A stretch of 35,610 bases of DNA from a virus. Location: the IMG/VR virus record IMGVR_UViG_3300032668_001453, positions 1 through 35,610 of that record, one strand, 5' to 3'. Below, piece by piece: positions 1 to 35,610 of this stretch. The notes below the pieces were generated by a model. The model was not told the DNA's origin. It did no database searches and saw only the letters and a list, made by a program, of their open reading frames with translations. Numbering within the stretch: the stretch's first letter is position 1; every line of letters begins with the position of its first letter. Position numbers and translations under genes: made by a program.

Positions 1-105
1 CCGGTTGGCAGCAAGGCCGATCTCCGGCCCATCCTGGACCTCGATGTTCCTGCCGGTTCAGAGGTGTTTAGCATCCCGGTGGCGGACGACTGGGGGCTGG
101 TGTGA
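1..105 (+). CDS. C-terminal end of an unidentified protein (partial)
   Basis: An open frame enters from the window edge and gives 34 residues (PVGSKADLRP... DDWGLV) before TGA at 103-105. The composition is GC-rich and unlike the AT-rich genes that follow. Its stop overlaps the next start as TGATG, so the two genes are probably translationally coupled. Too little is present to assign a family. Confidence 0.55.
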   Translation, partial: PVGSKADLRPILDLDVPAGSEVFSIPVADDWGLV

Positions 106-362
106 TGACCAGCCCTGAACGCTTTTATCCCGTGAGTTGCGTCCACGGCTACTGCGGCAACGGCTACGGCAACGGCTACGGTTACGGCCACGGCCACGGC
201 CACGGCTACGGCTACGGTTACGGCCACGGCCACGGCTACGGCAACGGCAACGGCTACGGCAACGGCTACTGCGGCAACGGCTACGGTTACGGCCACGGCA
301 ACTACGGCAACGGCTACGGCAACGGCAACGGCTACGATACGATCAACACAACACTCAAATAG
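105..362 (+). CDS. Gly/Tyr/Asn/His low-complexity repeat protein
   Basis: This is an 85-residue ORF from ATG 105; a GTG three bases upstream is also possible. After about 14 ordinary residues (MTSPERFYPVSC) it becomes an almost pure array of GY, GN and GH dipeptides with two Cys-Gly-Asn insertions, and ends in DTINTTLK. The array is encoded by six-base units GGCTAC, GGCAAC and GGCCAC. The start overlaps the upstream stop, and a good Shine-Dalgarno (SD) sequence for the next gene lies at its end. Function is unknown; such sequences are usually disordered or form glycine-loop assemblies. An arginine-rich frame over the same bases is also open only because the DNA is repetitive. Confidence 0.55.
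   Translation: MTSPERFYPVSCVHGYCGNGYGNGYGYGHGHGHGYGYGYGHGHGYGNGNGYGNGYCGNGYGYGHGNYGNGYGNGNGYDTINTTLK
143..337 (+). repeat. Hexanucleotide tandem repeat (GGCTAC/GGCAAC/GGCCAC)
   Basis: About 32 near-perfect six-base units fill this stretch and encode the Gly-Tyr/Asn/His dipeptides. It is much more GC-rich than the rest of the window and prone to length variation by slippage. Confidence 0.9.
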
Positions 363-372
363 GAGAAAAAAA

Positions 373-675
373 ATGAGCGACATCATCACAGGAGGCACCC
401 GAATGAGAGGAGAATACAAATTCTTCCCGAAAGAAAAAGCCCTAACACCAACAAAAGGCGGGTTCTATCGGCTGATAACCGACAACTACTGGCTGGTCCA
501 TCCCGACAAGGGGTTGGCGTTTTATTGGATGAAGGGCGACAAGGGAATGGGGTTCCCTCAATGTCACACGCAAAAAATCTTTCTTCATCATATAGAGAAT
601 TTATCTGGAGAGAAGGTAGAAGTTGAGTTTTTGCCCGCAGCCTGGGTGCCTATTTCTTTGGATGAATTCCGATGA
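373..675 (+). CDS. Hypothetical protein, 100 aa
   Basis: Unrecognised 100-residue protein (MSDIITGGTRMRGEYKFFP... PISLDEFR). Two starts are credible. ATG 373 has AGGAG at 361-365 with 7-base spacing. ATG 403 has AGGAGG at 390-395, also 7 bases away, and gives a 90-residue protein beginning MRGEYKFF. The sequence is rich in Lys, Trp and Phe with no signal peptide or membrane segment. It follows the repeat gene with only ten bases between them, so it is probably in the same transcript. Confidence 0.65.
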   Translation: MSDIITGGTRMRGEYKFFPKEKALTPTKGGFYRLITDNYWLVHPDKGLAFYWMKGDKGMGFPQCHTQKIFLHHIENLSGEKVEVEFLPAAWVPISLDEFR

Positions 676-720
676 CCCGCCTCGCCCTTGCGGTTCCGTT
701 CATAATTAAGAGGACTTAAA

Positions 721-1176
721 ATGCAACTTGGATCACCAATCGAAGCAGTTCATCAATCGGTGGCTGCAGCCATTTATCGCGATCTTCCTGATATACATTA
801 TCAAGGTCGGGATTGGTCACTGTGGAGTAAAATGACTGAAACTGAGAAAAAGGAATCTATGAAAAACGATAGATTGGTTCCCAGAATAGACAAAACCAGA
901 CGCCCATATGAAAAAGACATTGAAGTGATCATGTTTCCCCAGGTGTGGGGAAACACTTCTTTGGGATATGGAGGCATGGGTGGTGCTGCAATGACACCAG
1001 CATACACAGTGATAGTTCAAACTCATACTCATGCTTGTGTGTATTTTGGATCAAGCGGAACATTGGCTTACATGATAAATTTCACCACACAAAGTGCTGA
1101 AGGTCGTGAAAAATTCCGACAGGATATGCAATGCCACATTATGAAAGACAAGAAAAATGCAGGTGTATATCTATGA
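721..1176 (+). CDS. Hypothetical protein, 151 aa
   Basis: Unrecognised soluble protein (MQLGSPIEAVHQSVAAAIYRD...) with a mid-protein glycine-rich turn (GYGGMGGAA) and a THTHACVYFG stretch. SD AAGAGGA lies about 5 bases before ATG 721. The stop overlaps the next start (ATGA at 1173-1176), indicating an operon with the following small genes. From here on base composition becomes AT-rich. No catalytic motif is convincing. Confidence 0.75.
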   Translation: MQLGSPIEAVHQSVAAAIYRDLPDIHYQGRDWSLWSKMTETEKKESMKNDRLVPRIDKTRRPYEKDIEVIMFPQVWGNTSLGYGGMGGAAMTPAYTVIVQTHTHACVYFGSSGTLAYMINFTTQSAEGREKFRQDMQCHIMKDKKNAGVYL

Positions 1177-1442
1177 ATAAATTTATTAAAGAATTAGCCA
1201 AAGAAGCAGGATTTGATGAATATGATGGGTCCCTTATCAAGGAAGGGCGTGACTGTGAAGTTTATGTCGATAATGAATTAGAAAAGTTTGCCGAATTAAT
1301 CATTGAAATGTGTATGGAAATAGTTATAAATTCTGATCCAAGTCCCAAAATGGTTGTTCATGAACCATACAGAACTATTGTTGAAAATATAAAAGATTAC
1401 TTCTGGTATGAAGAAGATATCTTTGAAGATAAAGAGGAATAA
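1173..1442 (+). CDS. Hypothetical acidic protein, 89 aa
   Basis: The start at ATG 1173 is preferred over an in-frame ATG at 1131 inside the previous gene, because it forms an ATGA overlap with the upstream stop. The protein (MNKFIKELAKEAGFDEYDG...) is acidic and probably helical, ending in a DIFEDKEE tail. Its N-terminus resembles small phage proteins often placed between nucleotide-metabolism genes. Function is unknown. Confidence 0.75.
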   Translation: MNKFIKELAKEAGFDEYDGSLIKEGRDCEVYVDNELEKFAELIIEMCMEIVINSDPSPKMVVHEPYRTIVENIKDYFWYEEDIFEDKEE

Positions 1443-1445
1443 GTA

Positions 1446-1628
1446 ATGGATGAATATTGGAACACTGTTAATATATTAGGGAATACTATAGGAAGATTGA
1501 CAATTTCAATGCTCTGCTACGAGGTTGATGAATGTGAACCTCAAAGAATTAGAACAGAGAAAGATATTGAATCAATAAAGCAACAAATGAGAACTTTTAT
1601 TAAAATGCATAGAGGCAAACAAGTATGA
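1446..1628 (+). CDS. Hypothetical protein, 60 aa
   Basis: Small protein (MDEYWNTVNILGNTIGRL...) starting 3 bases after the previous stop. An AGAGGAA sequence at the end of the upstream gene can serve as SD. Its stop overlaps the thyX start as ATGA (1625-1628), so it is coupled to thyX. No known domain is recognised. Confidence 0.7.
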   Translation: MDEYWNTVNILGNTIGRLTISMLCYEVDECEPQRIRTEKDIESIKQQMRTFIKMHRGKQV

Positions 1629-2269
1629 ATACAGCTAAAATTGTTGCAATTACACAACCTGTGATTGACTCTGTTAATCTAACTCCAGAAGAATTTATTG
1701 CTTATTGTGCAAGAGTTTCAAATCCATCAAATCAAATGAATTCTGAAACATCTGATAAGTTATTAAAGTATCTTATTAAAAACAAACATTGGTCCCCGTT
1801 CGAAATGTTGTCTGTCACAATGGAAATTAATACCACTCGTGATATTGCTCGACAAATTCTTCGGCATCGCTCATTCTCTTTTCAAGAATTCTCTCAACGT
1901 TATGCCGATCCAACTAAGGATCTTGGTTTTATTACTAAAGAAGCACGCCTTCAAGATACAAAGAATAGACAAAATTCTATTGAAACGGATGATGAATTAC
2001 TCAACAAGAATTGGGAGGCCATGCAAAATGTTGTGAAGAATGCAACACTTGATGCATATAAGTGGGCCATTGAACATGGTATTGCTAAGGAACAAGCTCG
2101 AGCAGTTCTTCCTGAAGGCCTCGTTCTTTCCAAGTTGTATATGGCAGGAACTCTTCGATCGTGGATCCACTATTGTGATCTACGTAGATCAAACGGCACT
2201 CAAAAAGAACACAAGGAAGTAGCGGAATCTGCATATAAAGAGTTGACAAACTACTTTAAGTTTATATAA
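1625..2269 (+). CDS. thyX: FAD-dependent thymidylate synthase ThyX
   Basis: The product methylates dUMP to dTMP using methylene-tetrahydrofolate and reduced FAD, supplying dTMP for phage DNA synthesis. The ThyX signature RHRx7S is present at residues 80-90 (RHRSFSFQEFS), followed by QRYAD. The length of 214 residues is normal for the family. The start overlaps the preceding stop as ATGA. It lies just upstream of nrdA and nrdB, which supply the deoxynucleotides. An early-type promoter for nrdA sits in its last codons. Classical ThyA motifs are absent. Confidence 0.96.
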   Translation: MNTAKIVAITQPVIDSVNLTPEEFIAYCARVSNPSNQMNSETSDKLLKYLIKNKHWSPFEMLSVTMEINTTRDIARQILRHRSFSFQEFSQRYADPTKDLGFITKEARLQDTKNRQNSIETDDELLNKNWEAMQNVVKNATLDAYKWAIEHGIAKEQARAVLPEGLVLSKLYMAGTLRSWIHYCDLRRSNGTQKEHKEVAESAYKELTNYFKFI

Positions 2270-2270
2270 T
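2243..2270 (+). promoter_or_regulatory. Early (sigma70-like) promoter upstream of nrdA
   Basis: TTGACA (2243-2248), a 16-base spacer and TATAAT (2265-2270) overlap the 3' end of thyX. Both boxes match the consensus exactly. Confidence 0.7.
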
Positions 2271-2275
2271 GGGTC

Positions 2276-2283
2276 TATAAATA
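2276..2283 (+). promoter_or_regulatory. T4-type late promoter box TATAAATA
   Basis: Exact match to the T4 late -10 element TATAAATA just after thyX. It lies six bases beyond the early -10 box, so nrdA could be transcribed both early and late. Confidence 0.6.
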
Positions 2284-2356
2284 ATTTACTCTATGTTAAT
2301 TGCGGTGATTGGGTAGAATCTTGCACGGCCATAGTTGAGGATTATGAAAGTAATTT

Positions 2357-2384
2357 TAAGGTGTTTGATTACACACCTTAGTTT
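2357..2384 (+). terminator. Stem-loop before nrdA (terminator or attenuator)
   Basis: TAAGGTGT (2357-2364) pairs with ACACCTTA (2373-2380), an 8-bp stem with an 8-base loop followed by GTTTT. The T tract is short, so it may be a weak terminator or a leader structure controlling nrdA. The 130 bases between thyX and nrdA otherwise hold only the two promoter elements. Confidence 0.5.
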
Positions 2385-2399
2385 TAATAGGATATATTA

Positions 2400-4691
2400 A
2401 TGACAATTTATGTTCAGAAAAGAAGCGGAGATCGGGAACTTCTTGATCTAAATAAATTCCATAAAATGGTAGAGCACGGGTGCCACAATGTTACCGGTGT
2501 ATCAGTTTCAGAAATTGAATTAAAAACTCAAATTCAATTTTATGACGGAATCAAATCTACTGATATTCAGGAAACTCTTATCAAAGCTGCTTCTGAACTT
2601 ATTTCTGAAGAAACACCGAATTATCAATATGTAGCTTCAAGATTTATCAATTATCAACTACGGAAGGAGGTTTATAATAATCATGAACCTCTTAATCTAT
2701 ATTCACACGTAAAGAATGTTGTGAAGGCAGGATATTATGATTCTGAAATTTTAGGTCATTATACAGAGGAAGAATTTTATCAAATTGATTCTTTTATAGA
2801 TCATAGGAGAGATTTCAATATTTCCTATGCAGGAATGGAGCAACTTCGCGGCAAATATCTTATCAAGGATAGAGTTACCAAGAAATATTATGAAACGCCA
2901 CAAATGGCTTTTATTCTCATTCCTATGGTTCTTTTCAGAAACTATCCAAAGAATACTAGACTACAGTGGGTTCGAGATTTTTATGATTCACTCTCGAACT
3001 TTGAAATTTCACTTCCAACACCAATCATGGCTGGACTTCGTTCACCCGTCAAGCAATTTAGTTCCTGTGTTCTCATTGAAACAGATGATTCATTAAATTC
3101 AATCAATGCCACAACATCTTCGATTGTAAATTATGTTTCACAAAAAGCAGGAATTGGTATTGGTGCAGGTCGAATTCGCGCTATCAATTCAAAGATTAGA
3201 AATGGTGATACATCACATACTGGTGTAATTCCTTTTTATAAACTATTTCAGTCTGCCGTAAAGTCTTGTTCTCAGGGTGGTGTCCGTGGTGGTGCCGCAA
3301 CTCTATACTATCCTTTTTGGCATCTTGAAATTGAAGATATGCTTGTTTTAAAGAACAACAAGGGTGTCGAGGAAAATCGGATCAGACATTTAGACTATGG
3401 AGTTCAATTCAATAAAGTAATGTATGAACGTCTATTGACCAATTCAAATATTACTTTATTTTCACCACATGATGTTCCAGAACTCTATGAAGCATTTTTT
3501 ATTGATGTCGATAAGTTTAGAACTCTCTATGAGGAAGCAGAAAACAATCCGGATATTAGAAAGAAATCTGTTCCTGCTCTAGAACTTTTCACCAAGTTTA
3601 TGAATGAAAGAAAAGATACAGGTCGTATCTATCTAATGAATGTCGACCATGCAAATGATCATGGTTCCTTTATTAAAGAATTAGCTCCTATTCGTATGAG
3701 CAATTTGTGCTGCGAAATCACACTTACTACCCAACCACTTGAGTCTTTGGATGATCCCAATGGTGAAATTTCTCTCTGCACTCTTGCAGCAATCAACTGG
3801 GGAAAGATTAAGAATCCAAATGATTTTAAAAAGCCATGTGACTTAGTAGTTCGAGCACTTGATGAATTGTTAAGTTATCAAAACTATCCTGTATTGGCGG
3901 CGCGGAAAGGCACTATGAATAGAAGGCCTTTGGGTGTAGGTATTATCAATCTTGCTTATTGGTTAGCTAAAAATGATTTATCATATGATAATATTAGTAA
4001 TGAAGGTCTTCAGAAACTTCATCAATATGCTGAAGCATGGTCATATTATCTAATCAAAGCAAGTGCCGATCTTGCCGTTGAAAAGGGTGCTTGCCCTCTT
4101 TCATCTGAAACCAAGTATTCAAAAGGTATTCTTCCCATTGATACCTACAAGAAAGATGTTGACAGTTTGGTTGAACCTGTATATAATTATGATTGGGAAC
4201 AATTAAGGAATCAACTTTGTTCTACAGGTATTCGTAATTCTACTCTCATGGCTCTGATGCCAGCAGAAACATCTGCTCAGGTATCAAATTCAACAAATGG
4301 TATTGAACCAGTACGATCACTTATTACTATTAAACAATCTAAGGATGGTGTTCTGAAACAGGTAGTGCCGGAAATTAGAAAATTAAAGAATAAATATGAT
4401 CTCTTATGGGATCAAAAGTCACCTGAAGGATATCTCAAAATTTGTGCAGTTCTTCAGAAATTTATTGACCAAGCAATTTCCGTGAATACTAGCTATAATC
4501 CAAAGCATTATGCTGAAGAAAAAATTTCAATGACTGATATGCTTAAGCATATGATCATGCATTATAAGTTTGGTGGTAAGACCTTGTATTATTTCAATAC
4601 ATATGATGGTGCTGGTGAACTAGATGTAAATCTTCCAGAACTTGAAGCTTCGATTGAAGATGATTATGAATGTGATTCATGCACTATTTAA
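2400..4691 (+). CDS. nrdA: Ribonucleoside-diphosphate reductase, class Ia large subunit
   Basis: Catalytic alpha subunit reducing NDPs to dNDPs; pairs with the NrdB encoded 11 bases downstream. The N-terminus carries an ATP-cone-like region (KRSGDRELLDLNKF). An FSSCVLIETDD segment holds the first redox cysteine. NLCCEITLTTQP contains the N-x-C-x-E active-site triad, and SLCTLAAIN carries the partner cysteine. The C-terminal tail ends ECDSCTI, the CxxC pair re-reduced by glutaredoxin, and a glutaredoxin gene lies at 7815. At 763 residues it is full length for the class. Start ATG 2400 has AGGA 7 bases upstream. Confidence 0.97.
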   Translation: MTIYVQKRSGDRELLDLNKFHKMVEHGCHNVTGVSVSEIELKTQIQFYDGIKSTDIQETLIKAASELISEETPNYQYVASRFINYQLRKEVYNNHEPLNLYSHVKNVVKAGYYDSEILGHYTEEEFYQIDSFIDHRRDFNISYAGMEQLRGKYLIKDRVTKKYYETPQMAFILIPMVLFRNYPKNTRLQWVRDFYDSLSNFEISLPTPIMAGLRSPVKQFSSCVLIETDDSLNSINATTSSIVNYVSQKAGIGIGAGRIRAINSKIRNGDTSHTGVIPFYKLFQSAVKSCSQGGVRGGAATLYYPFWHLEIEDMLVLKNNKGVEENRIRHLDYGVQFNKVMYERLLTNSNITLFSPHDVPELYEAFFIDVDKFRTLYEEAENNPDIRKKSVPALELFTKFMNERKDTGRIYLMNVDHANDHGSFIKELAPIRMSNLCCEITLTTQPLESLDDPNGEISLCTLAAINWGKIKNPNDFKKPCDLVVRALDELLSYQNYPVLAARKGTMNRRPLGVGIINLAYWLAKNDLSYDNISNEGLQKLHQYAEAWSYYLIKASADLAVEKGACPLSSETKYSKGILPIDTYKKDVDSLVEPVYNYDWEQLRNQLCSTGIRNSTLMALMPAETSAQVSNSTNGIEPVRSLITIKQSKDGVLKQVVPEIRKLKNKYDLLWDQKSPEGYLKICAVLQKFIDQAISVNTSYNPKHYAEEKISMTDMLKHMIMHYKFGGKTLYYFNTYDGAGELDVNLPELEASIEDDYECDSCTI

Positions 4692-4702
4692 AGGAATTTT
4701 AA

Positions 4703-5794
4703 ATGTCTGTATTCAATACAATCAACAATCAAAATCATTTAAAAGCAAAATGTTTCCTTGATGATTCTGTAACGATTGCACGGTATGACCGTCAGAAATA
4801 TTCTATTTTTGACAAGCTTACCGAACAGCAACTTGGTTTTTTCTGGAGACCAAATGAAATTGATGTTACTAGGGATTCGATTGACTTCAAATCTCTTTCA
4901 TCACATGAAAAGCATATTTTTACATCAAATCTAAAACGCCAGATTCTTCTCGATTCAGTTCAAGGTAGAGCACCTACTACGGCATTTAGCCCGATTTGTT
5001 CTCTACCAGAACTTGAAACATGGATTCAAACATGGGCATTTTCCGAGACTATTCATTCTCGTTCTTATACTCATATCATTCGGAATATCTATCCAGATCC
5101 ATCTAGGATTTTTGATGAAATTACTGACATTCAAGAAATCCTTGATTGTGCAGTAGATATTAGCAAATACTACGATGATTTGATTTATAAAAATAATGAA
5201 CTTACATTGTTTGCACCAAAAGATGATTTATATGCTCATAAGAAAGCACTGTGGCTTGCCTTGATGTCTGTGAATATCCTTGAAGGCATTAGATTTTATG
5301 TTTCGTTTGCTTGTTCATGGGCATTTGCAGAATTAAAGAAGATGGAAGGTAATGCCAAGATCATCAAGCTTATTTGTCGAGATGAAAACCTTCACCTTGC
5401 TTCAACGCAACATCTTCTAAAAATTCTACCAGTGGATGATCCTGACTTTGCTCAAATTAAAGAAAATACATATCAGGAATGTATTGACATGTTTATTTCA
5501 GCAGCAAATCAGGAAAAGAAATGGGCAGAATATCTTTTTAAAGATGGATCAATGATTGGTCTAAACTATAAGCTTCTTTCTGATTATGTAGAATGGATTA
5601 CCAATAGAAGATTGTCTGCTGTTGATTTGACACCACAATTTAAAACAGGAACCAATCCTCTCCCATGGACGCAAAAGTGGATTTCTGGTGGGAATGTGCA
5701 GGTAGCACCACAGGAAGTAGAACTTTCCTCTTATACTATTGGTGCAGTTAAGATGGATGTAACATCAGAGTCATTGAGTTCTCTTTCACTCTAG
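4703..5794 (+). CDS. nrdB: Ribonucleoside-diphosphate reductase, class Ia small subunit
   Basis: Beta subunit holding the di-iron centre and tyrosyl radical that drives NrdA. The segment SETIHSRSYTHIIRNIYPDP matches the E. coli NrdB region with iron ligands Glu and His and the radical Tyr in SYTH. A later CRDENLHLA supplies the other Glu/His ligands. The 363-residue length is typical. An AGGAA SD follows the nrdA stop, so nrdA-nrdB form one operon. A late promoter box and a hairpin follow immediately. Confidence 0.97.
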   Translation: MSVFNTINNQNHLKAKCFLDDSVTIARYDRQKYSIFDKLTEQQLGFFWRPNEIDVTRDSIDFKSLSSHEKHIFTSNLKRQILLDSVQGRAPTTAFSPICSLPELETWIQTWAFSETIHSRSYTHIIRNIYPDPSRIFDEITDIQEILDCAVDISKYYDDLIYKNNELTLFAPKDDLYAHKKALWLALMSVNILEGIRFYVSFACSWAFAELKKMEGNAKIIKLICRDENLHLASTQHLLKILPVDDPDFAQIKENTYQECIDMFISAANQEKKWAEYLFKDGSMIGLNYKLLSDYVEWITNRRLSAVDLTPQFKTGTNPLPWTQKWISGGNVQVAPQEVELSSYTIGAVKMDVTSESLSSLSL

Positions 5795-5796
5795 AG

Positions 5797-5831
5797 TAAT
5801 AAATAAAAGGTAATATTATGGATTACCTTTT
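5797..5831 (+). promoter_or_regulatory. Late promoter box fused to a 10-bp hairpin abutting the next start codon
   Basis: TAATAAATA (5797-5805) is a late-type -10 box. Its last base begins a perfect stem: AAAAGGTAAT (5805-5814) pairs with ATTACCTTTT (5822-5831) around a 7-base loop, and ATG follows at 5832. A transcript from nrdAB carries the whole hairpin, masking the initiation region. A late transcript starting about 7 bases after the box would lack most of the 5' arm. The same hairpin could also act as the nrdAB terminator. Confidence 0.6.
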
Positions 5832-6308
5832 ATGTGGCTTTATGAGAATAAAGAAGTTGACAAAACCCAACTTATGGTGTATATTGGTTATGTGTATAGG
5901 ATAACCAATCTTACCAATGGGAAAATGTATATTGGTAAAAAACTTCTGAAGTTCAAACGAACAAAGATGGTGAAAGGAAAAAAGAAAAAATATGTTGTAG
6001 ATTCTGATTGGGAAACCTATTATGGATCCAATCTTGAATTACAACAGGATGTTCAAGCTCTCGGCACAAACAAATTTAAACGAGAGATACTTGCTCTTTG
6101 CAAAACTAAAGGTGAATGTAGTTATATTGAAGCTCTTTACCAGTTTCAAGAAAGAGTCCTTGAACGTGATGATTACTATAATGCATGGATATCTTGTCGG
6201 ATTCGACGTTCACATTTGAAGAAAGGAAAAGAACATGGCAGCTCCAAAGAAGAAAGGCCGACGGAAGATCGGCTCGTCAAAGCGGAGAGCTCGGGCTCTC
6301 AATCGTAA
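5832..6308 (+). CDS. GIY-YIG nuclease-like protein
   Basis: A GIY-YIG domain is visible near the N-terminus: IGYVYRITN at residues 18-26 and KMYIGKK at 31-37, with the usual spacing. A basic KFKRTKMVKGKKKKY insertion and a conserved SDWETYYGSN / FKREILALC / YNAWI.CRIRRSHLKK pattern follow; I associate these with a family common in T4-like phages. It may be a homing or Seg-type endonuclease; its target is unknown. The start directly follows a hairpin, leaving only a weak TGGA as SD. The last 23 codons overlap a 26-residue basic ORF in another frame. Confidence 0.8.
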   Translation: MWLYENKEVDKTQLMVYIGYVYRITNLTNGKMYIGKKLLKFKRTKMVKGKKKKYVVDSDWETYYGSNLELQQDVQALGTNKFKREILALCKTKGECSYIEALYQFQERVLERDDYYNAWISCRIRRSHLKKGKEHGSSKEERPTEDRLVKAESSGSQS

Positions 6309-6315
6309 GCGGTAA
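6235..6315 (+). CDS. Tiny very basic protein, 26 aa, overlapping the GIY-YIG gene
   Basis: ATG 6235 is preceded by AAGGA with 7-base spacing and encodes MAAPKKKGRRKI... RALNRKR: 13 of 26 residues are Lys or Arg. It overlaps the 3' end of the nuclease gene in a different frame and stops at the start of a late promoter box. The composition resembles small basic ribosomal proteins (L32/L34-like) or nucleic-acid-binding peptides, but no family is certain. The good SD and biased composition argue that it is translated. Confidence 0.5.
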   Translation: MAAPKKKGRRKIGSSKRRARALNRKR

Positions 6316-6321
6316 TAAATA
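6314..6321 (+). promoter_or_regulatory. Late-type promoter box AATAAATA before rlpA
   Basis: AATAAATA within GGTAATAAATAAAAAG, about 90 bases before the RlpA-like gene. The same sequence context occurs before 5832 and 6821. Confidence 0.5.
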
Positions 6322-6341
6322 AAAAGATTCTATTATTTAAT

Positions 6342-6399
6342 GACATAGCGAACCCGCTTTAACAACGGGCACACTGAGGTCCTACTCCTCGAATGTCCA
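6342..6399 (+). ncRNA. Possible structured leader RNA (three-stem, tRNA-like fold)
   Basis: GACAT (6342-6346) pairs with ATGTC (6393-6397). Within it CCCG (6353-6356) pairs with CGGG (6366-6369), and GAGG (6376-6379) pairs with CCTC (6387-6390) around a 7-base loop. The closed 5-bp stem is followed by CA, giving a T-arm-like and anticodon-arm-like cloverleaf without a D arm. It could be the leader structure of the RlpA-like mRNA or a decayed tRNA. All stems are short. Confidence 0.3.
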
Positions 6400-6414
6400 T
6401 TAAGGAGATACAAC

Positions 6415-6792
6415 TTGAGAAAGCATCTTAAGATGTTTCTCTGTTTGTGTGTAATATTTTTGATGATCATAACGACTGCACATTCTGGAGAAACACGAAA
6501 AGATTCCTTTCATAAGGAATATACTACTAATGCTTCTTGGTATAAAGAAGGAAAGAAAACAGCTAACGGAGAACGATTTAATCCATACGGTTTGACAGTT
6601 GCACATAGGTCATTACCATTTGGAACTCTTTTAAGGCTTACAAACAACGAAACAGGAAGATCAATTATAGTTCGTGTGAATGATCGTGGGCCTTTTATTA
6701 AGAACAGAACTCTTGATGTAACTTTGGGTTGTGCTCGTATGCTTGGTATGAATATTGTGGGAGTAACAAAATTGCAAGTACAAATTTTGTAG
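6415..6792 (+). CDS. RlpA-like double-psi beta-barrel protein with signal peptide
   Basis: Residues 1-24 form a signal peptide (MRKHLK, then FLCLCVIFLMIITTAHS). The rest is a DPBB domain of the RlpA family: NASWYKEGKKTANGERF, LTVAHRSLPFGTLLRLTN, IVRVNDRGPF and RTLDVTLGCARMLGM are the family's conserved blocks. Bacterial RlpA is an outer-membrane lytic transglycosylase acting on naked glycan; a phage version could help lysis or remodel the wall. The start is TTG 6415, chosen because AAGGAG (6402-6407) lies exactly 7 bases upstream and the signal peptide then begins correctly. Late promoter boxes lie before and after it. Confidence 0.88.
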   Translation: MRKHLKMFLCLCVIFLMIITTAHSGETRKDSFHKEYTTNASWYKEGKKTANGERFNPYGLTVAHRSLPFGTLLRLTNNETGRSIIVRVNDRGPFIKNRTLDVTLGCARMLGMNIVGVTKLQVQIL

Positions 6793-6800
6793 AATAAATA
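6793..6800 (+). promoter_or_regulatory. Late-type promoter box AATAAATA
   Basis: AGAATAAATAAATAAA directly after the RlpA-like stop, 21 bases before ATG 6821. It probably drives the capsid-targeted protein gene. Confidence 0.5.
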
Positions 6801-6820
6801 AATAAAAAACGAAGGTATCA

Positions 6821-7543
6821 ATGCAATCTTTTAAGAACTTTCTAACTGAGACAAAAGTAAGTCTTGAATATCATACAACCTTAAATCCTGTTTTGTGGAT
6901 TGATGATAAATTAAAACCAGAAGTTAGAAAAGTTCTTTTAAGATTTGCAGATACTTGGGCAAAGTTTGCCAATATCAAGTCAGAATTGATTAAAGATGTA
7001 ATTATGACTGGTGGCAATGCAAACTATAATTATACAAGCAAATCAGATATTGATGTTCACATTGTCCTTGTTAGAAATGAATTAGGTTCCAATAGAGAAC
7101 AAGTTGATGACATTCTACAAGACAAGAAAATGCTATGGACTCTTTCACATAACGTAAGAGTTTTAGGATATCCTTTAGAGCCATATGCTCAAGATATTTC
7201 AGAAAAATATCCTGCTGGTCAAGGTGTTTATTCACTTAAAGATGATGTATGGATCCAAAAGCCTGAACATGGGAATTACAATTTTTCTGCTGATCCTATG
7301 TTGAAACGAAAAGTGATGTATTACGTTCATCTTATCAATACTATGATTAAAAATAAGATGGATATAAATACTTTTGATATTCTCAAGAAGAAATTGAGAG
7401 ACATGAGATCAGCCGGTATTGAAAAATCAGGTGAATTCTCACGGGAAAATCTTATTTTCAAAGAACTTAGAAATAGGGGTATTCTTGATAAGATGAATGC
7501 TTATCAGAAATCAATGAAAGATAAGAGTCTATCATTAACTTAA
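6821..7543 (+). CDS. Nucleotidyltransferase-fold protein with a capsid-targeting-like N-terminus
   Basis: The block TGGNANYNYTSKSDIDVHIV (about residues 63-82) has the G-G/S... S-D-x-D pattern of the pol-beta nucleotidyltransferase superfamily. Its two aspartates bind metal in active members. The N-terminus MQSFKNFLTE looks like the capsid-targeting sequence of T4 internal proteins (compare MKTYQEFI.E), including the L-x-E site cut by the gp21 prohead protease. If so, the protein is packaged and injected with the DNA. A late promoter box lies just upstream. The substrate is unknown; an antitoxin-like or RNA-modifying role is possible. Confidence 0.75.
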   Translation: MQSFKNFLTETKVSLEYHTTLNPVLWIDDKLKPEVRKVLLRFADTWAKFANIKSELIKDVIMTGGNANYNYTSKSDIDVHIVLVRNELGSNREQVDDILQDKKMLWTLSHNVRVLGYPLEPYAQDISEKYPAGQGVYSLKDDVWIQKPEHGNYNFSADPMLKRKVMYYVHLINTMIKNKMDINTFDILKKKLRDMRSAGIEKSGEFSRENLIFKELRNRGILDKMNAYQKSMKDKSLSLT

Positions 7544-7546
7544 TTG

Positions 7547-7575
7547 TTGACAAACTAAAACTATGGAGATATAAT
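7547..7575 (+). promoter_or_regulatory. Consensus sigma70 promoter overlapping the next start
   Basis: TTGACA (7547-7552), a 17-base spacer and TATAAT (7570-7575), all consensus. ATG 7576 follows at once, so a transcript would start about six bases inside that gene. The promoter may therefore really serve glutaredoxin and the genes beyond. Confidence 0.7.
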
Positions 7576-7797
7576 ATGGCTAGACCAGTAGTAAATTTAT
7601 ACTTGATTGAAGGTGAGGTTAGACTACAGCCACTACAGGCAGGTGCAAGTTCAGTTCAGTCAAAGCAGACACGACTTGTTTGGGCAAAGAATTTAAAGGA
7701 AGCGGTAGATAAGTATGAAGCTTATTTTGCTTCAATGAATAATGCTTCAGAGGCATATATTGTTCTCAACACCTCAACCACTGAAGCATTGAAGTAA
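7576..7797 (+). CDS. Hypothetical protein, 73 aa
   Basis: Small unrecognised protein (MARPVVNLYLIEGEVRLQPL... STTEALK). GGAGA six bases before ATG 7576 is the SD, although it overlaps a consensus promoter. No membrane segment or metal motif is seen. It lies 17 bases upstream of the glutaredoxin gene. Confidence 0.75.
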   Translation: MARPVVNLYLIEGEVRLQPLQAGASSVQSKQTRLVWAKNLKEAVDKYEAYFASMNNASEAYIVLNTSTTEALK

Positions 7798-7814
7798 TAT
7801 TAGGAGTTTATATT

Positions 7815-8084
7815 ATGCAAGTTGAGATTTACACGAAGCCATCATGTAGCTATTGCTTTAAGGCCAAGGAACTTATGGCCAACAAGAATATAGTTTATAC
7901 TGAATATAAGCTGAATGAAGATTTTACTCGAGAAGTATTACTAGAAAAGTATCCTACAATCAAAACATATCCTGTAATTGTTATTGATGGTATGATGATT
8001 GGTGGATATGAACAGTTCAAGACAATGGTTCTTCTTGAAGAACAACGAACCGGTACTATGAAATTTTTGGCGGAGAATACTTGA
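7815..8084 (+). CDS. nrdC: Glutaredoxin
   Basis: Thiol-disulfide carrier of 89 residues. The active site is CSYC (residues 11-14, in KPSCSYCFKAKE), a variant of the usual CPYC. The TYPVIVIDG segment carries the conserved cis-proline, and GGYEQF follows as in glutaredoxins that dock glutathione. It most likely reduces the CxxC tail of the phage NrdA encoded upstream. The gene is closely followed by the WYL_2-like gene. The symbol is used by analogy with T4 nrdC, whose product is a thioredoxin/glutaredoxin hybrid. Confidence 0.92.
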   Translation: MQVEIYTKPSCSYCFKAKELMANKNIVYTEYKLNEDFTREVLLEKYPTIKTYPVIVIDGMMIGGYEQFKTMVLLEEQRTGTMKFLAENT

Positions 8085-8085
8085 T

Positions 8086-8355
8086 ATGATGTATGAACGT
8101 GATTCTATTTTAAATGATCTTCGTACGAAGGTTATTGAAGTTGTTTTTACCAAGATGAATGGTGAGGAACGAACTCTTCGTTGCACACTAAAGCCCGAAA
8201 GACTTCCTGCTAAGTATCTAGAGGAAGCCGAAGGTGAAAAGACTTTTCATCGGGAAAATAAAGAAGTCATCCGCGCATGGGATGTTCAAAATAATGGTTG
8301 GCGCTCATTCCGTATTGATACGGTAAGTTACGTAGCCGAAGTTCAAGCACACTAA
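8086..8355 (+). CDS. WYL_2/SH3-like small phage protein
   Basis: 89-residue protein starting one base after the glutaredoxin stop; ATG 8086 or ATG 8089 are both possible, with GGCGGAGA upstream. The pattern ILNDLRTKVIEVVFTKMNGE, RTLRCTLKPERLP and IRAWDVQNNGWRSFRIDTV is that of the small WYL_2 family common in T4-like phages, thought to adopt an SH3/Sm-like beta barrel. In bacterial WYL proteins the domain binds ligands or nucleic acid, but the phage family has no established role. Confidence 0.7.
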   Translation: MMYERDSILNDLRTKVIEVVFTKMNGEERTLRCTLKPERLPAKYLEEAEGEKTFHRENKEVIRAWDVQNNGWRSFRIDTVSYVAEVQAH

Positions 8356-8365
8356 AGGATATAAA

Positions 8366-8779
8366 ATGTTATATGTGACTGATAAGGTAACCCCATGGGG
8401 TTGGCACTGTATTATGGATGCTGCAGGCTGTAATCACAATTCAATTACAGATTATGATAATATCTATAATTTTGCAAAGGAACTGGTCAAGGAAATTGAC
8501 ATGGTTCCATATGGTGAACCACAGATTGTAAAGTTTGGATCAGGAGATAAGTCTGGATATACTCTAGTTCAACTTATCGAAACTTCAAACATTTGCGCTC
8601 ATTTTGTGGATGAAAATGATGAAGTCTATCTAGATGTATTCTCATGCAAGCCATATGATGTAAGAATTGTTGAAAATATGATGGTCAAGTATTTTAATGC
8701 TAAGACAATTCGGACTGGTTTTATTGAACGAAAAGCAATATTGCAAACACCACCAGCTCATGAAAGTGGAGCTGAATGA
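8366..8779 (+). CDS. AdoMet-decarboxylase-like pyruvoyl enzyme (SpeD family), copy 1
   Basis: The 137-residue length fits the class 1B SpeD proenzyme. GWHCIMDAAGC near the N-terminus matches the family's GxH...D start. Ser74, His79 and Cys94 (ETSNICAHF... LDVFSC) have the same spacing as the processing/catalytic Ser63, His68 and Cys83 of Thermotoga SpeD. The residue before the Ser is Thr instead of the usual Glu. Family enzymes self-cleave to form pyruvoyl and decarboxylate AdoMet; some homologues have switched to arginine or ornithine, so the substrate is open. Its stop overlaps the methyltransferase start. A paralogue lies at 17630. Confidence 0.82.
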   Translation: MLYVTDKVTPWGWHCIMDAAGCNHNSITDYDNIYNFAKELVKEIDMVPYGEPQIVKFGSGDKSGYTLVQLIETSNICAHFVDENDEVYLDVFSCKPYDVRIVENMMVKYFNAKTIRTGFIERKAILQTPPAHESGAE

Positions 8780-9600
8780 TGTTTATTTGGTCTGATTTTG
8801 ATCATAATTCACTCAATTCACAAAAGATGATTAAGGCTAAACAGGTAAATGGGCCTGAATATTGGCCAACAATGCGTGAAGTTTTTGAATATGATTGCAA
8901 GCATTTACCTCTTTCTCGCTTTAGGCTTTGGGCAAGTGTTCACAATGTTCCTTTTGTAACTCAATATAGAACAGGCAAATTTTATGCTGCTGCTCTTTCG
9001 GAAGCATATAAAAACCCTATTGTAGCAGAAGCGTTAAAAGAAAATTGGATTGGCATCCCTGTTGAAAAGGCAGAAGTATTTCGTGCTCTGAGTGATTTTG
9101 ATACATCAATTCAACGAATTCAGGATGTCGGTCATTTGGTCATTACAGACTTTACACCAGAAAGATTGTCCAGTTATAAAAGCATTATTGAAATTGGTGC
9201 TGGATATGGTGACATGTGTTCTGTAGTTCATAAAATGGGGTTTACTGGTAAATATACTATTATTGATATTCCAGAAATTAGCCCAATTCAGGATTACTAT
9301 TTAAAGAAGCAAGGTATCAATGCAAATTTCAGGTTTGAATCTACTGATGTAGAACCTGCGGATTTGGTTATTGCAACATGGTCTCTTTCGGAAACTCCAT
9401 TGGAATACCGTGAGAAATTGATGCCTACAATCATCGACTCCAAGAATTGGCTTGTCATGTATCAAGCTAAGATTTTTGGAAAGGAAGTAAATGATGAATA
9501 TTTCAGAACTATGTTCAAGGATAGAGATAGAGATCCTACATTTACAGTCTTTTCAGAAACACCATGGGATGGAAAGAATACGTATATGGTGATTCAATGA
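8776..9600 (+). CDS. Putative sugar O-methyltransferase
   Basis: SAM-dependent methyltransferase of 274 residues. Motif I is IIEIGAGYGDMCSVV (about residue 137), followed by KYTIIDIPEIS with the acidic residue expected to bind the ribose, and DLVIATWSLSETP as motif II/III. The pattern IPEISPIQDYYL is typical of 'putative sugar O-methyltransferases' found in surface-polysaccharide clusters. It starts in an ATGA overlap with the SpeD-like gene and ends in an ATGA overlap with the nucleotidyltransferase, so it is tightly linked to the heptose cluster and may methylate the finished sugar. Confidence 0.8.
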   Translation: MMFIWSDFDHNSLNSQKMIKAKQVNGPEYWPTMREVFEYDCKHLPLSRFRLWASVHNVPFVTQYRTGKFYAAALSEAYKNPIVAEALKENWIGIPVEKAEVFRALSDFDTSIQRIQDVGHLVITDFTPERLSSYKSIIEIGAGYGDMCSVVHKMGFTGKYTIIDIPEISPIQDYYLKKQGINANFRFESTDVEPADLVIATWSLSETPLEYREKLMPTIIDSKNWLVMYQAKIFGKEVNDEYFRTMFKDRDRDPTFTVFSETPWDGKNTYMVIQ

Positions 9601-10022
9601 TTGTAGGGTTTACATGTTCTGCATTTGATTTATTCCATGCAGGTCATATTGCTATGCTTAAGGAATGTAAGGAACAATGTGACTATCTTGTTGTAGGCCT
9701 CCAAACAGATCCTTCCATTGATAGAAAACACAAGAATAAGCCTATCCAATCAATTTTAGAACGATATATTCAACTAGAAGCTTGTAAGTATATTGACAAG
9801 ATTATTCCTTATGATACTGAAAAGGATTTAGAAAATCTGATCGGTATCATAAGGCCTACTAAACGATTTGTTGGTGTTGAATATATGAGAATTTCACTTA
9901 CAGGAACAACAGTCTGTATGCAAGTGGGAACCGAAATTATTTACAATACTAGAAATCATTCTTATAGTTCAACAGAATTGAGAAAGAGAATACATGATGC
10001 TTCCGTCACCACACACCGATAA
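9597..10022 (+). CDS. Cytidylyltransferase-fold enzyme (HldE C-domain/TagD-like)
   Basis: The start at ATG 9597, overlapping the upstream stop as ATGA, gives MIVGFTCSAFDLFHAGHIAM with the nucleotide-binding HxGH motif near residues 14-17. The C-terminal YSSTELRKRI matches the ISSTxxR motif. These define the RfaE domain II / TagD family, which attaches AMP or CMP to a sugar or alcohol phosphate. Beside gmhA, gmhB and an HddA-like kinase, the natural reading is transfer of a nucleotide to heptose 1-phosphate. A glycerol-phosphate cytidylyltransferase remains possible. The length of 141 residues is normal. Confidence 0.85.
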   Translation: MIVGFTCSAFDLFHAGHIAMLKECKEQCDYLVVGLQTDPSIDRKHKNKPIQSILERYIQLEACKYIDKIIPYDTEKDLENLIGIIRPTKRFVGVEYMRISLTGTTVCMQVGTEIIYNTRNHSYSSTELRKRIHDASVTTHR

Positions 10023-10602
10023 ATATTTTCAAGAAGTACTTGAAATTGCACAACTCTGTAATAATAAAGAATTTATTGCTAAGGTAAGTTCTATCAGTAG
10101 ATTTTTATGGGATGTGCGGGATTCAAAGGGTCGTGTATTTGTTCTTGGTGTAGGTGGATCTGCTGGCAATGCATCACACATGGTCAATGATCTTAGAAAA
10201 CTTTGTGGCATTGAAGCATATTCACCTGTTGATAATGTCTCGGAACTTACTGCTAGAACCAATGATGATGGTTTTGAGACCGTATTTTCTGAGTGGCTTA
10301 GAACTTCAAAGTTAAATCATACCGATGCCGTTTTATTCTTATCAGTCGGTGGTGGTTCAAAGGAACGTGGAATTTCTGTAAATCTAATCAATGCTCTTGA
10401 TCTAGCAAAAGTTAGAGGTGCTTTTACTATTGGCATCGTAGGTAAAGCCGATGGCTATATTGCTAAGAATGCCGATATTGCATTGGTTGTTCCTTCTGTA
10501 AATCCTGATAGAATTACCCCACACTCTGAAGCATTCCAAAGTATCATCTGGCATTGCTTTGTTAGCAATCCTTATTTACAAGTGAGAAAGACTACCTGGT
10601 AA
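9994..10602 (+). CDS. gmhA: Sedoheptulose 7-phosphate isomerase (GmhA-like SIS protein)
   Basis: GmhA converts sedoheptulose 7-phosphate to D-glycero-D-manno-heptose 7-phosphate, the first committed heptose step. The sequence has the SIS signature VLGVGGSAGNASHMVNDLRK, where GmhA proteins have GNGGSAxxAxHxxxE. It also has LSVGGGSKERG, and TPHSEAFQSIIWH in the place of the C-terminal metal/active-site helix. At 202 residues it is close to family length. It overlaps the upstream gene by 29 bases (ATG at 9994 or 9997) and the downstream gene by one base, so it is part of a compact operon. Confidence 0.85.
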   Translation: MMLPSPHTDKYFQEVLEIAQLCNNKEFIAKVSSISRFLWDVRDSKGRVFVLGVGGSAGNASHMVNDLRKLCGIEAYSPVDNVSELTARTNDDGFETVFSEWLRTSKLNHTDAVLFLSVGGGSKERGISVNLINALDLAKVRGAFTIGIVGKADGYIAKNADIALVVPSVNPDRITPHSEAFQSIIWHCFVSNPYLQVRKTTW

Positions 10603-11126
10603 TGAAGTGTGTATTCCTTGATCGTGACGGCGTAATAAATAAACTTGTAGAAAGACCAAACGGAGAAAGAACTGCTCCATGGTCTTTTGAGGAATTTGAA
10701 TTACTTCCAAACGTAAAAGAATCCATTGACAAAATCCACAAAATGGGTTATAGTATTATTGTGGTAACAAATCAACCCGACGTAAATGACGGCAAATTAT
10801 CCCTTGAAGATTTAAGGAAAATGAATGCTGTCATCTATTCAATGGGTGTATTGAATATACATTCCTCTATGGGTCGAAATACACCAGAATATAAGCCAAA
10901 TAATGCTCACGTAGAACTATATATTACCTTATATAGAATTGATAAAATCAAAAGTTTTATGATCGGTGATAGATGGAAAGACATTGTGTGTGGTCATAGA
11001 AGTGGTCTAACTACTATTTTTCTAGGTGAAACTTACACGACATCCGCGGAATTTAGTGATATTAAACCTACTATGATTGCTAGAGATATTAAAGAAGCTG
11101 TTGATCTTATTGAAAGGATTATATAA
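10602..11126 (+). CDS. gmhB: HAD-family heptose bisphosphate phosphatase (GmhB-like)
   Basis: Removes the 7-phosphate from heptose 1,7-bisphosphate. HAD motif I is FLDRDGVIN (nucleophile Asp7, Asp9), motif II is VVTNQPDV, motif III Lys lies in EYKPNN, and motif IV is GDRWKDIVCG. The first ten residues are nearly identical to GmhB and to histidinol-phosphate phosphatases. Unusually, the zinc-binding cysteine loop that GmhB carries before motif III is missing: the region reads SSMGRNTPEYKP. It overlaps both neighbours by a single base. Confidence 0.86.
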   Translation: MKCVFLDRDGVINKLVERPNGERTAPWSFEEFELLPNVKESIDKIHKMGYSIIVVTNQPDVNDGKLSLEDLRKMNAVIYSMGVLNIHSSMGRNTPEYKPNNAHVELYITLYRIDKIKSFMIGDRWKDIVCGHRSGLTTIFLGETYTTSAEFSDIKPTMIARDIKEAVDLIERII

Positions 11127-11854
11127 TGAATTATTATGTCGACATCTATGCTGATGGCGCTGATGAAAATGGAATTCTAGAGGCGGCAAAGAATCCCATC
11201 GTGAAAGGTTTTACTACAAATCCATCACTTATGCGCGCCGCTGGTATCACAGACTATATGGAATTCTGTAATAGAATTATTCCAAAGCTCAAGGAACTCC
11301 GTCCTGATACCAATATCAGTCTTGAAGTATTTTCAGACGATCACGGTGAAATGGTCGACCAAGCTCTAAAGCTTGATGCTCTCTCGAAGACTTATGGCTA
11401 TCCTGTTCTTGTCAAGATTCCTTGTATTGATACAAAAGGTGAAACTACAGGGAATGTAGTTCGAACTCTTACGCGCGAAGGTGTGTCTGTAAATGTTACT
11501 GCTGTATTTACAAATAAGCAATATTCACGTGCTGTTTGGGATCTAGAAGGAACCAACTTTGGTATTGTTTCAATTTTTGCAGGAAGAATACAGGATTCCG
11601 GAAGAAATGCAAAGAATCTGATTAAGGATTGGCAGGGTGCAAATCCGCCTTCAAAAAATATTAAACTCTTGTGGGCATCAACACGTGAAGTAAATCATGT
11701 TATTCAAGCCGACTATTGTTTCTCTGATATTATTACTATGACTCCCGATCTCATTAAGAAGTTACCTCTTCTAGGAAAAAATCTAGATGACTATTCTATT
11801 GAGACCGTAAAGATGTTTTACAATGATGCTCAGGCATCTGGATACAAGATTTAA
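11126..11854 (+). CDS. Transaldolase-like enzyme
   Basis: 242 residues with transaldolase/fructose-6-phosphate aldolase features: KGFTTNPSLMRAAG, the Schiff-base lysine in PVLVKIP, VSVNVTAVFTNKQ, GIVSIFAGRIQDSGR and LLWASTRE. Transaldolase interconverts sedoheptulose 7-phosphate with fructose 6-phosphate. Cyanophages carry related talC genes to redirect host carbon. Here it lies inside the heptose cluster, so its likely job is to provide sedoheptulose 7-phosphate for GmhA. Start ATG 11126 overlaps the previous stop. Confidence 0.9.
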   Translation: MNYYVDIYADGADENGILEAAKNPIVKGFTTNPSLMRAAGITDYMEFCNRIIPKLKELRPDTNISLEVFSDDHGEMVDQALKLDALSKTYGYPVLVKIPCIDTKGETTGNVVRTLTREGVSVNVTAVFTNKQYSRAVWDLEGTNFGIVSIFAGRIQDSGRNAKNLIKDWQGANPPSKNIKLLWASTREVNHVIQADYCFSDIITMTPDLIKKLPLLGKNLDDYSIETVKMFYNDAQASGYKI

Positions 11855-11863
11855 GGATATATT

Positions 11864-12859
11864 ATGTCATTTGAAGAAAATGAAATTTCAGTAAACGCAA
11901 ATGGTGGAACTGAAATTGCCAAACGTAAGTTGGCTAGTATTATTGATCCAAATCTATTGGAACATTTTCAGATTATCTCGTCGCGACCTAGAGAACTAAA
12001 ACAGGATAAGATTAGAATATTTTGGGCTCACGACTTGCCCGAAGACCCGGAATCTTCCAAATTTAAAAATAATAACTTTCTAAATGATATTCATCAATTT
12101 GTATTTATTTCAAATTGGCAATATCAACGATATCATCTTATTCATGGTCTTGCATATGACCAGAAGTCTATTGTTCTGGAAACTGGTATTGAACCAGCGC
12201 CACAATTACAAGATCGTGATGATGAAACCATTCGTCTTGTATATACATCAACCCCAAATCGAGGTCTAGAACTTCTTGTTCCTGTTGTAGAAGAGTTATC
12301 AAAAATTCATCCTGAAATTCATCTTGATGTATTTTCATCTTTTAAGATTTATGGTTGGGAAGAATCAGACAAGGCATTTGAACCACTGTATAATCGGATC
12401 AGACAACATCCAAATATGACCTATCGTGGATTTGTTCCAAATGCAGAACTTAAGGAACATCTAAACAAGTCTCATATTTTTGCTTATCCTTCTATATGGC
12501 TTGAGACTAGTTGTAGAGCTATGTTGGAAGCAATGTCTGCTGGACTTATTTGTGTACATCCTGACTATGGTGCTTTGCCTGAAACATCTGGTGGTTTAAA
12601 TATCATGTATCACGGTGATTCAAATAAGGTAATTCATGCAAATATTTTTGCATCACATCTAGATGCAGCAATCAAACTTTATAAAACAAAGCAACATAAG
12701 AATATGATTCAGTTGAATAAGGCTTTTGTTGATACTCGGTATAACATTGATCTCATCAAGAACAAATGGGAGCATATGCTCAAGGGACTTTTGGAAAAAT
12801 ATCCTACACCCGAGAGTAGAAAGAAACCATCAGAAACATTTGTCTATAGGACAGTGTGA
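11864..12859 (+). CDS. Glycosyltransferase, GT4-like (GT-B fold)
   Basis: 331-residue retaining-type glycosyltransferase. The N-terminus has the glycine-rich NANGGTEIAKR acceptor loop. The C-terminal half has LVYTSTPNRGLELL, TYRGFVPNAEL and AYPSIWLETSCRAMLEAMSAG; the last contains the E-x7-E motif that binds the nucleotide-sugar phosphates. No membrane segment is seen. Its place between transaldolase and HddA suggests that it uses the activated heptose as donor, but the acceptor (LPS, virion protein or DNA) cannot be told. The ATG has TAAGGA about 7 bases upstream. Confidence 0.88.
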   Translation: MSFEENEISVNANGGTEIAKRKLASIIDPNLLEHFQIISSRPRELKQDKIRIFWAHDLPEDPESSKFKNNNFLNDIHQFVFISNWQYQRYHLIHGLAYDQKSIVLETGIEPAPQLQDRDDETIRLVYTSTPNRGLELLVPVVEELSKIHPEIHLDVFSSFKIYGWEESDKAFEPLYNRIRQHPNMTYRGFVPNAELKEHLNKSHIFAYPSIWLETSCRAMLEAMSAGLICVHPDYGALPETSGGLNIMYHGDSNKVIHANIFASHLDAAIKLYKTKQHKNMIQLNKAFVDTRYNIDLIKNKWEHMLKGLLEKYPTPESRKKPSETFVYRTV

Positions 12860-13878
12860 TGATTATTTCAAAAACACCTCTCAGAATCTCATTCTTCTCT
12901 GGTGGTTCAGATATGGAATCCTTTTATAAAAAGGAACCTGGTGCTGCTCTTTCATGCACGATTGACAAATATATCTACACCCTAGTTCATCAGTCTCGTC
13001 ATATGAATTTCAAAACAATGTATGATGATATTCAGACTTATGAATCACTTGATGATATACAACACGATATTACACGCGAAGCATTAAAATACTATGGCAT
13101 GAGCAGTATGACTGATACTGTTACTACTGGATCAATTTCTGATATTATAGCAAAAGGTTCAGGTTTAGGTTCATCATCTGCATTTACTGTAGGTATTCTT
13201 AATTGTCTGAAACAAAGTCAAGAAAATACTTTTGGTAAATTTTCAAAATTGTATGATAATAAAAGAGTATTAGCTGAAGAGGCATGTAAAATTGAAATTG
13301 AAAAATGTGGATTTCCTATCGGCAAGCAGGATCAATATGCTGCGGCGTATGGCGGCTTTAATCTTTATAGGTTTAATACTGACGGAAGTGTTGATATTAC
13401 ATCTCCTTCTATTCCTGAAAAGGCTCTTAGGAAATTAGAAAATAATCTTTTCCTTGTATATTCTGGAAAGCCTAGGTCTGCCAATGCAATTCTTAAAAAG
13501 CAAAATGATGCTATGACAGATTCTCATAAGTTTCAGTTAGTTGCCAATTCACGTGATAAAGCATATGAAGGAATGAAACTACTTTGTGAAAATAAGGTAG
13601 AAGATTTTGCTCATCTTCTTCATAGAGCATGGATGGATAAGAAACAAGTAACAAAAGATATTTCGAATACTTTTTTTGATGATATATATGATAAAGCCAT
13701 TCAAAATGGCGCTATTGGTGGCAAATTGCTTGGTGCTGGTGGCGGTGGTTTTTTCATCTTTTATGTTCCACCAGATTCCAGAAGAGATGTTGCGATTGCC
13801 ATCACTAATGGAACCGGTTGCAAAATCTATGATTTTAACTTTACCTTTAATGGTAGTACAATCATCGGAAATGATTGA
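12859..13878 (+). CDS. hddA: D-glycero-D-manno-heptose 7-phosphate kinase (HddA-like GHMP kinase)
   Basis: GHMP-superfamily kinase phosphorylating C1 of heptose 7-phosphate. MIISKTPLRISFFSGGSDMESFY is the characteristic HddA start, split here by only one substitution pattern from bacterial enzymes. The ATP loop GSGLGSSSAFTVG lies near residue 97, GKQDQYAAAYGG near residue 155, and the C-terminal motif GGKLLGAGGGGFFIFY near residue 290. The length of 339 residues is typical. ATG 12859 is chosen over GTG 12856 because it matches the family start and overlaps the upstream stop (TGATG). HddA makes the alpha anomer, normally for GDP-heptose; no separate guanylyltransferase gene is seen here. Confidence 0.92.
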   Translation: MIISKTPLRISFFSGGSDMESFYKKEPGAALSCTIDKYIYTLVHQSRHMNFKTMYDDIQTYESLDDIQHDITREALKYYGMSSMTDTVTTGSISDIIAKGSGLGSSSAFTVGILNCLKQSQENTFGKFSKLYDNKRVLAEEACKIEIEKCGFPIGKQDQYAAAYGGFNLYRFNTDGSVDITSPSIPEKALRKLENNLFLVYSGKPRSANAILKKQNDAMTDSHKFQLVANSRDKAYEGMKLLCENKVEDFAHLLHRAWMDKKQVTKDISNTFFDDIYDKAIQNGAIGGKLLGAGGGGFFIFYVPPDSRRDVAIAITNGTGCKIYDFNFTFNGSTIIGND

Positions 13879-13903
13879 CTTAACCTCAAAAATGTGATAG
13901 AAT
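13875..13903 (+). promoter_or_regulatory. Sigma70-like promoter, leaderless type
   Basis: TTGACT (13875-13880), a 17-base spacer and TAGAAT (13898-13903). The predicted start, 7 bases after the -10 box, is the A of ATG 13910, and no SD is present. Confidence 0.65.
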
Positions 13904-13909
13904 AACACC

Positions 13910-14299
13910 ATGGCAAAATCATCAAACAACATCATTCGATTTCCAATTAAACCTAATTTTGGTTCTCCAACAAACATAGAGGAAGTTGAAAATAATATTG
14001 AATTTGTAAAACAGTTTCATATTCAAGAAACAATCGAGACCGTCATTCCTTTTCTATTTGATAGATTAAACATGGCAGGTTTTGATCTAGATGATGAAAA
14101 TGATGATGATCTAAGATATGGCGCTTTTATCTGTGAGGCAATTAGATCATTACTTTGTAGTAAATGTGATATGAATCATATGTTTCAAATATTTGCCAAA
14201 TCACTTTTTATTGAGGATGAAGATGGTTATCTCAATTTAGTGGAAAATGCCGATATTAACATTAAGGTAAGTAAAGACAAAGACAAAAAACTTGATTGA
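13910..14299 (+). CDS. Hypothetical protein, 129 aa
   Basis: Unrecognised acidic protein (MAKSSNNIIRFPIKPNFGS...) with a DLDDENDDDLRYG segment and a basic SKDKDKKLD tail. It starts exactly where transcription from the promoter just upstream is predicted to begin and has no SD, so it looks leaderless. It begins a new transcription unit after the heptose cluster. Homologues in other T4-like phages are likely, but I cannot name a function. Confidence 0.75.
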   Translation: MAKSSNNIIRFPIKPNFGSPTNIEEVENNIEFVKQFHIQETIETVIPFLFDRLNMAGFDLDDENDDDLRYGAFICEAIRSLLCSKCDMNHMFQIFAKSLFIEDEDGYLNLVENADINIKVSKDKDKKLD

Positions 14300-14384
14300 A
14301 ACTATAATAAGTATAGCAGTAATATCATACTTTGTAGTATGTTTGGTAGCATTTGTTTTAATAATGTATTCTTTATTTTTCTGA
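14292..14384 (+). CDS. Possible 30-aa single-pass membrane peptide
   Basis: From TTG 14292, overlapping the end of the previous gene, the frame reads MIETIISIAVISYFVVCLVA... MYSLFF: a nearly unbroken hydrophobic helix of about 25 residues. It stops right before the GAGGAG SD of the RNase H gene. The SD for this ORF is weak, so only the hydrophobic pattern and the snug fit in the gap support it. Confidence 0.35.
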   Translation: MIETIISIAVISYFVVCLVAFVLIMYSLFF

Positions 14385-14395
14385 GGAGTATTTAA

Positions 14396-15274
14396 GTGAT
14401 TATTGTGGATCTATCCCAGGTAGTATTAGCAAATCTAATGGCACAACTTGGGACTCATACAAATACTGAGGTCGAGGAAAATATGCTACGGCATATGATT
14501 CTCAATTCTCTTCGTATGAATAAAAATAAATTTGGTTCTGAATACGGCCAATTTGTTATTGCTTGTGATAATAAAAACTATTGGCGGAAACAAATCTTCC
14601 CATATTATAAGGCCAATCGAAAGAAGAATATCGAGAAGTCTGAATTGAATTGGAAGCAAATATTTGAATGTATGAATAAGATTCGTCAGGAATTGAAGGA
14701 TCACTTCCCATATACTGTCATTGACATTGAAACAGCAGAGGCCGATGATGTCATTGCATCTCTTTGCAGGAAATATGGCGTTACTGATGAATATCTTCCA
14801 TTTGAAAATGTTGAAAAGATCCTAATCCTTTCAGGTGACCACGATTTTATTCAACTTCAAAAATACAAGAATGTTGAACAATATGATCCCGTAAAGAAGA
14901 AAAAGGTTACTCATCCCAATCCTAAAAATTACCTTCGTGAACACATTCTTCGCGGTGATTCTGGCGATGGAATTCCTAATTTTCTCTCAGCTGATAATTG
15001 TCTTGTTGTGGGTGAACGACAAAAAGGTGTGTCATCTAAGAAACTTGAGGAATGGATGGACAAGGATCCTACACTATTTTGCACAGAGATTATGCTTAGA
15101 AACTATCGGAGAAATGAACAACTAATTGATCTTGATAAAGTTCCAAATGATATATATAATAGGGTCATTGAAAGTTTTGAAGGTCAAAAGAATAAGAAGT
15201 CGAATGATCTGATGAATTACTTTATGTCTCATCGTCTAAAAAATCTTATGGAAAATATCGGAGAGTTTGTATGA
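14396..15274 (+). CDS. rnh: T4-type RNase H (5'-3' exonuclease/flap endonuclease)
   Basis: FEN1/T4 RNase H family nuclease that removes RNA primers from lagging-strand fragments. Acidic metal-binding clusters occur in order: IIVDLSQ, IACDNK, ETAEADDVIASL, LSGDHDFIQL and RGDSGDGIPNFLS. FPYYKANRKKN is the conserved substrate-binding block. The length of 292 residues is close to T4's 305. The start is GTG 14396, supported by GAGGAG 7 bases upstream. In T4 rnh lies next to genes 33, 59 and 32; here those genes are 6-14 kb away on other segments. Confidence 0.92.
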   Translation: MIIVDLSQVVLANLMAQLGTHTNTEVEENMLRHMILNSLRMNKNKFGSEYGQFVIACDNKNYWRKQIFPYYKANRKKNIEKSELNWKQIFECMNKIRQELKDHFPYTVIDIETAEADDVIASLCRKYGVTDEYLPFENVEKILILSGDHDFIQLQKYKNVEQYDPVKKKKVTHPNPKNYLREHILRGDSGDGIPNFLSADNCLVVGERQKGVSSKKLEEWMDKDPTLFCTEIMLRNYRRNEQLIDLDKVPNDIYNRVIESFEGQKNKKSNDLMNYFMSHRLKNLMENIGEFV

Positions 15275-15687
15275 AATTAGGTGTGGCGGAAATTTTAGAA
15301 AATGTTTCAAATCTAAGAACCAAAGAAGAAAAGATTGCTATGCTTCGGGCTAATAATACTGTGGCATTGCAGACAGTTTTGAGAGGTGCTTTTGATCCTA
15401 CCATTGTATGGGCATTGCCCGAGGGTGCACCTCCATATAAGCCGAATGACCTGGTAGACCAGCAACATAGATTCTATGCAGAATGTAGAAAGATGTATCT
15501 ATTCATTCAAGGTGGTCATTCTTCATTAAAGCAGACTCGACGTGAGCAATTATATGTTGAATTACTAGAGACTATTGACCCCAAGGATGCCAATCTCCTT
15601 ATTGCGATTAAAGATAAGAAAATGCCATACAAGGGCATTACCCGTGAACTAGTCAACGAAGCAATTCCAGGATTACTGCCGACATGA
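15271..15687 (+). CDS. Conserved T4-like phage protein (DUF6433-like), 138 aa
   Basis: The sequence MKLGVAEILENVSNLRTKEEK... with WALPEGAPPYKPND, RKMYLFIQGG and MPYKGITRELVNEAIPGLLP resembles a conserved family of T4-like cyanophages and relatives (DUF6433 from memory). No enzymatic motif is evident. It is tied to rnh by an ATGA overlap and to the next small gene by the same type of overlap. A replication or late-transcription accessory role is a guess based only on position. Confidence 0.75.
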   Translation: MKLGVAEILENVSNLRTKEEKIAMLRANNTVALQTVLRGAFDPTIVWALPEGAPPYKPNDLVDQQHRFYAECRKMYLFIQGGHSSLKQTRREQLYVELLETIDPKDANLLIAIKDKKMPYKGITRELVNEAIPGLLPT

Positions 15688-15848
15688 GTAAAACAAAGAA
15701 TCCCCGGGCTAGGGATTATGATTACGAAGATGAAGAATATACTCCAAACATTAAAGATTTCAATCATAGAAAAAATAAAAGATTGACAAATATTCTCCGA
15801 TCAAAAAATATTGACCTTCTAATGGAACTTGAAGAGGATGAATGTTAA
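15684..15848 (+). CDS. Small charged protein, 54 aa
   Basis: MSKTKNPRARDYDYEDEEYT... NIDLLMELEEDEC. The basic N-terminus, acidic patch, basic KNKRLTNILRSK helix and acidic tail fit a small nucleic-acid or polymerase-binding accessory protein. It starts inside the stop of the previous gene (ATGA) and its TAA overlaps the next ATG (TAATG), so it sits in a fully coupled set. It is too short for confident family assignment; the position recalls T4 gp33, but a better gp33 candidate is at 21341. Confidence 0.65.
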   Translation: MSKTKNPRARDYDYEDEEYTPNIKDFNHRKNKRLTNILRSKNIDLLMELEEDEC

Positions 15849-16084
15849 TGCCTACATATACTCTTAGAAATATCTACACAGATGAAGTGTTTGAAGAATA
15901 TATGAGTTATAGTGAACTACAGGAATACCTGAAGGATAAACCAAATATTGAGCAGATTCTTTCGGCACCTGCTATTGTTTCCGGTATTTCAAAAAAGCCA
16001 GATTCTGGGTTCAGAGATATTCTCAAGAATATCAAAAAAGAACATTCAAGAGGCCTTACAAGATCCACAGTTAACACGTTTTAG
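15848..16084 (+). CDS. Conserved small phage protein (FmdB-like start), 78 aa
   Basis: The start at ATG 15848 overlaps the upstream TAA (TAATG) and is preferred to ATG 15842. MPTYTLRNIYTDEVFEEYMS resembles the N-terminus of FmdB-type zinc-ribbon proteins, but the cysteines are absent. The middle NIEQILSAPAIVSGISKKPDSGFRDIL and the C-terminus HSRGLTRSTVNTF match small proteins recurrent in T4-like phages. Function is unknown. Confidence 0.75.
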   Translation: MPTYTLRNIYTDEVFEEYMSYSELQEYLKDKPNIEQILSAPAIVSGISKKPDSGFRDILKNIKKEHSRGLTRSTVNTF

Positions 16085-16092
16085 CATCATTC

Positions 16093-16100
16093 TATAAATA
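16093..16100 (+). promoter_or_regulatory. T4-type late promoter box TATAAATA before phoH
   Basis: Exact TATAAATA, 74 bases before the phoH start, with no -35 element in front. Confidence 0.6.
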
Positions 16101-16145
16101 CCCTTGTAACAAAGGGAAAGGAGGTAAAGAAACATCATTCTTTAC
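16101..16145 (+). promoter_or_regulatory. phoH leader: two hairpins and an orphan strong SD
   Basis: CCCTT (16101-16105) pairs with AAGGG (16112-16116). GTAAAGAA (16124-16131) pairs with TTCTTTAC (16138-16145) around a 6-base loop. Between them is AAAGGAGGT (16117-16125), an excellent SD with no ATG, GTG or TTG 4-12 bases downstream. The phoH start is about 50 bases away with only a weak SD. The layout suggests a regulatory leader. Confidence 0.4.
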
Positions 16146-16173
16146 GTCAATAACTTTATAGAAAGATAATTAC

Positions 16174-16917
16174 ATGACTTCAACCGCTATCCGCCGGCAA
16201 TCAAGAAAAGAAAGAAGAAGAAACAATCAAGATCAAGGGAATTCTAGACAAGCTCCAAACTTTGAACTTATGGAAGTCAAACCAAAGACAGACAATCAAA
16301 GAATAGCTTTTGATGCTTATGATCGTGGTAAAAATTTGATGCTTAATGGAATTGCGGGTACTGGTAAAACATTTTTATCAATGTATCTATCTCTGTTGGA
16401 TGTTCTAGATGCAAATACAGATTATGAAAAACTGTATATCATCAGATCAGTTGTTCCTACTAGAGATATGGGATTTCTCCCCGGTAACAATAAAGAAAAA
16501 ACCAAAGTCTATGAAGCACCGTATTATGCTATCTGCACAGAACTTTTTGATCGGTCAGATGCATATGAATATCTAAAATCAAAAGGCCTAGTTGAATTTA
16601 TTTCAACGTCATTTGTTCGCGGTATTACATTGAGTAATTGTGTAGTAATTGTGGATGAAATGCAAAATCTTACACTTCATGAAAGTGACTCAGTCATCAC
16701 ACGCGTAGGTCATAATTGTAAGATCATTTTTTCGGGTGATTATACTCAATCTGATTTTATTTACGATCGTGATAAGAATGGCATCAATGAATTCATTCGT
16801 ATCATCAAGAAAATAAAACAGTTTGAATTTATTACTTTTACAAAAGAAGATATCCTTCGGTCTGATCTTGTAAAGGATTATATCATCGAAAAGGATAAGT
16901 TAGGAATTATCACATAA
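16174..16917 (+). CDS. phoH: PhoH-like ATPase
   Basis: The Walker A motif GIAGTGKT lies at residues 59-66 and Walker B is CVVIVDEMQNL. It is followed by the PhoH-specific KIIFSGDYTQSDF and the earlier SVVPTRDMGFLPG block. PhoH proteins are RNA-helicase-like ATPases; they are widespread in marine T4-like phages but their phage role is unsettled. An N-terminal basic extension (RRQSRKERRRNN) could bind RNA. At 247 residues it is standard for the phage form. A late promoter box and structured leader precede it. Confidence 0.94.
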   Translation: MTSTAIRRQSRKERRRNNQDQGNSRQAPNFELMEVKPKTDNQRIAFDAYDRGKNLMLNGIAGTGKTFLSMYLSLLDVLDANTDYEKLYIIRSVVPTRDMGFLPGNNKEKTKVYEAPYYAICTELFDRSDAYEYLKSKGLVEFISTSFVRGITLSNCVVIVDEMQNLTLHESDSVITRVGHNCKIIFSGDYTQSDFIYDRDKNGINEFIRIIKKIKQFEFITFTKEDILRSDLVKDYIIEKDKLGIIT

Positions 16918-16918
16918 T

Positions 16919-17593
16919 ATGTTTAATATGATGCCAAAAAGGGAGAGGTTTTTTGACCTCTCCCTACTTGATTGTGAAGATTTAAAGGATAATACTACAG
17001 AGAATGGTAGGTATTACACTACACCGACTGGAGAGATATATCCATCGGTCACAACTGTAATAGGTAGAAAACTTGATAAGTCTGGTCTTCTCAAATGGCA
17101 AAAGGATGTTGGAGAAGAAAAGGCAAAGAAAATACTTATTCAGGCAGGAAATAGAGGCACTGCCATTCACAAACTTTGTGAAAAATATCTTTTAAATGAA
17201 ACAAACTATACTGAAGGTTCTATGCCTATCAATATAGCTACATTCAAAGATATTAGACCAATTCTAAATGAAAATATCGGCACAATTCTAGGATCTGAAT
17301 TAGCACTATATTCACATACTTTAAAGACTGCCGGAAGAACTGATCTTCTAGCAGAGTATAATGGTATACTCTCGATTGTTGACTTCAAGACTTCATTGAA
17401 GATTAAAAAGGAAGAATGGATTGAAGGATATTTTCTTCAAGCCACTACTTATTCTCTCATGGCAGAAGAACGTATTCCTTCCATAAAGGTTCCACAAATA
17501 GTAATCATCATTGCTGTTGACAATGAGAAACCACAGGTATTTGTAAAAAATCGTGATGACTATGTTGAAAAGGTATTAGAAATTTTTACTTAA
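16919..17593 (+). CDS. PD-(D/E)XK exonuclease (RecB/Cas4-like)
   Basis: Nuclease of 224 residues starting one base after phoH. The catalytic pattern is visible: GSELALYS, then GRTDLLAEYNGILSIVDFKTS (D...D-x-K), then GYFLQATTYSLM (QxxxY motif). YYTTPTGEIYPSVTTVIG and AGNRGTAIHKLCEKYL are the usual N-terminal blocks of phage RecB-like exonucleases. It may act in recombination or host-DNA breakdown. The MFNxxP start matches relatives, so the strong hairpin at 16940-16965 lies inside codons 8-16. Confidence 0.87.
   Translation: MFNMMPKRERFFDLSLLDCEDLKDNTTENGRYYTTPTGEIYPSVTTVIGRKLDKSGLLKWQKDVGEEKAKKILIQAGNRGTAIHKLCEKYLLNETNYTEGSMPINIATFKDIRPILNENIGTILGSELALYSHTLKTAGRTDLLAEYNGILSIVDFKTSLKIKKEEWIEGYFLQATTYSLMAEERIPSIKVPQIVIIIAVDNEKPQVFVKNRDDYVEKVLEIFT
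16940..16965. other. Perfect 10-bp hairpin at the exonuclease gene start
   Basis: AGGGAGAGGT (16940-16949) pairs with ACCTCTCCCT (16956-16965) around TTTTTG. Read on the minus strand it is followed by a T tract, so it would terminate antisense transcription. On the plus strand it has no T tail and could only slow ribosomes or stabilise the RNA end. Confidence 0.6.
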
Positions 17594-17602
17594 AACAATT
17601 CT

Positions 17603-17610
17603 TATAAATA
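17603..17610 (+). promoter_or_regulatory. T4-type late promoter box TATAAATA
   Basis: Exact TATAAATA, 20 bases before the second SpeD-like gene. Confidence 0.6.
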
Positions 17611-17629
17611 AGAAAAAGAAGGATTGTTT

Positions 17630-18073
17630 ATGGAAAAATTTAAAAAATTTTCTGATTTTATAAAACCTGAAGAATTAGATGATGCTCCAAGAAAACCTAA
17701 TCGCAAGTTACATTGGGGGTATCATCTTCTTTTGGATATGAGTCTGTGTAATAAAAACATAGACAATGAAAATGTTGTTCGAGCATTCTTAAAAGAGCTT
17801 ATTAGAGAATTAAAGATGACACCAATTGGTGATCCTTTAATAGCAAAAGTTGATGGTGAAGATGGTCGAGGTCTTTCGGCAATACAACTTATTACCACCT
17901 CTTCTATCACGTTTCACGGTGATGATGAAAAAATGTCAGTATATCTAGACATTTTTTCTTGTAAATCTTATGATCCTAAACAAGCTATGCAAACAGTGAT
18001 TAAATATTTCAATCCTAAGCATATAGGCCATAAATTCATCACAAGAGATGCAGGAGATTATCCCAAAAAATGA
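17630..18073 (+). CDS. AdoMet-decarboxylase-like pyruvoyl enzyme (SpeD family), copy 2
   Basis: Start ATG 17630 has AAGGA 6 bases upstream. The 147-residue protein has a short N-terminal extension (MEKFKKFSDFIKPEEL), loosely like a phage capsid-targeting leader. It then gives LHWGYHLLLDMSLC and the SpeD core. Ser91, His96 and Cys111 (TTSSITFHGDD... LDIFSC) have the family's 5- and 15-residue spacing; the residue before Ser is Thr, not Glu. It clearly shares descent with the gene at 8366. Its stop overlaps the amidinotransferase-like start (ATGA), which suggests an arginine or agmatine-related pathway rather than classical spermidine synthesis. Confidence 0.8.
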   Translation: MEKFKKFSDFIKPEELDDAPRKPNRKLHWGYHLLLDMSLCNKNIDNENVVRAFLKELIRELKMTPIGDPLIAKVDGEDGRGLSAIQLITTSSITFHGDDEKMSVYLDIFSCKSYDPKQAMQTVIKYFNPKHIGHKFITRDAGDYPKK

Positions 18074-18918
18074 TTAAAAAAACACCTTCGGAATTGTCCG
18101 AATCAGCTTTTTTAATGAATTTTCCTTTTACAGTGGATAACAGAGAACCAAATAATGTTCTCATGAATAAATTTTCAGAAAAATATAATTACGAAAGAGC
18201 ATTTTCTCAATTTATGTCTCTTTATAAAATTGTGACTGCCAACGCCCTCGTGTATATACTCCCCAGTGAAAAAGATCTTCAAGATTTATTCTACGTTGCT
18301 AATCTTGGATGTTACCTCCCTCATTTAAATAATAATACTATACTCTTAGCAAATTTTCAATCTCCACCAAGAATCGGTGAAGATTATGTTGGTCAAAAAT
18401 TCTTTGAAAGTATGCGTTATAATGTATATCAGTCACCGTATTATTGGGAAGGTGAGGCAGATTTAAAATATATCAGAGATAACATCTATGTTTCTTGTTA
18501 TGGCGCTAGAACTGTTAAGGAAAGTCATGCATGGATGGAAAATAATTTCAATATGCATATAATTGATATTGAAACACCTGATCCTAATCTTTATCATCTT
18601 GATTGTTCTTTTTTCCCTCTCAATGAAACTCAAGCTTTGGTTGTTACTTCTTCTCTTTCTAAGAAAGACATCAAAAAACTAGAAAAGGTACTGGAAGTTA
18701 TTCCAGTACCCGAAAAGCACAAATATGATGATTGGACAAATATAGTAAGAATTAAAAATAAGATCTTATATTCACCAGTAAATGATAGTCATAAAGAATT
18801 AGAAAAAACATTGGGAAAGCTTAATTTAGAAGTAGTTCCCGTGGATATGAGCGAATTTGCAAAGTCTGGTGCTGCTTTGAGTTGTATGATGATGCATTTA
18901 AATTATAATAATAGATAG
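18070..18918 (+). CDS. Amidinotransferase/deiminase-superfamily (pentein) protein
   Basis: 282 residues with a pentein-like pattern: NREPNNVLMN near the start, DLFYVANLGCYLP (compare D-x-V/F-T-A-N in deiminases), ILLANFQSPPRIGE, YYWEGEADLKYI, YHLDCSFFPLNE with the catalytic-type His-x-Asp, and a C-terminal GAALSCMMMHLN that provides the nucleophilic Cys. The family includes agmatine and arginine deiminases, DDAH and arginine:glycine amidinotransferase, all acting on guanidino groups. Coupling to the SpeD-like gene supports agmatine or arginine as substrate. Exact specificity cannot be read. Confidence 0.72.
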   Translation: MIKKTPSELSESAFLMNFPFTVDNREPNNVLMNKFSEKYNYERAFSQFMSLYKIVTANALVYILPSEKDLQDLFYVANLGCYLPHLNNNTILLANFQSPPRIGEDYVGQKFFESMRYNVYQSPYYWEGEADLKYIRDNIYVSCYGARTVKESHAWMENNFNMHIIDIETPDPNLYHLDCSFFPLNETQALVVTSSLSKKDIKKLEKVLEVIPVPEKHKYDDWTNIVRIKNKILYSPVNDSHKELEKTLGKLNLEVVPVDMSEFAKSGAALSCMMMHLNYNNR

Positions 18919-18926
18919 TATCATTA

Positions 18927-19034
18927 TCACCATTTATACCATTCTTCTAGATCAACATTTAGATCGTCTTTTACATCAGCTATAATTTGTGTTAAACACT
19001 TGCCTTTAACACCATTAATTTTATGGACTACCAT
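18927..19034 (-). CDS. Last member of the minus-strand coupled chain, 35 aa
   Basis: Starts at ATG 19034 inside the stop of the previous gene (ATGGTAG) and reads MVVHKINGVKGK... DLEEWYKW. It keeps the family's MV start, a KDDL segment and a terminal Trp, but has no Q-V repeats. It is either a repeat-less or a decayed member. It ends 8 bases from the convergent amidinotransferase-like gene, with no clear terminator between. Confidence 0.5.
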   Translation of the reverse strand: MVVHKINGVKGKCLTQIIADVKDDLNVDLEEWYKW

Positions 19035-19210
19035 CTCAGTTCCTCTAGGGTTTGAAAAAAGATTTGATTCTCGATACGGTGTCTGATCCGATCCCAGATT
19101 TGATTATGAACCTGACCTCTGATCTGACCATTGACTTGTTCCTTTATCAGACATCCGACTTGATATTCAAATCTACTTCGGGCGTAATGCCATATCTTAT
19201 TCTTCACCAT
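19028..19210 (-). CDS. Tetrapeptide-repeat family protein, degenerate, 60 aa
   Basis: MVKNKIWHYARSRFEYQVGC... IFFQTLEELRW. It has the family ends (MVKNxI and xxLRW) but only loosely repeated QV/QI units (EQVNGQIRGQVHNQIWDRI). The start overlaps the previous gene by 7 bases (ATGGTGA). The more varied sequence suggests an older copy not recently homogenised by repeat recombination. Confidence 0.65.
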   Translation of the reverse strand: MVKNKIWHYARSRFEYQVGCLIKEQVNGQIRGQVHNQIWDRIRHRIENQIFFQTLEELRW

Positions 19211-19455
19211 CTTAGATCATCCTTGACCTGATCCCAGACCTGATCTTTGACCTGATACCAGACCTGATCTTTGACCTGATCTTTGACCTGATACCAGACC
19301 TGTCGGATGACCTGATCCCTGACCTGATTATAGACCTGATCCCAGACCTGATTCCTGACCTGATACCAGACCTGATTCCTGACCTGATTATAGACCTGAT
19401 TCCTGACCTGATCCCTGACCTGATTATAGACTTTATCAATACTTTGCCTTACCAT
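19204..19455 (-). CDS. Tetrapeptide-repeat protein, 83 aa (longest of the family)
   Basis: MVRQSIDKVYNQVRDQV leads into about 18 four-residue units of the form D/N/Y-Q-V-W/R/Y/K, ending DQVKDDLRW. Encoded by 12-base units that read AGGTCTGGGATC-like on the coding strand. It overlaps the genes on both sides by 7 bases. No hydrophobic membrane segment or cysteine is present. The tetrad period does not fit a coiled-coil heptad; a beta-type stack of alternating V/W and Q residues is one possible structure. Confidence 0.7.
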   Translation of the reverse strand: MVRQSIDKVYNQVRDQVRNQVYNQVRNQVWYQVRNQVWDQVYNQVRDQVIRQVWYQVKDQVKDQVWYQVKDQVWDQVKDDLRW

Positions 19456-19580
19456 TTCAAATCATCCTTGACCTGATCCCAGACCTGATCTTTGACCTGA
19501 TACCATACTCTAGTCGATACCTGATATCTGACCTGATCTTTGACCTGATACCAGACTTTATCAATACTATTCTTCACCAT
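19449..19580 (-). CDS. Tetrapeptide-repeat protein, 43 aa
   Basis: MVKNSIDKVWYQVKDQVRYQ, then V-STRVWYQVKDQVWDQ, then VKDDLKW. A short, complete member with about eight units and the standard MVKxSID start and DDLKW end. It begins at ATG 19580 and overlaps both neighbours by 7 bases (ATGGTGA upstream, ATGGTAA downstream). Confidence 0.65.
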   Translation of the reverse strand: MVKNSIDKVWYQVKDQVRYQVSTRVWYQVKDQVWDQVKDDLKW

Positions 19581-19765
19581 CTCAGATCATCCCAACACTG
19601 ATCCCTGACCTGATACCCAACCTGAATATAGACCTGAATATGGACCTGATCCCAGGTCTGACCCTTGACATGATTCCAGGCCCGACTCCAGACCTGATCG
19701 CCGACCTGAATATAGACCTGATCCAAGATCTGACTCCAGGTCTGGTTAATATTTTCTTTTACCAT
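19574..19765 (-). CDS. Tetrapeptide-repeat protein, 63 aa
   Basis: MVKENINQTWSQILDQVYIQ... RDQCWDDLRW. It has some substituted units (SRAWNHVKGQTWDQV) and a single Cys before the conserved end. It overlaps the next gene in the chain by 7 bases. Confidence 0.68.
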   Translation of the reverse strand: MVKENINQTWSQILDQVYIQVGDQVWSRAWNHVKGQTWDQVHIQVYIQVGYQVRDQCWDDLRW

Positions 19766-19986
19766 CTCAGATCATCCCTAACTTGATCAAATATTTGATA
19801 CCTCACCTGTCGTCTGACCTGATACCAGACCTGATTCCAGACCTGATACCAGACCTGATCCCTGACCTGATTATAGACCTGATCCCAGACCTGATTCCTG
19901 ACCTGATTATAGTCTTGATTCCTGACCTGAATCAAGACCTGATTATAGACTTTAACCATTGCTATATCAATACTTTTCCTCACCAT
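19759..19986 (-). CDS. Tetrapeptide-repeat protein, 75 aa
   Basis: MVRKSIDIAMVKVYNQVLIQ... FDQVRDDLRW, with about 15 units (NQVRNQVWDQVYNQV type). On the opposite strand the same bases read as a DLIPDLIP repeat, a by-product of 12-base periodicity without a plausible start. It has 7-base overlaps at both ends. Confidence 0.7.
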   Translation of the reverse strand: MVRKSIDIAMVKVYNQVLIQVRNQDYNQVRNQVWDQVYNQVRDQVWYQVWNQVWYQVRRQVRYQIFDQVRDDLRW

Positions 19987-20195
19987 CTTAGATTATCTTT
20001 AATCTGAACCTCAACCTGATTCAAGACGCGATCCCTGACCTGATACCTGACCTGATGCAAGACCTGATTCAAGACGCGATCCCTGACCTGATACCTGACC
20101 GGACCCCAGACCCGATCCCTGACCTGATGCAAGACCTGATACCTGACCGGACCCCAGACCTGATACCTGACGCTATCAATACTATTCTTCACCAT
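19980..20195 (-). CDS. Tetrapeptide-repeat protein, 71 aa
   Basis: MVKNSIDSVRYQVWGPVRYQ... VEVQIKDNLRW. A higher-order duplication is visible: the RVWGPVRYQV and RDRVLNQVLHQV blocks each occur twice. This shows recent amplification in multi-unit steps. It has 7-base overlaps at both ends. Confidence 0.7.
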   Translation of the reverse strand: MVKNSIDSVRYQVWGPVRYQVLHQVRDRVWGPVRYQVRDRVLNQVLHQVRYQVRDRVLNQVEVQIKDNLRW

Positions 20196-20323
20196 CTTAG
20201 ATCATCTCCAATTTGATCCCAGCCCCGATCCAAGATCTGATACCAGACCTGATACCTGACCTGATACTTGACTTGGTCCCAAATCTGATCTCTGATTGCT
20301 TGCTGGATAACATTTTGTCTCAT
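20189..20323 (-). CDS. First tetrapeptide-repeat protein of the minus chain, 44 aa
   Basis: MRQNVIQQAIRDQIWDQVKY... WDQIGDDLRW. As the head of the chain it has a normal start: ATG 20323 with AAGG about 8 bases upstream, instead of the ATGGTRR overlap. A longer in-frame start at 20395 is rejected because it would translate through the terminator hairpin and the end of the upstream gene. Transcription must come through that terminator or from an unseen promoter. Confidence 0.68.
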   Translation of the reverse strand: MRQNVIQQAIRDQIWDQVKYQVRYQVWYQILDRGWDQIGDDLRW

Positions 20324-20338
20324 ATCAAAAACCTTCAA

Positions 20339-20362
20339 TAAAAAACCGGGGATTTCTCCCCG
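20339..20362 (-). terminator. Rho-independent terminator (minus strand)
   Basis: On the minus strand CCGGGG, the loop AGAAAT, CCCCGG and then a five-T run follow the gene at 20374-20724. The stem spans plus coordinates 20345-20362. It separates that gene from the repeat chain. Confidence 0.85.
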
Positions 20363-20373
20363 GCTCTTCAATG

Positions 20374-20724
20374 TTAGTCGGCAGCCTTTCGCCATCCCTC
20401 TGGCGTATATTCTCGCTGTCGCCGAATACGGTAAATGCCAGGATCAACCATAATTGACTCGTGGGTGTGATAACTCCGCAGATGTTCAATCGGAGTAGGT
20501 GCTTCCACATTCAAGAACAATTCGTAGATATCCTGACCACTATCAACCTCAAGTTCATATGCCTTGACTCGAGAAGCTTCCATCACGTGATTGTGACCCG
20601 TCTCAGAGTGAGCAACCACAATCTGGCCTTGCTCAGGAGCCACAGCCTTGATATTAGTAGGCAATTCTGCAATCTTAATGATAACAAAATCACCCTGGGC
20701 AGCCATCTTAGTAAAAGTACGCAT
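20374..20724 (-). CDS. Conserved phage protein with HSETGHNHV motif, 116 aa
   Basis: MRTFTKMAAQGDFVIIKIAE... with IVVAHSETGHNHVME, LRSYHTHESIMVDPGIYRIR and the C-terminal REYTPEGWRKAAD. This set of conserved His/Glu blocks recurs in a small uncharacterised family of many tailed phages. The His clusters suggest metal binding or a small beta barrel. A consensus promoter lies 35 bases upstream and a strong terminator follows, so it is a monocistronic early gene. Confidence 0.8.
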   Translation of the reverse strand: MRTFTKMAAQGDFVIIKIAELPTNIKAVAPEQGQIVVAHSETGHNHVMEASRVKAYELEVDSGQDIYELFLNVEAPTPIEHLRSYHTHESIMVDPGIYRIRRQREYTPEGWRKAAD

Positions 20725-20757
20725 TTTGTAATCCTTTCAATATTGGTTTATAGTCTC

Positions 20758-20785
20758 ATTATAACACATTAGGAAAATTTGTCAA
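20758..20785 (-). promoter_or_regulatory. Sigma70-like promoter for the HxxxH gene
   Basis: On the minus strand TTGACA (20785-20780), a 16-base spacer, then TATAAT (20763-20758), overlapping the end of gene 59. Confidence 0.75.
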
Positions 20786-21344
20786 CAATTATTTTCCTAA
20801 TCTTTTCCTTGTCGTATTTAATAAATGGTGTGTATTTCTTAAACTTAAGAGAGAATGTTTCCCATATTGGATTGTCCTTGAGCATCTTATTCCAATATTT
20901 CATACATCCTGTTAAATCAGAAAGAACACATATAGTTTCTAAGGAGATTTGTTTACCCAAATACAAATTAAAAATATATGGTGGTTGATTATCAATTACA
21001 GCAAAATTCGAATTAAAATCATCATTAAATTTTGATAAGTCATTTGTTATAAGATATGTAAGTGATTGAGTTTTTTTGATCCATTCACTATATATGGTTT
21101 CAGCTTCCTCGGAGTATACTATATCTTTAACCCATGCAGTATCTTTTTCTACAAAATTTGAAAGCATCAAATCGTGTGGATCTTTATGTTTTGATAACTT
21201 TTCAAAGAAAATTTTATCTTTTCTTTTATTAAAACTATCCAATGAAGCAGATGATTTACCAGAATATCTGTGATAATCATAAGTTTTGCTTTGAAAATGA
21301 TTCTTCAAAGCAAGATAGTCTTTATAGCATTCAAACGGTGTCAT
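20769..21344 (-). CDS. 59: Replicative helicase loader gp59
   Basis: Loads the gp41 helicase onto gp32-coated single strands. KRKDKIFFEKLSKHKDPHDL aligns with T4 gp59 KRRDKYFFQKLSEKYKLKEL; SNFVEKDTAWVKDI aligns with SNLVANQDAWIGDI; PPYIFNLYLGKQISLETICVL and NPIWETFSLKFKKY match the C-terminal half. The length of 191 residues is slightly shorter than T4's 217. Its start overlaps the gp33 stop as ATGA, preserving the T4 33-59 order. No separate promoter is seen. Confidence 0.9.
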   Translation of the reverse strand: MTPFECYKDYLALKNHFQSKTYDYHRYSGKSSASLDSFNKRKDKIFFEKLSKHKDPHDLMLSNFVEKDTAWVKDIVYSEEAETIYSEWIKKTQSLTYLITNDLSKFNDDFNSNFAVIDNQPPYIFNLYLGKQISLETICVLSDLTGCMKYWNKMLKDNPIWETFSLKFKKYTPFIKYDKEKIRKIIVDKFS

Positions 21345-21571
21345 ATAGGTAGCTGTGCGGTCTTCTTAAGAATATTTAAAGATTCTGCTTCTGCTTGTAT
21401 CTTTAATTTAATAATAGAATCCTTCTTAATAAGAGCAGCAGCATATTCAACATCGAGTTCATGGTTCTCACACCAATGTACTACAGCATCAATGTAATCC
21501 ATTTTCTTCTCAAGCCGAATGGATTCTATATCAGATATGAATGTGGTATTATGTTCTAAAACTGGCATCAA
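21341..21571 (-). CDS. 33: Late transcription co-activator gp33-like, 76 aa
   Basis: In T4, gp33 bridges RNA polymerase (beta flap) and the sliding clamp for late transcription. The core here, FISDIESIRLEKKMDYIDAV... SIIKLKIQAEAESLNILKK, follows T4 gp33 FIIEKMVEEFGMSYLEAT... GIIEKIQSEAIDENLLRP in pattern and spacing, and the gene directly precedes gp59 as in T4. It is shorter than T4 gp33 (112) at both ends. It lacks the LDFLL-type clamp-binding tail; the C-terminus is TAQLPI, possibly an alternative clamp motif. Confidence 0.75.
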   Translation of the reverse strand: MMPVLEHNTTFISDIESIRLEKKMDYIDAVVHWCENHELDVEYAAALIKKDSIIKLKIQAEAESLNILKKTAQLPI

Positions 21572-21576
21572 ATCTC

Positions 21577-22716
21577 CTATATTGCTTTAAGTAGAATGGT
21601 ATCTTCATTGATCCGCTTTTGTAGCGCACCAACATTCAATTCCTTCATGAGTTTGTCTAGAACCCTTTTACCACCATTTTGTAATTTTGTCAATAGGTCA
21701 TCGGCCTTTCTACCGAATCGGAACGTTTTACTTTTGTTCTCATCATATTTCGTGATGGTTACTCCCTTAACGTCCAATCCTCCGCGGTCTAGTGCATAGA
21801 ATACGGTAGCCGTTTTATATCTGGTATTAAAGAGCCAGAATTCCTGAGCACCAACCAATTTCTCTGGAGCAATAGAAACCAATTTAAATTCCTTGCTTTC
21901 CTTAAGATACTTTACATTCTTAAGTTTTTTATCCAAAGAAACTGGTCGGGGCTTTCGTATCTGAACATTCTTCTTTTTAGTATTTGAAGAATATTTTTCT
22001 GCATCAGATACAACGGAAGTGTAGAATGTCGACCGTTCCTTATGTTGTTCTTTCGTGTATGAATAACCTTCTGCAAGAGATGCAGGACAACCCTTAGATG
22101 CAAGGATTACTGCCTCATCTGCAATAGGTTTATAATATTCTGCGACTCTGAGTGCCAAATTAGGCGGCAATTCATGTTTCTGCAGAGTTTCATACATTGA
22201 TACAGACCAACCAGATGTGTCGATCATTTTCTCAAACATAGCAATAAAATCAGAAACACGATCAGTAATACGATCCTGAATTGAAGGTTTTTCTTTTACT
22301 TCTTCTGATTTAAGTTCTTCTTTATCTTTGAGATGCTTATAACTTTCCTTGATATACCTATCAAGTTGTTCATAACGAACTTCAGGGAGCTTGGCGCCAC
22401 GTGTAATCATCCTGGCAATCCAACCAGCATTTACAGGGAACCAAGTATCCGAGACGTTTTTCATTTTCTTGGCATCTTCAGTACGATTTACGTTCCGAAG
22501 ATATGCATCCAGATACTTACGAGCATCATCCCTAGTACACATATAGTGATACCAGTTCTGTGCTCTGCCATAAGCAATATCATCAAGAAAAGAAGTGGAT
22601 TGGAATAATGGCTCATCGCCCATGTACTTAGAATTGATGAGTTGTGTTTCAGTAAAGGTTAACTTTACTTTTTTCATCTTCTTTGCAGCAAGACTAGGTA
22701 CTGGACGACGAGCCAT
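21577..22716 (-). CDS. Conserved T4-like phage protein, 379 aa
   Basis: MARRPVPSLAAKKMKKVKLT... with RTEDAKKMKNVSDTWFPVNAGWIARM, HKERSTFYTSVVSDAEKY, RKPRPVSLDKKLKNVKYLKE, EFWLFNTRYKTATVFYA and GKRVLDKLMKELN. I associate these blocks with a conserved protein of T4-like phages of marine and alphaproteobacterial hosts. No enzymatic motif is visible. The protein is lysine-rich with a charged mid-region. It heads the transcription unit with gp33 and gp59, from the promoter at 22744-22772, so an early replication/transcription role is plausible. Confidence 0.75.
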   Translation of the reverse strand: MARRPVPSLAAKKMKKVKLTFTETQLINSKYMGDEPLFQSTSFLDDIAYGRAQNWYHYMCTRDDARKYLDAYLRNVNRTEDAKKMKNVSDTWFPVNAGWIARMITRGAKLPEVRYEQLDRYIKESYKHLKDKEELKSEEVKEKPSIQDRITDRVSDFIAMFEKMIDTSGWSVSMYETLQKHELPPNLALRVAEYYKPIADEAVILASKGCPASLAEGYSYTKEQHKERSTFYTSVVSDAEKYSSNTKKKNVQIRKPRPVSLDKKLKNVKYLKESKEFKLVSIAPEKLVGAQEFWLFNTRYKTATVFYALDRGGLDVKGVTITKYDENKSKTFRFGRKADDLLTKLQNGGKRVLDKLMKELNVGALQKRINEDTILLKAI

Positions 22717-22743
22717 GATATATCCTCTATCAGCGTATATTGT

Positions 22744-22772
22744 ATATTATATCAAATAAAAGGAAATGTCAA
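22744..22772 (-). promoter_or_regulatory. Sigma70-like promoter for the gp33-gp59 unit
   Basis: On the minus strand TTGACA (22772-22767), then TAATAT after 17 bases (22749-22744), overlapping TATAAT after 15 bases. Confidence 0.7.
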
Positions 22773-22775
22773 GGG

Positions 22776-23009
22776 TTAATTTAGGTTTACAATGCTATCT
22801 TTCAAATTTTCTTCATCAACAAGCTCAAGATGACGATTATTTGTATTTAAAACATATCCGATAGCAGTAAGAAGTTGCTCGAATTTCTCCAGATGAACAT
22901 CGTACGTATCTTCATCTGAAGCAAAATATGTATGAGAATAATTCTCAAGCATATGCTGCTCCTTATCGTCAAGACGTTCAAATGATAGAGTCACTCTGAT
23001 ATTGTTCAT
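22776..23009 (-). CDS. Hypothetical acidic protein, 77 aa
   Basis: MNNIRVTLSFERLDDKEQHM... NLKDSIVNLN. Unrecognised; likely a small alpha/beta protein without signal peptide or cysteines. AAAGGAA lies before ATG 23009. It is separated by 20 bases from the DUF932 gene upstream and probably shares its promoter. Confidence 0.7.
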   Translation of the reverse strand: MNNIRVTLSFERLDDKEQHMLENYSHTYFASDEDTYDVHLEKFEQLLTAIGYVLNTNNRHLELVDEENLKDSIVNLN

Positions 23010-23029
23010 TTTAATTCCTTTCTATTAAA

Positions 23030-23989
23030 TTAGGCGGCTTCTGCCATTTCAATGGCAGTTTCAAGGGCATGGGTTTTCAGGTTCCGATTAGAACCATACC
23101 ATGCCGATTGCAGACGGTTTTCCTGACTCCGACCGGCAAGATGATCGGTGTAATACGTAGTGGCATTAAATAGCTGCCAAAAGGTACCACGAGCATATTC
23201 TGCACCAGGCTGAGTATCGACAATTTCAAGAACTGTCTTAGCGGGCTTGGACAATTCCTTCTTGGAATCCGTCTTAGATGTAGCAACCGGGAACACACGC
23301 TTGAAGTATTCAACCATGTTCTCGTTTGTGTAACGCTTTTGACCCAAGAATTGAGCCATTTCCTTATACTTGGCAAGCTTGTCGGCGGCAACACCGAGCA
23401 TTAGCTTGACAGAGTCGCCGTTGAATTCACGACGATGCGAAAACTTGACCATCCGCTCAACCTTGGTATTCAAGGAAAGTGTCAGGGTATTGTTACACAC
23501 CACACGGATCGGGGTAAACCGAACGTCGGTAGAAAAGCCATATTTGTGGAAATTCGAGAAGTGAAGATACGATTCCACTTCATCACCCTTGAAAAGGGAA
23601 AAGCCGTCCTTGACCTTTGCAAGCGCCCAGACAATTTGGCCATCCTTCAGCGACCCTGCCGTGTGCATTTCCATGTCACCTTCGGCAATAAAGTCGTTGA
23701 AGAATTCAAATGCTTCCGAATTTTGAACGGGATTCCAGTCATCAGAAACAATGTCAAGAATTGTATTATCAGAGGTGCGTACCAGAGCAGACCGACCGAC
23801 GGAAACGTCCTTACCGCCGACGTTAGCAAAGGCCGGGATCTTCTCGACCTTCCAATTTAGGTCTGCTGCCTCGAGCATCTGCTCGGGGGTCAGGTCATCG
23901 GGGACGCAAGTGCCCAGACCATGCCAAGGTGTAGGTCCAGCATAAGCCATAGAGGCCTTGCCATTCTTAATTTCAAGTTCGTGTGCCAT
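23030..23989 (-). CDS. DUF932 family phage/plasmid-like protein
   Basis: 319 residues typical of DUF932 (the phage/plasmid-like protein family): PTPWHGLGTCVPDDLTPEQM at the N-terminus, RSALVRTSDNTILDIVSDDW, EAFEFFNDFI, TPIRVVCNNTLTLSLN and a C-terminal TFWQLFNATTYYTDH block. The family is common in phages and plasmids and its biochemical role is not established; a nucleic-acid-associated function is often supposed. The gene is more GC-rich than its neighbours. It has GAAGGG as SD and a dedicated promoter upstream. Confidence 0.9.
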   Translation of the reverse strand: MAHELEIKNGKASMAYAGPTPWHGLGTCVPDDLTPEQMLEAADLNWKVEKIPAFANVGGKDVSVGRSALVRTSDNTILDIVSDDWNPVQNSEAFEFFNDFIAEGDMEMHTAGSLKDGQIVWALAKVKDGFSLFKGDEVESYLHFSNFHKYGFSTDVRFTPIRVVCNNTLTLSLNTKVERMVKFSHRREFNGDSVKLMLGVAADKLAKYKEMAQFLGQKRYTNENMVEYFKRVFPVATSKTDSKKELSKPAKTVLEIVDTQPGAEYARGTFWQLFNATTYYTDHLAGRSQENRLQSAWYGSNRNLKTHALETAIEMAEAA

Positions 23990-24024
23990 TTTAACCCTTC
24001 ACTGTAGTTGTTAATTACAAAACA

Positions 24025-24053
24025 AATATATCATATAAAATAAAATAAGTCAA
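24025..24053 (-). promoter_or_regulatory. Sigma70-like promoter for the DUF932 gene
   Basis: On the minus strand TTGACT (24053-24048), a 17-base spacer and TATATT (24030-24025). Confidence 0.7.
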
Positions 24054-24072
24054 TCGTTTTTTAATTATTTCA

Positions 24073-24216
24073 TCAAACCCCATGTAACTTTTTTAATGTC
24101 AAAAAAATGAACTCATTAACTAGGTCATCATGCATTTTTTGCGCTACTGACTTCTTAAGATTTGTGCGCCGAGCAACACGGCCGTCATTAAGTACAATTT
24201 CAACGTAGTACATCAT
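24073..24216 (-). CDS. Small basic protein, 47 aa
   Basis: From ATG 24216, with GAGAGG six bases upstream, it reads MMYYVEIVLNDGRVARRTNL... LKKLHGV. A basic central stretch follows a short beta-like start. A mini-ORF (ATGATGTTGAGAGGTTCTTAA, encoding MMLRGS) starts at the predicted transcription start and its stop overlaps this ATG (TAATG), suggesting coupled initiation. Confidence 0.6.
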   Translation of the reverse strand: MMYYVEIVLNDGRVARRTNLKKSVAQKMHDDLVNEFIFLTLKKLHGV

Positions 24217-24242
24217 TAAGAACCTCTCAACATCATAGTTGG

Positions 24243-24271
24243 ATCTTAACCTATTTTTAAAAATAAGTCAA
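24243..24271 (-). promoter_or_regulatory. Promoter P1 (TTGACT-N17-TAAGAT, minus)
   Basis: On the minus strand TTGACT (24271-24266) and TAAGAT (24248-24243) with a 17-base spacer; ATG ATG begins 7 bases after the -10 box. Same architecture as P2, P3 and P4 nearby. Confidence 0.75.
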
Positions 24272-24274
24272 CCC

Positions 24275-24511
24275 CTATTTTTTGGCCAGCCATTCGGGCA
24301 TAGTGATCCGGGCCCGTCGGACGGCGATCGGCCCGAGAGGGCGACCTTTCCGATCCTTACCGCCAGGTACCAGGTACTCGTCGGAGATATACTCCACCGA
24401 GCAGAGGCTTTTGGGGCGATATTCACCGCCCAGGATACACCACCCCTTGGCAGTTTCATTGCCTGGGACAAGGAGGGTCTCGAAGGTAACCAATTGTCGC
24501 TTCATCATCAT
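24275..24511 (-). CDS. Hypothetical protein, 78 aa, GC-rich
   Basis: MMMKRQLVTFETLLVPGNET... RITMPEWLAKK. The first six residues (MMMKRQ) lie inside the 55-bp inverted repeat and are shared with the divergent gene at 24976; the rest is unrelated. It is rich in Gly, Pro and Arg (GGKDRKGRPLGPIAVRRAR), with GC content far above the flanking DNA. The predicted transcription start is at the first ATG, so it would be leaderless. Function is unknown. Confidence 0.65.
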   Translation of the reverse strand: MMMKRQLVTFETLLVPGNETAKGWCILGGEYRPKSLCSVEYISDEYLVPGGKDRKGRPLGPIAVRRARITMPEWLAKK

Positions 24512-24548
24512 ATATGCATCTTATACCAATTAAAGAAAAAAGTCAAAC
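24494..24548. repeat. 55-bp perfect inverted repeat, left arm
   Basis: This arm is the exact reverse complement of 24939-24993. It contains promoter P2 and the first six codons of the minus-strand gene that starts at 24511. Confidence 0.97.
24518..24546 (-). promoter_or_regulatory. Promoter P2 (TTGACT-N17-TAAGAT, minus)
   Basis: On the minus strand TTGACT (24546-24541), a 17-base spacer and TAAGAT (24523-24518); the ATG triplets begin at the predicted +1. Confidence 0.78.
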
Positions 24549-24551
24549 TAA

Positions 24552-24585
24552 TCATATCAATACGTTAGTGCTAACCCATTGATTT
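24552..24585. repeat. 34-bp direct repeat (copy 1 of 2) with an inverted iteron pair
   Basis: Identical to 24900-24933. Each copy contains one reverse and one forward iteron separated by TG. The two copies bracket the iteron region just inside the inverted-repeat arms. Confidence 0.95.
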
Positions 24586-24899
24586 TATTAAGAAAATATT
24601 TTCAACTTTTTTAAAAAAAATATTTCCCAATTATATCAACACGTTATGTGAGAGACGATGCTAGAGGTTTCTAGGCTGTATAAACCCACACTTAGCATGC
24701 TTAGTATCGTTAGAATTGGGCACTTCCGGCTAACGTATTGATTCTATTAGTATTCTCTGGCTTCGACCTATAGCCTAACGTATTGATATGATTGGAGAAT
24801 TTTGAGAAATTCCCAGGAACGTCGACGAGGTCGAGGTGCTAACCTATTGATTCTATTAGAACGAAAAAAGGTTTAAAAAATTTACTTTTTTATTCCCAT

Positions 24900-24933
24900 T
24901 CATATCAATACGTTAGTGCTAACCCATTGATTT
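24900..24933. repeat. 34-bp direct repeat (copy 2 of 2)
   Basis: Second copy of the repeat at 24552-24585, in the same orientation. Confidence 0.95.
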
Positions 24934-24938
24934 CCTTG

Positions 24939-24993
24939 GTTTGACTTTTTTCTTTAATTGGTATAAGATGCATATATGATGATGAAGCGACAA
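24939..24993. repeat. 55-bp perfect inverted repeat, right arm
   Basis: Exact reverse complement of 24494-24548. It carries promoter P3 and the first six codons of the gene at 24976. Confidence 0.97.
24941..24969 (+). promoter_or_regulatory. Promoter P3 (TTGACT-N17-TAAGAT, plus)
   Basis: TTGACT 24941-24946 and TAAGAT 24964-24969. The predicted +1 at 24976 is the A of the first ATG. Confidence 0.78.
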
Positions 24994-25131
24994 ATGTTTG
25001 ACCTGGTTTTCTTTACCTGCCGCGATGCCCTCCTGGGCGCCGCCCTCTCGGCCGCGGTGTTCTGCGCCGCTTTGCGCTACGGTGGGGCTAACGCCCTGCC
25101 CATCTTCTTCGAACTTTTGTTTAAAAACTGA
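24976..25131 (+). CDS. Small hydrophobic protein, 51 aa
   Basis: MMMKRQMFDLVFFTCRDALL, then GAALSAAVFCAALRYGGANA, then LPIFFELLFKN. One long apolar segment (about residues 17-35) looks like a transmembrane helix with a basic N-terminus, so the protein should lie in the inner membrane. ATG 24976 coincides with the predicted transcription start; the tandem ATGATGATG leaves the exact start unclear. It shares its first codons with the divergent gene through the inverted repeat. GC-rich; no family recognised. Confidence 0.6.
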   Translation: MMMKRQMFDLVFFTCRDALLGAALSAAVFCAALRYGGANALPIFFELLFKN

Positions 25132-25142
25132 CCGGTATGGGG

Positions 25143-25171
25143 TTGACTTATTTCTCGGAATAAGTTAAGAT
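25143..25171 (+). promoter_or_regulatory. Promoter P4 with MMV minigene at +1
   Basis: TTGACT (25143-25148), a 17-base spacer and TAAGAT (25166-25171). ATG ATG GTT TGA begins at 25178, 7 bases after the -10 box: a three-codon minigene just upstream of the AAA ATPase SD. Confidence 0.72.
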
Positions 25172-25200
25172 GCATATATGATGGTTTGAAAGGGTTTCTA

Positions 25201-26073
25201 ATGCCTCGTGGCGTTCCTAAGTCTGGTTTTCGTAATACCAAGAATAACATTGCTCGGATGATGACCGTGCGATCTGACGTTCCGGCCGAACCGCTGGTCG
25301 TCGAGTCTGACTCTGATATTGAGGTCAAGCTGCAAGAACGGTTTGACGTCCTTTCGATGATGACGGATGCCGCCATCGCCGGTGACGTTCGTGCCCTGGT
25401 TGTGTCTGGTCCGGCTGGTCTAGGCAAGTCATTCACCGTCGAAAAGGCGCTCGAGCTGCATGATCCGTCTGAGGCTAATCATCGGATCGTGAAGGGTTAC
25501 GTTCGGGCCCCTGGCTTGTTCAAACTGCTGTATCAGCACCGTCAGGCAGGCAAAGTGCTTGTGTTCGATGATGCTGACGCCATTTGGTTCGATGACGTCT
25601 CGATTAATCTGCTCAAGGCCGTGTGTGACAGCAACGACAAACGTATCGTATCATACATCACCGAAGGTGCTTTGGTCGACGAAGAGTCTGCCGAACTTCT
25701 GCCCAAGAGCTTTCAGTTCGACGGCACGATCATTTTCATCACGAACCACGATTTCGATGCAATGATCGACCGCGGTGACAAACGTGCGCCTCATATGCAG
25801 GCCATGATGTCTCGCGCGCATTATATCGACCTTGCCATGAAAACCACACGCGATTACCTGATCCGTATTCGTCAAGTCGTGCGCGATGGTCTCCTCGAGA
25901 ATATCGGTCTGGATAAAACTGGTCAGTCTGATGTTCTTGCATACGTCGAGGATAATCACAACAAATTGCGTGAACTTTCTCTCCGTATGGTTCTTAAAAT
26001 TGGTAAGATCCGTAAGACAAATGCGACCAATTGGCGTAAAATTGTCAAGATCACCTGCACGAAGGGGGTTTAA
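25201..26073 (+). CDS. AAA-family ATPase, 290 aa
   Basis: Walker A GPAGLGKS is at residues 70-77, Walker B VLVFDDAD at 119-126, and a sensor-1-like IIFITNHDFD follows. The N-terminus MPRGVPKSGFRNTKNN is basic. Start ATG 25201 has AAAGGG six bases upstream and is preferred to TTG 25186. This phage ATPase type is widespread but uncharacterised; it resembles loader-type or remodelling AAA proteins. Being the first sizeable gene next to the iteron region, it could serve replication initiation. The gene is GC-rich compared with most of the window. Confidence 0.85.
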   Translation: MPRGVPKSGFRNTKNNIARMMTVRSDVPAEPLVVESDSDIEVKLQERFDVLSMMTDAAIAGDVRALVVSGPAGLGKSFTVEKALELHDPSEANHRIVKGYVRAPGLFKLLYQHRQAGKVLVFDDADAIWFDDVSINLLKAVCDSNDKRIVSYITEGALVDEESAELLPKSFQFDGTIIFITNHDFDAMIDRGDKRAPHMQAMMSRAHYIDLAMKTTRDYLIRIRQVVRDGLLENIGLDKTGQSDVLAYVEDNHNKLRELSLRMVLKIGKIRKTNATNWRKIVKITCTKGV

Positions 26074-26074
26074 T

Positions 26075-26272
26075 ATGAACAAGAATATTTCCGCGATTGT
26101 TTCCCATATTATGGGGATTGCTGAGACTACACCAGATGACCGTGAGTCTGTGAAACTTTCCAGACTTGCAAATCGTCTGATGCATCAGGGTGCGCCATTT
26201 GAGGCGCCTCTTACAACTTCAGAAATTGCAGATGTTATGTTTTATCTAAAAGGTTCTTCTGCTCCGTGCTAG
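26075..26272 (+). CDS. Hypothetical protein, 65 aa
   Basis: MNKNISAIVSHIMGIAETTP... FYLKGSSAPC. A small helical protein directly after the ATPase stop, with AAGGGGG as SD. Likely co-transcribed with the ATPase. No known family. Confidence 0.7.
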   Translation: MNKNISAIVSHIMGIAETTPDDRESVKLSRLANRLMHQGAPFEAPLTTSEIADVMFYLKGSSAPC

Positions 26273-26290
26273 AAAGGTTTGGTAGATACA

Positions 26291-26434
26291 ATGATGGCAT
26301 TCACTATTACTACTTTCTTAAAGGATAATTGCTTTGACTTTGCTTTTGTGAGGTGTCATGTTTGTTTCCAAGTATGGGGAAAAGTCAACGAAGGTGTTTT
26401 TGATCATAGAACAAGTCATATTTCAATTAATTGA
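26291..26434 (+). CDS. Possible small protein with CxxC, 47 aa
   Basis: MMAFTITTFLKDNCFDFAFV, then RCHVCFQVWGKVNEGVFDHR, then TSHISIN. It has a CxxC pair and later histidines but only a weak, distant SD. It overlaps the head of the next repeat-family chain in another frame, so at most one may be well expressed. Confidence 0.4.
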   Translation: MMAFTITTFLKDNCFDFAFVRCHVCFQVWGKVNEGVFDHRTSHISIN

Positions 26435-26471
26435 AATATTTGATCAAGTTAGGGATGATCTGAGATGGTAA
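26358..26471 (+). CDS. Head gene of plus chain A (repeat family), 37 aa
   Basis: MFVSKYGEKSTKVFLIIEQV, then IFQLIEIFDQVRDDLRW. Only the last ten residues carry the family pattern, ending in the conserved DDLRW. ATG 26358 has a GAGG four bases upstream. The stop is inside ATGGTAA shared with the next gene. Confidence 0.5.
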   Translation: MFVSKYGEKSTKVFLIIEQVIFQLIEIFDQVRDDLRW

Positions 26472-26635
26472 AGAACGAGATTAGGCGTATGAACACAAAT
26501 CAGGCCTTGGATCAAGTCAATCGTCATGTCTGGCATCCAGTCTGGTATCAGGTCAGATATCAGGTCTGGGATCAGGTCTGGTATCAGGTCTGGGATCAGG
26601 TCTGGGATCAGGTCGAGGATGATCTAAGATGGTAA
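26465..26635 (+). CDS. Tetrapeptide-repeat protein, 56 aa
   Basis: MVKNEIRRMNTNQALDQVNR... then eight clean units (WYQVRYQVWDQV type) and EDDLRW. It overlaps both neighbours by 7 bases. The MVKNxI start is shared with the minus-strand members, which shows that both blocks encode the same sense product. Confidence 0.68.
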   Translation: MVKNEIRRMNTNQALDQVNRHVWHPVWYQVRYQVWDQVWYQVWDQVWDQVEDDLRW

Positions 26636-26820
26636 TGAATAGAATTAAGAAAGTTAGGAATCAGGTCAGATATCAGGTCTATAATCAGGTCTATAATCAG
26701 GTCAGATATCAGGTCTGGGATCAGGTCTGGGATCAGGTCAGATATCAGGTCTATAATCAGGTCAGGAATCAGGTCTGGGATCAGGTCAGGAATCAGGTCT
26801 GGGATCAGGTCAGGTGGCAG
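26558..26820 (+). repeat. Array of 12-bp repeats, plus-strand coding block A
   Basis: Uninterrupted units such as CAGGTCTGGGAT, CAGGTCAGATAT, CAGGTCTATAAT and CAGGTCAGGAAT. Same unit and same sense as in the minus-strand block. Confidence 0.9.
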
Positions 26821-26844
26821 TTTGAAAATGATCTAAGATGGTGA
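26629..26844 (+). CDS. Tetrapeptide-repeat protein, 71 aa
   Basis: MVMNRIKKVRNQVRYQVYNQ... WQFENDLRW. About fourteen units, among the most regular arrays in the window. It ends in the 7-base overlap ATGGTGA with a short unrelated ORF. Confidence 0.7.
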   Translation: MVMNRIKKVRNQVRYQVYNQVYNQVRYQVWDQVWDQVRYQVYNQVRNQVWDQVRNQVWDQVRWQFENDLRW

Positions 26845-26918
26845 AAAAACCATTGACAATATCAGCAACCAATGGTATTATGCCTTTATTGAAACACTGT
26901 GAAAGGAACTTAAAATGA
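26838..26918 (+). CDS. Short terminal ORF of chain A, 26 aa
   Basis: MVKKPLTISATNGIMPLLKH... ERNLK. It keeps the MVKK start and 7-base coupling but has no repeats. Its sequence is mostly the promoter of the next gene, and its stop overlaps that gene's start (ATGA). It may be only a coupling leader. Confidence 0.35.
   Translation: MVKKPLTISATNGIMPLLKHCERNLK
26853..26881 (+). promoter_or_regulatory. Sigma70-like promoter for the DUF6745-like gene
   Basis: TTGACA (26853-26858), a 17-base spacer and TATTAT (26876-26881). Confidence 0.75.
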
Positions 26919-27772
26919 TTACGGAACTTACCAAGGAACAGCAGGATCAGATGCCGATCTACCGTGACAAGTGGATTGACATTGGTCTCTCTACTGAGAC
27001 GATTGATCGTGATGCTGCTGTTGCAGCATTGAATATGGCTTATCAGGCTGCAGATCTTGCTCCTCCCAAGACGGTTTTGTTTGCGTCTGGTCCCAAGGAT
27101 ATGGTTCGGGTATTTCGTGAGACTTTTCCCAACGCTACTTGGGACGAATTCAATTCCAATATCATCTTCGGTGGTCACGAAGCTGACTGGGCTTCTTACA
27201 TTGACTACTTCCAGGAAGTTGTTGGTCTTGATCTTAACAAGGCCAATGGTCTGATTGAACTTGCCAAGAGTTCGGGTTGGGTCTGGGTTTCACAGGATCT
27301 TGCCATTATTATGGATCGTCCTTCTCATATTCGTATGGATGAGAACAATGTTCTTCATGCAGAGGATCGTCCATCTGTTCTCTATCGCGATGGCTTTGCT
27401 GTTTATAGTTGGCATGGTCTTCGTGTTCCTCGTGAATGGATCATGGAAAAGGAAACGCTTACTGCTGCAAAGGCTCTGGGTCAAGATAATATCGAGATGC
27501 GTCGTGCAGCATGTGAAATTGTTGGATGGAGCAAAATTCTTGAGGATCTAAACTATTCTGTTGTTGAAAAGGACGAGGACGAACAGATCGGCACTCTCGT
27601 TGAGGTTGATTTGCCTGATGCCGGTAAGGAAAAGTTTTTGATGGTCAAGTGCGGGACTGGTCGTGATTTTGCAATCCCAGTACCTCCTGATATGAAGACT
27701 GCTTTAGAAGCCAATGCCTGGACTTTTGGTCTCAATCCGGAAGATCTTCGTGAGCTCGAAGTTCGTACCTGA
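26915..27772 (+). CDS. DUF6745-like protein, 285 aa
   Basis: The central block DRPSVLYRDGFAVYSWHGLRVPREW and the following IEMRRAACEIVGWSKIL, then VPPDMKTALEANAWTFGLNP, fit the DUF6745 family (from memory), found in bacteria and phages with unknown function. It is an acidic, soluble protein. AAAGGAA lies before ATG 26915, which overlaps the previous stop. It has its own consensus promoter and sits between two chains of repeat genes, so it may belong to the same functional group. Confidence 0.75.
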   Translation: MITELTKEQQDQMPIYRDKWIDIGLSTETIDRDAAVAALNMAYQAADLAPPKTVLFASGPKDMVRVFRETFPNATWDEFNSNIIFGGHEADWASYIDYFQEVVGLDLNKANGLIELAKSSGWVWVSQDLAIIMDRPSHIRMDENNVLHAEDRPSVLYRDGFAVYSWHGLRVPREWIMEKETLTAAKALGQDNIEMRRAACEIVGWSKILEDLNYSVVEKDEDEQIGTLVEVDLPDAGKEKFLMVKCGTGRDFAIPVPPDMKTALEANAWTFGLNPEDLRELEVRT

Positions 27773-27811
27773 GACTGTAAAGGATCACATCTTTAAATCA
27801 TGGGACTGTGG

Positions 27812-27843
27812 CCTCCTCATAAGTGATAGTGCTTATGAGGAGG
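27812..27843 (+). promoter_or_regulatory. 12-bp perfect hairpin masking the SD of chain B
   Basis: CCTCCTCATAAG (27812-27823) pairs with CTTATGAGGAGG (27832-27843). The 3' arm contains GAGGAGG, the only good SD for the next ORF, so translation should depend on opening the hairpin. There is no T tract, which makes a simple terminator less likely. Confidence 0.55.
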
Positions 27844-27851
27844 TTGCTTCA

Positions 27852-27935
27852 TTGAGAAATGATGTGATGATTAAAGTCTATTGGAATTTTAGTTGTGATC
27901 TTTTATGGGCAATGATGGATCAGTTGGAATGGTAA
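27852..27935 (+). CDS. Head gene of plus chain B, 27 aa
   Basis: TTG 27852 lies 8 bases after the GAGGAGG hidden in the hairpin and gives MRNDVMIKVYWNFSCDLLWA, then MMDQLEW. The ending (DQLEW, stop in ATGGTAA) is family-like. Starts at GTG or ATG five codons later are alternatives. Confidence 0.4.
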   Translation: MRNDVMIKVYWNFSCDLLWAMMDQLEW

Positions 27936-28096
27936 AGAGTGATATTAACAAAGCCAAATGGCAAGTCCGGGATAAGCACTGGATTTATACGAATGAACTG
28001 ATCAGAAATCAGGTTTGGGATCAGGTCAGTGATCAGGTTTGGGATCACATCAGAATTCATGTTAGGTATCAGGCCGAGGATGATCTGAAATGGTAA
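27929..28096 (+). CDS. Tetrapeptide-repeat protein, 55 aa
   Basis: MVKSDINKAKWQVRDKHWIY... VRYQAEDDLKW. Divergent N-terminal third, then NQVWDQVSDQVWDH units. It has 7-base overlaps at both ends (ATGGTAA). Confidence 0.65.
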   Translation: MVKSDINKAKWQVRDKHWIYTNELIRNQVWDQVSDQVWDHIRIHVRYQAEDDLKW

Positions 28097-28293
28097 AGAA
28101 AGATATTGATAGTGTCAGATATCAGATCACCCATCAGGTCAGGTATCATGTCAGGGAACAGGTCTTGGATCATGTCAGGGAACAGGTCTTGGATCAGGTT
28201 GGGCATCAGTTTGGGCATCAGGTTTGGTTTCAGGTTTGGTTTCAGGTCATAGAACCGGTCTTGATTCAAATCTGGGATGATCTAAGATGGTAA
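28090..28293 (+). CDS. Tetrapeptide-repeat protein, 67 aa
   Basis: MVKKDIDSVRYQITHQVRYH... LIQIWDDLRW. Contains two copies of a VREQVLD(H/Q)V block and paired GHQ and WFQV units, again showing multi-unit duplication. It has 7-base overlaps at both ends. Confidence 0.68.
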   Translation: MVKKDIDSVRYQITHQVRYHVREQVLDHVREQVLDQVGHQFGHQVWFQVWFQVIEPVLIQIWDDLRW

Positions 28294-28457
28294 GAAATAA
28301 AATTGATCGCACAATACTTCAAATTAATAATACATTTCATGATGAGTTCTCTGATTCCGTTATGAATAAAATTTGGTGGGATGTTACTGGACAAGACGTA
28401 TATCAAAATTTGAAATATCTTTTATGGGAGCAAATTAGAATTGATCTAAAATGGTAG
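28287..28457 (+). CDS. Repeat-family protein without clear repeats, 56 aa
   Basis: MVRNKIDRTILQINNTFHDE... LWEQIRIDLKW. It keeps the MVRNKID start and IDLKW end but the middle is non-repetitive and AT-rich. It shows what a non-amplified member looks like. Overlaps next gene in ATGGTAG. Confidence 0.6.
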   Translation: MVRNKIDRTILQINNTFHDEFSDSVMNKIWWDVTGQDVYQNLKYLLWEQIRIDLKW

Positions 28458-28525
28458 AAAAAAACTATACTCGTCAAATTTGGAATCCTATTTGGAGTCA
28501 AGTTATAGAAGATTTGAGATGGTAA
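28451..28525 (+). CDS. Last member of chain B, 24 aa
   Basis: MVEKNYTRQIWNPIWSQVIE, then DLRW. A minimal member: start, one or two QV/QI units and the conserved end. Its stop again sits in ATGGTAA; the next frame closes after five codons, so the chain ends here, at the tmRNA promoter. Confidence 0.5.
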   Translation: MVEKNYTRQIWNPIWSQVIEDLRW

Positions 28526-28532
28526 TTTTTTG

Positions 28533-28563
28533 TTGACAATACCATTTAAATGGTGTATAAATA
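28533..28563 (+). promoter_or_regulatory. Combined early/late promoter of the tmRNA
   Basis: TTGACA (28533-28538), a 17-base spacer and TATAAATA (28556-28563). The -10 is at once a sigma70 box and the exact T4 late element, so the RNA could be made throughout infection. Confidence 0.78.
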
Positions 28564-28569
28564 TAAATG

Positions 28570-28860
28570 TTGCTGTTGATTGCAATCAAATAGACTTGCT
28601 GAGACGGGAGTGCGACTCTCCCCACCTCCACCATAAGCACACGGTATGTCAGAACACTGGATGCAAGTCGTGTGTTTATGATGGGGGTGACTAGGTTCGA
28701 TCAGCTGTGGTAAGGGTTGAGGTAGGCAATGAGTAAGACACGACTCACAATCAGTTCAAAAACTATAAATGCCAACGATAATGTTGCATTTGAGGGAACT
28801 GCCCTAGCGGCATAACCTCATTGGGTATGGGCTCCACCTAGAAACAGAACGGGCCCAATA
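28570..28860 (+). ncRNA. ssrA: Circularly permuted (two-piece) tmRNA
   Basis: Rescues stalled ribosomes and tags their products for proteolysis. Gene order is permuted. The acceptor piece comes first: T-arm GGGAG-TGCGACT-CTCCC and CACCTCC-A-CCA ending at 28633. A linker (28634-28682) whose ends pair (TAAGCACACG with CGTGTGTTTA) follows, then the coding piece starting GGGGGTGACTAGGTTCGATC at 28683. GGGGGTG pairs with CACCTCC over 7 bp and contains the G3-U70 wobble that alanyl-tRNA synthetase requires. The tag frame at 28771-28812 encodes ANDNVAFEGTALAA, then TAA. ANDN is typical of alphaproteobacteria and the ALAA end is a ClpXP signal. Outer ends are approximate. Confidence 0.93.
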
Positions 28861-28901
28861 TACTAACATACTAAAATATACTAATATATACGAGGTTACA
28901 T

Positions 28902-29813
28902 ATGAATTCTTTTTCTGCACTAAAATCTTCTTCTAAGAGTTCCTTGGAGAAGTTGACACAAGAACTTTCAAAGCTAAATTCTGGTACTGAATCATCTAAG
29001 GATACTCGCTTCTGGTATCCCAATGTTGATAAGGCAGGTAATGGATTTGCTATGATCCGATTCCTACCTCCTTCTGCTAATGAAGATGTTCCATTCATTC
29101 GTATGTTTGAACATGCTTTCAAAGGCCCAACTGGACTTTGGTATTTTGAAAATTCTCTAACTACTATCGGCAAGAATGATCCTGTCGGTGAATTGAATTC
29201 CGTTCTTTGGAATCAATCATCTGATGAAAATTCACCTGGTCGTAAGCAGGCACGAGAACAAAAGCGTAAGCTAAGTTATATCTCAAACATTTATGTTATC
29301 CAAGACTCTGCCAATCCAGAGAATAACGGAAAGGTTTTTCTCTTTAAGTATGGCAAGAAAATCTTTGATAAGCTAAATGAGGTCATGAATCCTCAGTTTG
29401 AAGATGAAAAGCCAATGAATCCTTTTGACTTCTGGGCTGGTGCTACATTCAAGCTCAAGATTCGGAATGTTGAAGGGTATCGCAATTATGATAAGTCAGA
29501 ATTTGCAACACCTGGCCCTCTATTTGATGATGACGATGCTATGGAGAAGGTTTGGAATCAGCAACATTCTCTGCAAGCATTCCTTGACCCTAGCAACTTC
29601 AAGAGTTATGAAGAACTCAAGAAGAAGCTTGATAAGGTTTTGGGACTTGATGATGCATCTAAGCTTACAAAGGCTCGGACAAAGACACCTGAGCCTGAGG
29701 ATGATGAACTACCATGGACACCACCTAAGGTTGAACGTGCGGCAGTTCAGTCTTCTACGTCAGATGATGAAGATGATGACTTAGAATTCTTCAAACGTCT
29801 TTCAAAGGACTAA
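28902..29813 (+). CDS. 32: Single-stranded DNA-binding protein gp32
   Basis: T4 gp32 family, coating single strands in replication and recombination. The N-terminal region (SSSKSSLEKLTQELSKL) corresponds to the cooperative binding domain. The core has FWYPNVDKAGNGFAMIRFLP, MFEHAFKGPTGLWYFENSLTTIG and YISNIYVIQDSANPENNGKV with FLFKYGKKIFDKL. The C-terminus is strongly acidic (DDEDDDLEFFKRLSKD), the partner-binding tail. The three cysteines that bind zinc in T4 gp32 are absent. At 303 residues it matches T4's 301. CGAGG precedes ATG 28902; transcription probably comes through the tmRNA. Confidence 0.95.
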   Translation: MNSFSALKSSSKSSLEKLTQELSKLNSGTESSKDTRFWYPNVDKAGNGFAMIRFLPPSANEDVPFIRMFEHAFKGPTGLWYFENSLTTIGKNDPVGELNSVLWNQSSDENSPGRKQAREQKRKLSYISNIYVIQDSANPENNGKVFLFKYGKKIFDKLNEVMNPQFEDEKPMNPFDFWAGATFKLKIRNVEGYRNYDKSEFATPGPLFDDDDAMEKVWNQQHSLQAFLDPSNFKSYEELKKKLDKVLGLDDASKLTKARTKTPEPEDDELPWTPPKVERAAVQSSTSDDEDDDLEFFKRLSKD

Positions 29814-29818
29814 TAAAG

Positions 29819-29847
29819 AAAGCCCTGGGGAAACTCAGGGCTTTTCT
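29819..29847. terminator. Bidirectional terminator between gp32 and the tail operon
   Basis: AAAGCCCTG (29819-29827) pairs with CAGGGCTTT (29836-29844), followed by TCTTTT on + and preceded by an A-rich stretch, so it can stop both converging units. Confidence 0.9.
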
Positions 29848-29853
29848 TTTATC

Positions 29854-31842
29854 CTATAAATCAAATATGTTTTTATATCGTTCGGCTGAATCTGCTGGTT
29901 CAAGATTCCCGGGATCATCTTTACTCAAAGGAAATTGGACAGAGCCTAAGCCAGGCATAGGTTCGGCCGATGGCATTGCAATAGGATTAACAGAAACATT
30001 AGGTGTGGCATTAGACCTTGCAGACATTTCACTTTGCGTTGATGCAACTATGGCTTGTGCACCAGTAGATGGTTCTGAAGTTTGTGGTGTAGCAGGTTTT
30101 GGTTGAAGTTCCTCAAGAGGAACTCCATTTTGTTCAAAACTAATATTATCTGCCGAAAATTTAATTTCACTTGCTTTCACACCTACTTTTTTATCCTCAA
30201 CATTCACATCAATATTATTACCTTGACTTTGTAATAATGAAGAAGATGCTGAAGGTGATTCTTTTGATAAAGGCATTGCGGAAGGTGGAATATCACCTGG
30301 CTCGGGTAAAGCAGGTTGTGGCATAGAAGATTGTGCATCCGAAAATTGTTTCATATTTTTCAGATGAGCACGTTGTGGATCATCGTATAAATCATCAGGC
30401 ACTTCTTGGCCATTAATAGATACTGGTATATTACCAATCATTTTATATTGTAAATTATCTGTGTCTTCTATACCCATACGTTTTGCAAAATTTTGAGCCG
30501 AACTTTGTCTAATATTCAATGCTAAATGATTTTCTAGAGAATCAAGCATAGATGGAGTCTGTTGATAAAAAGATGAACCATAATTGTGTTGTTTTGCATA
30601 ACCATAAGCAACTTCTTTGGCTTCATCGTCATCACTAAGTTTCATATGTGAAAGAGTTCTTTTGACTAATGCATCAATTCTTTTATTTTTTTCTGCATCG
30701 GAATCTAATCTCCAAGCATCCATCCACTTTTTCATAATATCTTCAGATGGAGCATAAGATTGTATTAATGCTTTTGCCTGTTCTTCAGATAAACTTGATA
30801 CGTCAGGGGAAGAAGGAGATGGAAGATCACCAAATGCTTCTTGTGTTGTTCTCTCACCTTTTGCAGTTTGCTCAAGATTTCTGAATGATTGTTGTGTTTC
30901 TGCAATACCTTCAGGTGTATTTCTTGCTTTATAAAGACCAAGACCAGTTAATGCAGCAACAGAAGCACCTGCAGCAATAGTACCACCTGCTGCACTTGTT
31001 GCAAATTCCGCAACGGTACCACCTGCTTCTGCTAATGCTGAACCAGCACTACTAAGAAATGGAACAGCTTTTGAAAATATATTTGCACCAGTTGCTAGTG
31101 CAGAAGAACCAATTCTTTTTGCAAATCCACCAACACCACTTGCAGCGCCGGAAATTAAATTTTTACCTTTACTTAAAAGTGAAGAAGTACCTGATTCAGC
31201 AAGTAAATTTTCAACCATATCACCTATATTACCTAAAGATCCATGACTTCCTTTTTTGATTACTTCTAAAAGTTTTTCAAGAAGAGATGTTGTGGTAGTT
31301 TGTTCATCTGTAAGTTCTGTAAGAAGTTTATTTGTATTTGATATTTGAATTGCCACAGATCCAATTTCAGAGGCTTTTTTTCTCTCAGCAGTATCAAATC
31401 CTTTTTCTGTTGCTTTATTTTGTGATTCAAATGCATTAATAAGTTTTGACAACTGAGGAAACATGAAGTCAAATACTTTACCGCCAAATGATGTATCACC
31501 AGAAGAAGCAGAAGAACCACCATTTTTTAATGTATTCTTTAAACCTTGTTTTGCTAAAACTTCAGGTGATATTTTTGATTCTTCACCTGTATTTCTATCA
31601 ACAACAACTATATCATCTCGAGAACCAATATCTGACTTTGTTTTTCTTTCTTTTTTCTTCTTTTCAATACCCATTTCAACAACAGATTCAACTGTTGGTT
31701 CAGTTGGTTCTGGGATTTCAGGTTTTAAATTCTGTTCTTCAGCCAGTCTTTTTAAAAGAGCTTGAAAATTCTCTAATTCCTCAGGTGTAACACCACCAGA
31801 ACTTGAAGAAGTAACTTTAAATGAAGAATTTTTCTTTGCCAT
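29854..31842 (-). CDS. Large tail protein, tape-measure-like, 662 aa
   Basis: The N-terminal 100 residues are charged and Ser/Pro-rich. The block GGKVFDFMFPQLSKLINAFESQ parallels GGATFSALFPNLNALISKNL of the protein encoded just upstream in transcription, so the two are paralogues. A coiled-coil-like region (about 150-200) precedes a long Gly/Ala/Ser-rich hydrophobic segment (FAKRIGSSALATGANIF..., TSAAGGTIAAGASVAALTGLG) that could insert in a membrane. The C-terminal third is Ser/Pro/Gln-rich. These features fit a tape-measure or gp29-like tail protein. It starts one base after the upstream stop. Confidence 0.6.
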   Translation of the reverse strand: MAKKNSSFKVTSSSSGGVTPEELENFQALLKRLAEEQNLKPEIPEPTEPTVESVVEMGIEKKKKERKTKSDIGSRDDIVVVDRNTGEESKISPEVLAKQGLKNTLKNGGSSASSGDTSFGGKVFDFMFPQLSKLINAFESQNKATEKGFDTAERKKASEIGSVAIQISNTNKLLTELTDEQTTTTSLLEKLLEVIKKGSHGSLGNIGDMVENLLAESGTSSLLSKGKNLISGAASGVGGFAKRIGSSALATGANIFSKAVPFLSSAGSALAEAGGTVAEFATSAAGGTIAAGASVAALTGLGLYKARNTPEGIAETQQSFRNLEQTAKGERTTQEAFGDLPSPSSPDVSSLSEEQAKALIQSYAPSEDIMKKWMDAWRLDSDAEKNKRIDALVKRTLSHMKLSDDDEAKEVAYGYAKQHNYGSSFYQQTPSMLDSLENHLALNIRQSSAQNFAKRMGIEDTDNLQYKMIGNIPVSINGQEVPDDLYDDPQRAHLKNMKQFSDAQSSMPQPALPEPGDIPPSAMPLSKESPSASSSLLQSQGNNIDVNVEDKKVGVKASEIKFSADNISFEQNGVPLEELQPKPATPQTSEPSTGAQAIVASTQSEMSARSNATPNVSVNPIAMPSAEPMPGLGSVQFPLSKDDPGNLEPADSAERYKNIFDL

Positions 31843-31843
31843 A

Positions 31844-34084
31844 TTATGCTGCCAATGCTTGCCCTAGTCGTTGTTTTATTGATATATCTGTTGTGTTTGT
31901 TGCTTGTGCTGAAGAAGGAGTAGTGCCAGAACCTTGTTGAACTGGAACAGGAACATTTGCGGCTATATTTTTAGGTGCTGTAGTTGCTGCTTGATCTGCT
32001 GTAGAAGCTTGTGCTAATTGTTGACCGGAACGCTTAGCATAATCTTGCATCCAATGTGCTTGATATTGTTGTGGAGTAAGACCACGATTTTCTGCTAATG
32101 CCGCTTCAGATATTTTCCCTTGAGCATTACCAGTATACCAAACAAGAGGTACTTTTGACACATCATTGTTATTTGCTTTTAAAATATCAGAAATAAAATT
32201 ACCAGCAATTTGATCTTGAATGCCTGGTGGAGCATCTGCTGCACTTTTATATTCTGTTCCGACACCAAATTTCTTTGTTAAACTCTGCCATGTAGAATCA
32301 ATAAACTGATATGCACCAGAAGCCGATGAACCTTTAGCATGTATCTTATAATTGCCACCGGATTCTCGACCTTTGATAGTATCAAGAATTGCTTGAACAC
32401 CAGATGAAGCAGTAAAGCCAATAAAATCACCTACGGCCGAGGCAGCAGATGATACAGCAGTTCCGACGGCTGATGCCGCAGATGATAGACCAGAACCAAC
32501 GGCTTCAGCACCCGAAACAAGTGACTTACCAAGTCTAGAAAAGAAACTGTCGGAACTACCATCGGAACTATCAATTACAATCTTTTTTGCATCAAGATTC
32601 AAAGCTTCCACTTTTGAATCACCTTCATTTTTATTGACAATTTCATTCACGGCTTTGGGTAAGGTGATAGGTATACCTTCAGGCGTAAATAATAATTCTG
32701 GAACATCTTTATCTTTACCTACTGCTGTGGTAGAAGTTTTTGCAGCAATTTGATCTATAATTGAATCAACAAGATCATCAACACTTTTACCTAAAAATTC
32801 CGAAGCAACATATCCACCTGCAAAGCCACCAATAAGACCGACCGCAGCACCTACTAAATTCCCAAATCCAGGAACAACAGAACCTGCCATAGCGCCAATG
32901 TATGTTCCTATAACACCACCAACCCAAGCCAAACCAAATTGATCCACTAAATGTGCTATAACTTTTGTAACATTTACCTTATAATTTGGATCATTTGAAT
33001 CTAATTCCATTATTTCAACAAAACCATCATATATTGTCTTTGCAATTAGAGCAGGCATTAACACCTTACCTGCAACAGTCTCAACAGCGCCAGCAAGTGC
33101 ACTGTCAACTGCACCGACGGCTTTACCAGCTATTTTTAAACTTTTTCTTCCAATTTCAGCGCCTTCACTTGCAACAGAAGAAATACCAGATTTGGCTGAT
33201 TCCGCAACATTACCTAGTGTTCTTGTTGTTCGTTGCCAAAAACTTTCAGGTGGTGCTTCTACAGGTCTGGGTGCTTCTACTTTTGTTGAAGGAGCAGGAG
33301 TCTCTACAGGTGCTGGTTCTGGTGCTGGTGTTGTTTCTGCTCTTGAACGTGCAATCTTTTCAAGACGAGCATCTCTTGCAGAACCTTTTAATTCATTACC
33401 ATTTTTATCAAATAAATTTATTTTACCTTCGCGTTCAAGTTTCTCAATTCGAGCATCTCTTGCAGAACCTTTTAATTCATTACCATTTTTATCTAGAAGA
33501 TCCTCGGGTGAAATTACTCGTTCTTCTTTTAAATCTATCTTTTTGGATGGCTTGTTCGGATTCTTTTCAACAGGTTTTTTAAGATTTTCTTCAGGTGTTT
33601 CTTGCTCAGCTGTTTTCTGAGCATTTCTTCTTGCTTCTTCTTCTGCAACTCTTTTCCCTTCCTCAGCTTTTCTTCTGGCTTCTTCTTCCTCAGTTGCTTT
33701 TGCTTTTGATTGTTTAACTCTTCTTAAAGCATCAATCAGTCCAGCATTTGAAGAAGCAGAACCAGAATCATATTCCGAAATAATATGATTGAGAATTTCA
33801 TTCTGTTTGACTATATTTGAATGTGCAAGTTCCAACAAGGAATTGCTATTCTCAATCAATGAAGCTACACGTTCAACAGAACCCGTAAATGTTCTTTCAA
33901 TATTATATTCTTCTCGTTCCTCACCTTGCTCCTCAGTATCAAGGGTATCCAAATTTTTAGAAATTAAAGCATTAAGATTTGGAAACAATGCACTAAAAGT
34001 AGCACCGCCAATTTGCTTCAAAGCAGATTTTGCAAATCCAGGAGTATTATTTTGTTTTGGGAGAGAAGTCTCCTCATTAGCCAC
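31844..34084 (-). CDS. Tape-measure-like tail protein with C-terminal transglycosylase domain
   Basis: Start GTG 34084 is preferred (AAGGA 9 bases upstream; 746 aa) over TTG 34111, which has no SD and lies deeper in the gp51-like frame. Parts in order: FP.L..LI N-terminal block; charged coiled region (KATEEEEARRKAEEGKRVAE); two DKNGNELKGSARDAR repeats; Pro-rich linker; membrane-like Gly/Ala segments (VGGVIGTYIGAMAGSVV, GLIGGFAGGYVAS); and a C-terminal lytic domain with GRESGGNYKIHAKGSSASGA followed by YQFIDSTWQSL, as in transglycosylase/Rpf-like folds. It probably sets tail length and digests peptidoglycan on DNA entry. It follows the chaperone pair, the usual tape-measure position. Confidence 0.68.
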   Translation of the reverse strand: MANEETSLPKQNNTPGFAKSALKQIGGATFSALFPNLNALISKNLDTLDTEEQGEEREEYNIERTFTGSVERVASLIENSNSLLELAHSNIVKQNEILNHIISEYDSGSASSNAGLIDALRRVKQSKAKATEEEEARRKAEEGKRVAEEEARRNAQKTAEQETPEENLKKPVEKNPNKPSKKIDLKEERVISPEDLLDKNGNELKGSARDARIEKLEREGKINLFDKNGNELKGSARDARLEKIARSRAETTPAPEPAPVETPAPSTKVEAPRPVEAPPESFWQRTTRTLGNVAESAKSGISSVASEGAEIGRKSLKIAGKAVGAVDSALAGAVETVAGKVLMPALIAKTIYDGFVEIMELDSNDPNYKVNVTKVIAHLVDQFGLAWVGGVIGTYIGAMAGSVVPGFGNLVGAAVGLIGGFAGGYVASEFLGKSVDDLVDSIIDQIAAKTSTTAVGKDKDVPELLFTPEGIPITLPKAVNEIVNKNEGDSKVEALNLDAKKIVIDSSDGSSDSFFSRLGKSLVSGAEAVGSGLSSAASAVGTAVSSAASAVGDFIGFTASSGVQAILDTIKGRESGGNYKIHAKGSSASGAYQFIDSTWQSLTKKFGVGTEYKSAADAPPGIQDQIAGNFISDILKANNNDVSKVPLVWYTGNAQGKISEAALAENRGLTPQQYQAHWMQDYAKRSGQQLAQASTADQAATTAPKNIAANVPVPVQQGSGTTPSSAQATNTTDISIKQRLGQALAA

Positions 34085-34265
34085 CAGATAAATTCCTTCT
34101 TTGTTCTTCAAGATCTTTTAAATATTTCAGAAGCATATCAACAAAGAAATCACGTTCAAATGGCATCATATCCTCAATTTCACTCAATGAATACTTATGG
34201 TGTTGTATGAGTGAAAAATTAGTAAGGTAAAAGTTTTCAAGTGTATTATGGCTTAACCCAACGTA
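34077..34265 (-). CDS. gp51-like tail chaperone extension (-1 frame)
   Basis: Read in the -1 frame after the T7 run near the end of gp26, 62 codons continue as YVGLSHNTLENFYLTNFSLI, then QHHKYSLSEIEDMMPFERDF, then FVDMLLKYLKDLEEQRRNLS-GG and stop. The YSLSEIEDMMPFERD block is recognisable as the small gp51-type protein following gp26 in T4-like phages. No ATG, GTG or well-placed TTG precedes that block in frame, so a 294-residue gp26-gp51 fusion by frameshifting is the best explanation. The tail overlaps the next gene's start. Confidence 0.6.
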   Translation of the reverse strand, partial: YVGLSHNTLENFYLTNFSLIQHHKYSLSEIEDMMPFERDFFVDMLLKYLKDLEEQRRNLSGG

Positions 34266-34960
34266 AAAAAATCTGATAACGTAGTCAGCTCAATCACTCT
34301 GTCCTTTCCATTTGCATTTTTGTATTCAAGCTTGTGATATAGTTTTGGAGTCGATTCCATAAATTTTATAATTTCTTGATATGTCAATACACCTAGACTA
34401 TCCAAGAATTCTTCGATTTCTTCTGGTGTATAATTTTTTGGATCGTAAATTTCATCACCATCGTAAATCTTATCAATACATCGGACAATCAATTCATAGA
34501 ATGAATTATCACCACTCTTTAGAAAGTCCTTATCATCAAAAAGTGATGCTGCAGGATATTTCATAAGAATACCAACATCCTTATTTACTTTAATATTCTT
34601 ATTTGCATTTTCTGGAAATTTAACTTCTACAGAATTCAAATCAACTTCAAAATTATATACTTGATTGTCTTCGTTATCCTTATAGGCAAGCTTTGCAATA
34701 TTTGAGACCGAAAATGCTCTGATACGTAAAAATAGATATTCAAGATCAAAGATGGGAAGAATATCAACATCAAATTTATCTGAAATAGCACAATTATTTA
34801 CTACTTGCTTGATTGCCTTGAAATAATCAGCTGGATCAGAACTTGTTTTTGCCATAAGAAGTAATTTTTCTTCTTTCACAAGAAAAGGTCGAAATGTTTC
34901 CATCTTTTTAGTCGATGGAATACAAATATCATTCATAGGATATTTCAGTTTAGGTAACAT
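34253..34960 (-). CDS. 26: Baseplate hub/tail assembly protein gp26
   Basis: 235 residues of the T4 gp26 family (T4 baseplate protein): MLPKLKYPMNDICIPSTKKM, FRPFLVKEEKLLLMAKTSSD, LPIFDLEYLFLRIRAFSVS and YEPxY-like CIDKIYDGDEIYDPKNYTPEEIEEFLDSL. In T4 gp26 and gp51 are needed to assemble the baseplate hub. By position (tail tube-like gene, then this, then a frameshifted partner, then tape measure) the pair looks equivalent to the lambda G/GT tail chaperones. AGAGG lies about 7 bases before ATG 34960. Confidence 0.82.
   Translation of the reverse strand: MLPKLKYPMNDICIPSTKKMETFRPFLVKEEKLLLMAKTSSDPADYFKAIKQVVNNCAISDKFDVDILPIFDLEYLFLRIRAFSVSNIAKLAYKDNEDNQVYNFEVDLNSVEVKFPENANKNIKVNKDVGILMKYPAASLFDDKDFLKSGDNSFYELIVRCIDKIYDGDEIYDPKNYTPEEIEEFLDSLGVLTYQEIIKFMESTPKLYHKLEYKNANGKDRVIELTTLSDFFTLG
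34265..34271 (-). promoter_or_regulatory. Candidate -1 slippery site T TTT TTT
   Basis: On the minus strand gp26 codons GAT TTT TTT ACG contain the in-frame heptamer T-TTT-TTT. Slipping back one base leads directly into the gp51-like frame; the zero frame ends four codons later. Confidence 0.55.
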
Positions 34961-34975
34961 ACTAAAGCCTCTCTT

Positions 34976-35602
34976 TTATTGTATAAGTTGCCATCTCTTA
35001 AATGAAAATTCTACTGATACTCTGTAAAGTTTATCAGTATCACTCCAATCAACCGTTGTATCATCTATAGCTGTTGGAAATGCCTCAATAACTTTTATAT
35101 TCTTGGAAATATTTCCAAGATTATCACAAACTGTAATGGATATATCTTGCACAATATCATTTCTATATGCCACAGAATATTGTGGTTGACTTTCAACACC
35201 AGTAAAAATACCGGTATAATCAAACGCAGAGGTAGTCCAAAGATAAAAAAGTTTGAAAATATCACTTGCTTTATTTTCTAGAAAAGTAATATGCATTTTG
35301 CTAAATCTAGCATTTGTTGTAAATTGTTTATTGATACCTACACCATACGTGCGATTGTCAATAGTGTCCAATGTAATACCAGGAATTCTAACTTGCTCTG
35401 CTCTAAATTGAAGTAGTCTATCCAATGGGTATTGAAATTTAAATCTAGTTTGTTTCTGAAATAATGCAGGGAGCATGAAATTACAAAAATATCTATTAGT
35501 CTGAATTGTGCCAGTTTGATTTAAATGCTCCGTAAAATTGGATATATTAAACCCTTGATCTGCGCTAATGGTTTGATCCGTGCTTATGGGTGTAAGTGCC
35601 AT
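34976..35602 (-). CDS. Tail-tube-fold protein (gp19/gp48/gp54 type)
   Basis: 208 residues: RYFCNFMLPALFQKQ, LLQFRAEQVRIPGITLDTID, TYGVGINKQFTTNARFSKMH, SDIFKLFYLWTTSAFDY and a C-terminal YRVSVEFSFKRWQLIQ. The 'IPGI... Y.G...' and final beta-strand pattern belong to the T4 tail-tube superfamily. In this place, before gp26, a baseplate/tail-tube initiator (gp48/gp54-like) is more likely than the major tube gp19. AGGA lies three bases before ATG 35602, at the window edge. Confidence 0.72.
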   Translation of the reverse strand: MALTPISTDQTISADQGFNISNFTEHLNQTGTIQTNRYFCNFMLPALFQKQTRFKFQYPLDRLLQFRAEQVRIPGITLDTIDNRTYGVGINKQFTTNARFSKMHITFLENKASDIFKLFYLWTTSAFDYTGIFTGVESQPQYSVAYRNDIVQDISITVCDNLGNISKNIKVIEAFPTAIDDTTVDWSDTDKLYRVSVEFSFKRWQLIQ

Positions 35603-35610
35603 ATTATCCT

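Follow-up and report, generated by a model that had tools for sequence, protein, structure and literature searches.

A T4-like phage carries a candidate NDP-heptose cassette beside a constant glycosyltransferase

Whether the sugar genes of a T4-like phage make up a heptose pathway, and what such a pathway would serve, is the question raised by seven genes at positions 8776-13878 of the window, the whole stretch of DNA analysed here (35,610 nucleotides, positions 1-35,610 of the IMG/VR record IMGVR_UViG_3300032668_001453). The initial annotation had read these genes, from a transaldolase to a methyltransferase, as an overlapping operon for a nucleotide-activated heptose. All seven are intact open reading frames, and domain searches gave each a profile match at the family level; no cassette protein reaches an equivalog cut-off, so the families are supported and the exact substrates are not (Table 1). 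The genes do form one overlapping run, in the order speD, methyltransferase, nucleotidyltransferase, GmhA-like isomerase, HAD phosphatase, transaldolase, GT4 glycosyltransferase and HddA; the methyltransferase comes first, not last, and the glycosyltransferase lies between the transaldolase and the kinase rather than after the pathway genes.

An identical contig of 13.1 kb (L002) comes from a different IMG/VR sample, which argues against misassembly, and median dN/dS values of 0.05-0.20 among relatives indicate that the cassette genes are maintained under purifying selection. A nucleotide-level search against known phages returned matches of 60 bases only, and a search for the host by way of the tmRNA, in 289 genomes of Nisaea's class, gave only matches of 23-28 bases. 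DNA metabolism genes surround the locus, and genes for ribonucleotide reductase and thyX are close to the cassette.

Table 1. Features of the cassette and its flanks (window coordinates).
Feature	Position	Strand	Basis
Sigma-70-type promoter, TTGACA-17-TATAAT	7547..7575	+	12/12 match to consensus
Glutaredoxin (grx), conserved upstream flank marker	7815..8084	+	tblastn synteny in relatives
S-adenosylmethionine decarboxylase (speD), upstream flank	8366..8779	+	Pfam AdoMet_dc 73 bits
Putative sugar O-methyltransferase, optional cassette member	8776..9600	+	TIGR04371 NanM 40.4 bits, E 2.5e-10
Nucleotidyltransferase, TagD/HldE-C superfamily; proposed heptose 1-phosphate nucleotidyltransferase	9597..10022	+	TIGR02199 rfaE_dom_II 81 bits; PF01467
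GmhA-like SIS isomerase; proposed sedoheptulose 7-phosphate isomerase	9994..10602	+	site H62/D66/E179/H187; TIGR00441
HAD-IIIA phosphatase, GmhB-like; proposed heptose 1,7-bisphosphate 7-phosphatase	10602..11126	+	HAD-IIIA 63 bits
Transaldolase, TIGR02134 type; proposed sedoheptulose 7-phosphate supplier	11126..11854	+	TIGR02134 234 bits
GT4-type glycosyltransferase; proposed user of activated sugar	11864..12859	+	Glycos_transf_1 42 bits; phrog_2170 151 bits
GHMP kinase, HddA-like; proposed D-glycero-D-manno-heptose 7-phosphate 1-kinase	12856..13878	+	NF049969 149 bits
Small conserved gene, downstream flank marker	13910..14299	+	synteny
T4-like RNase H (rnh), downstream flank; backbone gene for tree	14396..15274	+	

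Our preferred reading, to which we give a probability of about one half, is that the cassette supplies an exchangeable NDP-heptose donor for a constant GT4 glycosyltransferase. An NDP-heptose pathway by itself is quite likely from the sequences. In this scheme, the transaldolase would act on fructose 6-phosphate and erythrose 4-phosphate to give sedoheptulose 7-phosphate, which the GmhA-like isomerase would convert to a D-glycero-aldoheptose 7-phosphate; the HddA-type kinase would phosphorylate C1, the HAD phosphatase would take off the 7-phosphate, and the TagD/HldE-type nucleotidyltransferase would yield the NDP-heptose. The glycosyltransferase would then move the heptose, O-methylated in some cases, to an acceptor that is most likely a glycan on the host surface; this would happen early in infection and may, for example, block the adsorption of later phages. 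What the sequences show is family-level gene identity, co-inheritance, selection, conserved active sites and a bacterial operon that matches; the individual reactions with their stereochemistry, the choice of nucleotide and acceptor, and the benefit and timing are inferred.

The isomerase scores 58 bits against the gmhA model TIGR00441, for which the curated cut-off is 209 bits. The best PDB matches to its AlphaFold model are GmhA structures (5lu7, 5ltz, 1tk9, and 2x3y; TM 0.68-0.72, with one match at TM 0.71 and E 5e-9), and a GmhA-type SIS fold is predicted. Its site reads H-D-E-H where that of GmhA reads H-E-Q-H, and these residues do not vary among 58 homologues from phages and 81 others. 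Compared with the canonical active site, which we take to be D61, H64, E68, Q175, and H183 in B. pseudomallei (numbering in part after PDB mutant names), three of five residues are changed in the phage protein (N59, H62, D66, E179, and H187), and the bacterial members of the subfamily have the same residues. By these residues the isomerase belongs to a separate GmhA-like subfamily without the canonical active site.

In the phosphatase, which scores 62 bits against PRK08942 (GmhB), the HAD residues D7, D9, T56, K98, and D123 are conserved, with D7, D9, K98, and D123 invariant. The zinc-binding cysteine cluster of GmhB is lost: 37 of 51 phage sequences, including that of the window, have no cysteine in the region, and most bacterial relatives keep these cysteines. 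The kinase matches the HddA model NF049969 over its full length (next best profile 55 bits; curated cut-off 600, above its score), and its nearest PDB chains are 3k85, annotated as a heptose kinase (E 2.5e-35), and 4usk.

A glutamate and a phenylalanine tell transaldolase from fructose 6-phosphate aldolase. The residues E67 and F151, together with the Schiff-base lysine K97, are invariant in 53 phage sequences and place the enzyme, as judged by residues, with the transaldolases. Among auxiliary metabolic genes, cyanophage talC is a known case, and the transaldolase could feed the pentose phosphate pathway for nucleotides, a role proposed for talC, with the heptose neighbours incidental, as the nearby ribonucleotide reductase and thyX would allow. 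We consider this highly improbable, given that the protein scores far better against TIGR02134 than against the phage transaldolase family phrog_440 (100 bits), that none of 54 loci has its gene and lacks HddA, and that it lies in the same bacterial heptose operon across phyla. On the profile scores and the co-inheritance with HddA we reject a transaldolase of the cyanophage talC type.

The nucleotidyltransferase is the least certain step of the pathway. Its start is probably at 9597, because this gives an ATGA overlap with the methyltransferase stop. The protein scores 55 bits against Pfam CTP_transf_like (PF01467), and its rfaE_dom_II score compares with 54 bits for glycerol-3-phosphate cytidylyltransferase, both far below cut-off; the motifs HxGH and R...SSTxLR are conserved in 44 phage sequences. 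This TagD/HldE-like family is phage-wide and often found without other heptose genes, and the nearest relatives (48-55%) are from phages with no other heptose gene annotated nearby. At four loci the kinase, isomerase and transaldolase are present and the nucleotidyltransferase is absent from the interval, and one contig in which it is unlinked to the cassette still carries it. Its role in the pathway is supported by cyanophage SynMITS9220M01, where a HAD-nucleotidyltransferase fusion adjoins the isomerase and HddA. An HddC-type guanylyltransferase (PF00483) was found neither in ten related contigs nor among the operon proteins scanned. The pairing of an HddA kinase with an HldE-type transferase, flagged as unusual in the initial annotation, is therefore real, but SynMITS9220M01 rules it out as unique.

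Gene order is identical in more than 60 contigs, and occurrence was counted over 54 distinct glycosyltransferase loci in relatives with both flanks visible. The complete set of nucleotidyltransferase, isomerase, phosphatase, transaldolase, and HddA surrounds the same glycosyltransferase at 41 loci, and at five the glycosyltransferase stands alone. HddA and the transaldolase, which flank it, are both present at 45 loci and both missing from nine, and neither occurs singly (0 and 0). The methyltransferase, whose NanM score is just below the cut-off of 44, overlaps speD by ATGA and is present at 14 loci. On the RNase H tree, cassette presence changes seven times, five of them on well-supported branches, and the transaldolase tracks HddA in all five (sign test p 0.06). 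The linkage claimed for isomerase, kinase, phosphatase, and nucleotidyltransferase is thus borne out, with the transaldolase included, as one co-inherited unit beside the glycosyltransferase. Because the glycosyltransferase is constant while HddA and the transaldolase co-vary, the heptose genes appear to be an exchangeable donor-sugar cassette, some variants of which carry SDR and Gfo/Idh dehydrogenases.

Homologues of the glycosyltransferase occur in Cr30, phiM12, and DLP6 (40-43%), in each case with glutaredoxin upstream. It is the constant gene of the locus, found with and without the cassette, and is the older of the two. It follows that a dedicated heptosyltransferase is not the only role open to it, and its donor may not be heptose. 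Among the flanking genes, speD is independent of the cassette, being retained in five empty loci (L195, L201, L215, L222, and L239), and the RNase H shares 49.8% identity with the RNase H/flap endonuclease of DLP6 and Melnitz.

The promoter upstream of grx is the likely start of a transcript running through the cassette. Its conservation is modest: in 26 of 35 relatives the 700 bp before grx hold a sigma-70-like site matching at least 10/12 positions (mean best match in shuffled sequence, 9.2), and such sites also occur in relatives between HddA and the small downstream gene. This promoter bears on the acceptor, since it suggests early rather than late expression, and so speaks against the same NDP-heptose being transferred to a virion protein (tail fibre or capsid) instead of the host surface. 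A constant phage glycosyltransferase with variable donor modules would also fit virion decoration, but the cassette has no linked structural gene and its bacterial relatives are located in polysaccharide clusters, and we regard it as unlikely. The same bacterial context weighs against heptose being placed on phage DNA as protection from nucleases, in the manner of T4 glucose on hydroxymethylcytosine. T4-like phage glycosyltransferases can act on DNA, and the locus sits among DNA metabolism genes; yet no thymidylate-synthase/hydroxymethylase homologue (PF00303) was found in eight long relatives, whose contigs may be incomplete. This disfavours the T4-style form of the DNA glycosylation initially proposed, which we reject, and makes DNA heptosylation as a whole very unlikely. 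A host surface glycan is the most likely acceptor, as argued from bacterial context and by elimination.

The isomerase-phosphatase-transaldolase core is also a conserved operon in bacteria of many phyla, where it is accompanied by HddA and HddC (L132, L130) or by a nucleotidyltransferase::PfkB fusion (L112, L165), predicted alternatives for the same missing steps. Among 19 bacterial genomes with the operon, canonical GmhA is also present in 15 and canonical HldE in 17, which suggests a second heptose pathway rather than the LPS-core route. Given this retention and the separate isomerase subfamily, the link to core LPS heptose drawn at the outset is not upheld.

Both observations also bear on whether the product is a seven-carbon sugar other than D-glycero-D-manno-heptose, such as the C2 epimer (altro) or an oxidised or epimerised derivative, which is compatible with our preferred reading. 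Hygromycin B biosynthesis makes altro-heptose from sedoheptulose 7-phosphate, and the dehydrogenases of the cassette variants would suit such a product; on the other hand, the kinase and phosphatase are closest to manno-heptose enzymes, and the metal-site positions of the isomerase are conserved, its residue swaps being conservative. A different heptose is thus possible, at tentative strength. With similar caution, the cassette could represent an undescribed second NDP-heptose pathway, common to many bacteria and borrowed by phages, running from the transaldolase-linked H-D-E-H isomerase through HddA to the TagD/HldE-type nucleotidyltransferase, with an NDP-heptose not yet described (e.g., a non-manno isomer, or an alpha-heptose carried by ADP or CDP) swapped as donor for one constant glycosyltransferase. 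No paper linking transaldolase, hddA, and gmhA was found in the literature searched.

If the exchangeable-donor reading is true, one T4-like phage family treats sugar identity as interchangeable, the transferase staying while the donor pathway is gained and lost, and the role of phage sugar genes becomes directly testable by comparing closely related phages that have the cassette with others that lack it. A heptose operon that is linked to a transaldolase and has an isomerase subfamily to itself would be marked out in many phyla; as most of these bacteria possess the core-LPS heptose route as well, there may be another activated heptose still to be described.

The cassette resembles the GDP-D-glycero-alpha-D-manno-heptose pathway (GmhA, HddA, GmhB, and HddC) in joining an isomerase, an HddA-type GHMP kinase and a HAD phosphatase in one operon, and differs in having a TagD/HldE-like nucleotidyltransferase instead of HddC, an added transaldolase and a divergent isomerase. 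With the ADP-heptose LPS-core pathway (GmhA, HldE, GmhB, and HldD) it shares the logical steps and a nucleotidyltransferase similar to the HldE C-terminal domain, but its kinase is of the GHMP type and it has neither a PfkB-type HldE kinase nor HldD. Tang et al. (Science 2024; summarised in PMC11573728) report ADP-heptose synthesis by heptose enzymes from viruses, and nucleotidyltransferases some of which accept CTP and UTP too; the broad-NTP motif of STTR5 given there, (F/L)xxGRSTT, is absent from the window protein, which has RNHSYSSTEL.

Phage heptose genes have precedents in Cr30, SynMITS9220M01, and P-SSM2. Cyanophage clusters (SynMITS9220M01, P-SSM2, P-TIM68, S-CAM3, and Bellamy) also carry an isomerase, kinase, and nucleotidyltransferase near glycosyltransferases, including the combination of HddA with a TagD/HldE-type enzyme, and the heptose genes of SynMITS9220M01 are already published (PMC7378029). 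These clusters are larger, use other isomerases and lie at another genomic site, the HAD domain is fused to the nucleotidyltransferase in SynMITS9220M01, and a profile search of two cluster regions found no matching transaldolase. The cultured T4-like Caulobacter phage Cr30 has glutaredoxin, a homologous glycosyltransferase, HddA, an H-D-E-H isomerase, and TagD near RNase H; unlike the window, it lacks the transaldolase and, in the region checked, a matching HAD phosphatase, has an extra epimerase, and carries an isomerase that is closer to canonical GmhA (101 bits). Similar phage gene sets are known, and the version in the window is a variant of them that is distinct and widespread and has not been studied.

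The glycosyltransferase (GT) appears to be the fixed element of this locus, and it predates the heptose genes: in phiM12 glutaredoxin and RNase H flank it and the heptose genes are absent, and in DLP6 it adjoins glutaredoxin. Both flanks are visible in 54 distinct GT loci; of these, 41 carry the nucleotidyltransferase (NT), the GmhA-like isomerase, the HAD phosphatase, transaldolase (TAL) and the HddA kinase, and 14 of the 41 have the methyltransferase (MT) as well. The five-enzyme set lacks NT in three loci; single loci have GmhA, TAL and HddA, or NT and GmhA; three have the HAD gene alone and five have no cassette enzyme. TAL (upstream of GT) and HddA (downstream) are both present in 45 loci and both absent in nine (Fisher 2e-10, a value inflated by relatedness of the loci). 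Presence changes were therefore counted on the RNase H tree, where TAL follows HddA on all five well-supported branches of seven with changes, although a sign test on five branch pairs cannot get below 0.05. The sister of the window on this tree is a pair of loci with GT and no heptose genes (L195 and L201).

Other arrangements occur among the phage loci. A GmhB-like HAD gene lies beside GT in L211, L234 and L235, where isomerase, kinase and transaldolase are absent, and a peroxiredoxin-like gene occupies the cassette's site in L222. In L008 and L092, the isomerase, transaldolase and HddA are paired with nucleotide-sugar epimerases (in L008 also with SDR and Gfo/Idh dehydrogenases), gene content that suggests a further modified heptose.

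The cassette genes are intact and closely packed, all are under purifying selection, and an identical copy occurs in a contig from another sample (L002). The upstream sigma-70-type promoter is a perfect match and has counterparts in relatives, suggesting that the cassette is expressed early by the host polymerase. The window has two S-adenosylmethionine decarboxylase genes (mutual identity ∼44%), the first of which runs into the cassette in most relatives.

Positions and junctions of features in the window and compared records
Feature	Record	Position	Junction or context
G-Y/H/N-G and R-L/P-R repeats	window	102-376	
Promoter	window	7547	upstream of cassette
S-adenosylmethionine decarboxylase, first	window	8366-8779	
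speD/MT	window		ATGA overlap
MT/NT	window	9597	ATGA overlap
GmhA/HAD	window		1-base overlap
HAD/TAL	window		1-base overlap
GT/HddA	window		4-base overlap
S-adenosylmethionine decarboxylase, second	window	17624-18073	
tmRNA	window	28516-28859	
Variant cassette	L008	5015-10981	
Variant cassette	L092	6254-10466	
Peroxiredoxin-like gene	L222	7121-7702	
HAD-like and nucleotidyltransferase fusion ('hypothetical protein')	SynMITS9220M01 (L244)	16052-16804	between phosphoheptose isomerase and HldD

Profile searches assigned every cassette gene to the family expected from the initial annotation, none reaching an equivalog threshold. The kinase is the clearest assignment (HddA, 149 bits vs. 55 for the next best), and TAL matches TIGR02134 (234 bits). 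In TAL, K97, E67 and F151 are present in 53 of 53 phage sequences; Glu and Phe at these positions distinguish a transaldolase from a fructose 6-phosphate aldolase. The HAD phosphatase retains every catalytic residue, and its zinc cysteines are mostly gone. The isomerase has a GmhA fold in its predicted model, with H62, D66, E179 and H187 at the metal/active site in place of the canonical His, Glu, Gln and His. All 58 phage sequences and the bacterial subfamily share these residues, so the isomerase represents a distinct subfamily rather than a decayed enzyme; Cr30 and SynMITS9220M01 have isomerases in which the H-D-E-H pattern can also be read.

When bacterial genomes were scanned with the isomerase alignment, the isomerase-HAD-TAL order was also found in records named Rhodospirillales, Burkholderiales, Nitrospirales, Opitutaceae, Acidobacteria, and others, many of them metagenome bins whose names may be wrong. 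The operon repeatedly appears in two contexts, one having HddA plus an HddC-like enzyme (L132, L130), the other an NT-PfkB fusion kinase (L112, L165); the kinase and HddC-like calls were read from sequence and not from profiles. Since alternative kinases and nucleotidyltransferases serve the same steps, there is good evidence that the product would be an NDP-heptose, with TAL tied to heptose supply. L130 carries SDR and Gfo/Idh genes, as does the phage variant L008. Canonical GmhA is additionally present in 15 of 19 operon-bearing genomes (119-202 bits, vs. about 46-60 for the cassette subfamily) and a canonical HldE domain in 17 (at least 142 bits); the operon thus reads as a second heptose pathway in most of these genomes, and the link to core LPS heptose proposed initially is unlikely.

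The weakest step of the proposed pathway is NT. Its TagD/HldE-like family is common in phages, some of its closest annotated relatives (48-55%) come from phages in which the neighborhood has no further gene annotated for heptose, and it shares 25-35% identity with the NTs of the bacterial operon. In favor of its role, NT is present in 42 of 46 isomerase-bearing loci, L049 retains it elsewhere on the contig, no HddC was found in ten related contigs, and an NT fused to a HAD-like domain accompanies an isomerase and HddA in SynMITS9220M01. Its motif is unlike the published broad-NTP motif.

Alteration of a host surface glycan is our best guess for the use of the cassette, because its bacterial relatives lie among polysaccharide genes, related phage clusters have been interpreted as LPS genes (PMC7029224, PMC7378029), and early expression is suggested. 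Decoration of the virion instead would be the next candidate. T4-style glucosylation of DNA is disfavored, since eight long related contigs, which may be incomplete, yielded no homologue of thymidylate synthase/hydroxymethylase.

The window, a 35.6-kb IMG/VR record, derives from a T4-like phage, and its ORFs include genes for ribonucleotide reductase, ThyX, a T4-type RNase H and PhoH; by RNase H, the closest cultured relatives are Stenotrophomonas phage DLP6, Methylophilales phage Melnitz, and the Sinorhizobium phiM12 group. It encodes a permuted, alphaproteobacterial-type tmRNA (RF01849, 79 bits; RF04321, 107 bits) with the tag ANDNVAFEGTALAA; a two-piece viral tmRNA has been published for Melnitz. 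Near the window's start, overlapping ORFs with long repeats lie in a GC-rich patch (GC is 0.455 across 1-1500) and may be a low-complexity coding repeat.

No paper joining transaldolase, hddA and gmhA was found in our incomplete coverage of the literature. Phage heptose genes and viral NDP-heptose enzymes have precedents, as does the combination of HddA with a TagD/HldE-type NT, which had at first been considered unusual; in cyanophage SynMITS9220M01, a 37% identical NT, fused to a HAD-like domain, lies beside an isomerase and HddA. New relative to these systems are the transaldolase-linked subfamily, its wide occurrence in T4-like phages and across bacterial phyla, and the way the unit can be exchanged while the phage GT stays constant.
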